A stretch of 41,068 bases of DNA from a virus: the IMG/VR virus record IMGVR_UViG_3300005541_000090, positions 1 through 41,068 of that record; one strand, given 5' to 3'. Positions 1 to 41,068 of this stretch are shown piece by piece. The first letter of the stretch is position 1. Each line of letters opens with the position of its first letter. The position numbers were made by a program, and so were the translations under genes. The notes under the pieces are model-generated. The model was not told where the DNA came from, ran no database searches, and saw nothing but the letters and a program-made list of their open reading frames with translations.

Positions 1-11
1 GAAGGTAGAGG

Positions 12-443
12 TCAGTTGGGAGGAGGCGGGGGGAGGGGGGAGGAGGGAGTAGCGTCGATGGCACTTGCTGCCCCACCTGCTGTTGCCCCCTCTGCCATCC
101 GCGCCCTCGCCGCTGCCCGATGCCACCCGCGCAAACACCCCTTATGCACCAGCCAGTTAACCTTCCTGCCATCCCGGTCCAGCAACCTGTCATCGCGTAA
201 AACTCCTGTTTCTGCCCAGTTGCCGTGCGTCAGGCGGCATGCGAGGAGGGACAGCGCGCAGTGGCAGAACGCGCATTGCCCGTGCTGTTCCTCCCAGAGA
301 AGTTGCTTGCGGCGGGCGTACTCGGCATGGCCGGCGGGATTGCCAAGGCACTGCTCCCGGCCGTCGTCGAACCGGCGGACCGCAACCGCCCTGCCCAGTG
401 ACTCCAGCTCACGCGCTCTGGCCCTCCGTCTGACGTACCGCAC
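12..443 (-). CDS. Small HNH-like nuclease or zinc-binding protein
   Basis: 143 codons from a GTG start. The middle carries CAFC, a downstream His (THGNWAE), then RDDR, N and HKGC, in the order of small phage HNH proteins (Cys pair, His, RDDR, Asn, His-x-x-Cys). The family normally cuts or nicks DNA; whether this copy is active cannot be judged, because the usual DH pair is not clear. The C-terminus is low-complexity (Ala, Ser, Pro). The GTG lies 6 nt after the -10 hexamer of one of the repeated 29-bp promoter elements (450-478) and has no Shine-Dalgarno sequence, so the message may be leaderless. It is the leftmost minus-strand gene, separated from the late operons by plus-strand genes. The coding call is fairly sure, the function less so. 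Confidence 0.6.
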   Translation of the reverse strand: MRYVRRRARARELESLGRAVAVRRFDDGREQCLGNPAGHAEYARRKQLLWEEQHGQCAFCHCALSLLACRLTHGNWAETGVLRDDRLLDRDGRKVNWLVHKGCLRGWHRAAARARMAEGATAGGAASAIDATPSSPLPPPPPN

Positions 444-449
444 GGTGGC

Positions 450-478
450 AGGGTAAGCGAGGAAGGACGGTAAGTCTA
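450..478 (-). promoter_or_regulatory. Repeated 29-bp promoter element, copy 1
   Basis: Minus strand reads TAGACT-TACCGT-N11-TACCCT with 17 bp between the outer hexamers. It matches six other intergenic elements in this window. The start codon at 443 lies 6 nt beyond the -10-like hexamer. Confidence 0.55.
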
Positions 479-561
479 GCGCGGCGGGCGGAGGGGGTGG
501 TACAGTGGGAAGGGTAGAAGGAAGTCCAAGAAGTCAGAGGAATCCAAGGAGACCCGCGCCA

Positions 562-831
562 ATGCCAGTGCAACAGAACGAGTTCCCGATGCCAGCGAAC
601 CTGAGGCCAGCCGCGCCGCCGTCTGCGCCCGCCACCTTGCCTACCTCCCCCGTCCGCGCCCCCCTCTCGACCCTCGCCGCGCTCATGGCCGCGCAGGGCA
701 GCGAATCCTTCCGGCTGGACTCGGACCTCAGGATGGCCTTGGCAGATATGCAGCAGGCTTCGGGCGAGGCGTGGCAGCCGTTCCTCGAGAAGGCTTGCAA
801 CGAGGCGTTGCGGTTCTGGATGGGACGGTAG
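562..831 (+). CDS. Hypothetical protein
   Basis: 89 codons from ATG 562, preceded by AAGGAG about 10 nt upstream; an in-frame GTG at 505 is possible but has no such site. The first half is Pro/Ala-rich and probably disordered. The second half (from about residue 38) looks like two amphipathic helices and ends in FWMGR. No family recognised. It runs against the late operons and ends 10 bp from the convergent HNH gene. The amphipathic C-terminal half favours a real gene over its antisense shadow. Confidence 0.45.
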   Translation: MPVQQNEFPMPANLRPAAPPSAPATLPTSPVRAPLSTLAALMAAQGSESFRLDSDLRMALADMQQASGEAWQPFLEKACNEALRFWMGR

Positions 832-840
832 GGAAAGGTT

Positions 841-1671
841 TTATGTAGACTGTAGGGGAGGGTATTTCAGCAATAGTCTGGTCACTGCGCCGACTATTTT
901 GTAAATATCACGAACGGATTTATCCTCCTTTTTGAATTGGATATCCAGTTTTATATATCCATTCTCTTCACTAAAGGACACCGATGCCGAGTCCTCTTCA
1001 TACTTTAGACTACCCTCACGAGAGAATCCTTCGTAGTGCTGACGAGCAAACCAGCAATAAATAAAATGCGCGACCTCAGGAGTGCTAAAACTACCCAAGA
1101 AGGCTACCCTTCCTTTGTATCTCCCTTGCGCGTCGTAGGAATTATTTTTATTCTTGCAGACTCCTTTTAATCCTATCTTGTTGTTGGAGTGGATATTTGT
1201 ATTCATGCTGTTCTGTGATTTAGTCGCTACGCGCAGGTTGCTACGACGATTGTCGAGGGTGTCACCGTTTATGTGATCGGCTACTCTAATATCATTCCTG
1301 GATAAGCCTAGAATAGTCCGAGCTAGAGAATAAATGCGACGCTCTTCTGATCTTCGTCCATAGGCGTAGCCGCGCAGACAATGAACTTGGGCGAACTCAC
1401 TTATAAGATCGTAATCCAACGCCCATATAACCGTTGATTTGCCCTTACTTAGCATAACTTTGCGACATGCAACGCCATCCACAAAGAAAGGTGTTGTATC
1501 TACGTAGCGAGGAAATTTAGCGTGATCTCTAAAATATAGAAGAGGGACACCTTTCACCTGTCCTCGTTCAGTTCGCGTTCGATCTGGAACACAAGTCCTA
1601 TAGTTACATCCGCAATGACAATAACCATAAGGAATTGGAAATGGTGACAAGGCAGTGCTATCGTGGTTCAA
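841..1671 (-). CDS. HNH homing-type endonuclease with AP2-like domain
   Basis: 276 codons. The N-terminus has a Cys cluster (GYCHCGC, about residues 16-22). The HNH core is DHINGDTLDNRRSNLR (about 132-147), followed by an AP2-like DNA-binding segment (LKGV...FLGSF, about 167-215) and an extra 60-residue C-terminal tail absent from the other copies. Family members make site-specific breaks and spread by homing. The His usually found just upstream of the core (HR in the other copies) is replaced by Ala (SLARTI), so activity is uncertain. The start appears to be TTG, with GGAGG about 11 nt upstream. The gene is visibly richer in A+T than its neighbours, consistent with recent acquisition. It shares its N-terminal module with the genes at 10397 and 38192. 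Confidence 0.85.
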   Translation of the reverse strand: MNHDSTALSPFPIPYGYCHCGCNYRTCVPDRTRTERGQVKGVPLLYFRDHAKFPRYVDTTPFFVDGVACRKVMLSKGKSTVIWALDYDLISEFAQVHCLRGYAYGRRSEERRIYSLARTILGLSRNDIRVADHINGDTLDNRRSNLRVATKSQNSMNTNIHSNNKIGLKGVCKNKNNSYDAQGRYKGRVAFLGSFSTPEVAHFIYCWFARQHYEGFSREGSLKYEEDSASVSFSEENGYIKLDIQFKKEDKSVRDIYKIVGAVTRLLLKYPPLQST

Positions 1672-1759
1672 GGGCGGGCTTTCCTCCGATCAGGATTTGC
1701 GCCGTGCGGGCCTGCCAGCCCAATCGACGGCTCGCCTTTCATCTTACTACAGACGGGCT

Positions 1760-1765
1760 TATAAT
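1760..1765 (+). promoter_or_regulatory. Consensus -10 hexamer of a probable leaderless gene
   Basis: A perfect TATAAT lies exactly 6 nt before ATG 1772, and no ribosome-binding site lies between. The -35 region at 17 bp is poor (TTTCAT). The spacing puts the transcription start at or next to the ATG. Confidence 0.5.
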
Positions 1766-1771
1766 TAACCT

Positions 1772-2152
1772 ATGGCTGCGCAGACAAATCGGTGGTCCGT
1801 GGGATCGATGTATTATCAGGGTTCCTTCAACGGCGTCGCCAATTTTTATACGCAGCCCGGCGGCCCCGGCACGCAAGTCTTCCCTGCTAACCAGCGCAAT
1901 ACGGTGTGGTCCGCCTGGCCCGGCGCGGCCACGATGACCATCAACGAAGTAGCGAACTGGGTCAATCCCGGCTGCCAGCACGTCGTCAAGATGTTTACTG
2001 TCATTCAAGAGTTCGATTACGTGCTGGGGCAGCCAGTTCAGTTGCTGACCTGCCCGACGTGCTCCTACGTGCAGCGCGCGGTTTACGGCACGACGCAGAA
2101 CGGGATGCCGGAGCTGTATGATCCGTACGCATACTGCGTTATTGTGGGCTGA
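1772..2152 (+). CDS. Hypothetical protein with CxxC motif
   Basis: 126 codons on the plus strand, opposite to the late genes. The sequence is protein-like: many aromatics and Gly/Asn turns in the first half (MYYQGSFNGVANFY) and a CPTC pair near residue 94. No family recognised; the composition resembles small beta-rich structural proteins, but that is only an impression. ATG 1772 is preferred because a TATAAT sits 6 nt upstream. It ends 57 bp from the convergent last gene of the late cluster, with a 15-bp tandem repeat between them. The antisense frame is longer but is repetitive and Arg-rich, and is rejected. Confidence 0.6.
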   Translation: MAAQTNRWSVGSMYYQGSFNGVANFYTQPGGPGTQVFPANQRNTVWSAWPGAATMTINEVANWVNPGCQHVVKMFTVIQEFDYVLGQPVQLLTCPTCSYVQRAVYGTTQNGMPELYDPYAYCVIVG

Positions 2153-2168
2153 GCGCGCGTCGTACAAG

Positions 2169-2213
2169 CCTGCCAGCCTTAGTCCTGCCAGCCTTAGTCC
2201 TGCCAGCCTTAGT
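2169..2213. repeat. Three tandem copies of a 15-bp repeat
   Basis: CCTGCCAGCCTTAGT occurs three times without mismatch. The block lies in the gap between convergent genes, and the TAA stop codon of the minus-strand gene (2209-2211) falls inside the third copy. Confidence 0.9.
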
Positions 2214-2496
2214 CCGCCGTCCTCAACCCCGCCATCCTCATCTCCATCAACGTCACGAACGACGCCTGGTCGCACGCCGCGCGGAACGAATCGGCTGTCG
2301 TATAAACGCGCGACGATCCCAGTGGCTGGATCACCCAGCGCCGACGAGCGCGGTCCCGGCTAACGCGCGCTTTGGCTTGGCGGATGGCGACCACGCGCGA
2401 GTCGGGGTGCGGCCAGAGGGAGAGGTTGGAGCCAGAACCGGGGCCAGAGTTAGGATTGGGATTGCTAAAAGGCGGGATGGCAATGCGCTGGGACAT
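2209..2496 (-). CDS. Hypothetical protein, last gene of the late cluster
   Basis: 95 codons with AGGAGG 9 nt before ATG 2496. The N-terminus is Pro/Asn/Gly/Ser-rich. The rest looks folded and basic (RDRARRRWVI) and ends in a helical segment (SFVTLMEMRMAGLR). No family recognised. It follows the KTSC gene by 78 bp, and its stop codon lies in the tandem repeat. Confidence 0.6.
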   Translation of the reverse strand: MSQRIAIPPFSNPNPNSGPGSGSNLSLWPHPDSRVVAIRQAKARVSRDRARRRWVIQPLGSSRVYTTADSFRAACDQASFVTLMEMRMAGLRTAD

Positions 2497-2574
2497 CGGA
2501 GTGACCTCCTAGTCGTTCTGCGGAGCGGCAGTGAGCGGCTCCCTTGCTACGGATATTATGCTGCCAACTGGCGC

Positions 2575-2802
2575 TTAAGTCTCTTCTTCGTACGCGTATC
2601 GGTTCATGATGGAGGCACGGAAGTAACGGCCAGCGCTGAGGCCCGACGTGCGAAATCCCTCGGCTGTGGTGCTGTCTACGTCGTGGTAGAGGTAGGTGCG
2701 CTGATCGCGGACGAATACAATGCGCAGCGTCTTGGTGTCAGCCTCGTATTCGACGGCCAAGATATTAGAAGACGGGACGATGGTGATCGGGACGAAGGCC
2801 AT
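2575..2802 (-). CDS. KTSC-domain protein
   Basis: 75 codons, essentially one KTSC domain: a short beta strand, ILAVEYEADTKTLRIVF, then YLYHDV (about 37-42) and SAGRYFRASI (about 56-65). KTSC proteins are small, common in phages and bacteria, and of uncertain role; some are fused to nucleic-acid enzymes. AGGAG lies 6 nt before the ATG. It starts 3 bp after the preceding gene and is probably co-transcribed with the ejection-protein genes. Confidence 0.75.
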   Translation of the reverse strand: MAFVPITIVPSSNILAVEYEADTKTLRIVFVRDQRTYLYHDVDSTTAEGFRTSGLSAGRYFRASIMNRYAYEEET

Positions 2803-2805
2803 TCT

Positions 2806-3066
2806 TTACTCCTCTTCTGCGTCCCCGTCGGCCTCGTTACCGCCCGCCGCCTCTTCCGCTGCCCTGTCCAACTCCTCGTTCAACTCATCCACGACCTCTT
2901 CCCACGCGCGCTCCACCCTGAACCCTCCGTCCGCCGCTGACTGCCCCGGCGTGAACACCGCGCACTGGTCGTCGCCTACGCGCTTGACGACCATGCCGGG
3001 TCCCGGGCAGACGGCAAGATCAGGCGTGATGTCGATAAAGCGAGGAAAGGGAGGGCGCTGGGTCAC
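2806..3066 (-). CDS. Hypothetical acidic protein
   Basis: 86 codons from a GTG whose GTGA overlaps the stop codon of the upstream 1057-codon gene by 4 nt, a translational-coupling arrangement. Residues 1-50 look folded (FIDITPDLAVCPGPG); from about residue 55 it is an acidic helix ending in a run of Glu and Asp. No family recognised. Confidence 0.65.
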   Translation of the reverse strand: MTQRPPFPRFIDITPDLAVCPGPGMVVKRVGDDQCAVFTPGQSAADGGFRVERAWEEVVDELNEELDRAAEEAAGGNEADGDAEEE

Positions 3067-6000
3067 TGCGGTACTCCCGGCTGTGCTGCTGGACGTTCTC
3101 CTCTACTATGCAGCTTACTCGAATAGGCATCCGCGTCATCAGCATTATCGAATATGCCCAAATGTTCTCCCGTCTTCAGGTAGTGCTGCCAAGCCGCCTT
3201 GAACATTGCTTTCTCAGCGGCACTTCCTTCAGGAGGCTTCTTGCCGTCTGGGGTCAGGAACTTGCCGTTAACGATTGTGGGAACCAGCACCTCGTGCCCC
3301 TGCTCGTCTTCAAAGGACGTTGAGTATTCGCTGCTGTGCGTGCCGTCCGCGTTCTGTACGACGGGACGGTTCCATATAGGAAGGTTACCGGGCTTGATTA
3401 GCCCTCTAGGATTGGGGATGACCATGAAGTCCGTAGGCTGGCTAGCCGCCTGCGTGGGCTGTGCCGACTGCTCTCGATGATCCTGCTGCCCCCCGTCCCT
3501 CTTCCTGCTAGACCCGTTCGCGAATATAAAAGTCACCACGCCCGGTCCCAGTTTCAGCGGCTTTCCCTCCCTTTCCGCTTCCTTGACCATCGAGCGCATC
3601 CCGTCGGCGATCCGCACCCGATCCGCATGCGGTACCTTCTGCAATGTCTCCAGTTCTGCTGTAGGCGGGCGCGTGAACCATTCCCGCACCCCCGGTCGGT
3701 CTAGCAGCCGTTGCAGCACGAACGGCGTCAGTTCCCCAGCCGACCATGCCAGCCCCGTGACCTCCAAGCTGGGATGTGCGGTCAGTGCGGCAATCACCGT
3801 CCCGATCGGAGCCGCCACCAGCCGAGCAATCTGGAACTTATTCACCGTGGTCCAGTTGCGCAGCTTGTCGGTCACGAACTTGTCGCGTAGTTCGCGGGTG
3901 TTGATCTCGGGGACTTCGACTGGTTTGCCTGGCTTGGGCTTAGGGTATTCTGCCGGAGTAAACTCCTTCTGCTCGGGACGGGTGCTGGCTAGATCGCGTG
4001 CCTTGGTCCTGGCGTCTGCCAAGCGTTCGGCACTCTTATCAGCCTCCTTGCGCAATTCCTCCGGGCTGGGTAGTTCCTCCAATCCTGTTTGCAAGTTGTG
4101 CATGTGCTCGATCAGCTTGTGCGTCTGCTTGCGGTAGCGATAAGAAGGCTCGCCGGAAATCTGCTTGTCGGTGAACTGCGTTTCCGGCTTGGTAGAGTCT
4201 CCTTCGAGGATGGCCTTGGCGCGTTTGGCCTCGGCGGGTTTCAATTCCTGATATGGCTTGGTGGCGTTGTAGTAGTCCTCTGCTTGTAGTCCCTTAGCAA
4301 TAGGTGATCCCGATTCAGACGGGCCGGTGTAGTCCCTGAATCCCCTGGCGTATTCCTTGTACTGCCTGCGCAGCAGGCTGTGCTTCTTGGCCACGTCAGG
4401 GTCCACTTCCTCGGCCAACTTTTGCATGCGCTGGCCGAGCTTTTCGCGGAACTTGACCACAGCCTGCCGCACGTCGGGTGCCGTAGCCGGATTGCCGATA
4501 ATCCTTCCAGCTTCCTGATAATAGCCGTCGAGATCCGAATACTTGGCACCGGGCAGTTCCTCGCCAGCAGCGCCATACTTCTCCAGCATCTCCCGCTCGT
4601 CGTCGGCCAAGTCTTCCAGTTCGCGTGGAGTAGGCGCGTGCCTAGCCCCCTTGCCAGTACGCCCAGTCTTTAACCCTCCCTCTCCCTTGTCTTGAACGCC
4701 GCCAGCACGCTTGCCTATGTCCTCGAACAGTCGCACGTTCTCACGGGATCCTTTGAACTGTCCCTCAGCCTCGTCCACGTCACCGTCGAGCGTCGCGTAC
4801 GAGATAGTATGCGCCTTGCCCGTCTCAGGGTCGGGTGCATCAAGCCTCTTGCTGACGTCTGCGAATTCACGCTTGAAGTACGACTTGGCCGCGTCGTTGA
4901 TTGCCTGGACGCGCTGCGCGATGGCTTGGCGGGTGCGTTCGAGGGAGTCGGCGAGTTTGGTTCGCTTGACTTCGACTTTCTGCTGGCGGTCAACCAGATC
5001 GTCATGAGCCTTGCGCGCCGAGGTAACAACGGTATCCCCCTCGACAAAAGGTTCTTCGGCGTTGGCTTCACGCTGCGCGGCGGCGGTAGCGCTTTTGGCC
5101 TGCAGTCGTGCCGCCTTGTTGTCGGCGTCTATTTTCTCCTGTGCGGCTCTGTTGGCCTCGTCGACCTTGCCGCGCGCCAGCAGAGTGGCCTCGTCGGCTT
5201 TCTGGTTGGCTGCCAGCGTCTGCTCGCGAGCCTCGTGCGCCGCCTCAGCCTGCTTCGTCACCTCCGTCTTCACCTGCCGCTCGCCAGCCCCGACGACGTT
5301 CTGCGCGGCCTTGCGCACGCCTTCCGGCACCTTGCCTACCCGCTCTGTCAGCGCGCTTCCTACTGCTTCCTGAACCTTTCCGGCACCGTGGCTGACTGCT
5401 GCTACCGCCCCCAGCCCCAGCAACGACCCTACGAGGTTCTGCTTGGCTAGCCTGGGGTCCGTCTTGGCGTCCTGCTGGTACTGGTCGTAGAGGTTCTTAG
5501 GAAGTTGCGTCGGGTCGATCAGGTCGAGGAGTTCGTTGGAGTTGCCGGTTTCGAGGCTGCGGCGGTAGGCGGAGGCCACGTCGGCAACGTAGCCGGGGGT
5601 CGCGTAGAGGGTGCGACCAGCAGCGCGGAGAGCATTGTTAATGTCGGAGCGCGCGGGGGCAGCGGGGTTGGTTGGCTCGGGCTGGAGCGCGCCCGTGACT
5701 GCCTTCCCGGCGCGCTCCAGTACCGTCGGTCCCTGCCCCTCGTGCGTCTGGTCCTTGTGGTAGCGCGCTTCCTCGTCGGGGTGGAGGCGGTAGCCGGCGG
5801 CTTGGGCCTCGGTGATCTTGCTGTAGGGGACGGCGATCTCTGGCTTGGTAGGGATGCCTTCGCGCTCGTCGTAGCTGCCCATGCGGTAAAGGCCCTCGCC
5901 GCGGGGGTTGGCAGTGAGGGAGGCTGGGGCGGCGGCGAAGGAAGCGGAGGAGGCAGAAGTCCCACTGGTGCCAGTCGCGGGAATAGCCTTCTCCAGCACC

Positions 6001-6236
6001 TGCCTCAACCCCTTCTTCTGTTCAGGACTCATCTTGCCCAGAAGGGACTTGCGGCGCTCGGGAGAGAACCCCTGCCATGCTTCGGCAAGGCGAGAGTAGT
6101 CTTGGGCGGGTGAGGGAGAGGAGGTAGGCGCTGCAGGCGCGGCGGATGTGGATGAAGGCGTGGTCGCAGTTGTCGTACTCGCCGTCTGGTCCTGCGTCGG
6201 GTCTGCGACTGGCGCTGTTGCCGTTGCGACTGCCAT
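3063..6236 (-). CDS. Large internal virion / DNA-ejection protein candidate
   Basis: 1057 codons. Residues 1-55 are Thr/Ala/Ser-rich and probably disordered. Further on come a Gly/Ala-rich hydrophobic stretch (NLVGSLLGLGAVAAVSHG), a long charged coiled coil rich in Ala, Glu and Lys (roughly 310-460), and a C-terminal segment with NPRGLIKPGNLPIWNRP, VLVPTIVNGK and TGEHLGIFDN. I recognise that last segment as a domain recurring at the ends of large phage virion proteins. It is the largest of three consecutive genes placed like the ejection genes of P22 or T7-type phages, so it probably enters the cell with the DNA and helps form the conduit. No lytic transglycosylase motif was seen. TAATG overlap with the previous gene. 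Confidence 0.65.
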   Translation of the reverse strand: MAVATATAPVADPTQDQTASTTTATTPSSTSAAPAAPTSSPSPAQDYSRLAEAWQGFSPERRKSLLGKMSPEQKKGLRQVLEKAIPATGTSGTSASSASFAAAPASLTANPRGEGLYRMGSYDEREGIPTKPEIAVPYSKITEAQAAGYRLHPDEEARYHKDQTHEGQGPTVLERAGKAVTGALQPEPTNPAAPARSDINNALRAAGRTLYATPGYVADVASAYRRSLETGNSNELLDLIDPTQLPKNLYDQYQQDAKTDPRLAKQNLVGSLLGLGAVAAVSHGAGKVQEAVGSALTERVGKVPEGVRKAAQNVVGAGERQVKTEVTKQAEAAHEAREQTLAANQKADEATLLARGKVDEANRAAQEKIDADNKAARLQAKSATAAAQREANAEEPFVEGDTVVTSARKAHDDLVDRQQKVEVKRTKLADSLERTRQAIAQRVQAINDAAKSYFKREFADVSKRLDAPDPETGKAHTISYATLDGDVDEAEGQFKGSRENVRLFEDIGKRAGGVQDKGEGGLKTGRTGKGARHAPTPRELEDLADDEREMLEKYGAAGEELPGAKYSDLDGYYQEAGRIIGNPATAPDVRQAVVKFREKLGQRMQKLAEEVDPDVAKKHSLLRRQYKEYARGFRDYTGPSESGSPIAKGLQAEDYYNATKPYQELKPAEAKRAKAILEGDSTKPETQFTDKQISGEPSYRYRKQTHKLIEHMHNLQTGLEELPSPEELRKEADKSAERLADARTKARDLASTRPEQKEFTPAEYPKPKPGKPVEVPEINTRELRDKFVTDKLRNWTTVNKFQIARLVAAPIGTVIAALTAHPSLEVTGLAWSAGELTPFVLQRLLDRPGVREWFTRPPTAELETLQKVPHADRVRIADGMRSMVKEAEREGKPLKLGPGVVTFIFANGSSRKRDGGQQDHREQSAQPTQAASQPTDFMVIPNPRGLIKPGNLPIWNRPVVQNADGTHSSEYSTSFEDEQGHEVLVPTIVNGKFLTPDGKKPPEGSAAEKAMFKAAWQHYLKTGEHLGIFDNADDADAYSSKLHSRGERPAAQPGVPQ

Positions 6237-7975
6237 TATTGCACCTTCGGGACTGACAACAGGAACTCGTCGTCGGTCATCTCGTGAGCAGGTTTGGCAG
6301 CAGGCTTAGCAGCAGGCTTAGCCGTGCCGCCCTGCGCTTCCACCGTCGCTGCCGCCGTCGCCCTCGGTGCCAGTTTCTGCGCTCCCGACATATAATTCGC
6401 CGTCGCCTCGTTGGACCGCTTCGCTGCCTGCTTGATAATCTCGGCCATCTGAGCGCGCTGGTTATCGTCGTACAACGTGCCCTTGCCCCAGCGCTGGACG
6501 TTGGCCTGCGCGGCGTCGGCCCACCCACGGGCGTGCTGGATTAAGTCCTGTTCCTGCTTGGTGAACCGAATGCCGGAGCCGGAGCCGGGGTCAGCCGACT
6601 TGGCCACCTCGAAGAAGGCCAGCGTCAGCGCGACATCGCCGGGGCCGTCGGGATGCTTGGTGTAGGTGTCAGCGGCTTGGGCAGTGGACTGGATCTTGAG
6701 GTCCGGGCCTAGCTCCTTTTGGATCTTTTCGAATTCGGCGAAGTCGGTGGATGACTGGCGCAGCGCAAGGTTGGCAGCAGCGATATTGGAGTTGCGCTGG
6801 GCGAGGGCGAACCGTCGGTCAGCCAGAGGATTCTTGGCCGAGAACCTATCTTGGTCGTAAGCGCGGATCGTGTGCCAGTCGTTCGGGTCAAGGTGATTGG
6901 TCTGTGCGAACGCGGACAGCCCCTGCGCCCACTCAGAGTTAGCCGTTTTTGGTGGAGGAGGCGTGTAGTTCTCGGCTGGGCGCGCTACGATCTGGTTCGT
7001 CCGCTTGTCAAGAAAGCGCTGCTCGTACTGGCCGGTCTGCTGGTTCTTATAAGGGGTTTTGTCGAGGGGTATCCACGAGCCAGCGCCCGTGGTACGGCTA
7101 GGGTCGGTTAGCGCGGTGTCGATCTGGTCGAGTTGGTGACTGCGTTCGTCGTCCGAGAGGTTAGGGTCGGTGGCCACGTGCATCCGGCGCTGTTCGAGTT
7201 CGGCTTTGGTGCCTGCTGCGGTTGCGGTAGCGGTGGCTGCGAATTGCGCTGCCCCTTGACCCTGCCGCTGCTGATACATCGCGCGCAGTTGCTCCGGTCG
7301 CGCGACCTGGTAGAACGCCTGCGGACCGAGTTGCTGTGCTGCCTCGGAGTACGCGCGCAACGCCTCGTCCGGCTCGTCGTGGTTGAACATGCGCTCGAGC
7401 AGGTTCTTCTTCTCCTTCTGCTTGCCTGTTTTCTTATCTGTGGTCAGGGGAGGGAGGTAGGACTGGATCGCGTTCTGCGTGGCTTGATGTACAGCGAGGA
7501 GCTGATTATGCAACTGCTTGACCTTGGGATCGGCGAGGATCTTGTCCGGCGTCATATCAGGCGACGACGACCCAACTTCGTTGTAAGCGTCGCGGTACTG
7601 CTGGCCGAGATCCTTTTCGAGATTGGACAGCGCGCCTAGTTTCTTGTTGAATTGCTGTGCCTTCTGTAACCGCGCCGAGTCATACCCCTTGATGGCACCG
7701 CGCAGGACCTGGTCGGCCATGTAGGCGATGGCGCCGCCCTTGCTGACGGCGCCGAGGTCCTGCGGGCCGGGCTGAGAACGGTCTTCGAGGGGGTGTTGCG
7801 AGGGGGTCTGGACTTCAGGCAGGGACAGAGGCTGGTAGGGGGAGTCGGCAGGGGTCAGGGAGGGAAGGGCGGCGGCGGAGGTAGCAGCGGACTGGTCCCC
7901 TGCGCCCGGCACCGCTTGCGCTGGCAACCTGCCTAGAGTCTCCAATGGGACCGATGCGATTTCTGGTGTTGCCAT
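6236..7975 (-). CDS. Internal virion / DNA-ejection protein candidate
   Basis: 579 codons, ATG preceded by AAGGAGG. The N-terminal 60 residues are Pro/Gln-rich. The body is largely helical, Gln/Ala-rich and without membrane segments. A segment near the C-terminus (GDVALTLAFFEVAKS...IRFTKQEQDLI) is of a type I recognise from phage internal virion proteins, where a conserved ALT-F motif precedes RFT-E. It is the middle gene of three and overlaps the next by one base. Role inferred from position and helical character. Confidence 0.6.
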   Translation of the reverse strand: MATPEIASVPLETLGRLPAQAVPGAGDQSAATSAAALPSLTPADSPYQPLSLPEVQTPSQHPLEDRSQPGPQDLGAVSKGGAIAYMADQVLRGAIKGYDSARLQKAQQFNKKLGALSNLEKDLGQQYRDAYNEVGSSSPDMTPDKILADPKVKQLHNQLLAVHQATQNAIQSYLPPLTTDKKTGKQKEKKNLLERMFNHDEPDEALRAYSEAAQQLGPQAFYQVARPEQLRAMYQQRQGQGAAQFAATATATAAGTKAELEQRRMHVATDPNLSDDERSHQLDQIDTALTDPSRTTGAGSWIPLDKTPYKNQQTGQYEQRFLDKRTNQIVARPAENYTPPPPKTANSEWAQGLSAFAQTNHLDPNDWHTIRAYDQDRFSAKNPLADRRFALAQRNSNIAAANLALRQSSTDFAEFEKIQKELGPDLKIQSTAQAADTYTKHPDGPGDVALTLAFFEVAKSADPGSGSGIRFTKQEQDLIQHARGWADAAQANVQRWGKGTLYDDNQRAQMAEIIKQAAKRSNEATANYMSGAQKLAPRATAAATVEAQGGTAKPAAKPAAKPAHEMTDDEFLLSVPKVQ

Positions 7976-8028
7976 TTAACTGCCTCCTTGCTGCGCCTTG
8001 CCTCCGCCTACCTAGCCTGCCCCGTCCT

Positions 8029-8640
8029 CTAAGCGAACAGCGAACTGAACCCGCCCGCCGCCCCAGCCGCCCCGAACAGCGACCCGCCCAGACTGGCAAC
8101 GTCGCCGATTCCGCCCCCGATCGCCCCCAACGTCTGCCCCTTCTGCTGGATGTGCTCGTTGACGAGGTTGGAGTATTGCTGGCCAGCGGCGCTGCCAGCC
8201 GAGATAGCTGTACTGGCTGCTCCCTGTCCCAGTCCGACGCCCTGTCCGCCGAGTTGGCCGAGCGCGTTGAATGCGCCAGTATAGCCTTGGCTGGCCAGCG
8301 ATCCCAGTTGCGCGCCTTGATTGACATCGACTTGCTGCAACGCGAGGTTGCGCTCGCCTCCGGCTGGCGTAGTGTTGAGGATGTTCTGCTTGGCTCCAGC
8401 AGAGGCGGCGGTTACCTGTTGCGCGGCGGGGGCGGTGACAGCGGAGATGAGGTTAGGCGAACCCGAAGCCAAAGCCTCGTAGAACGCATTACTTTGCTGT
8501 AAGCCCGGAAATGCCAAGTTAAACAGTTGTTGACTCTGACCACCCTGCTGATTTAGCAAGCCAGTAAGTTGCGTTGCAAGACCTGCTTGAGCATCTTCCA
8601 ACTGTTGGTTAGAGCCTCCGCCACTCTTTCCCCCGCCCAT
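8029..8640 (-). CDS. Gly/Gln-rich DNA-ejection protein candidate
   Basis: 203 codons from ATG 8640; TTG 8646 is in frame but ATG has GAGG 8 nt upstream. The protein is Gln/Gly/Ala-rich. Its centre looks like helices ending in HIQQKGQTLGAIGGGIGD, and its C-terminus is a glycine-rich apolar tail (GSLFGAAGAAGGFSSLFA). Short proteins of this make-up open the ejection-gene set of many podoviruses and can insert into membranes. It is the first gene behind a 29-bp promoter element. Confidence 0.6.
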   Translation of the reverse strand: MGGGKSGGGSNQQLEDAQAGLATQLTGLLNQQGGQSQQLFNLAFPGLQQSNAFYEALASGSPNLISAVTAPAAQQVTAASAGAKQNILNTTPAGGERNLALQQVDVNQGAQLGSLASQGYTGAFNALGQLGGQGVGLGQGAASTAISAGSAAGQQYSNLVNEHIQQKGQTLGAIGGGIGDVASLGGSLFGAAGAAGGFSSLFA

Positions 8641-8659
8641 AGCCAAACCTCGCGCTGGC

Positions 8660-8688
8660 AGGATACGGCAAGGAAAGCGGTAAGGCTA
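8660..8688 (-). promoter_or_regulatory. Repeated 29-bp promoter element, copy 2
   Basis: Minus strand: TAGCCT-TACCGC-N11-TATCCT, 17-bp spacing. The TAG is also the stop codon of the upstream 79-codon gene. It drives the ejection-protein genes through a leader of about 13-19 nt. Confidence 0.6.
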
Positions 8689-8925
8689 GCAGAAGTCAGG
8701 ATCGTCTGGCGAGGGAGGTCGGGCTGTCCAATGCGTGACGGTACATTGGTACCGCTGGTCCATCCGGCAATGCCAGCCTCGGTCGTCGTGGAAGCCGAAG
8801 TCCAAGGTGGGGTGTTCCGGGGAGCCGTCGGGGTAGCGACGCTCGACCCAGAGCAGGCAGAGTTCTTGGTAGTCTTGGGCGGGAGGGTGCGAGGCAGAGA
8901 CCCAGCGATAACGACGTTCGATCAT
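8686..8925 (-). CDS. Small hypothetical protein
   Basis: 79 codons beginning MIERRYRWVSASHPP. ATG 8925 overlaps the stop codon of the GNAT-like gene as ATGA, a classic coupled start. The sequence looks folded, rich in Trp, Tyr and His (TLDFGFHDDRGWHCR). No family recognised. The same frame stays open upstream as a 309-codon stretch, but that part is Pro/Arg-rich and antisense-like, so only the coupled segment is taken. Confidence 0.65.
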   Translation of the reverse strand: MIERRYRWVSASHPPAQDYQELCLLWVERRYPDGSPEHPTLDFGFHDDRGWHCRMDQRYQCTVTHWTARPPSPDDPDFC

Positions 8926-9767
8926 AAGGAGGCTCCGGTGTTGCCAGTGCTGCTGCTGCTGTATCCGCTCGCGTCGCCGCCCCGCACCGCCTCCAGCACC
9001 GCTCGCAACCGCGCCTCGAACTCCTCCCGCAGCAAGGTCGACACCACTCCTGCCACCAACGCCCCGCCCGGCTCGCCCGACATGCAAGCTGGCATTGTGC
9101 CGAGGTCGCGGAACCCGAACTGCCGGGTCCAGCGCGCCGTGAGGTGGTTGGTGGCTAGGCGGGACCCGTGCAGCGCGCAAAGGTGGAAGGTATGAAACAG
9201 CCACGCCAGCCCGAGGTACATCAGGACGGTCTGCTGCGGCGTGCGCCATGCCTCGGAGAAGATGGTGTAGCCGGCGAAGACGGAGTTGGAGGGAGTGCCT
9301 GTGAGCGAGAGGGGGGACGTGATGGGAGGGGCCGAAGGGAAGCAGTAGCCAAGAGGGTGGAAGCGCGCGGGGTAATCCTCGTACTGGACCGTGCCGTCGT
9401 CGGCGATGCTGGCACGGGTCTGGTCCGAGCGCCACTCGCCGACGACGCAGACCGCGCGCTGGCTGAGGTATGAGCAGACGGCGTCCGGTCCAAGATTGGT
9501 CATGCCGCAGAACAGCGTCGGCAGTGGTCCGAGCGAGGCGCGGTTCAGCAGGTCCAGTGGGAGAGGATGACGCTTCCCTGAGAGGCGGGAGCGCTCGTAG
9601 AGACTGTACAGCCAAGGTTGTGGAAATAACTCGGCAGCATCGGCGCGGCGCGGATCATACAGGATGGCTTGGCATCTTCCCCAGCGGAACTCCCCCTGCG
9701 CAACGAGCGCGATGGGGTCAGCGAGGTCGGCTGAGGGGGAGAGGAGGAGGTCGTCAACGCTTGCCAC
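8922..9767 (-). CDS. GNAT-like acetyltransferase-fold protein (tentative)
   Basis: 281 codons from GTG 9767, chosen because the sequence further upstream in this frame overlaps a convincing 57-codon gene. The C-terminal half carries LHGSRLATNHLTARW followed by FGFRDLGTMPA, which resembles the acetyl-CoA-side helix and last strand of phage GNAT-like proteins; the RxxGxG loop was not seen. The N-terminal half (FRWGRCQAILYD) is unassigned. The tail is Gly/Ser-rich. Some podoviruses carry GNAT-fold proteins among virion genes. Treat as a hypothetical protein if the fold is not confirmed. Confidence 0.5.
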   Translation of the reverse strand: MASVDDLLLSPSADLADPIALVAQGEFRWGRCQAILYDPRRADAAELFPQPWLYSLYERSRLSGKRHPLPLDLLNRASLGPLPTLFCGMTNLGPDAVCSYLSQRAVCVVGEWRSDQTRASIADDGTVQYEDYPARFHPLGYCFPSAPPITSPLSLTGTPSNSVFAGYTIFSEAWRTPQQTVLMYLGLAWLFHTFHLCALHGSRLATNHLTARWTRQFGFRDLGTMPACMSGEPGGALVAGVVSTLLREEFEARLRAVLEAVRGGDASGYSSSSTGNTGASL

Positions 9768-9927
9768 GAAACTTATCCAGTATTTCTTGTGGGAGCCTGT
9801 AGATAGGAGACACCCAACCGAAACAAACCACTTTGCCATCCGCGTCCACTTCAAGTAGAGGCGTGAGTTCAGGATGACGTTCGAGGTCTTCCTTGATGGA
9901 GGTCGGCTTGGACTGGTCTTCTGGCAC
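9754..9927 (-). CDS. Short hypothetical protein, 57 aa
   Basis: GTG start at 9927, 3 bp after the stop of the previous gene, with AGGA about 9 nt upstream. The protein starts VPEDQSKPTSIKEDLERHPE and continues with LLEVDADGKVVCFGW, ending in DKFRGKR. Its composition is ordinary and acidic-helical, much more protein-like than the overlapping frame of the acetyltransferase-like gene. The stop overlaps that gene's likely start region by 14 bp. Confidence 0.6.
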   Translation of the reverse strand: MPEDQSKPTSIKEDLERHPELTPLLEVDADGKVVCFGWVSPIYRLPQEILDKFRGKR

Positions 9928-9930
9928 GCG

Positions 9931-10275
9931 CTAGTTCCTGTACGGCCCTTGCGGTCCCATCCCCGGTGGCACTCCCGGCACCCCGGAGAACGCCGACTGT
10001 TGCCGCTGCTGCATCAGTTGCTGCAACTGGATCGCGCCCTGTTCCAAGGTCGCCGAGGAGTTCATCAGCGCGGCGGAAGCCGGATTGGCTGCTGAGATGA
10101 CTTTGGAGCGCAGGCATTCGGCCATCAGTAGGTTGATGAACTGAGCCAGCCGCGCCAGCATCTGTACGATCTCGGCTGGGGACGGGTCGGACGTGATGGC
10201 GAACTCTTCCGAGTGCAACGTTTCTTTCAGTGGCAGGGGCATAACGATGCGAGGCTTGTCTTGCGAGTCGTCCAT
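9931..10275 (-). CDS. Hypothetical helical protein
   Basis: 114 codons, AAGGAG 11 nt before the ATG. Residues 30-60 form an amphipathic helix (PAEIVQMLARLAQFINLLMA). A Gln-rich segment follows (QLQQLMQQRQQS) and a Gly/Pro-rich tail. No family recognised; possibly a minor structural protein or chaperone. First gene of a four-gene cluster preceded by the inverted-repeat element at 10324. Confidence 0.6.
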   Translation of the reverse strand: MDDSQDKPRIVMPLPLKETLHSEEFAITSDPSPAEIVQMLARLAQFINLLMAECLRSKVISAANPASAALMNSSATLEQGAIQLQQLMQQRQQSAFSGVPGVPPGMGPQGPYRN

Positions 10276-10320
10276 TAGTGGGGTCTCCTTGGTGACAAAG
10301 GCGATACAGGTACAGGTAGG

Positions 10321-10359
10321 ATGTTACATGGCGGCGTGTAAGAATGCAAGTTGTATAAT
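10321..10359. promoter_or_regulatory. Divergent control region with inverted repeat TTACA-N8-TGTAA
   Basis: The perfect inverted repeat spans 10324-10341. On the minus strand a TTGCAT-17-TAACAT pair (-10 at 10321-10326) overlaps its edge and faces the gene at 10275. On the plus strand a consensus TATAAT (10354-10359) faces the HNH gene. One protein bound at the repeat could control both directions. Confidence 0.55.
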
Positions 10360-10374
10360 GGGGACAGGCCGTAA

Positions 10375-10392
10375 AGCGCTGTAGGAGGCGCT
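10375..10392 (+). promoter_or_regulatory. Hairpin holding the ribosome-binding site of the HNH gene
   Basis: AGCGC pairs with GCGCT, and the loop TGTAGGAG holds the Shine-Dalgarno. It ends 4 nt before ATG 10397. An alternative GGAG/CTCC pairing also hides the site. Confidence 0.45.
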
Positions 10393-10396
10393 CCAC

Positions 10397-11066
10397 ATGA
10401 ACCTGCTTGAACAGGAAACCCACCCCATTTTCAATATACCCTACGGACTTTGCCATTGCGGTTGCGGTGAGAAAACAACGCTTGCTCCCCATAGCGCTTC
10501 GAGAGGTGGATGGATAAAAGGACAACCCATTCGCTATCTCGCAGGACATAATAAAAGACTAAGAAGACCGCCTTTAGATGACAAGCTATTTGTTTTTAAA
10601 GGAGAATTATGCCGAAGGATATCACTAGGTAAAGTACACACGATAGTTAGCGAAGCGGACTACGACTTCCTCATGCAGTGGACATGGAAATCGTCTGGAC
10701 CAGCAAACGGTCCTTATTATGCCCACTGTTTAGACTATGAAACCAAGAAGACCTATAGAATGCATTGTCTGATTGCTAAGGCTCCAGAAGGCTTAATGGT
10801 AGATCATCGTAATGGAGACACCCTCGACAACAGAAGATCAAACTTGCGTCCCGCGACTCACAGTCAAAATTGCGCAAATCAGCGGGTTAATAGACTTAAC
10901 ACTAGTGGGCATAAAGGAGTTTCGCGCTATAAAAATGGGATGGAAAGTAAGAATTGGGTATCAAGGAACCTCTATATATTTAGGTGTATTTGTACACTTT
11001 GCGGATGCTGTTGAAGCGTACCGAAGGAAGGCGCTAGAACTGTTCGGAGAGTTCGCTAGGTTCTAA
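10397..11066 (+). pseudogene. HNH homing-type endonuclease, frameshifted
   Basis: The open frame gives 205 residues: Cys cluster GLCHCGCGEKT (about 17-27), KGQPIRYLAGHN (41-52), MHC, the HNH core DHRNGDTLDNRRSNLR (136-151), then GHKGVSRYKNG. There the AP2-like domain breaks. Dropping one G of the GGG at 10937-10939 restores WKVRIGYQGTSIYLGVF and an ending LELFGEFARF, giving 222 codons that close normally at 11066. Either the gene is newly inactivated or the base is a sequencing error; as written the protein ends in a spurious Cys-rich tail. It lies on the plus strand inside minus-strand tail genes and is A+T-rich. Core and catalytic residues are intact. Confidence 0.85.
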
Positions 11067-11365
11067 GAAACCCATCGCGTTACTTCATGCTCTGACACGT
11101 CGTGCCCAGCCTCCCAGTACCGCTCCACGCACTCAGCGCAGAAGTACACCCGGTTCCTACCGTCCCCAACCCGCCACGCTACCCGTCGCCTGCATCGGAA
11201 CAGGTCGTGCGCGCAGCAGTGCGGGATCGTGCCGGGGAGGAGGTTTGGCTGGCCGTCGGCACGGGGAGCGGCGGTAGCAATGGCCCAGCGAAGGAGGGGA
11301 GAGAGACGGAGAGGAGCGCGCTGAATGGTAGCCCGGATTGCTGTTACGACGGTAAGGGTGCTCAT
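11063..11365 (-). CDS. Hypothetical zinc-binding protein
   Basis: 100 codons, ATGA overlap with the 1378-codon gene before it. Residues 1-35 are basic. The second half has HCCAHDLFRC and YFCAECVERYW, two Cys pairs about 25 residues apart, suggesting a zinc ribbon or treble-clef knuckle. No family named. It ends convergently with the HNH gene (4 bp shared). Confidence 0.65.
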   Translation of the reverse strand: MSTLTVVTAIRATIQRAPLRLSPLLRWAIATAAPRADGQPNLLPGTIPHCCAHDLFRCRRRVAWRVGDGRNRVYFCAECVERYWEAGHDVSEHEVTRWVS

Positions 11366-14300
11366 TCTGATACCTTTAGTGGGACCTTCTCAAACCCGGA
11401 ACCTTCCTCGAGTGGCTTGGCCTCCACTAAAACTGGTTCCCACAGCTGAAACGGCTGCGGCGATGTCACTACCATTCGCCATTGCCTGCACTTCCGCGCC
11501 GGGAACTGCACCCTGACCGTCGTCTTCTCCTCCTGCGCGATCAGGGTCGTCTGGTCGATGTAGTAGGGCGACGAGGAGCCGTCAGCGTAGAGCAGGATGG
11601 TCAGTTGCGCCGAGGCAAGGTAGTCAAAGTAAGCGTCCTTGACCAGTTTCAGCAGGTTGCTCGAAAAGGTCTGCCACCACGTATCGTAGCTCGTCCGGTA
11701 GTCCGCCAGCAGCACCGCGTACACGTCCTCTTGGTACAAGGTCGGTGCCACGGTCACCGCCATCGTATGCTGGATCGACATCGAATAAGACTGGAACCCC
11801 GTGGCCGTGTTTGTCGCTGAGGCTGGCGGGATCTGGTACTGCACCTTCGAGCGCTGCGAGCCGGTGTTGGCGGCGGGGAGCGGCAGCACGGCTGGCGGCT
11901 CTGTGTTGAAATAGAGCGTTGTCTGAATTGGCTGCCCTGCCGTCGCATAATCCCCCTCGAGCATATTCCATTGCTTAGGATGGTGGGGTCGGCCGAGGTC
12001 GCGGTACGGGGTCTGGATGGTGATGTTTATAGGGGTCTGGATGAGGCCGATTCCCGACACGTTCCAGCCGCCGTCGTCGTAGTCTCCGAACCAGTCTTGG
12101 CAAACAGCGTACGCGCCGAACCCGATCTGCTTCCCTAGCAGCAGTACGTTCGTGTCGCGCTCCCAGAGCATGGCGGTGGCCGGGACGTCGTCGATGCCGA
12201 ACCGTCGGTAAGCGAGGTCGAAGCGCAGGCGGTACCGTCCAGCCCCGGGGGAGTCAGGCTGGGAGGCATTGGACGTAGCCGAGATGTACGACCCGTAGAC
12301 TTGGTTCTGGTAGTAGCAGAGGATGTCCTGCGAGGCGTCGGCTGGGTTGGCACGGGGAGGGAGCAGGGGCGGGGAAGCGCGGAACAGCCATTCGACTGGG
12401 AGGGTCTGGTACTCGCCGTCAGCACCCGAGAACAACCGCCAGCCGTCCGCCGCCCTGTACATAATCCCGCCCGGCACGATCGTCCAGCCTTGAGACGCCA
12501 CCAGCCCGTGCGCTGCGCCGGTCGGCTGCGCGTACGGTGTGCCTGACCCAACGACGATGTACCAAGTTTTCAGCGTGGCTACCACGAGGGTGCCGCGCCA
12601 GTTGATCGGGGCCATGATCGGGTCGTCGGGCGCTGAAACGACGAGGTAGTCCTCAGGGCCGAAGTTCTCGGGGTAGCCGGGCTTGCTGAAGGCGAGATTG
12701 GAGGGATTGAGAGGGTCGACCACCCAGACGCGGTTGTACGCGAGACAGCAGAGGGACGGATGCTGCCGCGGGACGGACGTCGCCGAGACCTGTTCCCCCG
12801 CATTGTGCTGCAAGCGCAGGATCGCCGTGAACTGGCCCGTGCCTCCTGCGATCACTAGTACCTCTTCCAGCGTGTCCGCGTCGCCGACCAGCACGGTCTG
12901 GTTGGGCACGAACACTGGAGCCGCACCCGTGGACAGATTCGTCACCGTCACCAACTGCGGCGCGAACGTTGAGAAGTAGGACTGCCCCGGGCCGGTCGTA
13001 GCAGCAGCCAGCGTCGTCTGAATCGGCTGCGGCAAGGTCGAGGTTACTGGAGGGTCGTTGTCGAGCGCCAGCGGCGTGGCCTGCAGCAGCGACGCATCCG
13101 GGATAACGTCCTTGTAGAAGAACTCGCCGCCGCCAGTAACGTTGGGAACTTGGTCAATCAGCAGCCAGTTGGACGAGAGGATGCCGCCGCGCCGATAGAA
13201 GCGCAGGTGCGTGACTTGAGGGTCAGTCGAGTATTGGCCTGTGAGCTGAGCGGCTTGGCGGAAGTAGAACGGGGCGGCAAGGGAGGCAAGGTAGCCAGCA
13301 GCCGCATTGAACTGCTGTTCCGGCGACGGTGACGACTCAGTCCCAGTGTTGGCGTTGTAGTAGGTGTAACGCCAGTCGTATCCCACGCCGCCGAACGACG
13401 ACGGTCCGTACCCCCATTGCAGATACAGCCCGTTCAGCGCCACCGTGCTTGACCCGCCACCTGTGACCGCCGTCGCTGAAGTCTCCACCACGACCTGCCA
13501 GCCCGTGATGTTCCCCCAGTCCAAGCCCGATTGTCCAGCGTTACCTACGGGAAGGAAATTGCCGCGCGGGATCAGCACCGCCACCCACGCGCCGGGACCC
13601 GTCGAGAAGTTGGACGGCTGGAGTTGAGCGGTGGTAGAGCCGACCGGCTGGCCCGTCAGTAGCCCCAACGTATCAGCGAGGATCTGGTTCTGCGTCGTCT
13701 GGTAGGCCGACAGTTGGTTGGTCAGGTTGCCTTGGTAGTACGCGGGAGAGATGGTAGCAGTGTAGTAAGACGAGGTGTACCCAGAACTATTAACGTCGAA
13801 CTGCAACTTGATCGACGCGATGTTAGCCGGTGATCCCACTTGTATAGTCAACACGATCAGGTCGGCGGACGTAACCTGGTTGTTCTGCGAGAGGTCAAAC
13901 GGGGCAGTAACGCCGACTGTGGCTGTGGAGTTCGTAGCTACAGTCCCGGTCCACGCGCCGATCGGGAACGAGGTCGCAGTGTTCAGCACCGGCTGGTAGA
14001 ATCCCCACGCCGAGAGTTGCGCGGGGTACGGCGTCGAGTACAGGTTGGTCAGTATGCAGTCGGACGGCCCAGCGGCGGCATTGCCCCGCACCGCCCCTCC
14101 CAACGCATTCACATACACAGGCGACGGCGACGGCGGCGTAACGAAGAAGTTCTGCGGTCCGCCGGAGTTGCTGATGTAGTAGTAGCCATCGACTAGGGGG
14201 TTGGAGGATGCATAGATGGCGACGCCGGTGCCGGGAGACCAGCCCATAGCAGCGCTCGTGGTAGGTTCGTACTCCGTATAGATGCCAGCAGACAGCCCAG

Positions 14301-15498
14301 CCGACTGCACGCTGGTCAGCGGCACGTTCACTGTAGAAGGCACAGTCAGGTTCGACAGGATGCCATTGCAGACCAGTCCGAAGATCCCAGCCGGGACGAC
14401 GGTCGCCTGAATGAGGGAGACGAAGGAGGCGTTGGCGCTGAAGGCTGGATTAGTGCCTGAGGTTATGGTAATGGTGGACGTGTTCCTGACTTGCAGCAGG
14501 TCGAGGTTGCTGACGCCGGGGATGTGGACGATGGTCGGGGTCGCATATCCGTAGCCTCCAGCCGTAGAAGGGGAAGTCGCCGAGTAGAACGGCGTCCAAG
14601 TCGTGCCGCCGTCGATGGAGTATTCCAGCAGCAGCGAACCGTTACCGACCACGAACGACGCTGGCGCATAGTCGCCGCTCACGTCCACGGCCAAGGTTAC
14701 TGTCTGCCCACCGACGGATACAGACGGAAACCCAGAGTAAACCTGCTGTACCGACGACGTGCCGACGGAGTTCCGCGACACCGTCAAGTCGCTGCCAGCG
14801 ATCGTGTACGAGACTGCGGCGAGGCCAGTGAACTGCGGGAAGTCCGTGATGGTCTGAGCGTTGTTGACACGGATCGTAGTGATTGGCTCGTGCGCCCACC
14901 CGCCGGAGAACCCCGAGGTCGAATAAGCATTGGCAGAGGAGAAGTTGTCTATCAGGGTCAGCAGCGGTGCGTAGGGACGGGAATTGAGCGTCTGCGCAGG
15001 CGGGTCGATCCCCCAGAGCTGCGGCGCGGTCAGGGTGGTCGGCGAGTCCTTGATCGACGCGGCTTGGTCAGCGATGAACAGGTAGGGCTGGGCGGTCTCG
15101 AAACACGAGGCGACGACTGACTGGAACGGCTGACCGGAGAGACCGGAGTAGACCTGGGTGAATGCTCCGCGCGCCTCCCCCGGGATGCGCCAAAGGTTGC
15201 CATCTGCTGTAGCGGCATAGCGCCACGACGGTGCTGGCGTTCCTCCTGCGGCATAAAGCAGCCTCGCCAACGACACCACCGGAGAGGTAAAGAAATAGTT
15301 GGTCCCTGTATGGCCGATGTTCGTGCGGTTGATAATGAGGGTGCCATAACGCGACGAGATCGATCCTTCCGACCTCTCGAAGCAATTCATGTTGAGCAGG
15401 TAAGATTCTTCGGGCGCGCGATCGATTTCGCTGCGAGCAGAAAGTCCTTTAGAGCTATATACGTAGGGCTTAGGCGCGTATTGCTCGTCCGAGGGCAT
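11362..15498 (-). CDS. Tail nozzle / tail tubular protein B-like candidate
   Basis: 1378 codons, the longest gene here. The N-terminus (LNMNCFERSEGSISSRYGT, about 35-53) matches the pattern 'gene product sets that begin with an RYGT-like strand' of phage nozzle and stabilisation proteins. What follows is beta-rich with repeated Thr/Ser/Gly strands, fitting a beta-propeller-like body. No membrane or coiled-coil segment. In T7-like phages the gp12 nozzle and in P22 gp10 occupy this place, between neck and ejection genes. The start ATG is 8 nt after the -10 hexamer of a repeated promoter and has no Shine-Dalgarno, so a leaderless message is likely. Assignment rests on size, position and this N-terminal pattern. 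Confidence 0.55.
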   Translation of the reverse strand: MPSDEQYAPKPYVYSSKGLSARSEIDRAPEESYLLNMNCFERSEGSISSRYGTLIINRTNIGHTGTNYFFTSPVVSLARLLYAAGGTPAPSWRYAATADGNLWRIPGEARGAFTQVYSGLSGQPFQSVVASCFETAQPYLFIADQAASIKDSPTTLTAPQLWGIDPPAQTLNSRPYAPLLTLIDNFSSANAYSTSGFSGGWAHEPITTIRVNNAQTITDFPQFTGLAAVSYTIAGSDLTVSRNSVGTSSVQQVYSGFPSVSVGGQTVTLAVDVSGDYAPASFVVGNGSLLLEYSIDGGTTWTPFYSATSPSTAGGYGYATPTIVHIPGVSNLDLLQVRNTSTITITSGTNPAFSANASFVSLIQATVVPAGIFGLVCNGILSNLTVPSTVNVPLTSVQSAGLSAGIYTEYEPTTSAAMGWSPGTGVAIYASSNPLVDGYYYISNSGGPQNFFVTPPSPSPVYVNALGGAVRGNAAAGPSDCILTNLYSTPYPAQLSAWGFYQPVLNTATSFPIGAWTGTVATNSTATVGVTAPFDLSQNNQVTSADLIVLTIQVGSPANIASIKLQFDVNSSGYTSSYYTATISPAYYQGNLTNQLSAYQTTQNQILADTLGLLTGQPVGSTTAQLQPSNFSTGPGAWVAVLIPRGNFLPVGNAGQSGLDWGNITGWQVVVETSATAVTGGGSSTVALNGLYLQWGYGPSSFGGVGYDWRYTYYNANTGTESSPSPEQQFNAAAGYLASLAAPFYFRQAAQLTGQYSTDPQVTHLRFYRRGGILSSNWLLIDQVPNVTGGGEFFYKDVIPDASLLQATPLALDNDPPVTSTLPQPIQTTLAAATTGPGQSYFSTFAPQLVTVTNLSTGAAPVFVPNQTVLVGDADTLEEVLVIAGGTGQFTAILRLQHNAGEQVSATSVPRQHPSLCCLAYNRVWVVDPLNPSNLAFSKPGYPENFGPEDYLVVSAPDDPIMAPINWRGTLVVATLKTWYIVVGSGTPYAQPTGAAHGLVASQGWTIVPGGIMYRAADGWRLFSGADGEYQTLPVEWLFRASPPLLPPRANPADASQDILCYYQNQVYGSYISATSNASQPDSPGAGRYRLRFDLAYRRFGIDDVPATAMLWERDTNVLLLGKQIGFGAYAVCQDWFGDYDDGGWNVSGIGLIQTPINITIQTPYRDLGRPHHPKQWNMLEGDYATAGQPIQTTLYFNTEPPAVLPLPAANTGSQRSKVQYQIPPASATNTATGFQSYSMSIQHTMAVTVAPTLYQEDVYAVLLADYRTSYDTWWQTFSSNLLKLVKDAYFDYLASAQLTILLYADGSSSPYYIDQTTLIAQEEKTTVRVQFPARKCRQWRMVVTSPQPFQLWEPVLVEAKPLEEGSGFEKVPLKVSE

Positions 15499-15506
15499 CG
15501 CGGGTA

Positions 15507-15535
15507 AGTGTAGCGCAGGTCAGGCGGTAAGGCGC
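15507..15535 (-). promoter_or_regulatory. Repeated 29-bp promoter element, copy 3
   Basis: Minus strand: GCGCCT-TACCGC-N11-TACACT, 17-bp spacing. The -10-like hexamer is 8 nt from ATG 15498. Confidence 0.55.
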
Positions 15536-15584
15536 GGGGGAAGTTGGGGCGCGGAGGGCGCTGCTGCGGCTACTACTCCTGTCA

Positions 15585-16244
15585 CTACCACCCCAGCGCG
15601 ATCCAGAACGCCCCCGCTCCAGTCCCGTTATTGGCCAGCGAGAACGCAGCCGCCGTCGGCAACGTGGGCACGTACGTAATCCGATCCACCGGCCCTGTCG
15701 TTATCGCAACCAGCGACTGACACGCATTCGGAAACGCGCCCCCCGGAAAAGCCATCGGGAACACCGCCGTGTCCATGTTGGCGATCAGCCCGAACTTCAC
15801 CACGAGACCAAAGAGAGTGAAGGTGTTGGCCCCGGCGTAGTTCGTGGCTGGGACTGAGGCGATAGCGGTCTGGATAGTGCCAATGGCCTGCGAATTAGCG
15901 ACCGACTGCCCGTAGGCATACGACAGCCCCTTAAGCGCGTACGGCTTGCCTACGTCGAGCTGGGACTGCTGAGCCGCGTAGCCGAAGTTGGAGTTAGCGT
16001 GGCCAGCAGAGACGGCGTCGGTAGGCGAGGTAGGAGGGCCGAGGCCGGATATGGCCCCGCCGCGCACGTCTATGCCTGAGGGAAGGATGGCCGGGCCGCC
16101 AATGCCGAGTAGGGAGTTGAGCGTGGTGGTGATCTGGGACAAGGTCTGGTTGAAGAAGGAGACCCCGGCATCGGAGTGGAACTGGGACTTGTCGAACGGG
16201 GTGAACTGAACTGGTAGAGGCGAGGCTGGTTTGGGTGGTGGCAT
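15585..16244 (-). CDS. Tail fibre protein with gp53-like C-terminal domain
   Basis: 219 codons. The N-terminal third is helical (SFFNQTLSQITTTLNSLLG). The middle has GGAISGLGPPTSPTDAV, the 'fibre repeat, then data-collar' style seen in many tail fibres. The C-terminus reads VKFGLIANMD, FPNACQS and ends FWIALGW, matching the gp53-like fibre domain, a beta-sandwich tip that ends in W-A-x-G. Role: receptor binding or decoration of the tail. It is the last gene of the fibre unit and follows the beta-helix gene by 33 bp. GGAGG lies 12 nt before ATG. Confidence 0.75.
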   Translation of the reverse strand: MPPPKPASPLPVQFTPFDKSQFHSDAGVSFFNQTLSQITTTLNSLLGIGGPAILPSGIDVRGGAISGLGPPTSPTDAVSAGHANSNFGYAAQQSQLDVGKPYALKGLSYAYGQSVANSQAIGTIQTAIASVPATNYAGANTFTLFGLVVKFGLIANMDTAVFPMAFPGGAFPNACQSLVAITTGPVDRITYVPTLPTAAAFSLANNGTGAGAFWIALGW

Positions 16245-16278
16245 GACAGCAGTAATCCTCCTTCTTCTTCCTCGTCCC

Positions 16279-17682
16279 CTAGCACGACAACGTCAGCAGC
16301 CCGTTCAGCATTCCCAGCCCACAGACCCAGTGCGGGAACAGCGGGTCCGCGCCGTTGGTGGCCGAGATGGGCTGGTAGCCGTACGCCGTAGCGCCTGAGG
16401 CCGAGGCGACGAAATTCGCGATCACCGGGGCCATACAACTGGGGACAGAAGCGGCGCTGCCACAGGACGGAGCGCCGGGCACAGCTGGCGCAGCGAACGC
16501 AGGCGACACCCCAGTATGGTTGGTCCCGAACGAGAACCCTGTGCTGCTACTGGCCCCGGTGTCGTTCCCGCTGACCGTGTTGATCCAGTTGTTGGCGACG
16601 GTGTCCGAAGCGCCGCCAGTAAAGACATAGATGCCGTAGAGGGAGTTCGACGTTGGGCAGGCGGTGTTGCGGTTGGTCTGCACGATGTTCCACTGGTATG
16701 CGACGTTCAGGCCGGTGTTGATGGTGAGGTCGGCGCACAGGGTCGTAGCGCCCATCGTCGTCGACGTCGAGTTCCCCCAGTACGTGTTGTACTGCTGGTA
16801 TATCGGCGCGTGACAGCCCCCAGCGGAATTGTTCTGGACCTCGGACCCGCGCCCACCGTTGCCAAGGAAGAAGTTGTCGAACACGTAGGCTTGCTGGCAG
16901 TAGGGCGCGGACAAGGTTTGGGAGCCGTCGAACGTGTCCATTTGCAGACCGTCTCCGCCGACGTTGGGCGCGCTCGCGCAGGTCGTCGGCTCAACGTTCG
17001 CGTAGGAGAAGGAGTTGGCAATGAAGATGTGCGTGCCGGTCGCGGTGTCCGCCTGCACTGGCTCGTACGGGCTGATCCCCGAGTAGCAGTTGGTCGTCCC
17101 CTGCGCTGCCGCGTAAGCTACGGAACCAATAACCGCAAAATAATCCACACCGTTTGAACCATTCGGAAAGCTGCCAAAACCACCCAGCTGAGCGCCATTA
17201 CATATATCGTTAGCAAAGACCACTTCACGAATGTTGGCAGCGCCCGCCGGAGTCGCGTCGAAGCAGCCGTTCGCGCCCGAGGCAGCAGCGTTAACTTCCC
17301 AGCCATAGACACCCCAGTACGATTGTTGCACCAGCACGCCGTAGTGGCCAGAGGCCGCGGTGATCTTGCAGCCGTCGAACGTGGCGCACAGGAGCCATGC
17401 GACGCGCGAGGTGGAGTTGCAGGTGACGGTGCCGAAGGTTTCCTGCGAGGAGTAGGTGCCGGCGGAAGCGAGGATGACGTCGCCGCAGTTCAGGGCGTGG
17501 TTGGCAGAGAGCCACGGGGAGGCGAGGGTGCCGGGGTTGCCGTCCGAGCCGGTGGTGGCCATGTAGTAGGTTCGGGAGGGAGTGGGGGAGGAGGCGAGGG
17601 AGGCGATGGAGAACTGCGCGTCCAGTCCTATGCATGCAAGCGACAATCCCAGCGCTACGCCAACGAGTGTAACTAGTCGCAT
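16279..17682 (-). CDS. Secreted beta-helix protein, probable polysaccharide depolymerase
   Basis: 467 codons. Residues 1-22 form a Sec signal peptide (MRLVTLVGVALGLSLAC... ending LDA before Gln). Then YYMATTGSDGNPGTLASPW and GDVILASAGTY, the opening signature of DUF1565/pectate-lyase-type right-handed beta helices. Repeated short strands with Asn/Gly turns follow. About sixteen Cys residues, often paired, suggest disulfide bonding and export. Such domains bind or cleave surface polysaccharides. It starts one base after the stop of the similar upstream gene (TGACATG). A signal peptide is unusual for a tail spike; it may be released from the infected cell or assembled outside the cytoplasm. Confidence 0.7.
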   Translation of the reverse strand: MRLVTLVGVALGLSLACIGLDAQFSIASLASSPTPSRTYYMATTGSDGNPGTLASPWLSANHALNCGDVILASAGTYSSQETFGTVTCNSTSRVAWLLCATFDGCKITAASGHYGVLVQQSYWGVYGWEVNAAASGANGCFDATPAGAANIREVVFANDICNGAQLGGFGSFPNGSNGVDYFAVIGSVAYAAAQGTTNCYSGISPYEPVQADTATGTHIFIANSFSYANVEPTTCASAPNVGGDGLQMDTFDGSQTLSAPYCQQAYVFDNFFLGNGGRGSEVQNNSAGGCHAPIYQQYNTYWGNSTSTTMGATTLCADLTINTGLNVAYQWNIVQTNRNTACPTSNSLYGIYVFTGGASDTVANNWINTVSGNDTGASSSTGFSFGTNHTGVSPAFAAPAVPGAPSCGSAASVPSCMAPVIANFVASASGATAYGYQPISATNGADPLFPHWVCGLGMLNGLLTLSC

Positions 17683-17683
17683 G

Positions 17684-19942
17684 TCACCTAGCCCCCACGT
17701 TGAAGGTAGCGTTTGATGCAGTCGTCACGTTTACTGGTCCAAGGTTGCATAACTTCCAAGTCACGGTATTCGCAGTCGGCACCGGGAAAAAGACCAGTGA
17801 CCCACCGCCGGTCGTGCCCCAACCGGACACCACACTAAGATCAGAGTTAGGCGTGAAAGTTATGATTGATTTCGTATCGATGCCGTTGATGGTTAGGGTA
17901 TTGGGTCCTATGCACGTGCCAGTGTTGATCGTCTGCGCGGTGATCGTGATCTGCTGGTTCTGGCCTGTGGGGAAGTAGGTGCAGTCATAAGCGACGATGG
18001 CAGCAGTGACGCTGGAGTTGTTCGACGGACAGCCAGTGGTTCCAGCGAAGTCGTAGTGCGTCGTGTACTGGCCAGAGAGATCGCGCGGGGACGTGATGGT
18101 GGTGTCGAACGCCCCAGTGGAGTTGTCGAACCGGTACACCGTCCCCACCAAGTAAGCATAGAACCCGTCGAAGAAATTGACCCAGCCATGCCCGTTGGTG
18201 TCCGATGATACCTCCACCCCCTGCGTGCAGTTCTGCGTAGCCACCCCGCCGTTGCAAGTCGTTACGGCAGCATACGTGGAGTTGTCCTCGACCTCGTCCC
18301 GGGCGATCACGGCGTGCGACTTCTCCAGCACGATCCCGGTGGCAACGTTGTTGACCGGCGCGGAGATGTCATAAGTGTCAGCCCCGCACAGGTACAGGCC
18401 GACCGCGTCCGTTATGCGCGACCCGGGGTTGGGCGAGATGTAGTCGCGCTTGCCGATAATGGAGATACGAGAGGACCCGCCGCCAGAAACGCACCAGCCA
18501 TGAATCCCGACGAGGTTCCCCGGCAGGTAAACGTCCTTGATCGTGCCGTACTGCGTGTAGCCGGTGCCTCCGTCGAGGGTGATGCCGTCCCCGCCGTAGG
18601 CAATGGCATAGGCGGTGGATGAGGCAAGGTTGCCAGTCGGGAAGGCGCTGGAGCAGAGCGTGAGGGACGTCGTGGAGCCGAACCCGCAGATCTCGGCGCG
18701 CGTCGTCGTGGTCCCCGAAGTGACCTCGATGAACCCGTGGACCATGGCCGCCGTGAAGGTGGTACCGGAACCAGTGACAGTGGCGCCGCTGGACGAGATC
18801 GTCCCAGTCGCGTAGGAAGCCTGCCCCGAGAACCCAGTAACGAGCAGGTCCTCCAAGGCCCAGCCCGCCGTCTGCGTCAGCCGGATCCCCGTCGTGCACG
18901 TGGTCGAGGCGGTGCATTGCAGTTGAAGGTGGCGAATGGAAGGCCCGTTAAAATGTTCGTTGCCGGACCCTGTCGTGTTGTCGTACCAGATTCCGTAAGT
19001 GTTGCCGGAGCCGTTCGTTTGGAGAACCGTGTTCCAGCCGTCGCCTTCGATAGTGAGATTCTTGCAGGTGGTGTTGGTCGCGGAGATCAGGATGCCGGAG
19101 TTGATCTTGTAGGTGCCCGCGGCGAGGTGGATACGGACCGGAGTGCTGGAGGCGCAGAGGGCGGTGATTTCAGTATTGAGGATCGTGGAGGCGTCAACGG
19201 AGCCGGTGTTGTCAGCGTTGCCCTGCTGGTGCGCTTCCCACGTGCCGGTGGTGGTAGGGGTGACGATGGTGGGGGTAGCGCTAGAGTCTACCTGGACAGT
19301 GTCGTGCGTGTCCGTGGCCGTGGGAAAGCTGGCACCGCCTCCGGAGTAAACAGGGATGTTAAGGGTCCCCGCTGAGAAGGTGGCCGCGCCCGAGGTGCCA
19401 GTGGTCGTGAGGATGAAGGGAGCGGACCAAGATCCGTCCCCGCGCCAGAACGTCGTCACGGAGGCTCCAGTGCCAGAATTAAGATTGCCTACTGGAAGAT
19501 TGCTGGTGACGCCGCCCGCTGCGGAGGAGGAGAGAATGATAGGCGGGATATCGTCGCTCACGAGCGCGCGCCACATGCCAGTGCCGGAGACAGCATCAGG
19601 CGAAGCATAGACGTAGTTGGGCAGTTGCGTGCCGGAGAGGTTGGTGGCCGTGGTAGCGTTGCCTGAGACGGTGGCAGTGATGGTCCCGAGGACAGTAAAG
19701 GAGCCGGTGAAAGTCTGCGTCGTCGCGTTCAGCTTGGCCCAGTTCGCTGAGGCCGTGTCAATCGTGGTGGCATTGGCGTTCAGCGGGATGTTCCAGAAGG
19801 TGTAGTTGGGCGGAGCGAGCCACAAGTTTAAATTCGCTGTGCACGCCACGCCACCGCCGGGGGAGCAAGACTGCGCTGCGCCGACACTAAGGCAGATAGT
19901 GGCAAGGATCAGCAGACTAGCAAGACGCTTTGTAACGGACAT
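17684..19942 (-). CDS. Tail fibre / spike with signal peptide and pectate-lyase-like beta helix
   Basis: 752 codons from ATG 19942, which overlaps the previous stop as TGATG; an upstream in-frame extension to 20092 is basic, overlaps the neighbour and is rejected. Residues 1-23 form a signal peptide (MSVTKRLASLLILATIC), with cleavage likely before QSC. Next come fibre-type repeats (GNATTATNLSGTQL), then a beta helix starting around VRIHLAAGTYKINSG and NLTIEGDGW, typical of pectate-lyase-3 tail spikes. The last 80 residues (WKLCNLGPVNVTTASN) form a small beta domain that I recognise from phage spikes. Many Cys pairs. Likely cuts or binds host polysaccharide. Confidence 0.75.
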   Translation of the reverse strand: MSVTKRLASLLILATICLSVGAAQSCSPGGGVACTANLNLWLAPPNYTFWNIPLNANATTIDTASANWAKLNATTQTFTGSFTVLGTITATVSGNATTATNLSGTQLPNYVYASPDAVSGTGMWRALVSDDIPPIILSSSAAGGVTSNLPVGNLNSGTGASVTTFWRGDGSWSAPFILTTTGTSGAATFSAGTLNIPVYSGGGASFPTATDTHDTVQVDSSATPTIVTPTTTGTWEAHQQGNADNTGSVDASTILNTEITALCASSTPVRIHLAAGTYKINSGILISATNTTCKNLTIEGDGWNTVLQTNGSGNTYGIWYDNTTGSGNEHFNGPSIRHLQLQCTASTTCTTGIRLTQTAGWALEDLLVTGFSGQASYATGTISSSGATVTGSGTTFTAAMVHGFIEVTSGTTTTRAEICGFGSTTSLTLCSSAFPTGNLASSTAYAIAYGGDGITLDGGTGYTQYGTIKDVYLPGNLVGIHGWCVSGGGSSRISIIGKRDYISPNPGSRITDAVGLYLCGADTYDISAPVNNVATGIVLEKSHAVIARDEVEDNSTYAAVTTCNGGVATQNCTQGVEVSSDTNGHGWVNFFDGFYAYLVGTVYRFDNSTGAFDTTITSPRDLSGQYTTHYDFAGTTGCPSNNSSVTAAIVAYDCTYFPTGQNQQITITAQTINTGTCIGPNTLTINGIDTKSIITFTPNSDLSVVSGWGTTGGGSLVFFPVPTANTVTWKLCNLGPVNVTTASNATFNVGAR

Positions 19943-21186
19943 CAGAACATACCTCCGGCAGCGGCTCCTGCCTTGCCTACCTTTTCCACTACATTTTTGA
20001 GGAACCTGTCGAGTAACATCACGCCGAAATCGAAGCGGCCCTTGCAGTACCTCGCCATCGACGGCGACCTCTGAACTCCGTCCTTCGTCCATGCATATTC
20101 CAGCGCTTTATACTTGATGTAAACAACGCAAGCGTCCGGTACCATAAACCCGCTTAGCAATCCCAGACTCTCACTCCCCCTGACCGAGCACAGCAGTTCC
20201 ACGAAGTAATTCCCTTGCGGAGGCGGCGCGACTCCCCAGCCGTAGATTCCGGTCCGATCCTCATACCACTGCAACGGCTGCGGACCCTGCGACGACCAAT
20301 TGGGCTGATTCATGGACAGCGTTTCCTGACTGCTCTCGTACAGGCGGGTCAGCACGGAGACGCCGACTTGCCCTGTGTTGAGCAGCGGCAGGACGTCCGC
20401 GCCGGACTGCGCCCAGCCGATCGTCGCCGCGCCCGAGGGGCCACCGTAGCCGCCGCTGCCGTAGCCTCCGCCGCCGTAGGGGGACCCCGGCTGCTCCGTA
20501 GTGGCGCTGATGAGGGTAAAGGTGGCTCCGCCTGCCGAGTCGAACGACGGATCGGACACGCCGAATATCTGAATAGGAAGGCCAGCGGTAAACGAGTACG
20601 GAGGCAACGTGACATCGACTGCGGTCGTGGCCCAGACTATCCCGGCCTGCCGGTAGATCGAAACGAGGTTGACGAACTGGAGGGACTGGATGGCCACGCG
20701 TTCCAGTTCGATGGCGGTCGGGGGGAGAGTCTGGTACGGCTGGCCAATGAGCAGTTCCTGCAGCGGGAACAGTTGGAGGATGAGAGGGACCTTGGTCAGC
20801 AGTTCGTTCTGCGCTTGAGCAATGTAGCCGATGATTTCGGATTGCGTGAAGATGGGGTCGGTCGGCTGCTGGGTGGGGAGGGTGGCAGCGAGGACCTGTT
20901 CGCCGGGGGAATGCGCGGAGACGGTGTTGGCAACGAAGTAGGCGGAGAAGACCGAGATGACGGTAACGACTTCCGCATCGGGAGACTGCCAGCCGACGAC
21001 CACCAGCGCACCGGGATAGAGGTAGTCGGAGAGTGGGAGGGCTGAGGTGATGGGGATGACGGTCGAGGGACCGGGGGAAGGAGCGGCTGGGACGGCGGCG
21101 GTCAGGACAGTGAGGAGGTACGGCTCGACGAGGTGGTTGCTGATCTCGAGCAGAAGGTCTACGACTTGGCGTTGGCCGATGGGCAT
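19942..21186 (-). CDS. Neck / head-tail connector candidate
   Basis: 414 codons. It starts with a helix (GQRQVVDLLLEISNHLVEPY), then beta-rich segments, a helix IIGYIAQAQNELLTKVPLIL, and YQTLPPTAIELERV. Near the C-terminus are YIKYKALEYAWTKDGVQRS and ARYCKGRFDFGVMLLDRF. The pattern of an early 'helix - PP - strand' followed by a helix rich in Tyr, Ala and Arg also occurs in the 228-codon gene upstream, so the two may be related connector-type proteins. A Gly/Tyr-rich insert (YGGGGYGSGGYGG) is notable. First gene behind a repeated promoter. Confidence 0.5.
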   Translation of the reverse strand: MPIGQRQVVDLLLEISNHLVEPYLLTVLTAAVPAAPSPGPSTVIPITSALPLSDYLYPGALVVVGWQSPDAEVVTVISVFSAYFVANTVSAHSPGEQVLAATLPTQQPTDPIFTQSEIIGYIAQAQNELLTKVPLILQLFPLQELLIGQPYQTLPPTAIELERVAIQSLQFVNLVSIYRQAGIVWATTAVDVTLPPYSFTAGLPIQIFGVSDPSFDSAGGATFTLISATTEQPGSPYGGGGYGSGGYGGPSGAATIGWAQSGADVLPLLNTGQVGVSVLTRLYESSQETLSMNQPNWSSQGPQPLQWYEDRTGIYGWGVAPPPQGNYFVELLCSVRGSESLGLLSGFMVPDACVVYIKYKALEYAWTKDGVQRSPSMARYCKGRFDFGVMLLDRFLKNVVEKVGKAGAAAGGMF

Positions 21187-21200
21187 GGCTGACGCGGGAC

Positions 21201-21229
21201 AGGATACCAGCAGCGAGGCGGTAAGCCTA
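21201..21229 (-). promoter_or_regulatory. Repeated 29-bp promoter element, copy 4
   Basis: Minus strand: TAGGCT-TACCGC-N11-TATCCT, 17-bp spacing; 14 nt from the -10 hexamer to ATG 21186, leaving a leader of about 7 nt without Shine-Dalgarno. Confidence 0.6.
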
Positions 21230-21268
21230 TTGCAACTTACTGTCCTCTGCTGTCCTCTGCCTCGTCCC

Positions 21269-22027
21269 CTAACCCTGCGCCGACGCCCTTCGCATCTTCC
21301 GTTCCTCGTTCCGTCGCACCGCCGCAGCCTTGGCCGTCTTGGTCAGCGGCTTCTTCTTGTGGTCGGTGACGCCGATGCCCGGGAGCTTGACAGCGCGACG
21401 GTATTCAGGCGCGGCAGTAGCAATGACAGTAGCCGCGCCACCGTCCGCCGCGGCAGCTAGCGCCTCTTTCTCCGCGCGCTCAACTTCAGCAGGCGGCGCA
21501 GGCAGCGTCCCGCGCCCCATGCAATGCCCGCAAGGCTGTGACCGCTCCGCGCCCTGACGCACGCTGAGACTGATCCTGCCCGACCCTTCGCACCTGTGAC
21601 AGAACTTGGTCCAGTGCGACGAGAAGCAGAACTGGCAGACCCGGCCGGGGAGCACGGCGAGGCAGGGACAGCGACGGTAAGGGGAGAGGGGGGAGCCGGG
21701 GAGGGCGGGTGGGGCGGGGGAGGAGGAAGGAGTGGAGGAGGAGGAGGTAGGAGTGGTAGTGGTAGCAGATTTGGTGGCTGACCGCGCTTGCTCTGGAAAC
21801 TCGTGCTCGTTGGTCAGCGCGAATGGGGTAGCGGTCGAGGAGGCCATTGCTTCATCGTCGTCAGTCGCATCGACAGGTTCAAAGTCATCGTCGAAGTCTC
21901 CTTCTTCCTGGTCGTCGTCTTCCTCGTCTTCTTCCTCCGCGCCCGCCAGTATCGCTTCCGCCGCGTCTAGCACTGCCGGGTCTACTTCAGGTACTGCGCT
22001 ATCATTGCCAATAGTCGCGTCAGCCAT
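21269..22027 (-). CDS. Protein with DnaJ-type cysteine-rich zinc finger
   Basis: 252 codons. Residues 1-60 are extremely acidic, then Ser/Thr/Pro-rich. The centre (about 120-175) has CPCL, CQFC, CHRCEGSG and CGHCMGRG; the last two are CxxCxGxG repeats of the DnaJ zinc-binding domain, and the J domain itself is absent. The C-terminus is basic (DHKKKPLTKTAK, RRNEERKMRR). It could be an assembly chaperone or nucleic-acid binding protein; no closer family recognised. AAGGAGG precedes the ATG. An inverted-repeat element lies 39 bp upstream. Confidence 0.65.
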   Translation of the reverse strand: MADATIGNDSAVPEVDPAVLDAAEAILAGAEEEDEEDDDQEEGDFDDDFEPVDATDDDEAMASSTATPFALTNEHEFPEQARSATKSATTTTPTSSSSTPSSSPAPPALPGSPLSPYRRCPCLAVLPGRVCQFCFSSHWTKFCHRCEGSGRISLSVRQGAERSQPCGHCMGRGTLPAPPAEVERAEKEALAAAADGGAATVIATAAPEYRRAVKLPGIGVTDHKKKPLTKTAKAAAVRRNEERKMRRASAQG

Positions 22028-22065
22028 CCTTGCCTCCTTGGAACTACTGAGAGTAGGGTAGCCTG

Positions 22066-22083
22066 TTACACGAGGGGATGTAA
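22066..22083. promoter_or_regulatory. Inverted repeat TTACA-N8-TGTAA
   Basis: Perfect 5-bp arms in the 60-bp gap before the zinc-finger gene. On the minus strand the outer arm gives TTACAT, 17 bp from TACCCT (22055-22060), a possible promoter. This copy is in the opposite orientation to the other three. Confidence 0.5.
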
Positions 22084-22087
22084 AGGG

Positions 22088-22774
22088 TTATCGGCGGGAG
22101 GTTGTGGAGGGAGCGGTAGGCGCGCCTATGGCCTTGGTCCAGACGAGGGAGTCCCTGCGGTCCTCGATCTGGCTAAGGCGCTGGCCGATCTCGAGGAATG
22201 CCTGATAGAGGGCGAATCCTTCCTGCGCGTCTTGACCGACCTCTTTCAGGCGGCAGTAGGCTGCGGCATACAGTTGCAGCGCTTGGTCGATCTCAGTATG
22301 GAACGGACTCTGTTCCTGCCCGGAAGGGGGCCACGATGTCAGGATCGGATATTGAATTCCACTCACAATCACTGTTATTGGCTGAACGACTGCGGGATGG
22401 ATTATAAACGTGGTCAGCCCTAAAGGAGCCCACCGTGCCGGAGAACCTGCTCTATCGCTCTCCCATGAACTGCTCCAACTGCCGCAAACGTAGTCCAAGG
22501 AGTGCAGGCTAGTTTTCCATAAATTGCTGAGTGTGGAGCGTATATTGGTTATTACTAGCATGTTAGGAGGAAGCGGTTGCCAGACCGTGTTGGGCACTAA
22601 GGTCACAGGAAGATTGACAATCTGGGTCGGTCTTCCAATGATCAGCATTAATTCGCTTATGGCCTCGGCCAGGGCGGCGTAAATCTCGAATTGTGTACTC
22701 CAAAATATCCCTAACGGATCCTGTAGTCTTGCCTGAACTTGAGGCGCTAGTTGTGAAATATTGGATGTCACCAA
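22088..22774 (-). CDS. Neck / head-tail connector-like hypothetical protein
   Basis: 228 codons. The start is TTG 22774 (6 nt after GGAGG) or GTG 22771. It begins with a helical segment (AALAEAISELMLIIG), then VWQPLPPNMLVI, NLWKTSLHSLDYV, and a C-terminal helix QALQLYAAAYCRLKEVGQDA. The arrangement echoes the 414-codon gene. Small helical-beta proteins in this place complete the neck of short-tailed phages; assignment is by position. The gap before it (22775-22885) is G/T-rich on the coding strand and has TATACT at 22878-22883 but no -35 match. Confidence 0.5.
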   Translation of the reverse strand: MVTSNISQLAPQVQARLQDPLGIFWSTQFEIYAALAEAISELMLIIGRPTQIVNLPVTLVPNTVWQPLPPNMLVITNIRSTLSNLWKTSLHSLDYVCGSWSSSWESDRAGSPARWAPLGLTTFIIHPAVVQPITVIVSGIQYPILTSWPPSGQEQSPFHTEIDQALQLYAAAYCRLKEVGQDAQEGFALYQAFLEIGQRLSQIEDRRDSLVWTKAIGAPTAPSTTSRR

Positions 22775-22885
22775 CTAGCACCTCCCACACCGCACCATGG
22801 CCGACCTGACCATAACGTGCCACGCCCGCCCCAACCCGACCTGAACACACCAAGCCTCAGCCAGCCGTGATGGCCCAAGTATAAA

Positions 22886-23449
22886 TTAAATGGTCAGTAG
22901 TGAGGGAAGAAACTGTTGTCCGTTCGTTCCTTGCAGCCACACTCTTTGACTTTCGACGCAGTTGCCCAACGCCGGATTTCCAAGTACATAAATACCTTGC
23001 GCTTGGATCTGTGCCACCAACGTGGTCGAGGTAGCCGACACCGTGTCATCCTCGCCAAGGTTCAGCAGCGCGTTGCCGTTCTGCACCACGGCCTGACCGC
23101 ACGGAATCGCCAGCACCGCCCACTCGGAGGCGTTGTGTCGCTTCTGCAAGCCGTTCACGGTGGCCGTGTTGGCAGCCGTGTTGACCGCGGAGATGACGCC
23201 GCCGTCCGGGGGAGTGGTCGTGGGAGCAGAGACTTGGCCGAACGCCGAGGTGGGTCCGATAAGGATGCGATCGCCCACGCGGAACAGGTTGGCAGAGAGG
23301 GACAGCACGGCTTGCGACGGCTGCGAGGCCACGTCGATCCGGCCTGTCTGGAGGTCGGGGTTGATGTAGACGGGCGCCGTGATGGTGGTCCCGAACGCCG
23401 GCTGAGCGCTGCCTGAGAGAGTCTGGAATCCGAATCCTCTGACCGACAT
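22886..23449 (-). CDS. Probable structural protein, unknown role
   Basis: 187 codons starting MSVRGFGFQTLSGSAQPAF, 3 bp after the previous gene. Beta-rich with a hydrophobic core (VLSLSANLFRVGDRILIG) typical of small phage structural or decoration proteins, ending VWLQGTNGQQFLPSLL. No family named. Between two neck-region genes, so probably virion-associated. Confidence 0.5.
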   Translation of the reverse strand: MSVRGFGFQTLSGSAQPAFGTTITAPVYINPDLQTGRIDVASQPSQAVLSLSANLFRVGDRILIGPTSAFGQVSAPTTTPPDGGVISAVNTAANTATVNGLQKRHNASEWAVLAIPCGQAVVQNGNALLNLGEDDTVSATSTTLVAQIQAQGIYVLGNPALGNCVESQRVWLQGTNGQQFLPSLLTI

Positions 23450-23452
23450 CGG

Positions 23453-23932
23453 TTAGTACCTCCGGCGCGACGAACGAGTAGTAGAAGGAGTGGCCGGAGC
23501 AGGCCCGGGAGGCGCGCAGCACGACTGCGAGAACGGCGACTTGGTGTTGTCCTGCAAGCCGTCTTGGCGCGTCTTCTCTTCAGCGGACAGAGCAGGCCAC
23601 GGCAGGCCATCAGCACGCTCGCTGACAGCACGGTCCAGCGGAATGCGGTCAGCACGCGGCAGGCTGTCCCCCTCGAACACCATTCCGCCGCGCCCGTTGC
23701 CGAGCGAGTTCAGCATGCGCTCGCGCGTGCGCTCGACGAGCGAGTCCGGCGGCGGGACCTGCTCGTAGTTGCCCGTGCTGCGATTGTAGGCGTAGCGCTC
23801 GGAGACTGGCGCGAGTTGGGAGGGCGGCGGTTCGAATTCGACCTCGTCGTGGGAGTTGCAGGAGGTCGGGATGCCATTGAGGTCGGCGTAGGAGCGGAAC
23901 ATAACGTCGCGGGGGTCGGTCGGCAGGGACAT
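23453..23932 (-). CDS. Hypothetical protein
   Basis: 159 codons with AAGGAG about 10 nt before ATG 23932. Polar and largely disordered-looking, with a short helix (SLVERTRERMLNSLG) and a Ser/Pro/Arg C-terminus. No family recognised. First gene behind a 29-bp promoter element with a 24-nt leader. Confidence 0.55.
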   Translation of the reverse strand: MSLPTDPRDVMFRSYADLNGIPTSCNSHDEVEFEPPPSQLAPVSERYAYNRSTGNYEQVPPPDSLVERTRERMLNSLGNGRGGMVFEGDSLPRADRIPLDRAVSERADGLPWPALSAEEKTRQDGLQDNTKSPFSQSCCAPPGPAPATPSTTRSSRRRY

Positions 23933-23956
23933 AGGCGCGGACTCCTTGATGGGCGC

Positions 23957-23985
23957 AGTATACGGCAGGGGGAGCGGTAAGGCTA
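23957..23985 (-). promoter_or_regulatory. Repeated 29-bp promoter element, copy 5
   Basis: Minus strand: TAGCCT-TACCGC-N11-TATACT, 17-bp spacing. This copy has the best -10 hexamer of the seven (5 of 6 to TATAAT). Confidence 0.65.
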
Positions 23986-23997
23986 TCAGGCTCCTTG

Positions 23998-24378
23998 CTA
24001 CAACTCCCCCGTCTCCCGCATCTCCCTGATCAGCCCTTCAGCCACCTCTGGGTAAAGCCACCCGCCCTGTTCCGTCGTTTGCTCCAGCAGGTCCTTTGGC
24101 TGGTGCTGCGGCGGCTTGTCGAAGTCGGCCTCGCGCTCGTTGGCTACGAGGGAGCGGAAGTGGTAGCGGCGCTCGGCTTCGCGGAGCTGGCGCAGCGAGG
24201 AGACTTCCAGAGGGTTGCCGAGGTCGTCAGTAGCATGCTCTAGGCGAAGGCTGGCGTAGGGATTGACGATGGACTGGTGCAGGCGAGGGGAGCGGCAGGC
24301 GCGGCAGCAGGTCCGCGGGCCGGAGGCGGTGAGCCGGATCGTGTAGTGCGTGGCGTCGTGTCCACAAGCGCAGAGCAT
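23998..24378 (-). CDS. Zinc-ribbon hypothetical protein
   Basis: 126 codons from ATG 24378, whose TGATG overlaps the adaptor stop; a GTG at 24393 is in frame but less likely. The N-terminus has CACGHDATHY and CCRAC about 20 residues apart, a zinc-ribbon pattern. The rest is charged and helical (LRQLREAERRYHFRSLVA). No family named. Confidence 0.65.
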   Translation of the reverse strand: MLCACGHDATHYTIRLTASGPRTCCRACRSPRLHQSIVNPYASLRLEHATDDLGNPLEVSSLRQLREAERRYHFRSLVANEREADFDKPPQHQPKDLLEQTTEQGGWLYPEVAEGLIREMRETGEL

Positions 24379-25415
24379 CAGAACCCTCCCCACTCGGCGT
24401 TACCCTCGCCAGCCACGACGCCATGGTTATAGTCCCAGATGGCGTTGCGATACGAGGACAGAAGGTCCGGGGCCATGTCCATCGACTCGGAGGGATAGAT
24501 CACGTTCTGGCGGTAGAGGTCCTCATCCGCCTTGGCCATGTACAGCAATTCCCTCTCCGCCTCTCCCCTGAGTCGGTCCGCCTCGGCCTTGTCGTAATAC
24601 TTGTTGAACTTCGGACCTTTCCAGACCTTGGCCCATGCGATGCCGAACTTGGTGACGATGTCGGAGCGGATGGCGGTGGGAAGGGCGTCGGTGTCCTGGA
24701 CGAGGTTCGGCGGCTGCACCGCGGCGATGAAGGGAAGGGACTGGACGATTGACGGCACCGGCCAGAGTTCGACCATGTAGTTACCGTTTGGGTCCGGGGG
24801 CATCTGGGCCAGCGCGACAGGCGTAAAGACGGTTGCCCGCCACGGATCACGCGAGTCCAGCGTCTGCTGGTTGTAATTGAGCCACAGCCGCCACGCCATG
24901 ATCATGTTCTTGGCGGTGTGGATATATTTGATGGACGGTCCAATCGAATAATAGTATTGGGCAATAAAGTACCCCGCAGACGTAAAGTTACCAGACGCCC
25001 AAGGCATCTCAATCGTGATGATCTGGTTGACGAAGTCGAGGCCAGTGATATTGTACGCTGGCGTATTAAAACCCAGCCGGAACTGCTGCCCGATGATCGC
25101 TGGCGTCCAGTTCGTCCCCGTGCCCTGAATCAATGGAGAGCCTTGAGTCACATTTACAGACCCACCAGTCGTAAATCCAGTCGTGGCAATTTGTCCACGC
25201 ACCATCAGGCTAGACCATGCGCGCCGATCATAAATCTGGCGCACGATGCCGTTCACCTTGACCTGTATGTCCGAGATGTCAAGGTCTGGATTTTCGGATA
25301 AAATTTCGCCGCAAATCTGAGCAAAATTTTGCTGATTGCGTATAGGATTGACTCCCTGGTTAGGAAGGACGAGGTTCTGTTGGTTCGGGTAAGGTGGTGC
25401 CGACCAGCCTCCCAT
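24378..25415 (-). CDS. Head-tail adaptor candidate
   Basis: 345 codons, AAGGAG 6 nt before ATG. Residues 40-75 (LDISDIQVKVNGIVRQIYDRRAW) precede a beta domain with GSVNVTQGSP, GTNWTPAIIGQQFR and YNITGL, an arrangement seen in podovirus adaptor-type proteins ('T-G-T-x-W, then G-x-x-F-R'). The second half is helical with LRGEAERELLYMAKADEDLY. In P22-like phages gp4 stands at this position and extends the portal. First gene of a unit behind the promoter at 25440. The function is inferred. Confidence 0.55.
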   Translation of the reverse strand: MGGWSAPPYPNQQNLVLPNQGVNPIRNQQNFAQICGEILSENPDLDISDIQVKVNGIVRQIYDRRAWSSLMVRGQIATTGFTTGGSVNVTQGSPLIQGTGTNWTPAIIGQQFRLGFNTPAYNITGLDFVNQIITIEMPWASGNFTSAGYFIAQYYYSIGPSIKYIHTAKNMIMAWRLWLNYNQQTLDSRDPWRATVFTPVALAQMPPDPNGNYMVELWPVPSIVQSLPFIAAVQPPNLVQDTDALPTAIRSDIVTKFGIAWAKVWKGPKFNKYYDKAEADRLRGEAERELLYMAKADEDLYRQNVIYPSESMDMAPDLLSSYRNAIWDYNHGVVAGEGNAEWGGF

Positions 25416-25439
25416 GCAGAACTCCTTTGCAGCGCTACT

Positions 25440-25468
25440 ACCTTAACATCAGCCGTGCGGTAAGTCTC
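25440..25468 (-). promoter_or_regulatory. Repeated 29-bp promoter element, copy 6
   Basis: Minus strand: GAGACT-TACCGC-N11-TAAGGT, 17-bp spacing. Leader of about 17 nt with a good Shine-Dalgarno to ATG 25415. Confidence 0.55.
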
Positions 25469-25489
25469 CCCTGCGCTCCCGCCCTCCGC

Positions 25490-25554
25490 GCAGAAAGAAG
25501 CCCCGCCTGCCGCAGCCACCCAAGGAGTTAAGTGGCTATTGCGACAAGCGGGGC
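25490..25554 (-). terminator. Rho-independent terminator after the capsid unit
   Basis: On the minus strand GCCCCGC pairs with GCGGGGC as the base of a long imperfect stem (loop TTAACTCCTTGG), followed by TTCTTTCT. It lies after the 114-codon gene and before the next promoter. The rest of the gap, to 25645, shows nothing clear. Confidence 0.65.
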
Positions 25555-25645
25555 ATGTCGGACGGCGCAGGCGACCTTAGGCTAGGCAGAGCAGCAAGAG
25601 CAGCAGGAGCGAGAGCAAAGTACGATTACGGCAGTGAGATCAGTC

Positions 25646-25990
25646 TTAGTACCCAAACGCCAGCAGTCTAACCGACCCACCCGACGCCGAGAAGTCCGTG
25701 TTGCTGGCAGTCTCCACGAGCGCTCCGGTGGTCCCGTTCTGCTGGTACACGCGCAGGCGACCGATCGGCTGGATGGTGTTGTCGTACTCCCAGACGTAGC
25801 CCAGCGCAGCACCAGTGTACGCGCAGGGAATCAACGCGCGAATCCGGCCCATGCCGAACGCTGCCGGCGGCGTCGGATACCCCCCAGCCGGATAATCCGA
25901 CGCGCCGAAATTCGCGACGTTCTCTTGAATGATCCCTGACGGCCCGAGGTTCTGTCGGCTGTCCGCTGCTTCGGTCCAAATGATTGCCAT
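25646..25990 (-). CDS. Small structural protein candidate
   Basis: 114 codons, AAAGGAG 6 nt before ATG. Aromatic- and Gly-rich with beta strands (MGRIRALIPCAYTGAALGYV, LRVYQQNGTTGALVE). The context, two genes after the capsid protein and before a terminator, suggests a decoration or head-associated protein. No family recognised. Confidence 0.55.
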   Translation of the reverse strand: MAIIWTEAADSRQNLGPSGIIQENVANFGASDYPAGGYPTPPAAFGMGRIRALIPCAYTGAALGYVWEYDNTIQPIGRLRVYQQNGTTGALVETASNTDFSASGGSVRLLAFGY

Positions 25991-26041
25991 TCTGTACTCC
26001 TTTCCCTTCTGCTTCTACTGCTGCTGCTGGACCGAGTCGAA

Positions 26042-26644
26042 TTACGAACCCCAGAAGATGCCGGGGAATCCGCCGCAGAGAATGTCCACCGTGCCGTTGC
26101 CTGACGCGCCGACGGTCCCCCAGAGCACGCCGTACGCACGCGACGAGGCCGTCATGGTAGTGTTGCAGGCCGAAGTCCATGCGCCGGAGCCAACGCCGAA
26201 CACGGGGTTGGCGAACACGGTCGAGGTCTCGGTGGTCGGCTCGAACGCGCCGGGGAGGAGGCCACCGATCTGGATCCAGCAGTAGGACTGGTTCAGGATC
26301 GCAGCGGTCAGGCCGACGTAGCCGACGGTGTTGGGGCCGAGGTATCCGGCAGCCGCGGCGCCGTTGGGAATGGTCCCGACGGTCGGCGCGTACGCTTCGG
26401 TCATCTGGCCCGAGACGACGGTGAAGGTTTCGTCGGTCCAGCACACGGGGGCAGGGGCGATCTCAGGCGCGGGATTGATGGTGGAGTTGTAGTAGACGTA
26501 CTTGTAGACGGGTTGGGCACCGTAGCCAGCCGTGACGACGCCTGTGGGGTTGGCAGGCGGAGAGTAGATCGCGCCCAAGGTGTTCTTGGCCGTGGTGTCA
26601 AGCTGCGTGAAGAAGTTCGAAAAGCGAACGTAGGGAGTGTACAT
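26042..26644 (-). CDS. Structural protein candidate downstream of capsid
   Basis: 200 codons starting MYTPYVRFSNFFTQLDTT. Beta-rich, Gly/Thr/Ala-rich, with scattered Cys and Trp. It follows the capsid gene by 127 bp, where an RNA structure can pair the GGAGG of this gene with an upstream CCTCC segment. No family recognised; capsid decoration or head-fibre role possible. Confidence 0.5.
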   Translation of the reverse strand: MYTPYVRFSNFFTQLDTTAKNTLGAIYSPPANPTGVVTAGYGAQPVYKYVYYNSTINPAPEIAPAPVCWTDETFTVVSGQMTEAYAPTVGTIPNGAAAAGYLGPNTVGYVGLTAAILNQSYCWIQIGGLLPGAFEPTTETSTVFANPVFGVGSGAWTSACNTTMTASSRAYGVLWGTVGASGNGTVDILCGGFPGIFWGS

Positions 26645-26654
26645 CTGTGGTGGT

Positions 26655-26733
26655 CCTCCGTTTCTGGGAGCGAGGCTGCCTGCCCAGATTGCCGGGATTT
26701 AAGGACTCCCGGCCGCCCTGTTACGAACGGAGG
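26655..26733 (-). promoter_or_regulatory. RNA structure masking a ribosome-binding site
   Basis: On the minus strand CCTCCGTT (26726-26733) is fully complementary to AACGGAGG (26655-26662), which contains the GGAGG of the gene at 26644. Between them lies a perfect GCCGGGA/TCCCGGC hairpin (26691-26713). No T-tract follows, so it is not a typical terminator. Confidence 0.4.
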
Positions 26734-26771
26734 GCCAGCCAAGCAGAGATGGCCCCGAGTCGCTTTGCTAC

Positions 26772-27758
26772 TTAGGTGTTCTGCACTGCCGACAACACGA
26801 AGCTGACGCGCGGCTGCGCATTCACGATATCTCCAAGGAACACGGTCTGGCCAGCGCCGTCCAGCGAATCCGGCAGTTCCTTAAACCCGGTAAACCCGAA
26901 CTGGAACAGCTTGTCCTCGGTCACGTACGCTTGGAGGAACTCGTCGCGGTTGCCGAAGATATAACCGGTGGGGACGTACTGGTCCACGAGTAGCCGCTTG
27001 TTGCCGTAGAACTTGAGCGAGGTGGCACCGAAGCTGATAACGCCCGGGTCATCGTCCATCACGCGCTGCGCCGGGAACATCCTCAGCCACATGGTGTCCC
27101 AGATCGGCTGCGTCATGAAGGCCAGGTTGGGCTGGACGTTGCCGAACGATCCCTGGCCGAACGCGAACTGGAGGATCTGCGTCGAAATGGGCGAGTTGAG
27201 GACCTGAGTGTAGCCGGAGATGCCGGCGTTGGGGCCGGTGCCGATCGCGGCGCGGGCCAGCTGGCCGTATTGCGGGAAGTTGGTGCCGGAGTCGTTAGCG
27301 GCGAGGAGGCCGTCGAGCGCGTTCACCCCCGACTGCGTCCCCTGCCCGTCGCGGAACGTGTCCTGCGCGAGGTACTGCATCATCGACTGGTAGAGGTTCG
27401 TGACCTTGACTTGGACGTAGGAGAGGGCAGCCTGAGAGCCTTGGTTGAGCGCGATCCGTTGCCGCGACAACGTGACGTTCGTGTAGTACTCCTTGGGCAC
27501 GAAGGTCATTGCGGTGTCGGTCTCGAACGCCGAGATATCGAACACGCCGCCGTCCACGGTGGGTCCGCCCTTCAGAGGTGCGTACTGGATCGGCACCTGA
27601 ATCTGGTAGCCGGAGAAGGTCTTGAAGTTGTCGGGGCGGAACAGGATGGGGAAGATCGTGCTCACGCGAAAGTAAACATCCTGTACTCTTGGAACAATCC
27701 ATTGGTACGTGAAACTAGTCAAATCGTTGTAGATGACGGCGTTACCGGTTGCTGGCAT
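26772..27758 (-). CDS. Major capsid protein
   Basis: 328 codons. Segments such as TMTFVPKEYYTNVTLSRQR, a long helix with SMMQYLAQDT, NLAFMTQPIWDTMWLRMF and LFQFGFTGFKELPD are those of HK97-fold capsid proteins of podoviruses: an N-arm, a spine helix, a P-domain and an ending strand. It assembles the icosahedral shell. GGAGGGG lies before ATG 27758. It follows the scaffold gene but is separated from it by a terminator, an HNH gene and its own promoter. Confidence 0.85.
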   Translation of the reverse strand: MPATGNAVIYNDLTSFTYQWIVPRVQDVYFRVSTIFPILFRPDNFKTFSGYQIQVPIQYAPLKGGPTVDGGVFDISAFETDTAMTFVPKEYYTNVTLSRQRIALNQGSQAALSYVQVKVTNLYQSMMQYLAQDTFRDGQGTQSGVNALDGLLAANDSGTNFPQYGQLARAAIGTGPNAGISGYTQVLNSPISTQILQFAFGQGSFGNVQPNLAFMTQPIWDTMWLRMFPAQRVMDDDPGVISFGATSLKFYGNKRLLVDQYVPTGYIFGNRDEFLQAYVTEDKLFQFGFTGFKELPDSLDGAGQTVFLGDIVNAQPRVSFVLSAVQNT

Positions 27759-27813
27759 TTGACAGCCCCTCCTTCAAGGTCTGGATCATTCCAAGTCCAC
27801 TAGACTCGAAGAG

Positions 27814-27842
27814 AGTAAAACCGACAACTGACGGTGTGTCAA
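27814..27842 (-). promoter_or_regulatory. Sigma70-like promoter of the capsid gene
   Basis: TTGACA (27837-27842), exactly 17 bp, TTTACT (27814-27819) on the minus strand. Leader of about 50 nt to ATG 27758. It differs from the repeated 29-bp class. Confidence 0.65.
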
Positions 27843-27854
27843 GCGCGAGTGCGC

Positions 27855-28448
27855 CTAAAGAGGCATGGAACTAGCAGGTTGGGCAAGAGGAACATCCCAT
27901 TTTGAGGTGTGACATTTCGGGCACATAGTGGGTCTGCCCTGCTTAGTTTTAGCCCAGCGATGGCCGCAGTGAAGGCATTCGGTGTTCTTGTTGGCTCGCC
28001 ATTTAGCCAGTCTTTCTGAGGCACCTACCGCGCCGGGCGCGCACCGAGCGCGTTTGTACTCTTCTGTTTGGTTCGCCCAGAACGCTCGCTGAGCCTCGCC
28101 TTTGACTGTGTAAGTCTTCTCAGGCTTCCAACTTATAGGACGACGATTGGCAAGTTGCTTGCGTCGATCTGCCCACTCACAATTACCGATGGGCGGACAG
28201 CAAAGGGGACAGAGGTAGCCGAGATCGTTGTTCTTTCTTTCCAGCGTCAGCTTCTCTGGCTTCGGTCCCATGTCGGATAGGAACTGCGTGTAGGAATAGC
28301 GCCAGTGGGGGCAGATGGTGATCCCTCGTGCGCCGTAGTTCCTGTACGAGACGTGATTAGGATTGGTGCAGCGTTGAATGGTCGCACACCACGCTTTATA
28401 TTCCTTCGTGCGACTGCAATGGTGATGCTTGTCGAAAGGCGCAGGCAT
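27855..28448 (-). CDS. HNH endonuclease with C-terminal zinc ribbon
   Basis: 197 codons. YRNYGARGITICPHW (about 35-49) and LTLERKNNDLGYL, then GNCEWADRRKQLANRR (about 88-103), are the conserved blocks of the NYGGRGI-type phage HNH family. The usual loop is enlarged by CPLCCPPI. The C-terminal 45 residues carry CLHCGHRW and CPKC, a zinc ribbon that may bind DNA. It sits between scaffold and capsid genes, a common homing site. A TAAAAT is 6 nt before ATG 28448, so the message may be leaderless; the inverted repeat 28458-28475 overlaps this region. Confidence 0.85.
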   Translation of the reverse strand: MPAPFDKHHHCSRTKEYKAWCATIQRCTNPNHVSYRNYGARGITICPHWRYSYTQFLSDMGPKPEKLTLERKNNDLGYLCPLCCPPIGNCEWADRRKQLANRRPISWKPEKTYTVKGEAQRAFWANQTEEYKRARCAPGAVGASERLAKWRANKNTECLHCGHRWAKTKQGRPTMCPKCHTSKWDVPLAQPASSMPL

Positions 28449-28457
28449 GGCTTTATT

Positions 28458-28475
28458 TTACATGGTGACGTGTAG
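28458..28475. promoter_or_regulatory. Inverted repeat TTACA-N8-TGTAG
   Basis: One mismatch to the TTACA-N8-TGTAA pattern. On the minus strand its end overlaps TAAAAT (28455-28460), which lies 6 nt before the HNH start codon. Confidence 0.5.
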
Positions 28476-28539
28476 GTTATGGGCGAAAAATATGGGAGGT
28501 TACGAGCCTCCCACTTTGGTTCAAATCCAGTTCTATACT
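28470..28539 (+). tRNA. Degenerate tRNA-like sequence, possible anticodon ACG
   Basis: GTGTAGG can pair with TCTATAC (7 bp, two wobbles) as an acceptor stem. GGAGG-TTACGAG-CCTCC fits an anticodon arm with ACG, and TTTGG-TTCAAAT-CCAGT fits a T arm. Against it: a weak D arm (3 bp, no GG in the loop), a 3-nt variable loop, one T-stem mismatch and no encoded CCA. Its anticodon stem is the terminator stem of the other strand. Could be a decayed tRNA or coincidence. Confidence 0.3.
28486..28513 (-). terminator. Rho-independent terminator after the scaffold gene
   Basis: Minus strand: TGGGAGG-CTCGTAA-CCTCCCA, a perfect 7-bp stem, followed by TATTTTTC. It ends the portal-to-scaffold transcript before the HNH and capsid genes. 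Confidence 0.75.
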
Positions 28540-28545
28540 GCGTGC

Positions 28546-29322
28546 CTAGTTGGTCCAGTTCGCACGCATCGCGCTAAACTCCTGCGCCGCCTTGTTGACA
28601 TCCTCGGACAGGGTCGCGGCCGGCGTCGTCTTCTTGACGTTAAAGTCGATGAATCCGGACAAGGGCGAGGTCCCGCCGGGCAGCGACGTCCCCGGCACCG
28701 CGCTGGTCTCCCGCGCTGCCAAGCCTGCTTCGACCCCAGCCTTGATCCGCGCTTCGATGCGCTTCTCTGACACGAAAGAGTCGTAGGCTGCGGTCAGCGA
28801 ATTGGCGAACTTGGCTCCGTTCGCCATGAAGAACTCCTTGAACTTGGCCGAGTCCAGTTCCTCGGAGAACTCGCGCGAGTGGGAGGACCGGATGGAGTAG
28901 AGCTGGTCGGCGATCTCGGCACCTTGGCCGATGAGGTTGGGGCGTTCAGCGGTCAGAGCGGCGGTGGCGATTTCCTTGGCGCGGGCTTCGACGGCGGTCA
29001 GGAATTCGGGAGCCTTGTAGACGGAGGCGAGGCGCTCGTTCAGGAGGGTTGAGACTTGGTCGAGGGTGAGGCCGACGGATTGGGTGGCGGGGGCGGTCAC
29101 GGCTGGCGGGGTTACGGTGGCAGGTGGGGCGGCAGCAGCAGGAGGAGGCACTGCGGCGGCGATCCGCGCCGGGTCCCCGTCTACGAACGCGCGGTACACG
29201 GTATGCTGCGTTGCCAGAAGGGACTGAGCAGACTGGTTGCGCGTGAGGAGGTCCCGCGCGGCTTGGCGGTCTCCTTCCGCGAAGGAGTTGATCAGGTCGT
29301 CGAGTTCGCTGAGGTCGGGCAT
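28546..29322 (-). CDS. Scaffolding protein candidate
   Basis: 258 codons. The N-terminal 50 residues are helical and acidic (LSELDDLINSFAEGDRQA). A Pro/Ala-rich linker follows (about 55-85), then long helices (DQVSTLLNERLASVYKAPEF, EFSEELDSAKFKEFFMAN) and a helical C-terminus. It lies between portal and capsid genes, the usual place of scaffold, and its high helix content and lack of Cys agree. Scaffold proteins guide procapsid assembly and leave before DNA packaging. No enzymatic motif seen, so a protease function is unlikely. Confidence 0.6.
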   Translation of the reverse strand: MPDLSELDDLINSFAEGDRQAARDLLTRNQSAQSLLATQHTVYRAFVDGDPARIAAAVPPPAAAAPPATVTPPAVTAPATQSVGLTLDQVSTLLNERLASVYKAPEFLTAVEARAKEIATAALTAERPNLIGQGAEIADQLYSIRSSHSREFSEELDSAKFKEFFMANGAKFANSLTAAYDSFVSEKRIEARIKAGVEAGLAARETSAVPGTSLPGGTSPLSGFIDFNVKKTTPAATLSEDVNKAAQEFSAMRANWTN

Positions 29323-29347
29323 TGTGGTTGGATCTCCTTGGTTGGAA

Positions 29348-29605
29348 TTATGCTATTTTCACTTTTGCTGATTCGAGCACTTGATACACATTCTTGCCTG
29401 CGTACGAGCAAGTAGAGTTCTCAAGGTAGAGATGGTAGCCAAAACGAATGAGCGCTCCCGTGTCTTGACGCTCAGTGCTCAGGTCGGGTAAATCAACGCC
29501 ACAAATCGAACACTTAATTGAAATGGCCCTACAATCCTTGTCTTCGATCCACTCAGGGCCGGAGAAATCAAAAACAGGGATTCTATCTGACGCTGGTGCT
29601 TCCAT
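29348..29605 (-). CDS. Hypothetical protein with CxxC
   Basis: 85 codons, AGGAG 7 nt before ATG. IKCSICGVDLPDLS holds one CxxC pair; a later Cys lies in TCSYAGK. Less GC-rich than neighbours, so perhaps a recent arrival. No family recognised. Confidence 0.6.
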   Translation of the reverse strand: MEAPASDRIPVFDFSGPEWIEDKDCRAISIKCSICGVDLPDLSTERQDTGALIRFGYHLYLENSTCSYAGKNVYQVLESAKVKIA

Positions 29606-29607
29606 GT

Positions 29608-30000
29608 TTATGCTCCTGTGCCTCCCGGTTGCGCGGTTGCTGGCGCTGCTGGTCCTGCCGCTCCGCCTCCCGCTGCCGACTGCGCCTGCGGCTTCTTCTC
29701 CAAGTCTAGATCCTCGTCGCCCGCGCCGTCCATCCCTTCGAACACCTCGGACTGGGTGTCTTTCAAGGACTGCGCCATCGCCTTCAGCTGCTTCGATATG
29801 TCCTTACCCTGTGGCTTCAGCTTCTCCATTTGCGAGAACACCGTCAGCAGCTTCTCGACGGCGCGGCGGAACTTCTGGTTGTCCTCGGTGTGATCGGGCT
29901 TGGCGGGCTGGGCAGGAGGCTGAGCAGAGGCGGCCTGGGCGTAGAAGTTCGGCGGCGCTGACGCGGAGGTCGAGGCGGGAGGGGCTGGCGAGGTGGCCAT
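29608..30000 (-). CDS. Hypothetical protein with central helix
   Basis: 130 codons. Ala/Pro/Ser-rich ends flank a helical centre (RRAVEKLLTVFSQMEKLKPQ, about 45-65). Such sequences occur as accessory head proteins or chaperones, but nothing specific is seen. It lies 2 bp upstream of the next gene. Confidence 0.55.
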   Translation of the reverse strand: MATSPAPPASTSASAPPNFYAQAASAQPPAQPAKPDHTEDNQKFRRAVEKLLTVFSQMEKLKPQGKDISKQLKAMAQSLKDTQSEVFEGMDGAGDEDLDLEKKPQAQSAAGGGAAGPAAPATAQPGGTGA

Positions 30001-30027
30001 GCGATGAAGGTCCTTTCTGCCGTCCCC

Positions 30028-30246
30028 TTAGATGTTCTTGGCGTTGTCCGCTACGGAGTCGCCGAAGTTGGTCGTGCGCACGCCTTGAACGGAAGTGGCC
30101 GTGCTGCCTGACCCGGCCAGAATCCCGAACGCGACAAACTCGCCCTTCTTCATGCCGGGCTGCGGAACAGGATGGCCGTAGCTGACTTCAATGTCCTTTT
30201 CGTCGCGGACTGCGTTCTCGTGAGAGGTCTTGTCGGTGCTTGGCAT
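30028..30246 (-). CDS. Small hypothetical protein
   Basis: 72 codons, AAGGAGG upstream of ATG. Starts MPSTDKTSHENAVRDEKD. Contains a Gly/Ser turn region (FGILAGSGSTATS) and DSVADNAKNI at the end. Possibly a minor head protein; no family recognised. Confidence 0.55.
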   Translation of the reverse strand: MPSTDKTSHENAVRDEKDIEVSYGHPVPQPGMKKGEFVAFGILAGSGSTATSVQGVRTTNFGDSVADNAKNI

Positions 30247-30352
30247 CGGGATGGTCCTCCTTGCGTTGCTCTTGCCAATGTTGCCGCTGGTCTCGAAGCG
30301 GGTTCAGTATCGCTACCGCACCCGCCCCGGAACTCCGTGGTTAATGCGCTGG

Positions 30353-30427
30353 TTAGGCGCGCTTGTGTCCGCGCTTGTGCCCACGCTTGTGGCCACGCTT
30401 CGCTTCATGCTTTTTGGAACGACGCAT
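30353..30427 (-). CDS. 24-codon basic micro-protein with RGHK repeats
   Basis: Reads MRRSKKHEAK, then RGHK three times and RA, ending in TAA. GGGAGG lies 9 nt before the ATG. The three repeats use different synonymous codons (GGC CAC, GGG CAC, GGA CAC), which argues for selection on the protein. Very basic and His-rich, so nucleic-acid or metal binding is possible. Not previously recognised by me. Confidence 0.5.
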   Translation of the reverse strand: MRRSKKHEAKRGHKRGHKRGHKRA

Positions 30428-30741
30428 AAAGTGAATCCTCCCTTCGGTCTGATTGAAGTAAGGGGGGTTTTTGGTAAGCAGGCCCTCCGCCTGCTGGCAG
30501 GACAGCGAACTGACTGCCTTGTCGCTGGATAGTTAAGCATGGGAGAGGGGGAGACGCAACTTTTGCTGGACTGACTGGGCTGGCTACGACTACAACCCTC
30601 GGAACCCGCTCCGCCGCGAGTGCATGCGCTGGGACTGCCGGGCGGCGCGGCGCAGGCTGAGGGGAGAACGAGGCAGCGATAAGGGGGACCGAGCGGCAGG
30701 GCGACGGTGCGGACGGCGATGCTGCGGCGGGCGCTTGGATA
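30428..30741 (-). other. Non-coding gap with two hairpins
   Basis: 314 bp without a convincing gene. Two perfect stems: AGCAGGC/GCCTGCT with a GGAGG or CCTCC loop (30477-30495), and CAGCGA/TCGCTG (30503-30527). A poly-C run and a short CCCTT/AAGGG pairing next to the micro-gene start follow. Long minus-strand frames here are Pro/Arg/Ala-rich and rejected. Confidence 0.4.
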
Positions 30742-30930
30742 TCATCGACGGCCTCGGCTGCTCCTGCGACGGGAGGCTCGTGCCTGACTCTTGCGCTTAC
30801 CAACTCGTTCTGGCAGGCGTCGCATATTGGGAGTCTCGTGCGCCCACTTGCGCGCAGTGCCGCGCTTCAGTTCACCCCGAGACTCCTTGGCAAACATCAG
30901 ACGTTGCTGGGCCTTGCTGCGGAATGGCAT
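30742..30930 (-). CDS. Small basic phage protein (MPF-KAQQR type)
   Basis: 62 codons, GGAGG 5 nt before ATG. It starts MPFRSKAQQRLMFAKES and has KWAHETPNMRRLPERV: a short family common in phage genomes, of unknown role ('MPFKSKAQQRFMFAK...ETP...LPE-V'). The C-terminus is Ser/Arg-rich. The ATG is the final codon region of the HNH gene. Confidence 0.75.
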   Translation of the reverse strand: MPFRSKAQQRLMFAKESRGELKRGTARKWAHETPNMRRLPERVGKRKSQARASRRRSSRGRR

Positions 30931-31658
30931 TACTTCCTCCCGCGTGCTAATGTTCCGTCCCGTAGACCTTCAATTGCTGCATTTAATAGGTCTCGCTTGA
31001 CGCGAGCCTTCCGTGATTTCCAAGCTGCTGTTATCGCTTTGACACCATGCGCATGCCTTTCTTCTGGCGTGAGCATTGCCCATCGCGCGGCTACCTTTCG
31101 TCCCACACTCTTAAAATGCTCAGGGCGTCTGTTGCTATTTTGAACTCCCTGAGTAGTCCATCTACAATTTCCAATGGGTGGACAGCAAATCGGACACAAA
31201 TAGCCCTTGTTATTATCGCGCCGATCTAGCGTAAGTCCATCAGGTCTTGTTCCAACGTCAGCGAAAAATTGTTCAAATGAGTCCCGCCAATGGTCGCAGA
31301 CCGTAATTCCTCGTCCACCGTAATTATGCCATTCTGGATTTCGCGGGTTTAGACAACGTCCCTTTAGGCTAGTCCATGTTTTGCTTTCAGCGGTTCGCGC
31401 GCCGCGCTTACTTTGACCATGTTTTATGCGTGCGGAAACTACTTCACGCTGTATACAGCCACAACTACGAGTAGGTCTTAGTGAGGCAATTAGAGCGTCC
31501 GCACGCACCTCTCTTACATTTCCACAATCACACTGACACAAGCAAAATACTCGTCTGGTGATCGCAGGGCTAAATACAGCCAAGGCCAATAATCGCCCAA
31601 AGCGCTGACCGACCATAGGCATATAGACATCTGAAATTCGGCCCATAGCCAGAATCAT
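30930..31658 (-). CDS. HNH homing-type endonuclease with N-terminal zinc module
   Basis: About 242 codons from ATG 31658 (start uncertain: 31733 GTG, 31646 and 31622 also in frame; no clear ribosome-binding site). MVGQRFGRLLAL opens a module that holds CQCDCG and SCGC, then NYGGRGITVCDHW, LTLDRRDNNKGYL, a CPICCPPI insert, and GNCRWTT...NRRPEHF. The family is that of the gene at 27855, with which it shares the Cys insert. It begins just after the portal stop and lies on the same strand. Confidence 0.85.
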   Translation of the reverse strand: MILAMGRISDVYMPMVGQRFGRLLALAVFSPAITRRVFCLCQCDCGNVREVRADALIASLRPTRSCGCIQREVVSARIKHGQSKRGARTAESKTWTSLKGRCLNPRNPEWHNYGGRGITVCDHWRDSFEQFFADVGTRPDGLTLDRRDNNKGYLCPICCPPIGNCRWTTQGVQNSNRRPEHFKSVGRKVAARWAMLTPEERHAHGVKAITAAWKSRKARVKRDLLNAAIEGLRDGTLARGRK

Positions 31659-31686
31659 AGTCCAAACCCAAGTCGTGTTAAAAGAT

Positions 31687-33615
31687 TTATTTACCTTTCT
31701 TTTTAGTAGACGCGGCCTGTCCGCTGAGAGCACTCATAGCTAAGTTTTGTAGCGCTTCTTGCGCCATCTCCTTCTCGTTCTCGGCGATGTCGATCATGGC
31801 CCCGGCGGCGTTCAATGCTCGGAGTACATTTTTCTTTGACAATAGTCCTTGCCGCTGTAGTACGACTGCCAGTTGCGCTCGCTGTTCCTTGTCGAATGAC
31901 AGCGCTGACCCAGCCCGGATGGAGAACTGGAACTTGCGCACGAACTTCTCCGGCAGCATGCCGCCTTGCATTAGCGATCCATACATAGGAGAGAAGTCCC
32001 ACGTCGAGAGGCCGCGCTGGCCGAGGATGGCGGTGCGGTGGCCAACCGAGTAGAACTGGAGCATGGTCGAGACCACCATCTGCCCCGAGCGCGACATGAA
32101 GTTTTCTAACCTGCGGCCCATCAGCCGGACCATCGCCGAGCGCGAGTTCTGGATCAGTTCCATCGTGTCGTGCGACGGGATCTGCTCCTTCTGGGCTGCT
32201 GCGTCCACGGCCGCCGACCCCGTGGTCTGGTCCATCTCACGCATCAGCATCTGCGTGTACCACTGCGCGGCTGAGGGGAACTGGGGCTGCTCGCGGAACT
32301 TGGGCGGCTGGCCGCCGGAGCGCAAGGGGTTGAACTCGATCTTGCCGCCGGAGATAGTGGTCGAGAGGTTGTCGAGGTCGGAGCGCGAAATGGCGTCGGT
32401 AGGCGTGATGATGGTGGGAGTCAGCCCGGCTTTGATCGTTTCGAGCATCCCGGCCATCAGGCGGTTCAGCACGTCTTGTGGCCCGATGAGGTTACCGGTG
32501 ACAGACATGGAGCCAGACCCAGCCGAGGTGCCCTGCCAAGCGGTGCGCAGCGGGAGGAATTCTACGTACGGGCCAGGAGGGGAAGTGGGCGAGCCAAGAT
32601 GGAAGTACGGCACGCAGGTATCGTCGAGCACGCGGCCCCCGGCAACGGAGAGAACGCGACCGCGGGGGAACAGCGGACAGCCCGGCTCGACGAGGTAGGA
32701 CCAGTTGGCGCGACGAGGGCCGACGCGGATCGTGGTCGAGGTCTCGTTCAGGGAGGGGTCGCGGAACCAGTACAGGCGCTCGGTGACGGAGGGATAGAGG
32801 GTGTCCGACGTCCCTCCCAGCCCTCCCCTCACGCCCAGCACCGACTGCATCTGTGGCGAGAACTTCGACCACTGCTCCGAGGAGATAGACGAGGGACGCA
32901 TCGGTTTGAGCGCGCTGGGGTCGGAGCCGGAGTCGGGGCGGACGAGGTCGGCCACGGGACCGTAGCGGCGGCGCAGCGCCTCGAGCGTCACCGTGCGCTC
33001 CTCGATCAGGCACTCACATTCGTCGAGAGGACCCTCGCCGCCGAGCTTGTAGAAGTTCAGCGGGTTCACGGCGAGAAGTTGGACGTCGCCCATGCCTCCA
33101 GCGAGATAAGGGTTCCATTGGATTTTGCCGACGGCGTAGGCTAGGAGCCCGAACCCGACGATATCTTGGAAGGCGTCATGGTAAGCAGGATTGGCGGCCC
33201 ACGGTTCGAGCAGGGAGAGAAGCAGGCGCTGAGTCTCGCTGTAGCCGTCCTCCGTGTCGTAGACCTTGATCTGGGGTTCAGGCTTGCCGTCGGTCAGCAG
33301 GGAGACTAGTTCCCAGTATTGCCGGAACATGCGGTTCGTGACAGGGCGCGAGTTGCCGTAGGCCGTGGGCCGGGCTGGCCATTGCGAACCAGAGAGATAC
33401 TGGACGATGCGCGGGATCAGGCGGCGGATCGGGGAGGAAGCGGCGGAGTCGCGGGCTTGTTGGTAGGCGCGGGAGGACCAGTCGACGACGTCTTGCTCGA
33501 GGCGGGACCACGGGAGGGGGAGCGAGCGAGAACGAGTGTGATGGAAGGAGGCGGCGCTGACCACGTTCGATGAGAGGGGCGAGGCTGAGGACGTGGTCTG
33601 CGCGGGCGTGGCCAT
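31687..33615 (-). CDS. Portal protein
   Basis: 642 codons. Recognisable as a podovirus portal: N-terminal region with RRLIPRIVQYLSGSQWP and FRQYWELVSLLTDGKPEP, a central GFGLLAYAVGKIQWNP and LLAVNPLNFY, and a C-terminal helical barrel region (MELIQNSRSAMVRLM...LENFMSRSGQ) ending in basic Lys residues. It forms the dodecameric ring at the head vertex through which DNA is packaged and ejected. ATG 33615 follows a promoter with 7 nt between -10 hexamer and start and no Shine-Dalgarno, so it is probably leaderless. Confidence 0.85.
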   Translation of the reverse strand: MATPAQTTSSASPLSSNVVSAASFHHTRSRSLPLPWSRLEQDVVDWSSRAYQQARDSAASSPIRRLIPRIVQYLSGSQWPARPTAYGNSRPVTNRMFRQYWELVSLLTDGKPEPQIKVYDTEDGYSETQRLLLSLLEPWAANPAYHDAFQDIVGFGLLAYAVGKIQWNPYLAGGMGDVQLLAVNPLNFYKLGGEGPLDECECLIEERTVTLEALRRRYGPVADLVRPDSGSDPSALKPMRPSSISSEQWSKFSPQMQSVLGVRGGLGGTSDTLYPSVTERLYWFRDPSLNETSTTIRVGPRRANWSYLVEPGCPLFPRGRVLSVAGGRVLDDTCVPYFHLGSPTSPPGPYVEFLPLRTAWQGTSAGSGSMSVTGNLIGPQDVLNRLMAGMLETIKAGLTPTIITPTDAISRSDLDNLSTTISGGKIEFNPLRSGGQPPKFREQPQFPSAAQWYTQMLMREMDQTTGSAAVDAAAQKEQIPSHDTMELIQNSRSAMVRLMGRRLENFMSRSGQMVVSTMLQFYSVGHRTAILGQRGLSTWDFSPMYGSLMQGGMLPEKFVRKFQFSIRAGSALSFDKEQRAQLAVVLQRQGLLSKKNVLRALNAAGAMIDIAENEKEMAQEALQNLAMSALSGQAASTKKKGK

Positions 33616-33622
33616 CCGAGGC

Positions 33623-33651
33623 AGTGTAGCGTAGGGAGGGCGGTAGGGCTA
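33623..33651 (-). promoter_or_regulatory. Repeated 29-bp promoter element, copy 7
   Basis: Minus strand: TAGCCC-TACCGC-N11-TACACT, 17-bp spacing. Its TAG is the stop codon of the methyltransferase. 7 nt to the portal ATG. Confidence 0.6.
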
Positions 33652-35094
33652 GAAAGAAGGAGGAGGAGGAAGGCATTCCAGAACGGCGGCTAGGAAGTGT
33701 GCAGCCGCTTGCGCGTTGATCGCGTTACCGTAGCCGCGCTGTCGTCCCACTCGATTGGGTACGCCATGAGCCAACGGGAATGTGCCGGATTCAACTGGCC
33801 TCCAGCGTTCATCCCGGCAGAGGAGCCAGTCAGGACGGTGCCAGAAGCCGTTAGTCGGGCCGGGCCGCAGGTTACTAGGGATTGGTCCTTGTAGCAGCCG
33901 GGAGTTACCGAGGGATTGTTGTAGTCCGTCAGCCATGCTTCCTCGGGCAGGTCCTTCTGTGCTTTCGAGGCGTAGACCTTGCCTGCCGTCTCGTCCGAGT
34001 CGTGCGAACGTGGACAGTTCGGATTGGCCCAGCCGCTCATCATCGCTGCCTGACACAAGTCCTGCGGCGTCCCCTTGCGCGCGATCTCCGCCAAGGTCCC
34101 TTCCATCGTACGGACGTTCTTCTCCCCGTCTGCCAGACGGGGAGCGGGCCAGCCTGCCAGTTGTGCCGAATCGTTCAAGTTCTGCATCCCGTGACCTTGC
34201 GCTTTCTTCGCTGCTACGTATTCCTCCGTGTGCGCAGGGAAGTGGTCCCGTGCTTGAGGCGAGGGCCAGCCTACAGTCATCGCCACCTGTTCCAAGTTCA
34301 CTGTCGCCTTGGTACCGTCCGGTCGTACTCCCGTTGAGGAGGTTCCCTCGGGCCACACTTGACCCCCGCTGGGCAAGGTCGGTGCTGGCCAGCCGGAGAG
34401 CACTGCCGCCCCCTCTAAGTCCATCCCACCCGTGTGGGATGGACTTGGAGTCGTATTCGGCCCTCCCGTTGGCAGGTTCGGCGCAGGCCATCCCGCTTGT
34501 ACTGCCGCTCCCTTCAGAGTCAAGTTCCCACGCATCATTACTTCTGATCCCTGCTCCCCATCCGCTAACTTCGGCGCAGGCCACCCACCACAACCTTTGC
34601 CTGATAATCGGCGCACCGAAGCCCGTAGCGCAGATATCCGCCGCCCAGCAGGCGTAACCCGCTCCTTCCAAGTCAGCTTGTACAAGGTCGAGCCAAGCAA
34701 GGCCGTCCGGGCTTGCAACCTGCTCGCCAAAGACTGGAACATCTCTGGGCTTGCCGTGCTCGATGAGGTGGAAGAAGGCTGGCCATAAGTGCCGCTCGTC
34801 AGACATCCCAGTTCTTTTGCCTGCCGCGCTGAAAGGCTGGCAGGGACAAGAACCTGTCCAGAGGGGGCGAGAGTCGGGCCAGCCAGCAAGGCGAGCGGCG
34901 TAACTCCAGCCTCCGATCCCGGCGAAGAAATGGCACTGGGTGTATCCAGCGAGGTCGCTGGGCAGGATGTCTCTGATGTCTCGTTCATCCACGTCTCCGG
35001 GGGCAATAAGGTTGGCTGCGATGAGGTTGCGCAGCCACTGGGCCGCGAAGGGGTCGAGTTCGTTGTAGTAGGCTTTAGGCGTGCGGAAGGTCAT
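33649..35094 (-). CDS. DNA (cytosine-5) methyltransferase
   Basis: 481 codons. [11 protein letters not shown] (54-64, motif I, binds AdoMet), [13 protein letters not shown] (motif IV; catalytic Cys in PCQ, 84-86), GEQV (motif VI), [10 protein letters not shown] (motif VIII, 163-172), and [11 protein letters not shown] (motif X, near 454-464). The region 175-430 is the variable target-recognition part and is Gly/Ser/Arg-rich. The enzyme probably methylates phage DNA to escape host restriction; no cognate nuclease is present. Start 8 nt after TAAGGT of a TTGACA promoter, no Shine-Dalgarno. A second long frame runs inside it. Confidence 0.9.
33690..34988 (-). CDS. Overlapping frame with GWPAP repeats inside the methyltransferase gene
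   Basis: 432 codons in the +1 frame from ATG 34988, GGAG 6 nt upstream. GWPAP-like motifs recur six times at 33-41-residue spacing (GWPAP four times, GWPSP, GWANP), each after a hydrophobic helix such as LEGAAVLS or LNDSAQLA. The start has [20 protein letters not shown] and [12 protein letters not shown]; the end has [20 protein letters not shown]. From memory, these motifs recur in phage-encoded proteins of the same kind, so both frames seem conserved. Function unknown. If only one frame is translated, the methyltransferase frame is the likelier. Confidence 0.6.
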
Positions 35095-35102
35095 CTAAGT
35101 CA

Positions 35103-35132
35103 ACCTTAATGGAAGGGACCGCGCGCTGTCAA
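35103..35132 (-). promoter_or_regulatory. TTGACA promoter of the methyltransferase
   Basis: Minus strand: TTGACA, 18 bp, TAAGGT, then 8 nt to ATG 35094. It overlaps the stop codon of the upstream gene. Confidence 0.5.
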
Positions 35133-35884
35133 CGAAGATTGCGCGTCACGAACGCCGGCCGCTCATCCGCCACGGGCGCCCCACTCCCAAACGAGAACGG
35201 CGCCGCCTGTTGCTCCGACCCGTCAGCCGGGACCAGCAGCCCGGACGCGTTCTCGACGAGGGACGAGAACTGGGCGCGCGGGGGCTGGAGGGGATTGCCA
35301 GCGGCGTCGACGGGGAGGGCGTGCGCGACGGAGGAGGCAGGATCCGGTACCGTAGCCACGCCAGCCGGAGCCATCACCGCAGCCTGTGGCAGGTTCACTC
35401 CCAGAGCGCGGAAGAAGTTAGCCAGCATGTCCTCCTTCATCTGGAGTTCCTTCACCTTGTCGCGCAGCTCCTTCACTTCCTTAGCCAGCGCCAGCACTTC
35501 CCGACCGCGCTTGATGCCTAAGGCTGCCATCTCCCGCGCCCATTCGCCTTCGATGAGGACGGTGTCGGCGTCGGCCAAGGCAGTCAGGCACGAGCACAAG
35601 GTGGTAGCAAGGTTCTGAGGGAACTTGTTGCGCAGGGCGGCAAGCACCTCGGGGTAGACCCAGACCTGATGGACGATCGTGTTCGGAGGCTGACGCTCGG
35701 GCTGGTCCGGCTTGTCCATGCGCGGGTGCAGAGACATCAGGCGGTCGTAGGAGTAGGTGTGGCCCATGCCAGCGCAGCGCAGTACCATGCCTTCCTGCTT
35801 GCTGTGGAGCTGGCGGACCATGCGCGAAGGAGCTTGGGCGCGATCGCACGCTGGACACCATAAAGTGCCTTCTAAATTTGCCAT
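35129..35884 (-). CDS. Zinc-ribbon / coiled-coil hypothetical protein
   Basis: 251 codons. The N-terminus has LWCPACDR, then a basic stretch and VLRCAGMGHTYSYDRLMSL: two pairs of Cys (and His) about 25 residues apart, a zinc ribbon of a type seen in phages. Residues 130-165 form a coiled coil (VLALAKEVKELRDKVKELQM). The C-terminus is disordered. No enzymatic motif. Between TerL and the methyltransferase, with an inverted-repeat element 12 bp upstream. Confidence 0.6.
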   Translation of the reverse strand: MANLEGTLWCPACDRAQAPSRMVRQLHSKQEGMVLRCAGMGHTYSYDRLMSLHPRMDKPDQPERQPPNTIVHQVWVYPEVLAALRNKFPQNLATTLCSCLTALADADTVLIEGEWAREMAALGIKRGREVLALAKEVKELRDKVKELQMKEDMLANFFRALGVNLPQAAVMAPAGVATVPDPASSVAHALPVDAAGNPLQPPRAQFSSLVENASGLLVPADGSEQQAAPFSFGSGAPVADERPAFVTRNLR

Positions 35885-35896
35885 ACGCTCTCCAGT

Positions 35897-35914
35897 CTAC
35901 ATTATTTCGTGTAA
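35897..35914. promoter_or_regulatory. Inverted repeat CTACA-N8-TGTAA
   Basis: One mismatch to the TTACA-N8-TGTAA pattern. It overlaps a TAGACT (-10-like, 35894-35899) that stands 9 nt before ATG 35884. Confidence 0.5.
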
Positions 35915-35940
35915 GGTCGTCGTGGTCCGTCGCGTTCGTC

Positions 35941-38211
35941 CTAGTACTCCCCCCAGTCCCCCAGATCCCCGCCTCCCAGATCCCCTAGCGCCCCGTCCCA
36001 CTGCGCCGCCTCAGCCCCCGGCGACGCGGACTCGAACATCGACTGCAAGCGGCCAGTGGCAGCGCCATAGTGGGTGACAATGTCAGGGGTAATCAACCGG
36101 TCCTCCATCCCCCCGGCGTACATCTCGCGCTCCAGCCCCGACCCGTGGTGGATGACAGAGAAGGCGGTGTTGGCTTTGCTGACGCGGATCGGTCGCACGG
36201 TCCACGTCGGATTAGCCGCCAGAACCGCTTCCGCCTCGGCCAAGGTCCGGAACTGTCGCATCTGCTGGTAGAACTGGTTGTAGACGCCGTAGATCAGCGC
36301 GCCGACGGGAGGGTGCAGCGCACGGAGGAGAGTGGGAGAGGACGCCGAAGCGCCTGTGTCAGTCTGGCTCCGGCGTAACTCCGGCATCGTCTCGCGCAGG
36401 CAGTAGTGCGAGATGCAGCCAGCCACGGCAGCGTCGTCGTGCCCGCCCAACCCCGCGAACGAGATTCCATCCTTAACACAGCGCCGCAGTTCGTCCAGAA
36501 GGTACTGCGACCGGATGACGATGCTGTCCTCGAGGAGGGACTCAGCCATACGCGTCAGCAGGTACGGCTTGGTCTTGCTCGTGGTCTGCCAGTGCATATA
36601 GGGAGCGAACCGGCTGGCAGGGCGGTCTAGTTGCCGCGGGCGGTACAGCTTCGGGTACTCCAGATCGTTCATCAGCGCGTTCGCGCACGCCATCCCCTCC
36701 TTGGCGTACTCGACGGCGATCTCGGCCTGATTGAACCACGTGCCCAGCGCGTAGATGATCTTCGAGAAAGCCAGTGGGGCCTCGTAGCCGACCCATTCCG
36801 CGACCTGGTAATCCGGCTCGACCCCGTACCCGGCGCGAAAGACTTCAATCACGGAGAAATCGCCGCCGAGGATGCCGTCGCCCACGTCCACGCCAAGGTA
36901 GTAGTGCGAGGCGGGGTCAGGCTGCTCCCACGCGTACAGCCGATTGGTCAGCTCGCGCTTCTCCAGCGCCACGTCCGAGCGGTACAGGCCAACCGGGTCG
37001 AGCATGTAGTTGAGCAGGACCTTCGGCACCGCGCCCCGGCCTTGGAACAGGACCTCGCCGACCCAGTCCGGTTTGCGCACGTTGCGCTGCTGCTGCTCGT
37101 CGAGTTTGTGCCGAGGGAACGCGCCCATGCCGGAGGACTGGAACGCCTCTTGAGGGGTGATCGGGTAGGACTCGTAATGAGCGTAAGGGAAGCCGGTACG
37201 CGAGATCGACCGCTTGATGCCGCGGCGGCGCCAGTTCCAGAACTCGGGCGGAATCGTGTAGTGGTCCTCGCGCTGGACCTTCTCAGTAAAAGCGGCTTCG
37301 GTCTCAGTCAGGAGGAAGGGCTGTTCGCTGATTTTGATCGGGCGGCGACGGCGAGTGTCTTGGTAGGCGGGGAGGAATTCCGGCGTCCAGTCCGAGTCGC
37401 CCGCCATCGCCTCTTCCCAGAGATTGTAGAAGAAGCCCTCGTTGCCGAACGCTGTGGACTCTGCGAAGGCGATAGTATCGTCGGCGTTCATGGACGGTTC
37501 GATGTCACCTGTGTAGACTTCGCCAGAGGCCCAGCGGGAGACTTCGGAGAAATGGGCAGTACGTACTGTTCTGCCGATGGCAACGCCGGTAGCTCGGCCC
37601 GCATGAGTAGACACAAATACAGAACCTAGCCCCGGGTCAGTTGAACGCGCAACATCCTTTCTCCCCATTTCTATGTATTCACCTTTTGTCTGGTACAAAA
37701 TTTCAGGGGCCATCCAAAACGGGAGAGAGTTCAAAGCTAATTTAAATTTGCGCTGGATATGTGCCGCGACGTCCGGGGCCTGTGCAACGGATACAGTGTA
37801 TGCATTAGGAAGAAGAATGGTTCGCCACGCGACTACGCCATTGCACCACTCAGTCATTCCCGACTGCCGTTCCTTGAGGATGATGATACGGGCTTGGCCG
37901 TCTTCCTTCATGAGCCGGGACAGGGTGCTATCCACGATCTCTTGGTGATCGCGGAAAGGGTGAAGACAAGTTAAAACTCCGTGCTCTGGCTGGATCACAA
38001 AATAGTTTTGAAGGAAGTAACGGCGATCTTCTATACAATGTTTAATCTCGTCTCGCACGAATTGTAGTTCGATGGAGGAGAACATAGACCACGCCAGAGC
38101 ACGTTGATTCTCAGGGGTGTCTTTAGGGGCTTGTCTACGCGCTTGTGATAGCCTTTGCGCCAAAGCCTCAATCGCGTCGTTAATGTACGGGTCAGCCCGA
38201 TGCAAGCGCAC
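35941..38211 (-). CDS. Terminase large subunit
   Basis: 756 codons from a GTG start. ATPase domain: LKERQSGMTE (about 112-121, a divergent Walker A) and AHFSEVSRW (about 219-227, Walker B-like with catalytic Glu). Nuclease domain: GVDVGDG (440-446, first metal Asp), VEYAKEG (Glu501 region) and HDDAAVA (591-597, last Asp). It forms the packaging motor: it cuts concatemeric DNA and drives it into the portal. The HNH gene before it overlaps by 20 bp. Confidence 0.9.
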   Translation of the reverse strand: MRLHRADPYINDAIEALAQRLSQARRQAPKDTPENQRALAWSMFSSIELQFVRDEIKHCIEDRRYFLQNYFVIQPEHGVLTCLHPFRDHQEIVDSTLSRLMKEDGQARIIILKERQSGMTEWCNGVVAWRTILLPNAYTVSVAQAPDVAAHIQRKFKLALNSLPFWMAPEILYQTKGEYIEMGRKDVARSTDPGLGSVFVSTHAGRATGVAIGRTVRTAHFSEVSRWASGEVYTGDIEPSMNADDTIAFAESTAFGNEGFFYNLWEEAMAGDSDWTPEFLPAYQDTRRRRPIKISEQPFLLTETEAAFTEKVQREDHYTIPPEFWNWRRRGIKRSISRTGFPYAHYESYPITPQEAFQSSGMGAFPRHKLDEQQQRNVRKPDWVGEVLFQGRGAVPKVLLNYMLDPVGLYRSDVALEKRELTNRLYAWEQPDPASHYYLGVDVGDGILGGDFSVIEVFRAGYGVEPDYQVAEWVGYEAPLAFSKIIYALGTWFNQAEIAVEYAKEGMACANALMNDLEYPKLYRPRQLDRPASRFAPYMHWQTTSKTKPYLLTRMAESLLEDSIVIRSQYLLDELRRCVKDGISFAGLGGHDDAAVAGCISHYCLRETMPELRRSQTDTGASASSPTLLRALHPPVGALIYGVYNQFYQQMRQFRTLAEAEAVLAANPTWTVRPIRVSKANTAFSVIHHGSGLEREMYAGGMEDRLITPDIVTHYGAATGRLQSMFESASPGAEAAQWDGALGDLGGGDLGDWGEY

Positions 38212-38983
38212 GCAGACATTTTACCTTAATTGCATCGCACCATTCAGGATAATTCGTGATCTCTGGAAAGTTCAGGCAGGCAAACTCTTTGAACAACAAT
38301 CGTGCGGCGCAGTCATAGGCCATAGCGGCCTCCTCGATGAGAGGACGACAGCCCAAATAAATTTCAGCCCCGTGATACCTAATGCTTGATTTGAAACTCG
38401 TCATACTCACGCCCTTGTAAGGGAATTTACCGTTGCGGTGAGCACGCCTGTTTTGTACCTGTTGATGATGTGTAGCAGGTCTTAGATTAGAAACACGGTT
38501 ATCGAAGCAATTGCCGTTTTTGTGGTCTATCGTTAGTCCCGGCGGAGGAGGCAACAAATGCCTATGCAAGGCCACTTGTGCCTTCCTAACACCGTTATCG
38601 CTTCCGTCATGACGTACGGCATACACCTTTCCGCTACGAGGCTCCAAGTGCGCATACCACCGCCACTGAAGTAACTCCTCATAACGGTCATCATCGACGA
38701 TGAAGAAGTATCCTTTGCTCAGAGGAAGCCAACGACAAGGCTCATTATCCAACAAAAACGGCGGCTCGTATTCGGGAATACCAACTGGTTTCTTTGCGTT
38801 GTGCCCATTGATGTACTGCAACGGAAACCCAGCATATAGATTACGATCAGGCATGCGCTGCCGAGCCAGTGGAGTCTTGTTCCTACAACGACAATGGCAA
38901 TATCCAAAAGGAATGCCACAATCTCGTTTGCCACACACGCACAAAGTTGGGTCAGGGGGTAGAATCCTATGAAGGGGTGTCAT
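38192..38983 (-). CDS. HNH homing-type endonuclease with AP2-like domain
   Basis: 263 codons. N-terminal Cys module (GYCHCRCRNKT, about 27-37; FPLQYINGHN, 53-62), LHRHLL, the HNH core DHKNGNCFDNRVSNLR (153-168), and an AP2-like segment (YKGVSM, RYHGAEIYLG, 189-212). It lies between the small and large terminase genes, a frequent place for homing endonucleases. The Shine-Dalgarno lies in a hairpin just before the ATG. Same subfamily as the genes at 841 and 10397. Intact frame and catalytic residues, so possibly active. Confidence 0.9.
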   Translation of the reverse strand: MTPLHRILPPDPTLCVCGKRDCGIPFGYCHCRCRNKTPLARQRMPDRNLYAGFPLQYINGHNAKKPVGIPEYEPPFLLDNEPCRWLPLSKGYFFIVDDDRYEELLQWRWYAHLEPRSGKVYAVRHDGSDNGVRKAQVALHRHLLPPPPGLTIDHKNGNCFDNRVSNLRPATHHQQVQNRRAHRNGKFPYKGVSMTSFKSSIRYHGAEIYLGCRPLIEEAAMAYDCAARLLFKEFACLNFPEITNYPEWCDAIKVKCLRALASG

Positions 38984-38985
38984 TG

Positions 38986-39002
38986 TCGTTCCTCCAGAAC
39001 GA
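38986..39002 (-). promoter_or_regulatory. Hairpin holding the ribosome-binding site of the HNH gene
   Basis: Minus strand: TCGTTC-TGGAG-GAACGA, a perfect 6-bp stem with the GGAG in the loop, ending 2 nt before ATG 38983. A second perfect stem, CGGGTG/CACCCG, lies at 39015-39032. Confidence 0.5.
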
Positions 39003-39051
39003 TGAGGTCTTGGCCGGGTGGTTGCACACCCGACACCCCTAGTATATCAGG

Positions 39052-39324
39052 TTATTGCAGCAGCGCCTCCGACGCTCGTGCTCGGGCGTGATAGTCAGAC
39101 TCAGGAAGCGCACCGGGATGATCAGGGTCGTGGTGCTGGTAGAGTTTACAGCCGTGGTCGTTGTAGGAGAGGAAAGGATGGCAGGGGCAGGTGGAGGCGA
39201 GGTCGTGCGCTGCGGACATGACAGGCTCACCGTCGGGGTAGGGAGAGGTCATAGGCACGACGTGGTAAGCAGTGAACGTGTTGCCGTCGGCCCATTCTTC
39301 GATGACGCCCCAGTTAGCCGCCAT
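39052..39324 (-). CDS. Hypothetical protein
   Basis: 90 codons, starting 3 bp after the TerS stop. Reads MAANWGVIEEWADGNTFTAY, with one CPCHPF motif and many His residues (LYQHHDPDHPG). A metal-binding role is possible. No family recognised. Confidence 0.55.
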   Translation of the reverse strand: MAANWGVIEEWADGNTFTAYHVVPMTSPYPDGEPVMSAAHDLASTCPCHPFLSYNDHGCKLYQHHDPDHPGALPESDYHARARASEALLQ

Positions 39325-39327
39325 GGG

Positions 39328-40104
39328 TTAGTCCTCCTCTTCGTCTCCTTCTTCCTCGTCCCCATCTAGTTCATCGTCCTCATCGACTACTTCTTCTTCT
39401 TTGTCTTCAACCTCGGCATCGACTATCTCTGACTCGGCTTCGTCCTTTGTCATCGTCGCCCCGCCATCAACCTCCTCAGCACTAGTCCCCGACGTGCCGT
39501 CCGTCAGAGACAGCCCTCGTTGCGCGCGAATCTGCCGGATCACCGCTTCGGGACTCGTCAGCCCCTGCTGCTGCCCCGCCCCCGGCAGCGCGCCCTGATT
39601 CAGTATATTGGTCTGCGAATTACTGGTCACCACCACGGCCGGGTCCCGCGGCTGCACGACCGACAGCAGCGCGCGCATCGTGTCTACGGCCTTGAGCCGG
39701 GTGTCGTGGTCGGCGTACTCTTCGCTTTCTTCTAGGGTCCGTAGCTCGCCGGTCATCGGGTCGGGCTTGATGATGGAGCGGGTGCGTAGGCGCGTGGCAG
39801 CGAACGCATCAGTGAACACCTGGTCCATCTGCTGAGCGTGGGCGAGGAGGGACCGGCGGACCTCGATCCCAGTGGCCTCAGGCGAGAACCGCGCGTTGTC
39901 CACGCGGACTCGGCGGAGGGAGGCTTCGACGGCAGCGGGGGTGGTGCGGTCGTCAGCGGCGATCTCGTCGGTGGTCTGGCCGGCGCGGTGGGCACGGTAG
40001 CGGCGGAAGTCGGTCGGGGTTGGAGGGGCGCAGGAGGAGGAGGGGTCTTTGGCGCGGCGGGGGGCGCGGGCGGGACGAGAACGGGATTGTGCAGACTTCG
40101 CCAT
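39328..40104 (-). CDS. Terminase small subunit candidate
   Basis: 258 codons. Residues 35-66 fit a helix-turn-helix (YRAHRAGQTTDEIAADDRT, then a recognition-like helix AAVEASLRRV). A helical centre follows (DTRLKAVDTMRALLSVVQ), then a strongly acidic tail (221-258). Small terminases recognise the packaging start and often carry such an HTH; this gene lies one gene and one HNH before TerL. No ATP site. Assignment by motif and position. Confidence 0.65.
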   Translation of the reverse strand: MAKSAQSRSRPARAPRRAKDPSSSCAPPTPTDFRRYRAHRAGQTTDEIAADDRTTPAAVEASLRRVRVDNARFSPEATGIEVRRSLLAHAQQMDQVFTDAFAATRLRTRSIIKPDPMTGELRTLEESEEYADHDTRLKAVDTMRALLSVVQPRDPAVVVTSNSQTNILNQGALPGAGQQQGLTSPEAVIRQIRAQRGLSLTDGTSGTSAEEVDGGATMTKDEAESEIVDAEVEDKEEEVVDEDDELDGDEEEGDEEED

Positions 40105-40109
40105 CGTGG

Positions 40110-40397
40110 CTACCAGCTCCCTCCCGCGCCTCCGCCACCAGTATCTCCACCGTTATTGGCATCGAACCCGCTAGACGAGGACTGGTCGTAACTAGAAGGC
40201 TGGTCACAGGAGTTCGCGTTGCCCGCCGCGCAGCTAATGCCCATGGCCATGGCCACAGCTATGTCGGCGTCTAGGCCCATGGAAGAGCCGTACATATGAA
40301 CGGGGCTAAGAGTGGGCGCGGATGGTGACGACGGATACCTATCCCTATAGCGCCTGTAAGCCTCTTCCTGTCCCGGAACTACTACTCCTTTACCCAT
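40110..40397 (-). CDS. Hypothetical protein
   Basis: 95 codons. Charged N-terminus (EEAYRRYRDRYPSS), a central hydrophobic stretch with AVAMAMGISCAAG, and a Ser/Gly-rich tail. Overlaps the previous gene by 16 bp, so coupled. No family recognised. Confidence 0.5.
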   Translation of the reverse strand: MGKGVVVPGQEEAYRRYRDRYPSSPSAPTLSPVHMYGSSMGLDADIAVAMAMGISCAAGNANSCDQPSSYDQSSSSGFDANNGGDTGGGGAGGSW

Positions 40398-40609
40398 CCC
40401 AGTTCCTCCTTATTCTCCCGCAACTTACGCATCATGAAGTCCTGCGATCGTTCCGGAGTCATCTTTAGAACGTACAGGCGCTCCTTCTCTTCGTCGTAGT
40501 AGCGCTCACAGGGCAGGGCTTCCATCCAAGCGCGTCGTCCCTCTTCGGAGGCCGTGTCGATGTAGATGCGGTCTTGGTAGTGCGAAGGTTGGGTGGTAGG
40601 CGAGGTCAT
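40382..40609 (-). CDS. Hypothetical protein
   Basis: 75 codons, ATGA overlap with the previous gene. Highly charged helix-rich (MEALPCERYYDEEKERLYVL, MMRKLRENKEELGW). No family recognised. Confidence 0.55.
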   Translation of the reverse strand: MTSPTTQPSHYQDRIYIDTASEEGRRAWMEALPCERYYDEEKERLYVLKMTPERSQDFMMRKLRENKEELGWVKE

Positions 40610-41068
40610 CCGAGTTCCCCCTTGTCGTCTAAGTCTACCTCTTGTCCAACTCCCGCGTCATCGAAATCGGCTGGGGCGGCGCGCGGGACGAACGGCTGCG
40701 TAGCGGCGACCTGCTCGACGAGGGAGGCGTAGGCACCGGAGCCTGCGGTCGGAGGGGTGGAGGGGAAGGCGGACGAGGGGAAGGGAGTGGCCGCCGAGAT
40801 ACCGTTGCGCCGTCGTGCGAAGAACTCTTGGACTCGAACTGCTTTCTCTTCCTCGGACAGCGCGTCGAGCGGGCTGGCTTGTGTCTGTTGCTGCCCCTGC
40901 TGCGAGTGCGCCCCCTGCCACCGCGCTCGCTCCTGTACCAGCCGCTGATCGTCCATCGCCTCGTCGTTGAGGTCGAACGCGGCGGGTTCGGAGAAGTCGA
41001 TGGCAGGCGAGGCGGGGGAGGCGGCGAACAGCGCTTTCTGCAAGGTGTCGGTCTGCTGCGCGAGGGTG
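40606..41068 (-). CDS. Hypothetical protein, 5' end outside the window
   Basis: At least 154 codons; the frame stays open to the window edge (TLAQQTDTLQKALFAA...), so a TTG at 41043 is probably not the start. Acidic, Pro/Ala-rich, with a helix (LDALSEEEKAVRVQEFFARR). No family recognised. Confidence 0.5.
   Translation of the reverse strand, partial: TLAQQTDTLQKALFAASPASPAIDFSEPAAFDLNDEAMDDQRLVQERARWQGAHSQQGQQQTQASPLDALSEEEKAVRVQEFFARRRNGISAATPFPSSAFPSTPPTAGSGAYASLVEQVAATQPFVPRAAPADFDDAGVGQEVDLDDKGELG

Follow-up and report, generated by a model that had tools for sequence, protein, structure and literature searches.

Does one stretch of viral DNA encode two proteins here and, if so, what does the second one do? 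The window, by which we mean the whole 41,068-nucleotide stretch of viral DNA that was analysed, carries a complete C5 DNA methyltransferase gene with another long reading frame inside it. A 432-codon frame shifted by one base had been proposed there in a first-pass annotation, and both its coordinates (33690-34988, minus strand) and its register (+1 relative to the methyltransferase ORF at 33649-35094) proved correct. The frame had also been credited with an ATG and a GGAG of its own; both are present, and SD-like 4-mers accompany 62 of 111 nested starts vs. 45 of 169 control ATGs. However, second-frame constraint is absent over the first ~20 residues, which makes this ATG the presumed start. 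The two frames and the candidate signal are as follows:

33649-35094, minus strand: C5 DNA methyltransferase ORF, proposed catalytic (alpha) subunit, 481 amino acids (Pfam, PHROG 363, model)
33690-34988, minus strand: nested +1 frame, proposed specificity (beta) subunit, 432 amino acids (PHROG 1008, 80/80 loci, purifying selection)
34995-34998, minus strand: GGAG, possible ribosome-binding site for the nested gene, six bases upstream of the ATG (sequence)

The methyltransferase gene is flanked by a P22-like portal gene (31687-33615) on one side and, on the other, a terminase-like ORF (35941-38211; identified by eye, without a Pfam hit) in a minus-strand region spanning 31687-38211, and in Rhodobacter phage RcIroh a nested pair likewise adjoins the terminase genes. 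The window also contains four low-G+C islands (841-1671, minus strand; 10397-11014, plus strand; 30930-31733 and 38192-38983, both minus strand) with a third-position G+C of about 0.4-0.5, the genome standing near 0.62. Their ORFs resemble, by eye, free-standing HNH/homing endonucleases, and three share an IPxGxCHC zinc-like motif.

Conservation of and selection on the nested frame

The suspicion that a chance frame would be unlikely here was borne out by synonymous recoding of the methyltransferase (random codons, protein fixed), which placed a mean of 6.7 stops in the nested frame and left it open in 1 of 3000 recodings, and by its register in other genomes. Because our first set of 80 IMG/VR loci had been fetched with the nested frame and was biased towards loci having it, a second set of 80 phage loci was fetched with the methyltransferase N-terminus only. 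Both proteins were found in 80/80 loci of the first set, always in +1 (tblastn); in the second, the nested protein was encoded in 80/80 loci with the +1 register kept, and 79 had no internal stop in the nested frame (the sole exception, L132, has one). Homologues therefore do not break the frame: its stops were otherwise confined to near its end, and the +2 frame was stop-ridden. Over the overlap, frames other than the two genes held a mean of 5 to 16 stops in homologues, the zero counts of the two genes in the same table being partly built in by construction. The ends of the nested protein, noted early on as conserved-looking, do contain invariant or nearly invariant columns (73 homologues).

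The arrangement extends well beyond these sets. The nested protein matches PHROG 1008 (4.5e-27) and sequences in 190 phage records (including epsilon15, BcepC6B and Haboob), and nesting was also seen in most of the distant phages examined, which were reached by a search with a motif-IX-like peptide (Paenibacillus, Acinetobacter and Lacticaseibacillus phages, and mycobacteriophages Aubs and XFactor). Among the best 80 bacterial genome loci, 75 were nested and intact and the other five were interrupted copies; a free-standing nested gene was sought in bacterial genomes, and none occurred among these 80. Most of the records examined annotate one CDS only, both being annotated in Lily, Likha, K1G and PhiXhv-28. 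The nested arrangement is thus present in hundreds of phages and prophages and has been largely missed by gene annotation. In one locus (L111, around 3086-4460), a zinc-motif (HNH-like) coding stretch lies right behind the nested gene and is perhaps a homing endonuclease insertion.

Selection was assessed with a simple count, uncorrected for multiple hits, in which each change was classified by what it does in either frame; 17 independent gene pairs served for the codon tests and 33 pairs for a finer scan. Upstream of the nested gene, substitution rates at methyltransferase codon positions 1/2/3 were 0.059/0.047/0.323 (17 pairs); within the overlap they were 0.061/0.028/0.169 for the conserved core, 0.310/0.117/0.108 for the middle and 0.113/0.050/0.106 for the C-terminal part. 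The position rates reverse between core and middle, and the codon periodicity therefore switches frames. The ratio dNN/dNS, which tests the nested gene, was 0.43 in the core (bootstrap 0.31-0.52), 0.24 in the middle (0.16-0.32) and 0.33 in the C-terminal overlap (0.25-0.39), and the ratio dNN/dSN, which tests the methyltransferase, was 0.11, 0.84 (0.76-0.96) and 0.32, respectively. In the finer scan, the nested-frame ratio was 0.98-1.11 upstream of the nested gene and 1.24 in nested codons 1-20, dropping to about 0.45 by codons 80-140. Both frames are under purifying selection in independent gene pairs; that on the nested frame is real, sets in some 20-40 codons from its start and dominates in the middle, where substitutions track the nested frame almost entirely instead of following the methyltransferase frame only. 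The first-pass guess that the second frame shapes the low-complexity recognition region of the methyltransferase is borne out as well: in the methyltransferase frame, the region is near neutral (0.84) and predicted to be disordered. At the level of codons, these results document a long overlap of two same-strand genes, one that is widespread in phages and prophages.

Division of methyltransferase motifs between the two frames

The outer protein matches Pfam DNA_methylase (PF00145, 1.7e-8) and PHROG 363 (7.8e-78), and it contains motifs I, IV (PCQ), VI, VIII and X in order, with an HhaI-like fold; the variable region and motif IX do not lie within this polypeptide. The parts of the two proteins outside the repeats are:

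34897-34929, minus strand: alpha motif I, FAGIGG (motif location; invariant columns)
34819-34845, minus strand: alpha motif IV, PCQPFS (motif location; invariant columns)
34711-34734, minus strand: alpha motif VI-like FGEQVAS, a variant with GEQV (motif location; invariant columns)
34579-34620, minus strand: alpha motif VIII (motif location; invariant columns)
33889-34557, minus strand: alpha middle, residues 180-402, near-neutral filler kept open (pLDDT below 50; dNN/dSN 0.84)
33682-33735, minus strand: alpha motif X (motif location; helix, higher pLDDT)
34638-34691, minus strand: beta N-terminal segment, predicted beta hairpin (invariant columns; pLDDT 84-91)
33747-33803, minus strand: beta motif IX, near-invariant and absent from alpha (single-chain equivalent at about M.HhaI 271-308, weak)

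The model of the outer protein combines two ordered stretches, residues 1-175 and 446-475, with disorder at 180-402. Among PDB structures, M.HhaI and M.HaeIII match it best (Foldseek), over ~195 of 327 residues, the size of the catalytic domain. The top Foldseek match, level with M.HhaI, is 8yf3, a DNA cytosine C5-carboxymethyltransferase, probably by similarity of fold only. The motif IX pattern occurred in 0/80 outer frames of the second locus set and in most nested frames; outer frames in this set usually end with motif X (GNAI), and LNPxHSRWLMGxP is confined to the nested frame.

Searches of Pfam and NCBIfam returned no family covering the nested protein. An AlphaFold model of it alone had a mean pLDDT of 56 and found no usable match in the PDB, and its family gave only chance hits when compared with the PDB by sequence. 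Its identity is indicated by a group of single-chain actinophage enzymes, namely that of the Mycobacterium prophage prophiFVLQ01-1 (L256) and its relatives (L262-L265, L268, L269), in which motifs I-VIII, PTP repeats, QLNPRFAEWMMGWP and GNGVVP follow one another in one frame. Firecracker (L259) and three further loci (L266, L267, L270) are intermediate, with a +1 second frame that holds the repeats, motif IX and motif X. In profile comparison (hhalign), the window nested family aligned with the single-chain enzymes between motifs VIII and X (probability 94, E 1.5e-7, vs. 0.2 for the outer-frame family as control), and the distant nested proteins did so at 97.6 (E 2.9e-12). The L256 enzyme itself matches PHROG 363 and, at residues 257-444, PHROG 1008 (3.4e-49), each where expected.

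Within the single-chain profile, QLNPRFAEWMMGWP falls on M.HhaI 271-308, a weak (-0.4 bits) and colinear match that lies before the Gly-Asn motif X, and the assignment of motif IX in the nested protein rests on its colinearity with these single-chain enzymes. Since they carry the same segment between motifs VIII and X, the nested protein most likely serves a two-polypeptide enzyme as its specificity subunit, comprising the variable region and motif IX. The single-chain form presumably preceded the split forms. Two copies of another locus (L277 and L278, 2405-3172) lack much of motifs VI-VIII, their N-terminal catalytic part continuing in-frame into the part with the repeats and motif IX, and may represent a deletion derivative.

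Repeat cassettes of the nested protein

Six regularly spaced GWPAP-like repeats had been described in the nested frame, and we located them as W[PA][ASN]P at residues 135, 166, 199, 240, 279 and 319, with successive spacings of 31, 33, 41, 39 and 40 residues. They delimit the following cassettes:

34491-34583, minus strand: beta cassette 1, WPAPKLADG... (no recurring family found)
34392-34490, minus strand: beta cassette 2 (family F34)
34269-34391, minus strand: beta cassette 3 (family F9, 16 members)
34152-34268, minus strand: beta cassette 4 (family F28; 79% identical to a Pseudomonas phage Haboob cassette)
34032-34151, minus strand: beta cassette 5 (family F11, 16 members; 78% identical to a cassette of locus L232)
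33855-34031, minus strand: beta cassette 6, WANPNCPRS..., plus the connector to the C-terminal part (no recurring family found)

Cutting 162 nested proteins at WxxP yielded 457 units (median about 36 residues, 0-6 per protein), 400 of which fall into 31 recurring families. Two cassettes can be 92-97% identical where the conserved N-terminal cores reach only 56-68%; three or more ordinal positions are occupied by 16 of the families, and the median number of different neighbours per family is six. The cassettes are thus shuffled among nested proteins, the pattern expected of exchangeable recognition modules, and their place in the variable region suggests that this is what they are. Multispecificity of the cassettes is plausible. 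It is a serious if still tentative possibility that the nested gene acts as a library-like specificity subunit, whose WPxP modules would be swapped by recombination and address up to six DNA targets, and in which cassette number and type would predict the methylated sites. An enzyme that is split in nature and whose recognition cassettes can apparently be swapped would be useful for predicting phage methylation and for engineering split methyltransferases.

Two probable subunits from overlapping frames and their known relatives

Very probably, the locus encodes one C5 DNA methyltransferase as two pairing proteins from two overlapping frames, the outer catalytic and the nested conferring specificity. 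The outer frame would give a catalytic subunit whose first part holds S-adenosylmethionine binding, the catalytic PCQ motif and the region of motif VIII and whose last part holds motif X, a disordered linker joining the two. The nested +1 frame, presumably translated from its own internal start, would give a specificity subunit in which the N-terminal hairpin region is followed by WPxP cassettes in a row (the DNA-recognition/variable region) and then by motif IX. The two proteins would then pair into an active enzyme that marks particular DNA sites and probably protects phage DNA against host restriction. The overlap is usually annotated in one frame, and half of the enzyme is therefore often missing from annotations.

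Three other accounts of the nested frame deserve consideration. It could be no gene at all and instead a by-product of high G+C, codon bias and the conserved methyltransferase sequence, as long spurious frames do occur in G+C-rich genomes and a 291-codon antisense frame also exists at this place; however, the +2 and opposite-strand frames are stop-filled in homologues, the middle of the overlap is more constrained in the nested frame than in the methyltransferase, and recoding hardly ever leaves the frame open, so that we give this account almost no credence. As a pure artefact, the nested frame is ruled out by the selection tests. A separate overprinted gene with a function of its own, e.g. 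a regulator or an anti-restriction protein, would fit the frame's own start and SD-like site and the want of a curated Pfam or NCBIfam family for its product, but the nested protein shares homology with that part of single-chain enzymes which comprises the variable region and motif IX, provides the motif IX that its partner lacks, and has no free-standing copy among the best 80 bacterial genome loci; we regard this as very improbable.

Programmed ribosomal frameshifting, in which a shift into +1 after motif VIII would yield one fused enzyme, finds encouragement in the single-chain enzymes with an identical order of parts, and it was left open for the related split pair in Cluster O mycobacteriophages (PMC4351075). 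For the nested form, however, motif X lies in the outer frame and would be lost by a single shift, and nested selection sets in around residues 20-40, well ahead of motif VIII, in a region that the fusion would not use; for these two reasons a frameshift fusion is unlikely. The enrichment of SD-like sites at the presumed nested start speaks against it as well, and for the nested form we favour two products, the two-subunit enzyme set out above, over frameshifting.

Parts of this arrangement have been recorded before. The 'DNA methyltransferase' families PHROG 1008 and PHROG 363 represent the same nested pair, which is annotated in some records: Paenibacillus phage Lily (gp62/gp63, 'g62 internal gene'), Likha (gp51/gp52) and E. 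coli phage K1G (ORF31/ORF30). For these families and pairs, the papers searched go no further than annotation: we found in them neither separate roles for the two proteins nor a test of selection or a study of the cassettes, and for nested phage methyltransferase genes we found no analysis apart from the Cluster O paper (PMC4351075). There, the N- and C-terminal methylase parts of Corndog and Firecracker were described in overlapping frames, their products were not detected by mass spectrometry, and the choice between two products and a frameshift was raised and left undecided (PMC4351075). That pair has motif X on its second gene and is hence sequential, whereas the window pair is nested; the present reading offers a possible answer to the mycobacteriophage methylase puzzle of two products or a frameshift.

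Bacillus phages SPbeta and phi3T encode multispecific C5 methyltransferases with several recognition modules between motifs VIII and IX. The window pair likewise has several exchangeable modules in a row in its variable region, a position that suggests a role in recognition, but the Bacillus phage enzymes are single-chain. The genes of M.AquI are not known to be nested. Its smaller subunit holds motifs IX and X (PMC3404938). Like the window pair it comprises two polypeptides split after motif VIII, yet its layout is closer to the Firecracker-like loci (L259, L266, L267, L270).

The nearest precedent is M.EcoHK31I, which recognises YGGCCR and whose small subunit, of about 176 amino acids, is encoded in an alternative frame of the large-subunit gene. 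It is a natural two-polypeptide C5 methyltransferase with motifs I-VIII and X in the large subunit and motif IX in the small one, the recognition domain having been placed in the large subunit (PMC3404938). The window pair shares the small subunit nested in an alternative frame (+1 in all phage loci) and the same distribution of motifs; unlike M.EcoHK31I as reported, its recognition region would not be in the large subunit (ratios in the middle of the overlap of 0.84 for the outer and 0.24 for the nested frame), and its nested protein is longer (432 amino acids), built of cassettes and holds the whole variable region. By layout as described, the window pair appears to be of the M.EcoHK31I type with its variable region placed differently, which calls into question the reported placement of the recognition domain in enzymes of this type. 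Two-subunit nesting thus has a precedent in M.EcoHK31I; what differs is a whole variable region carried as cassettes in the nested protein.
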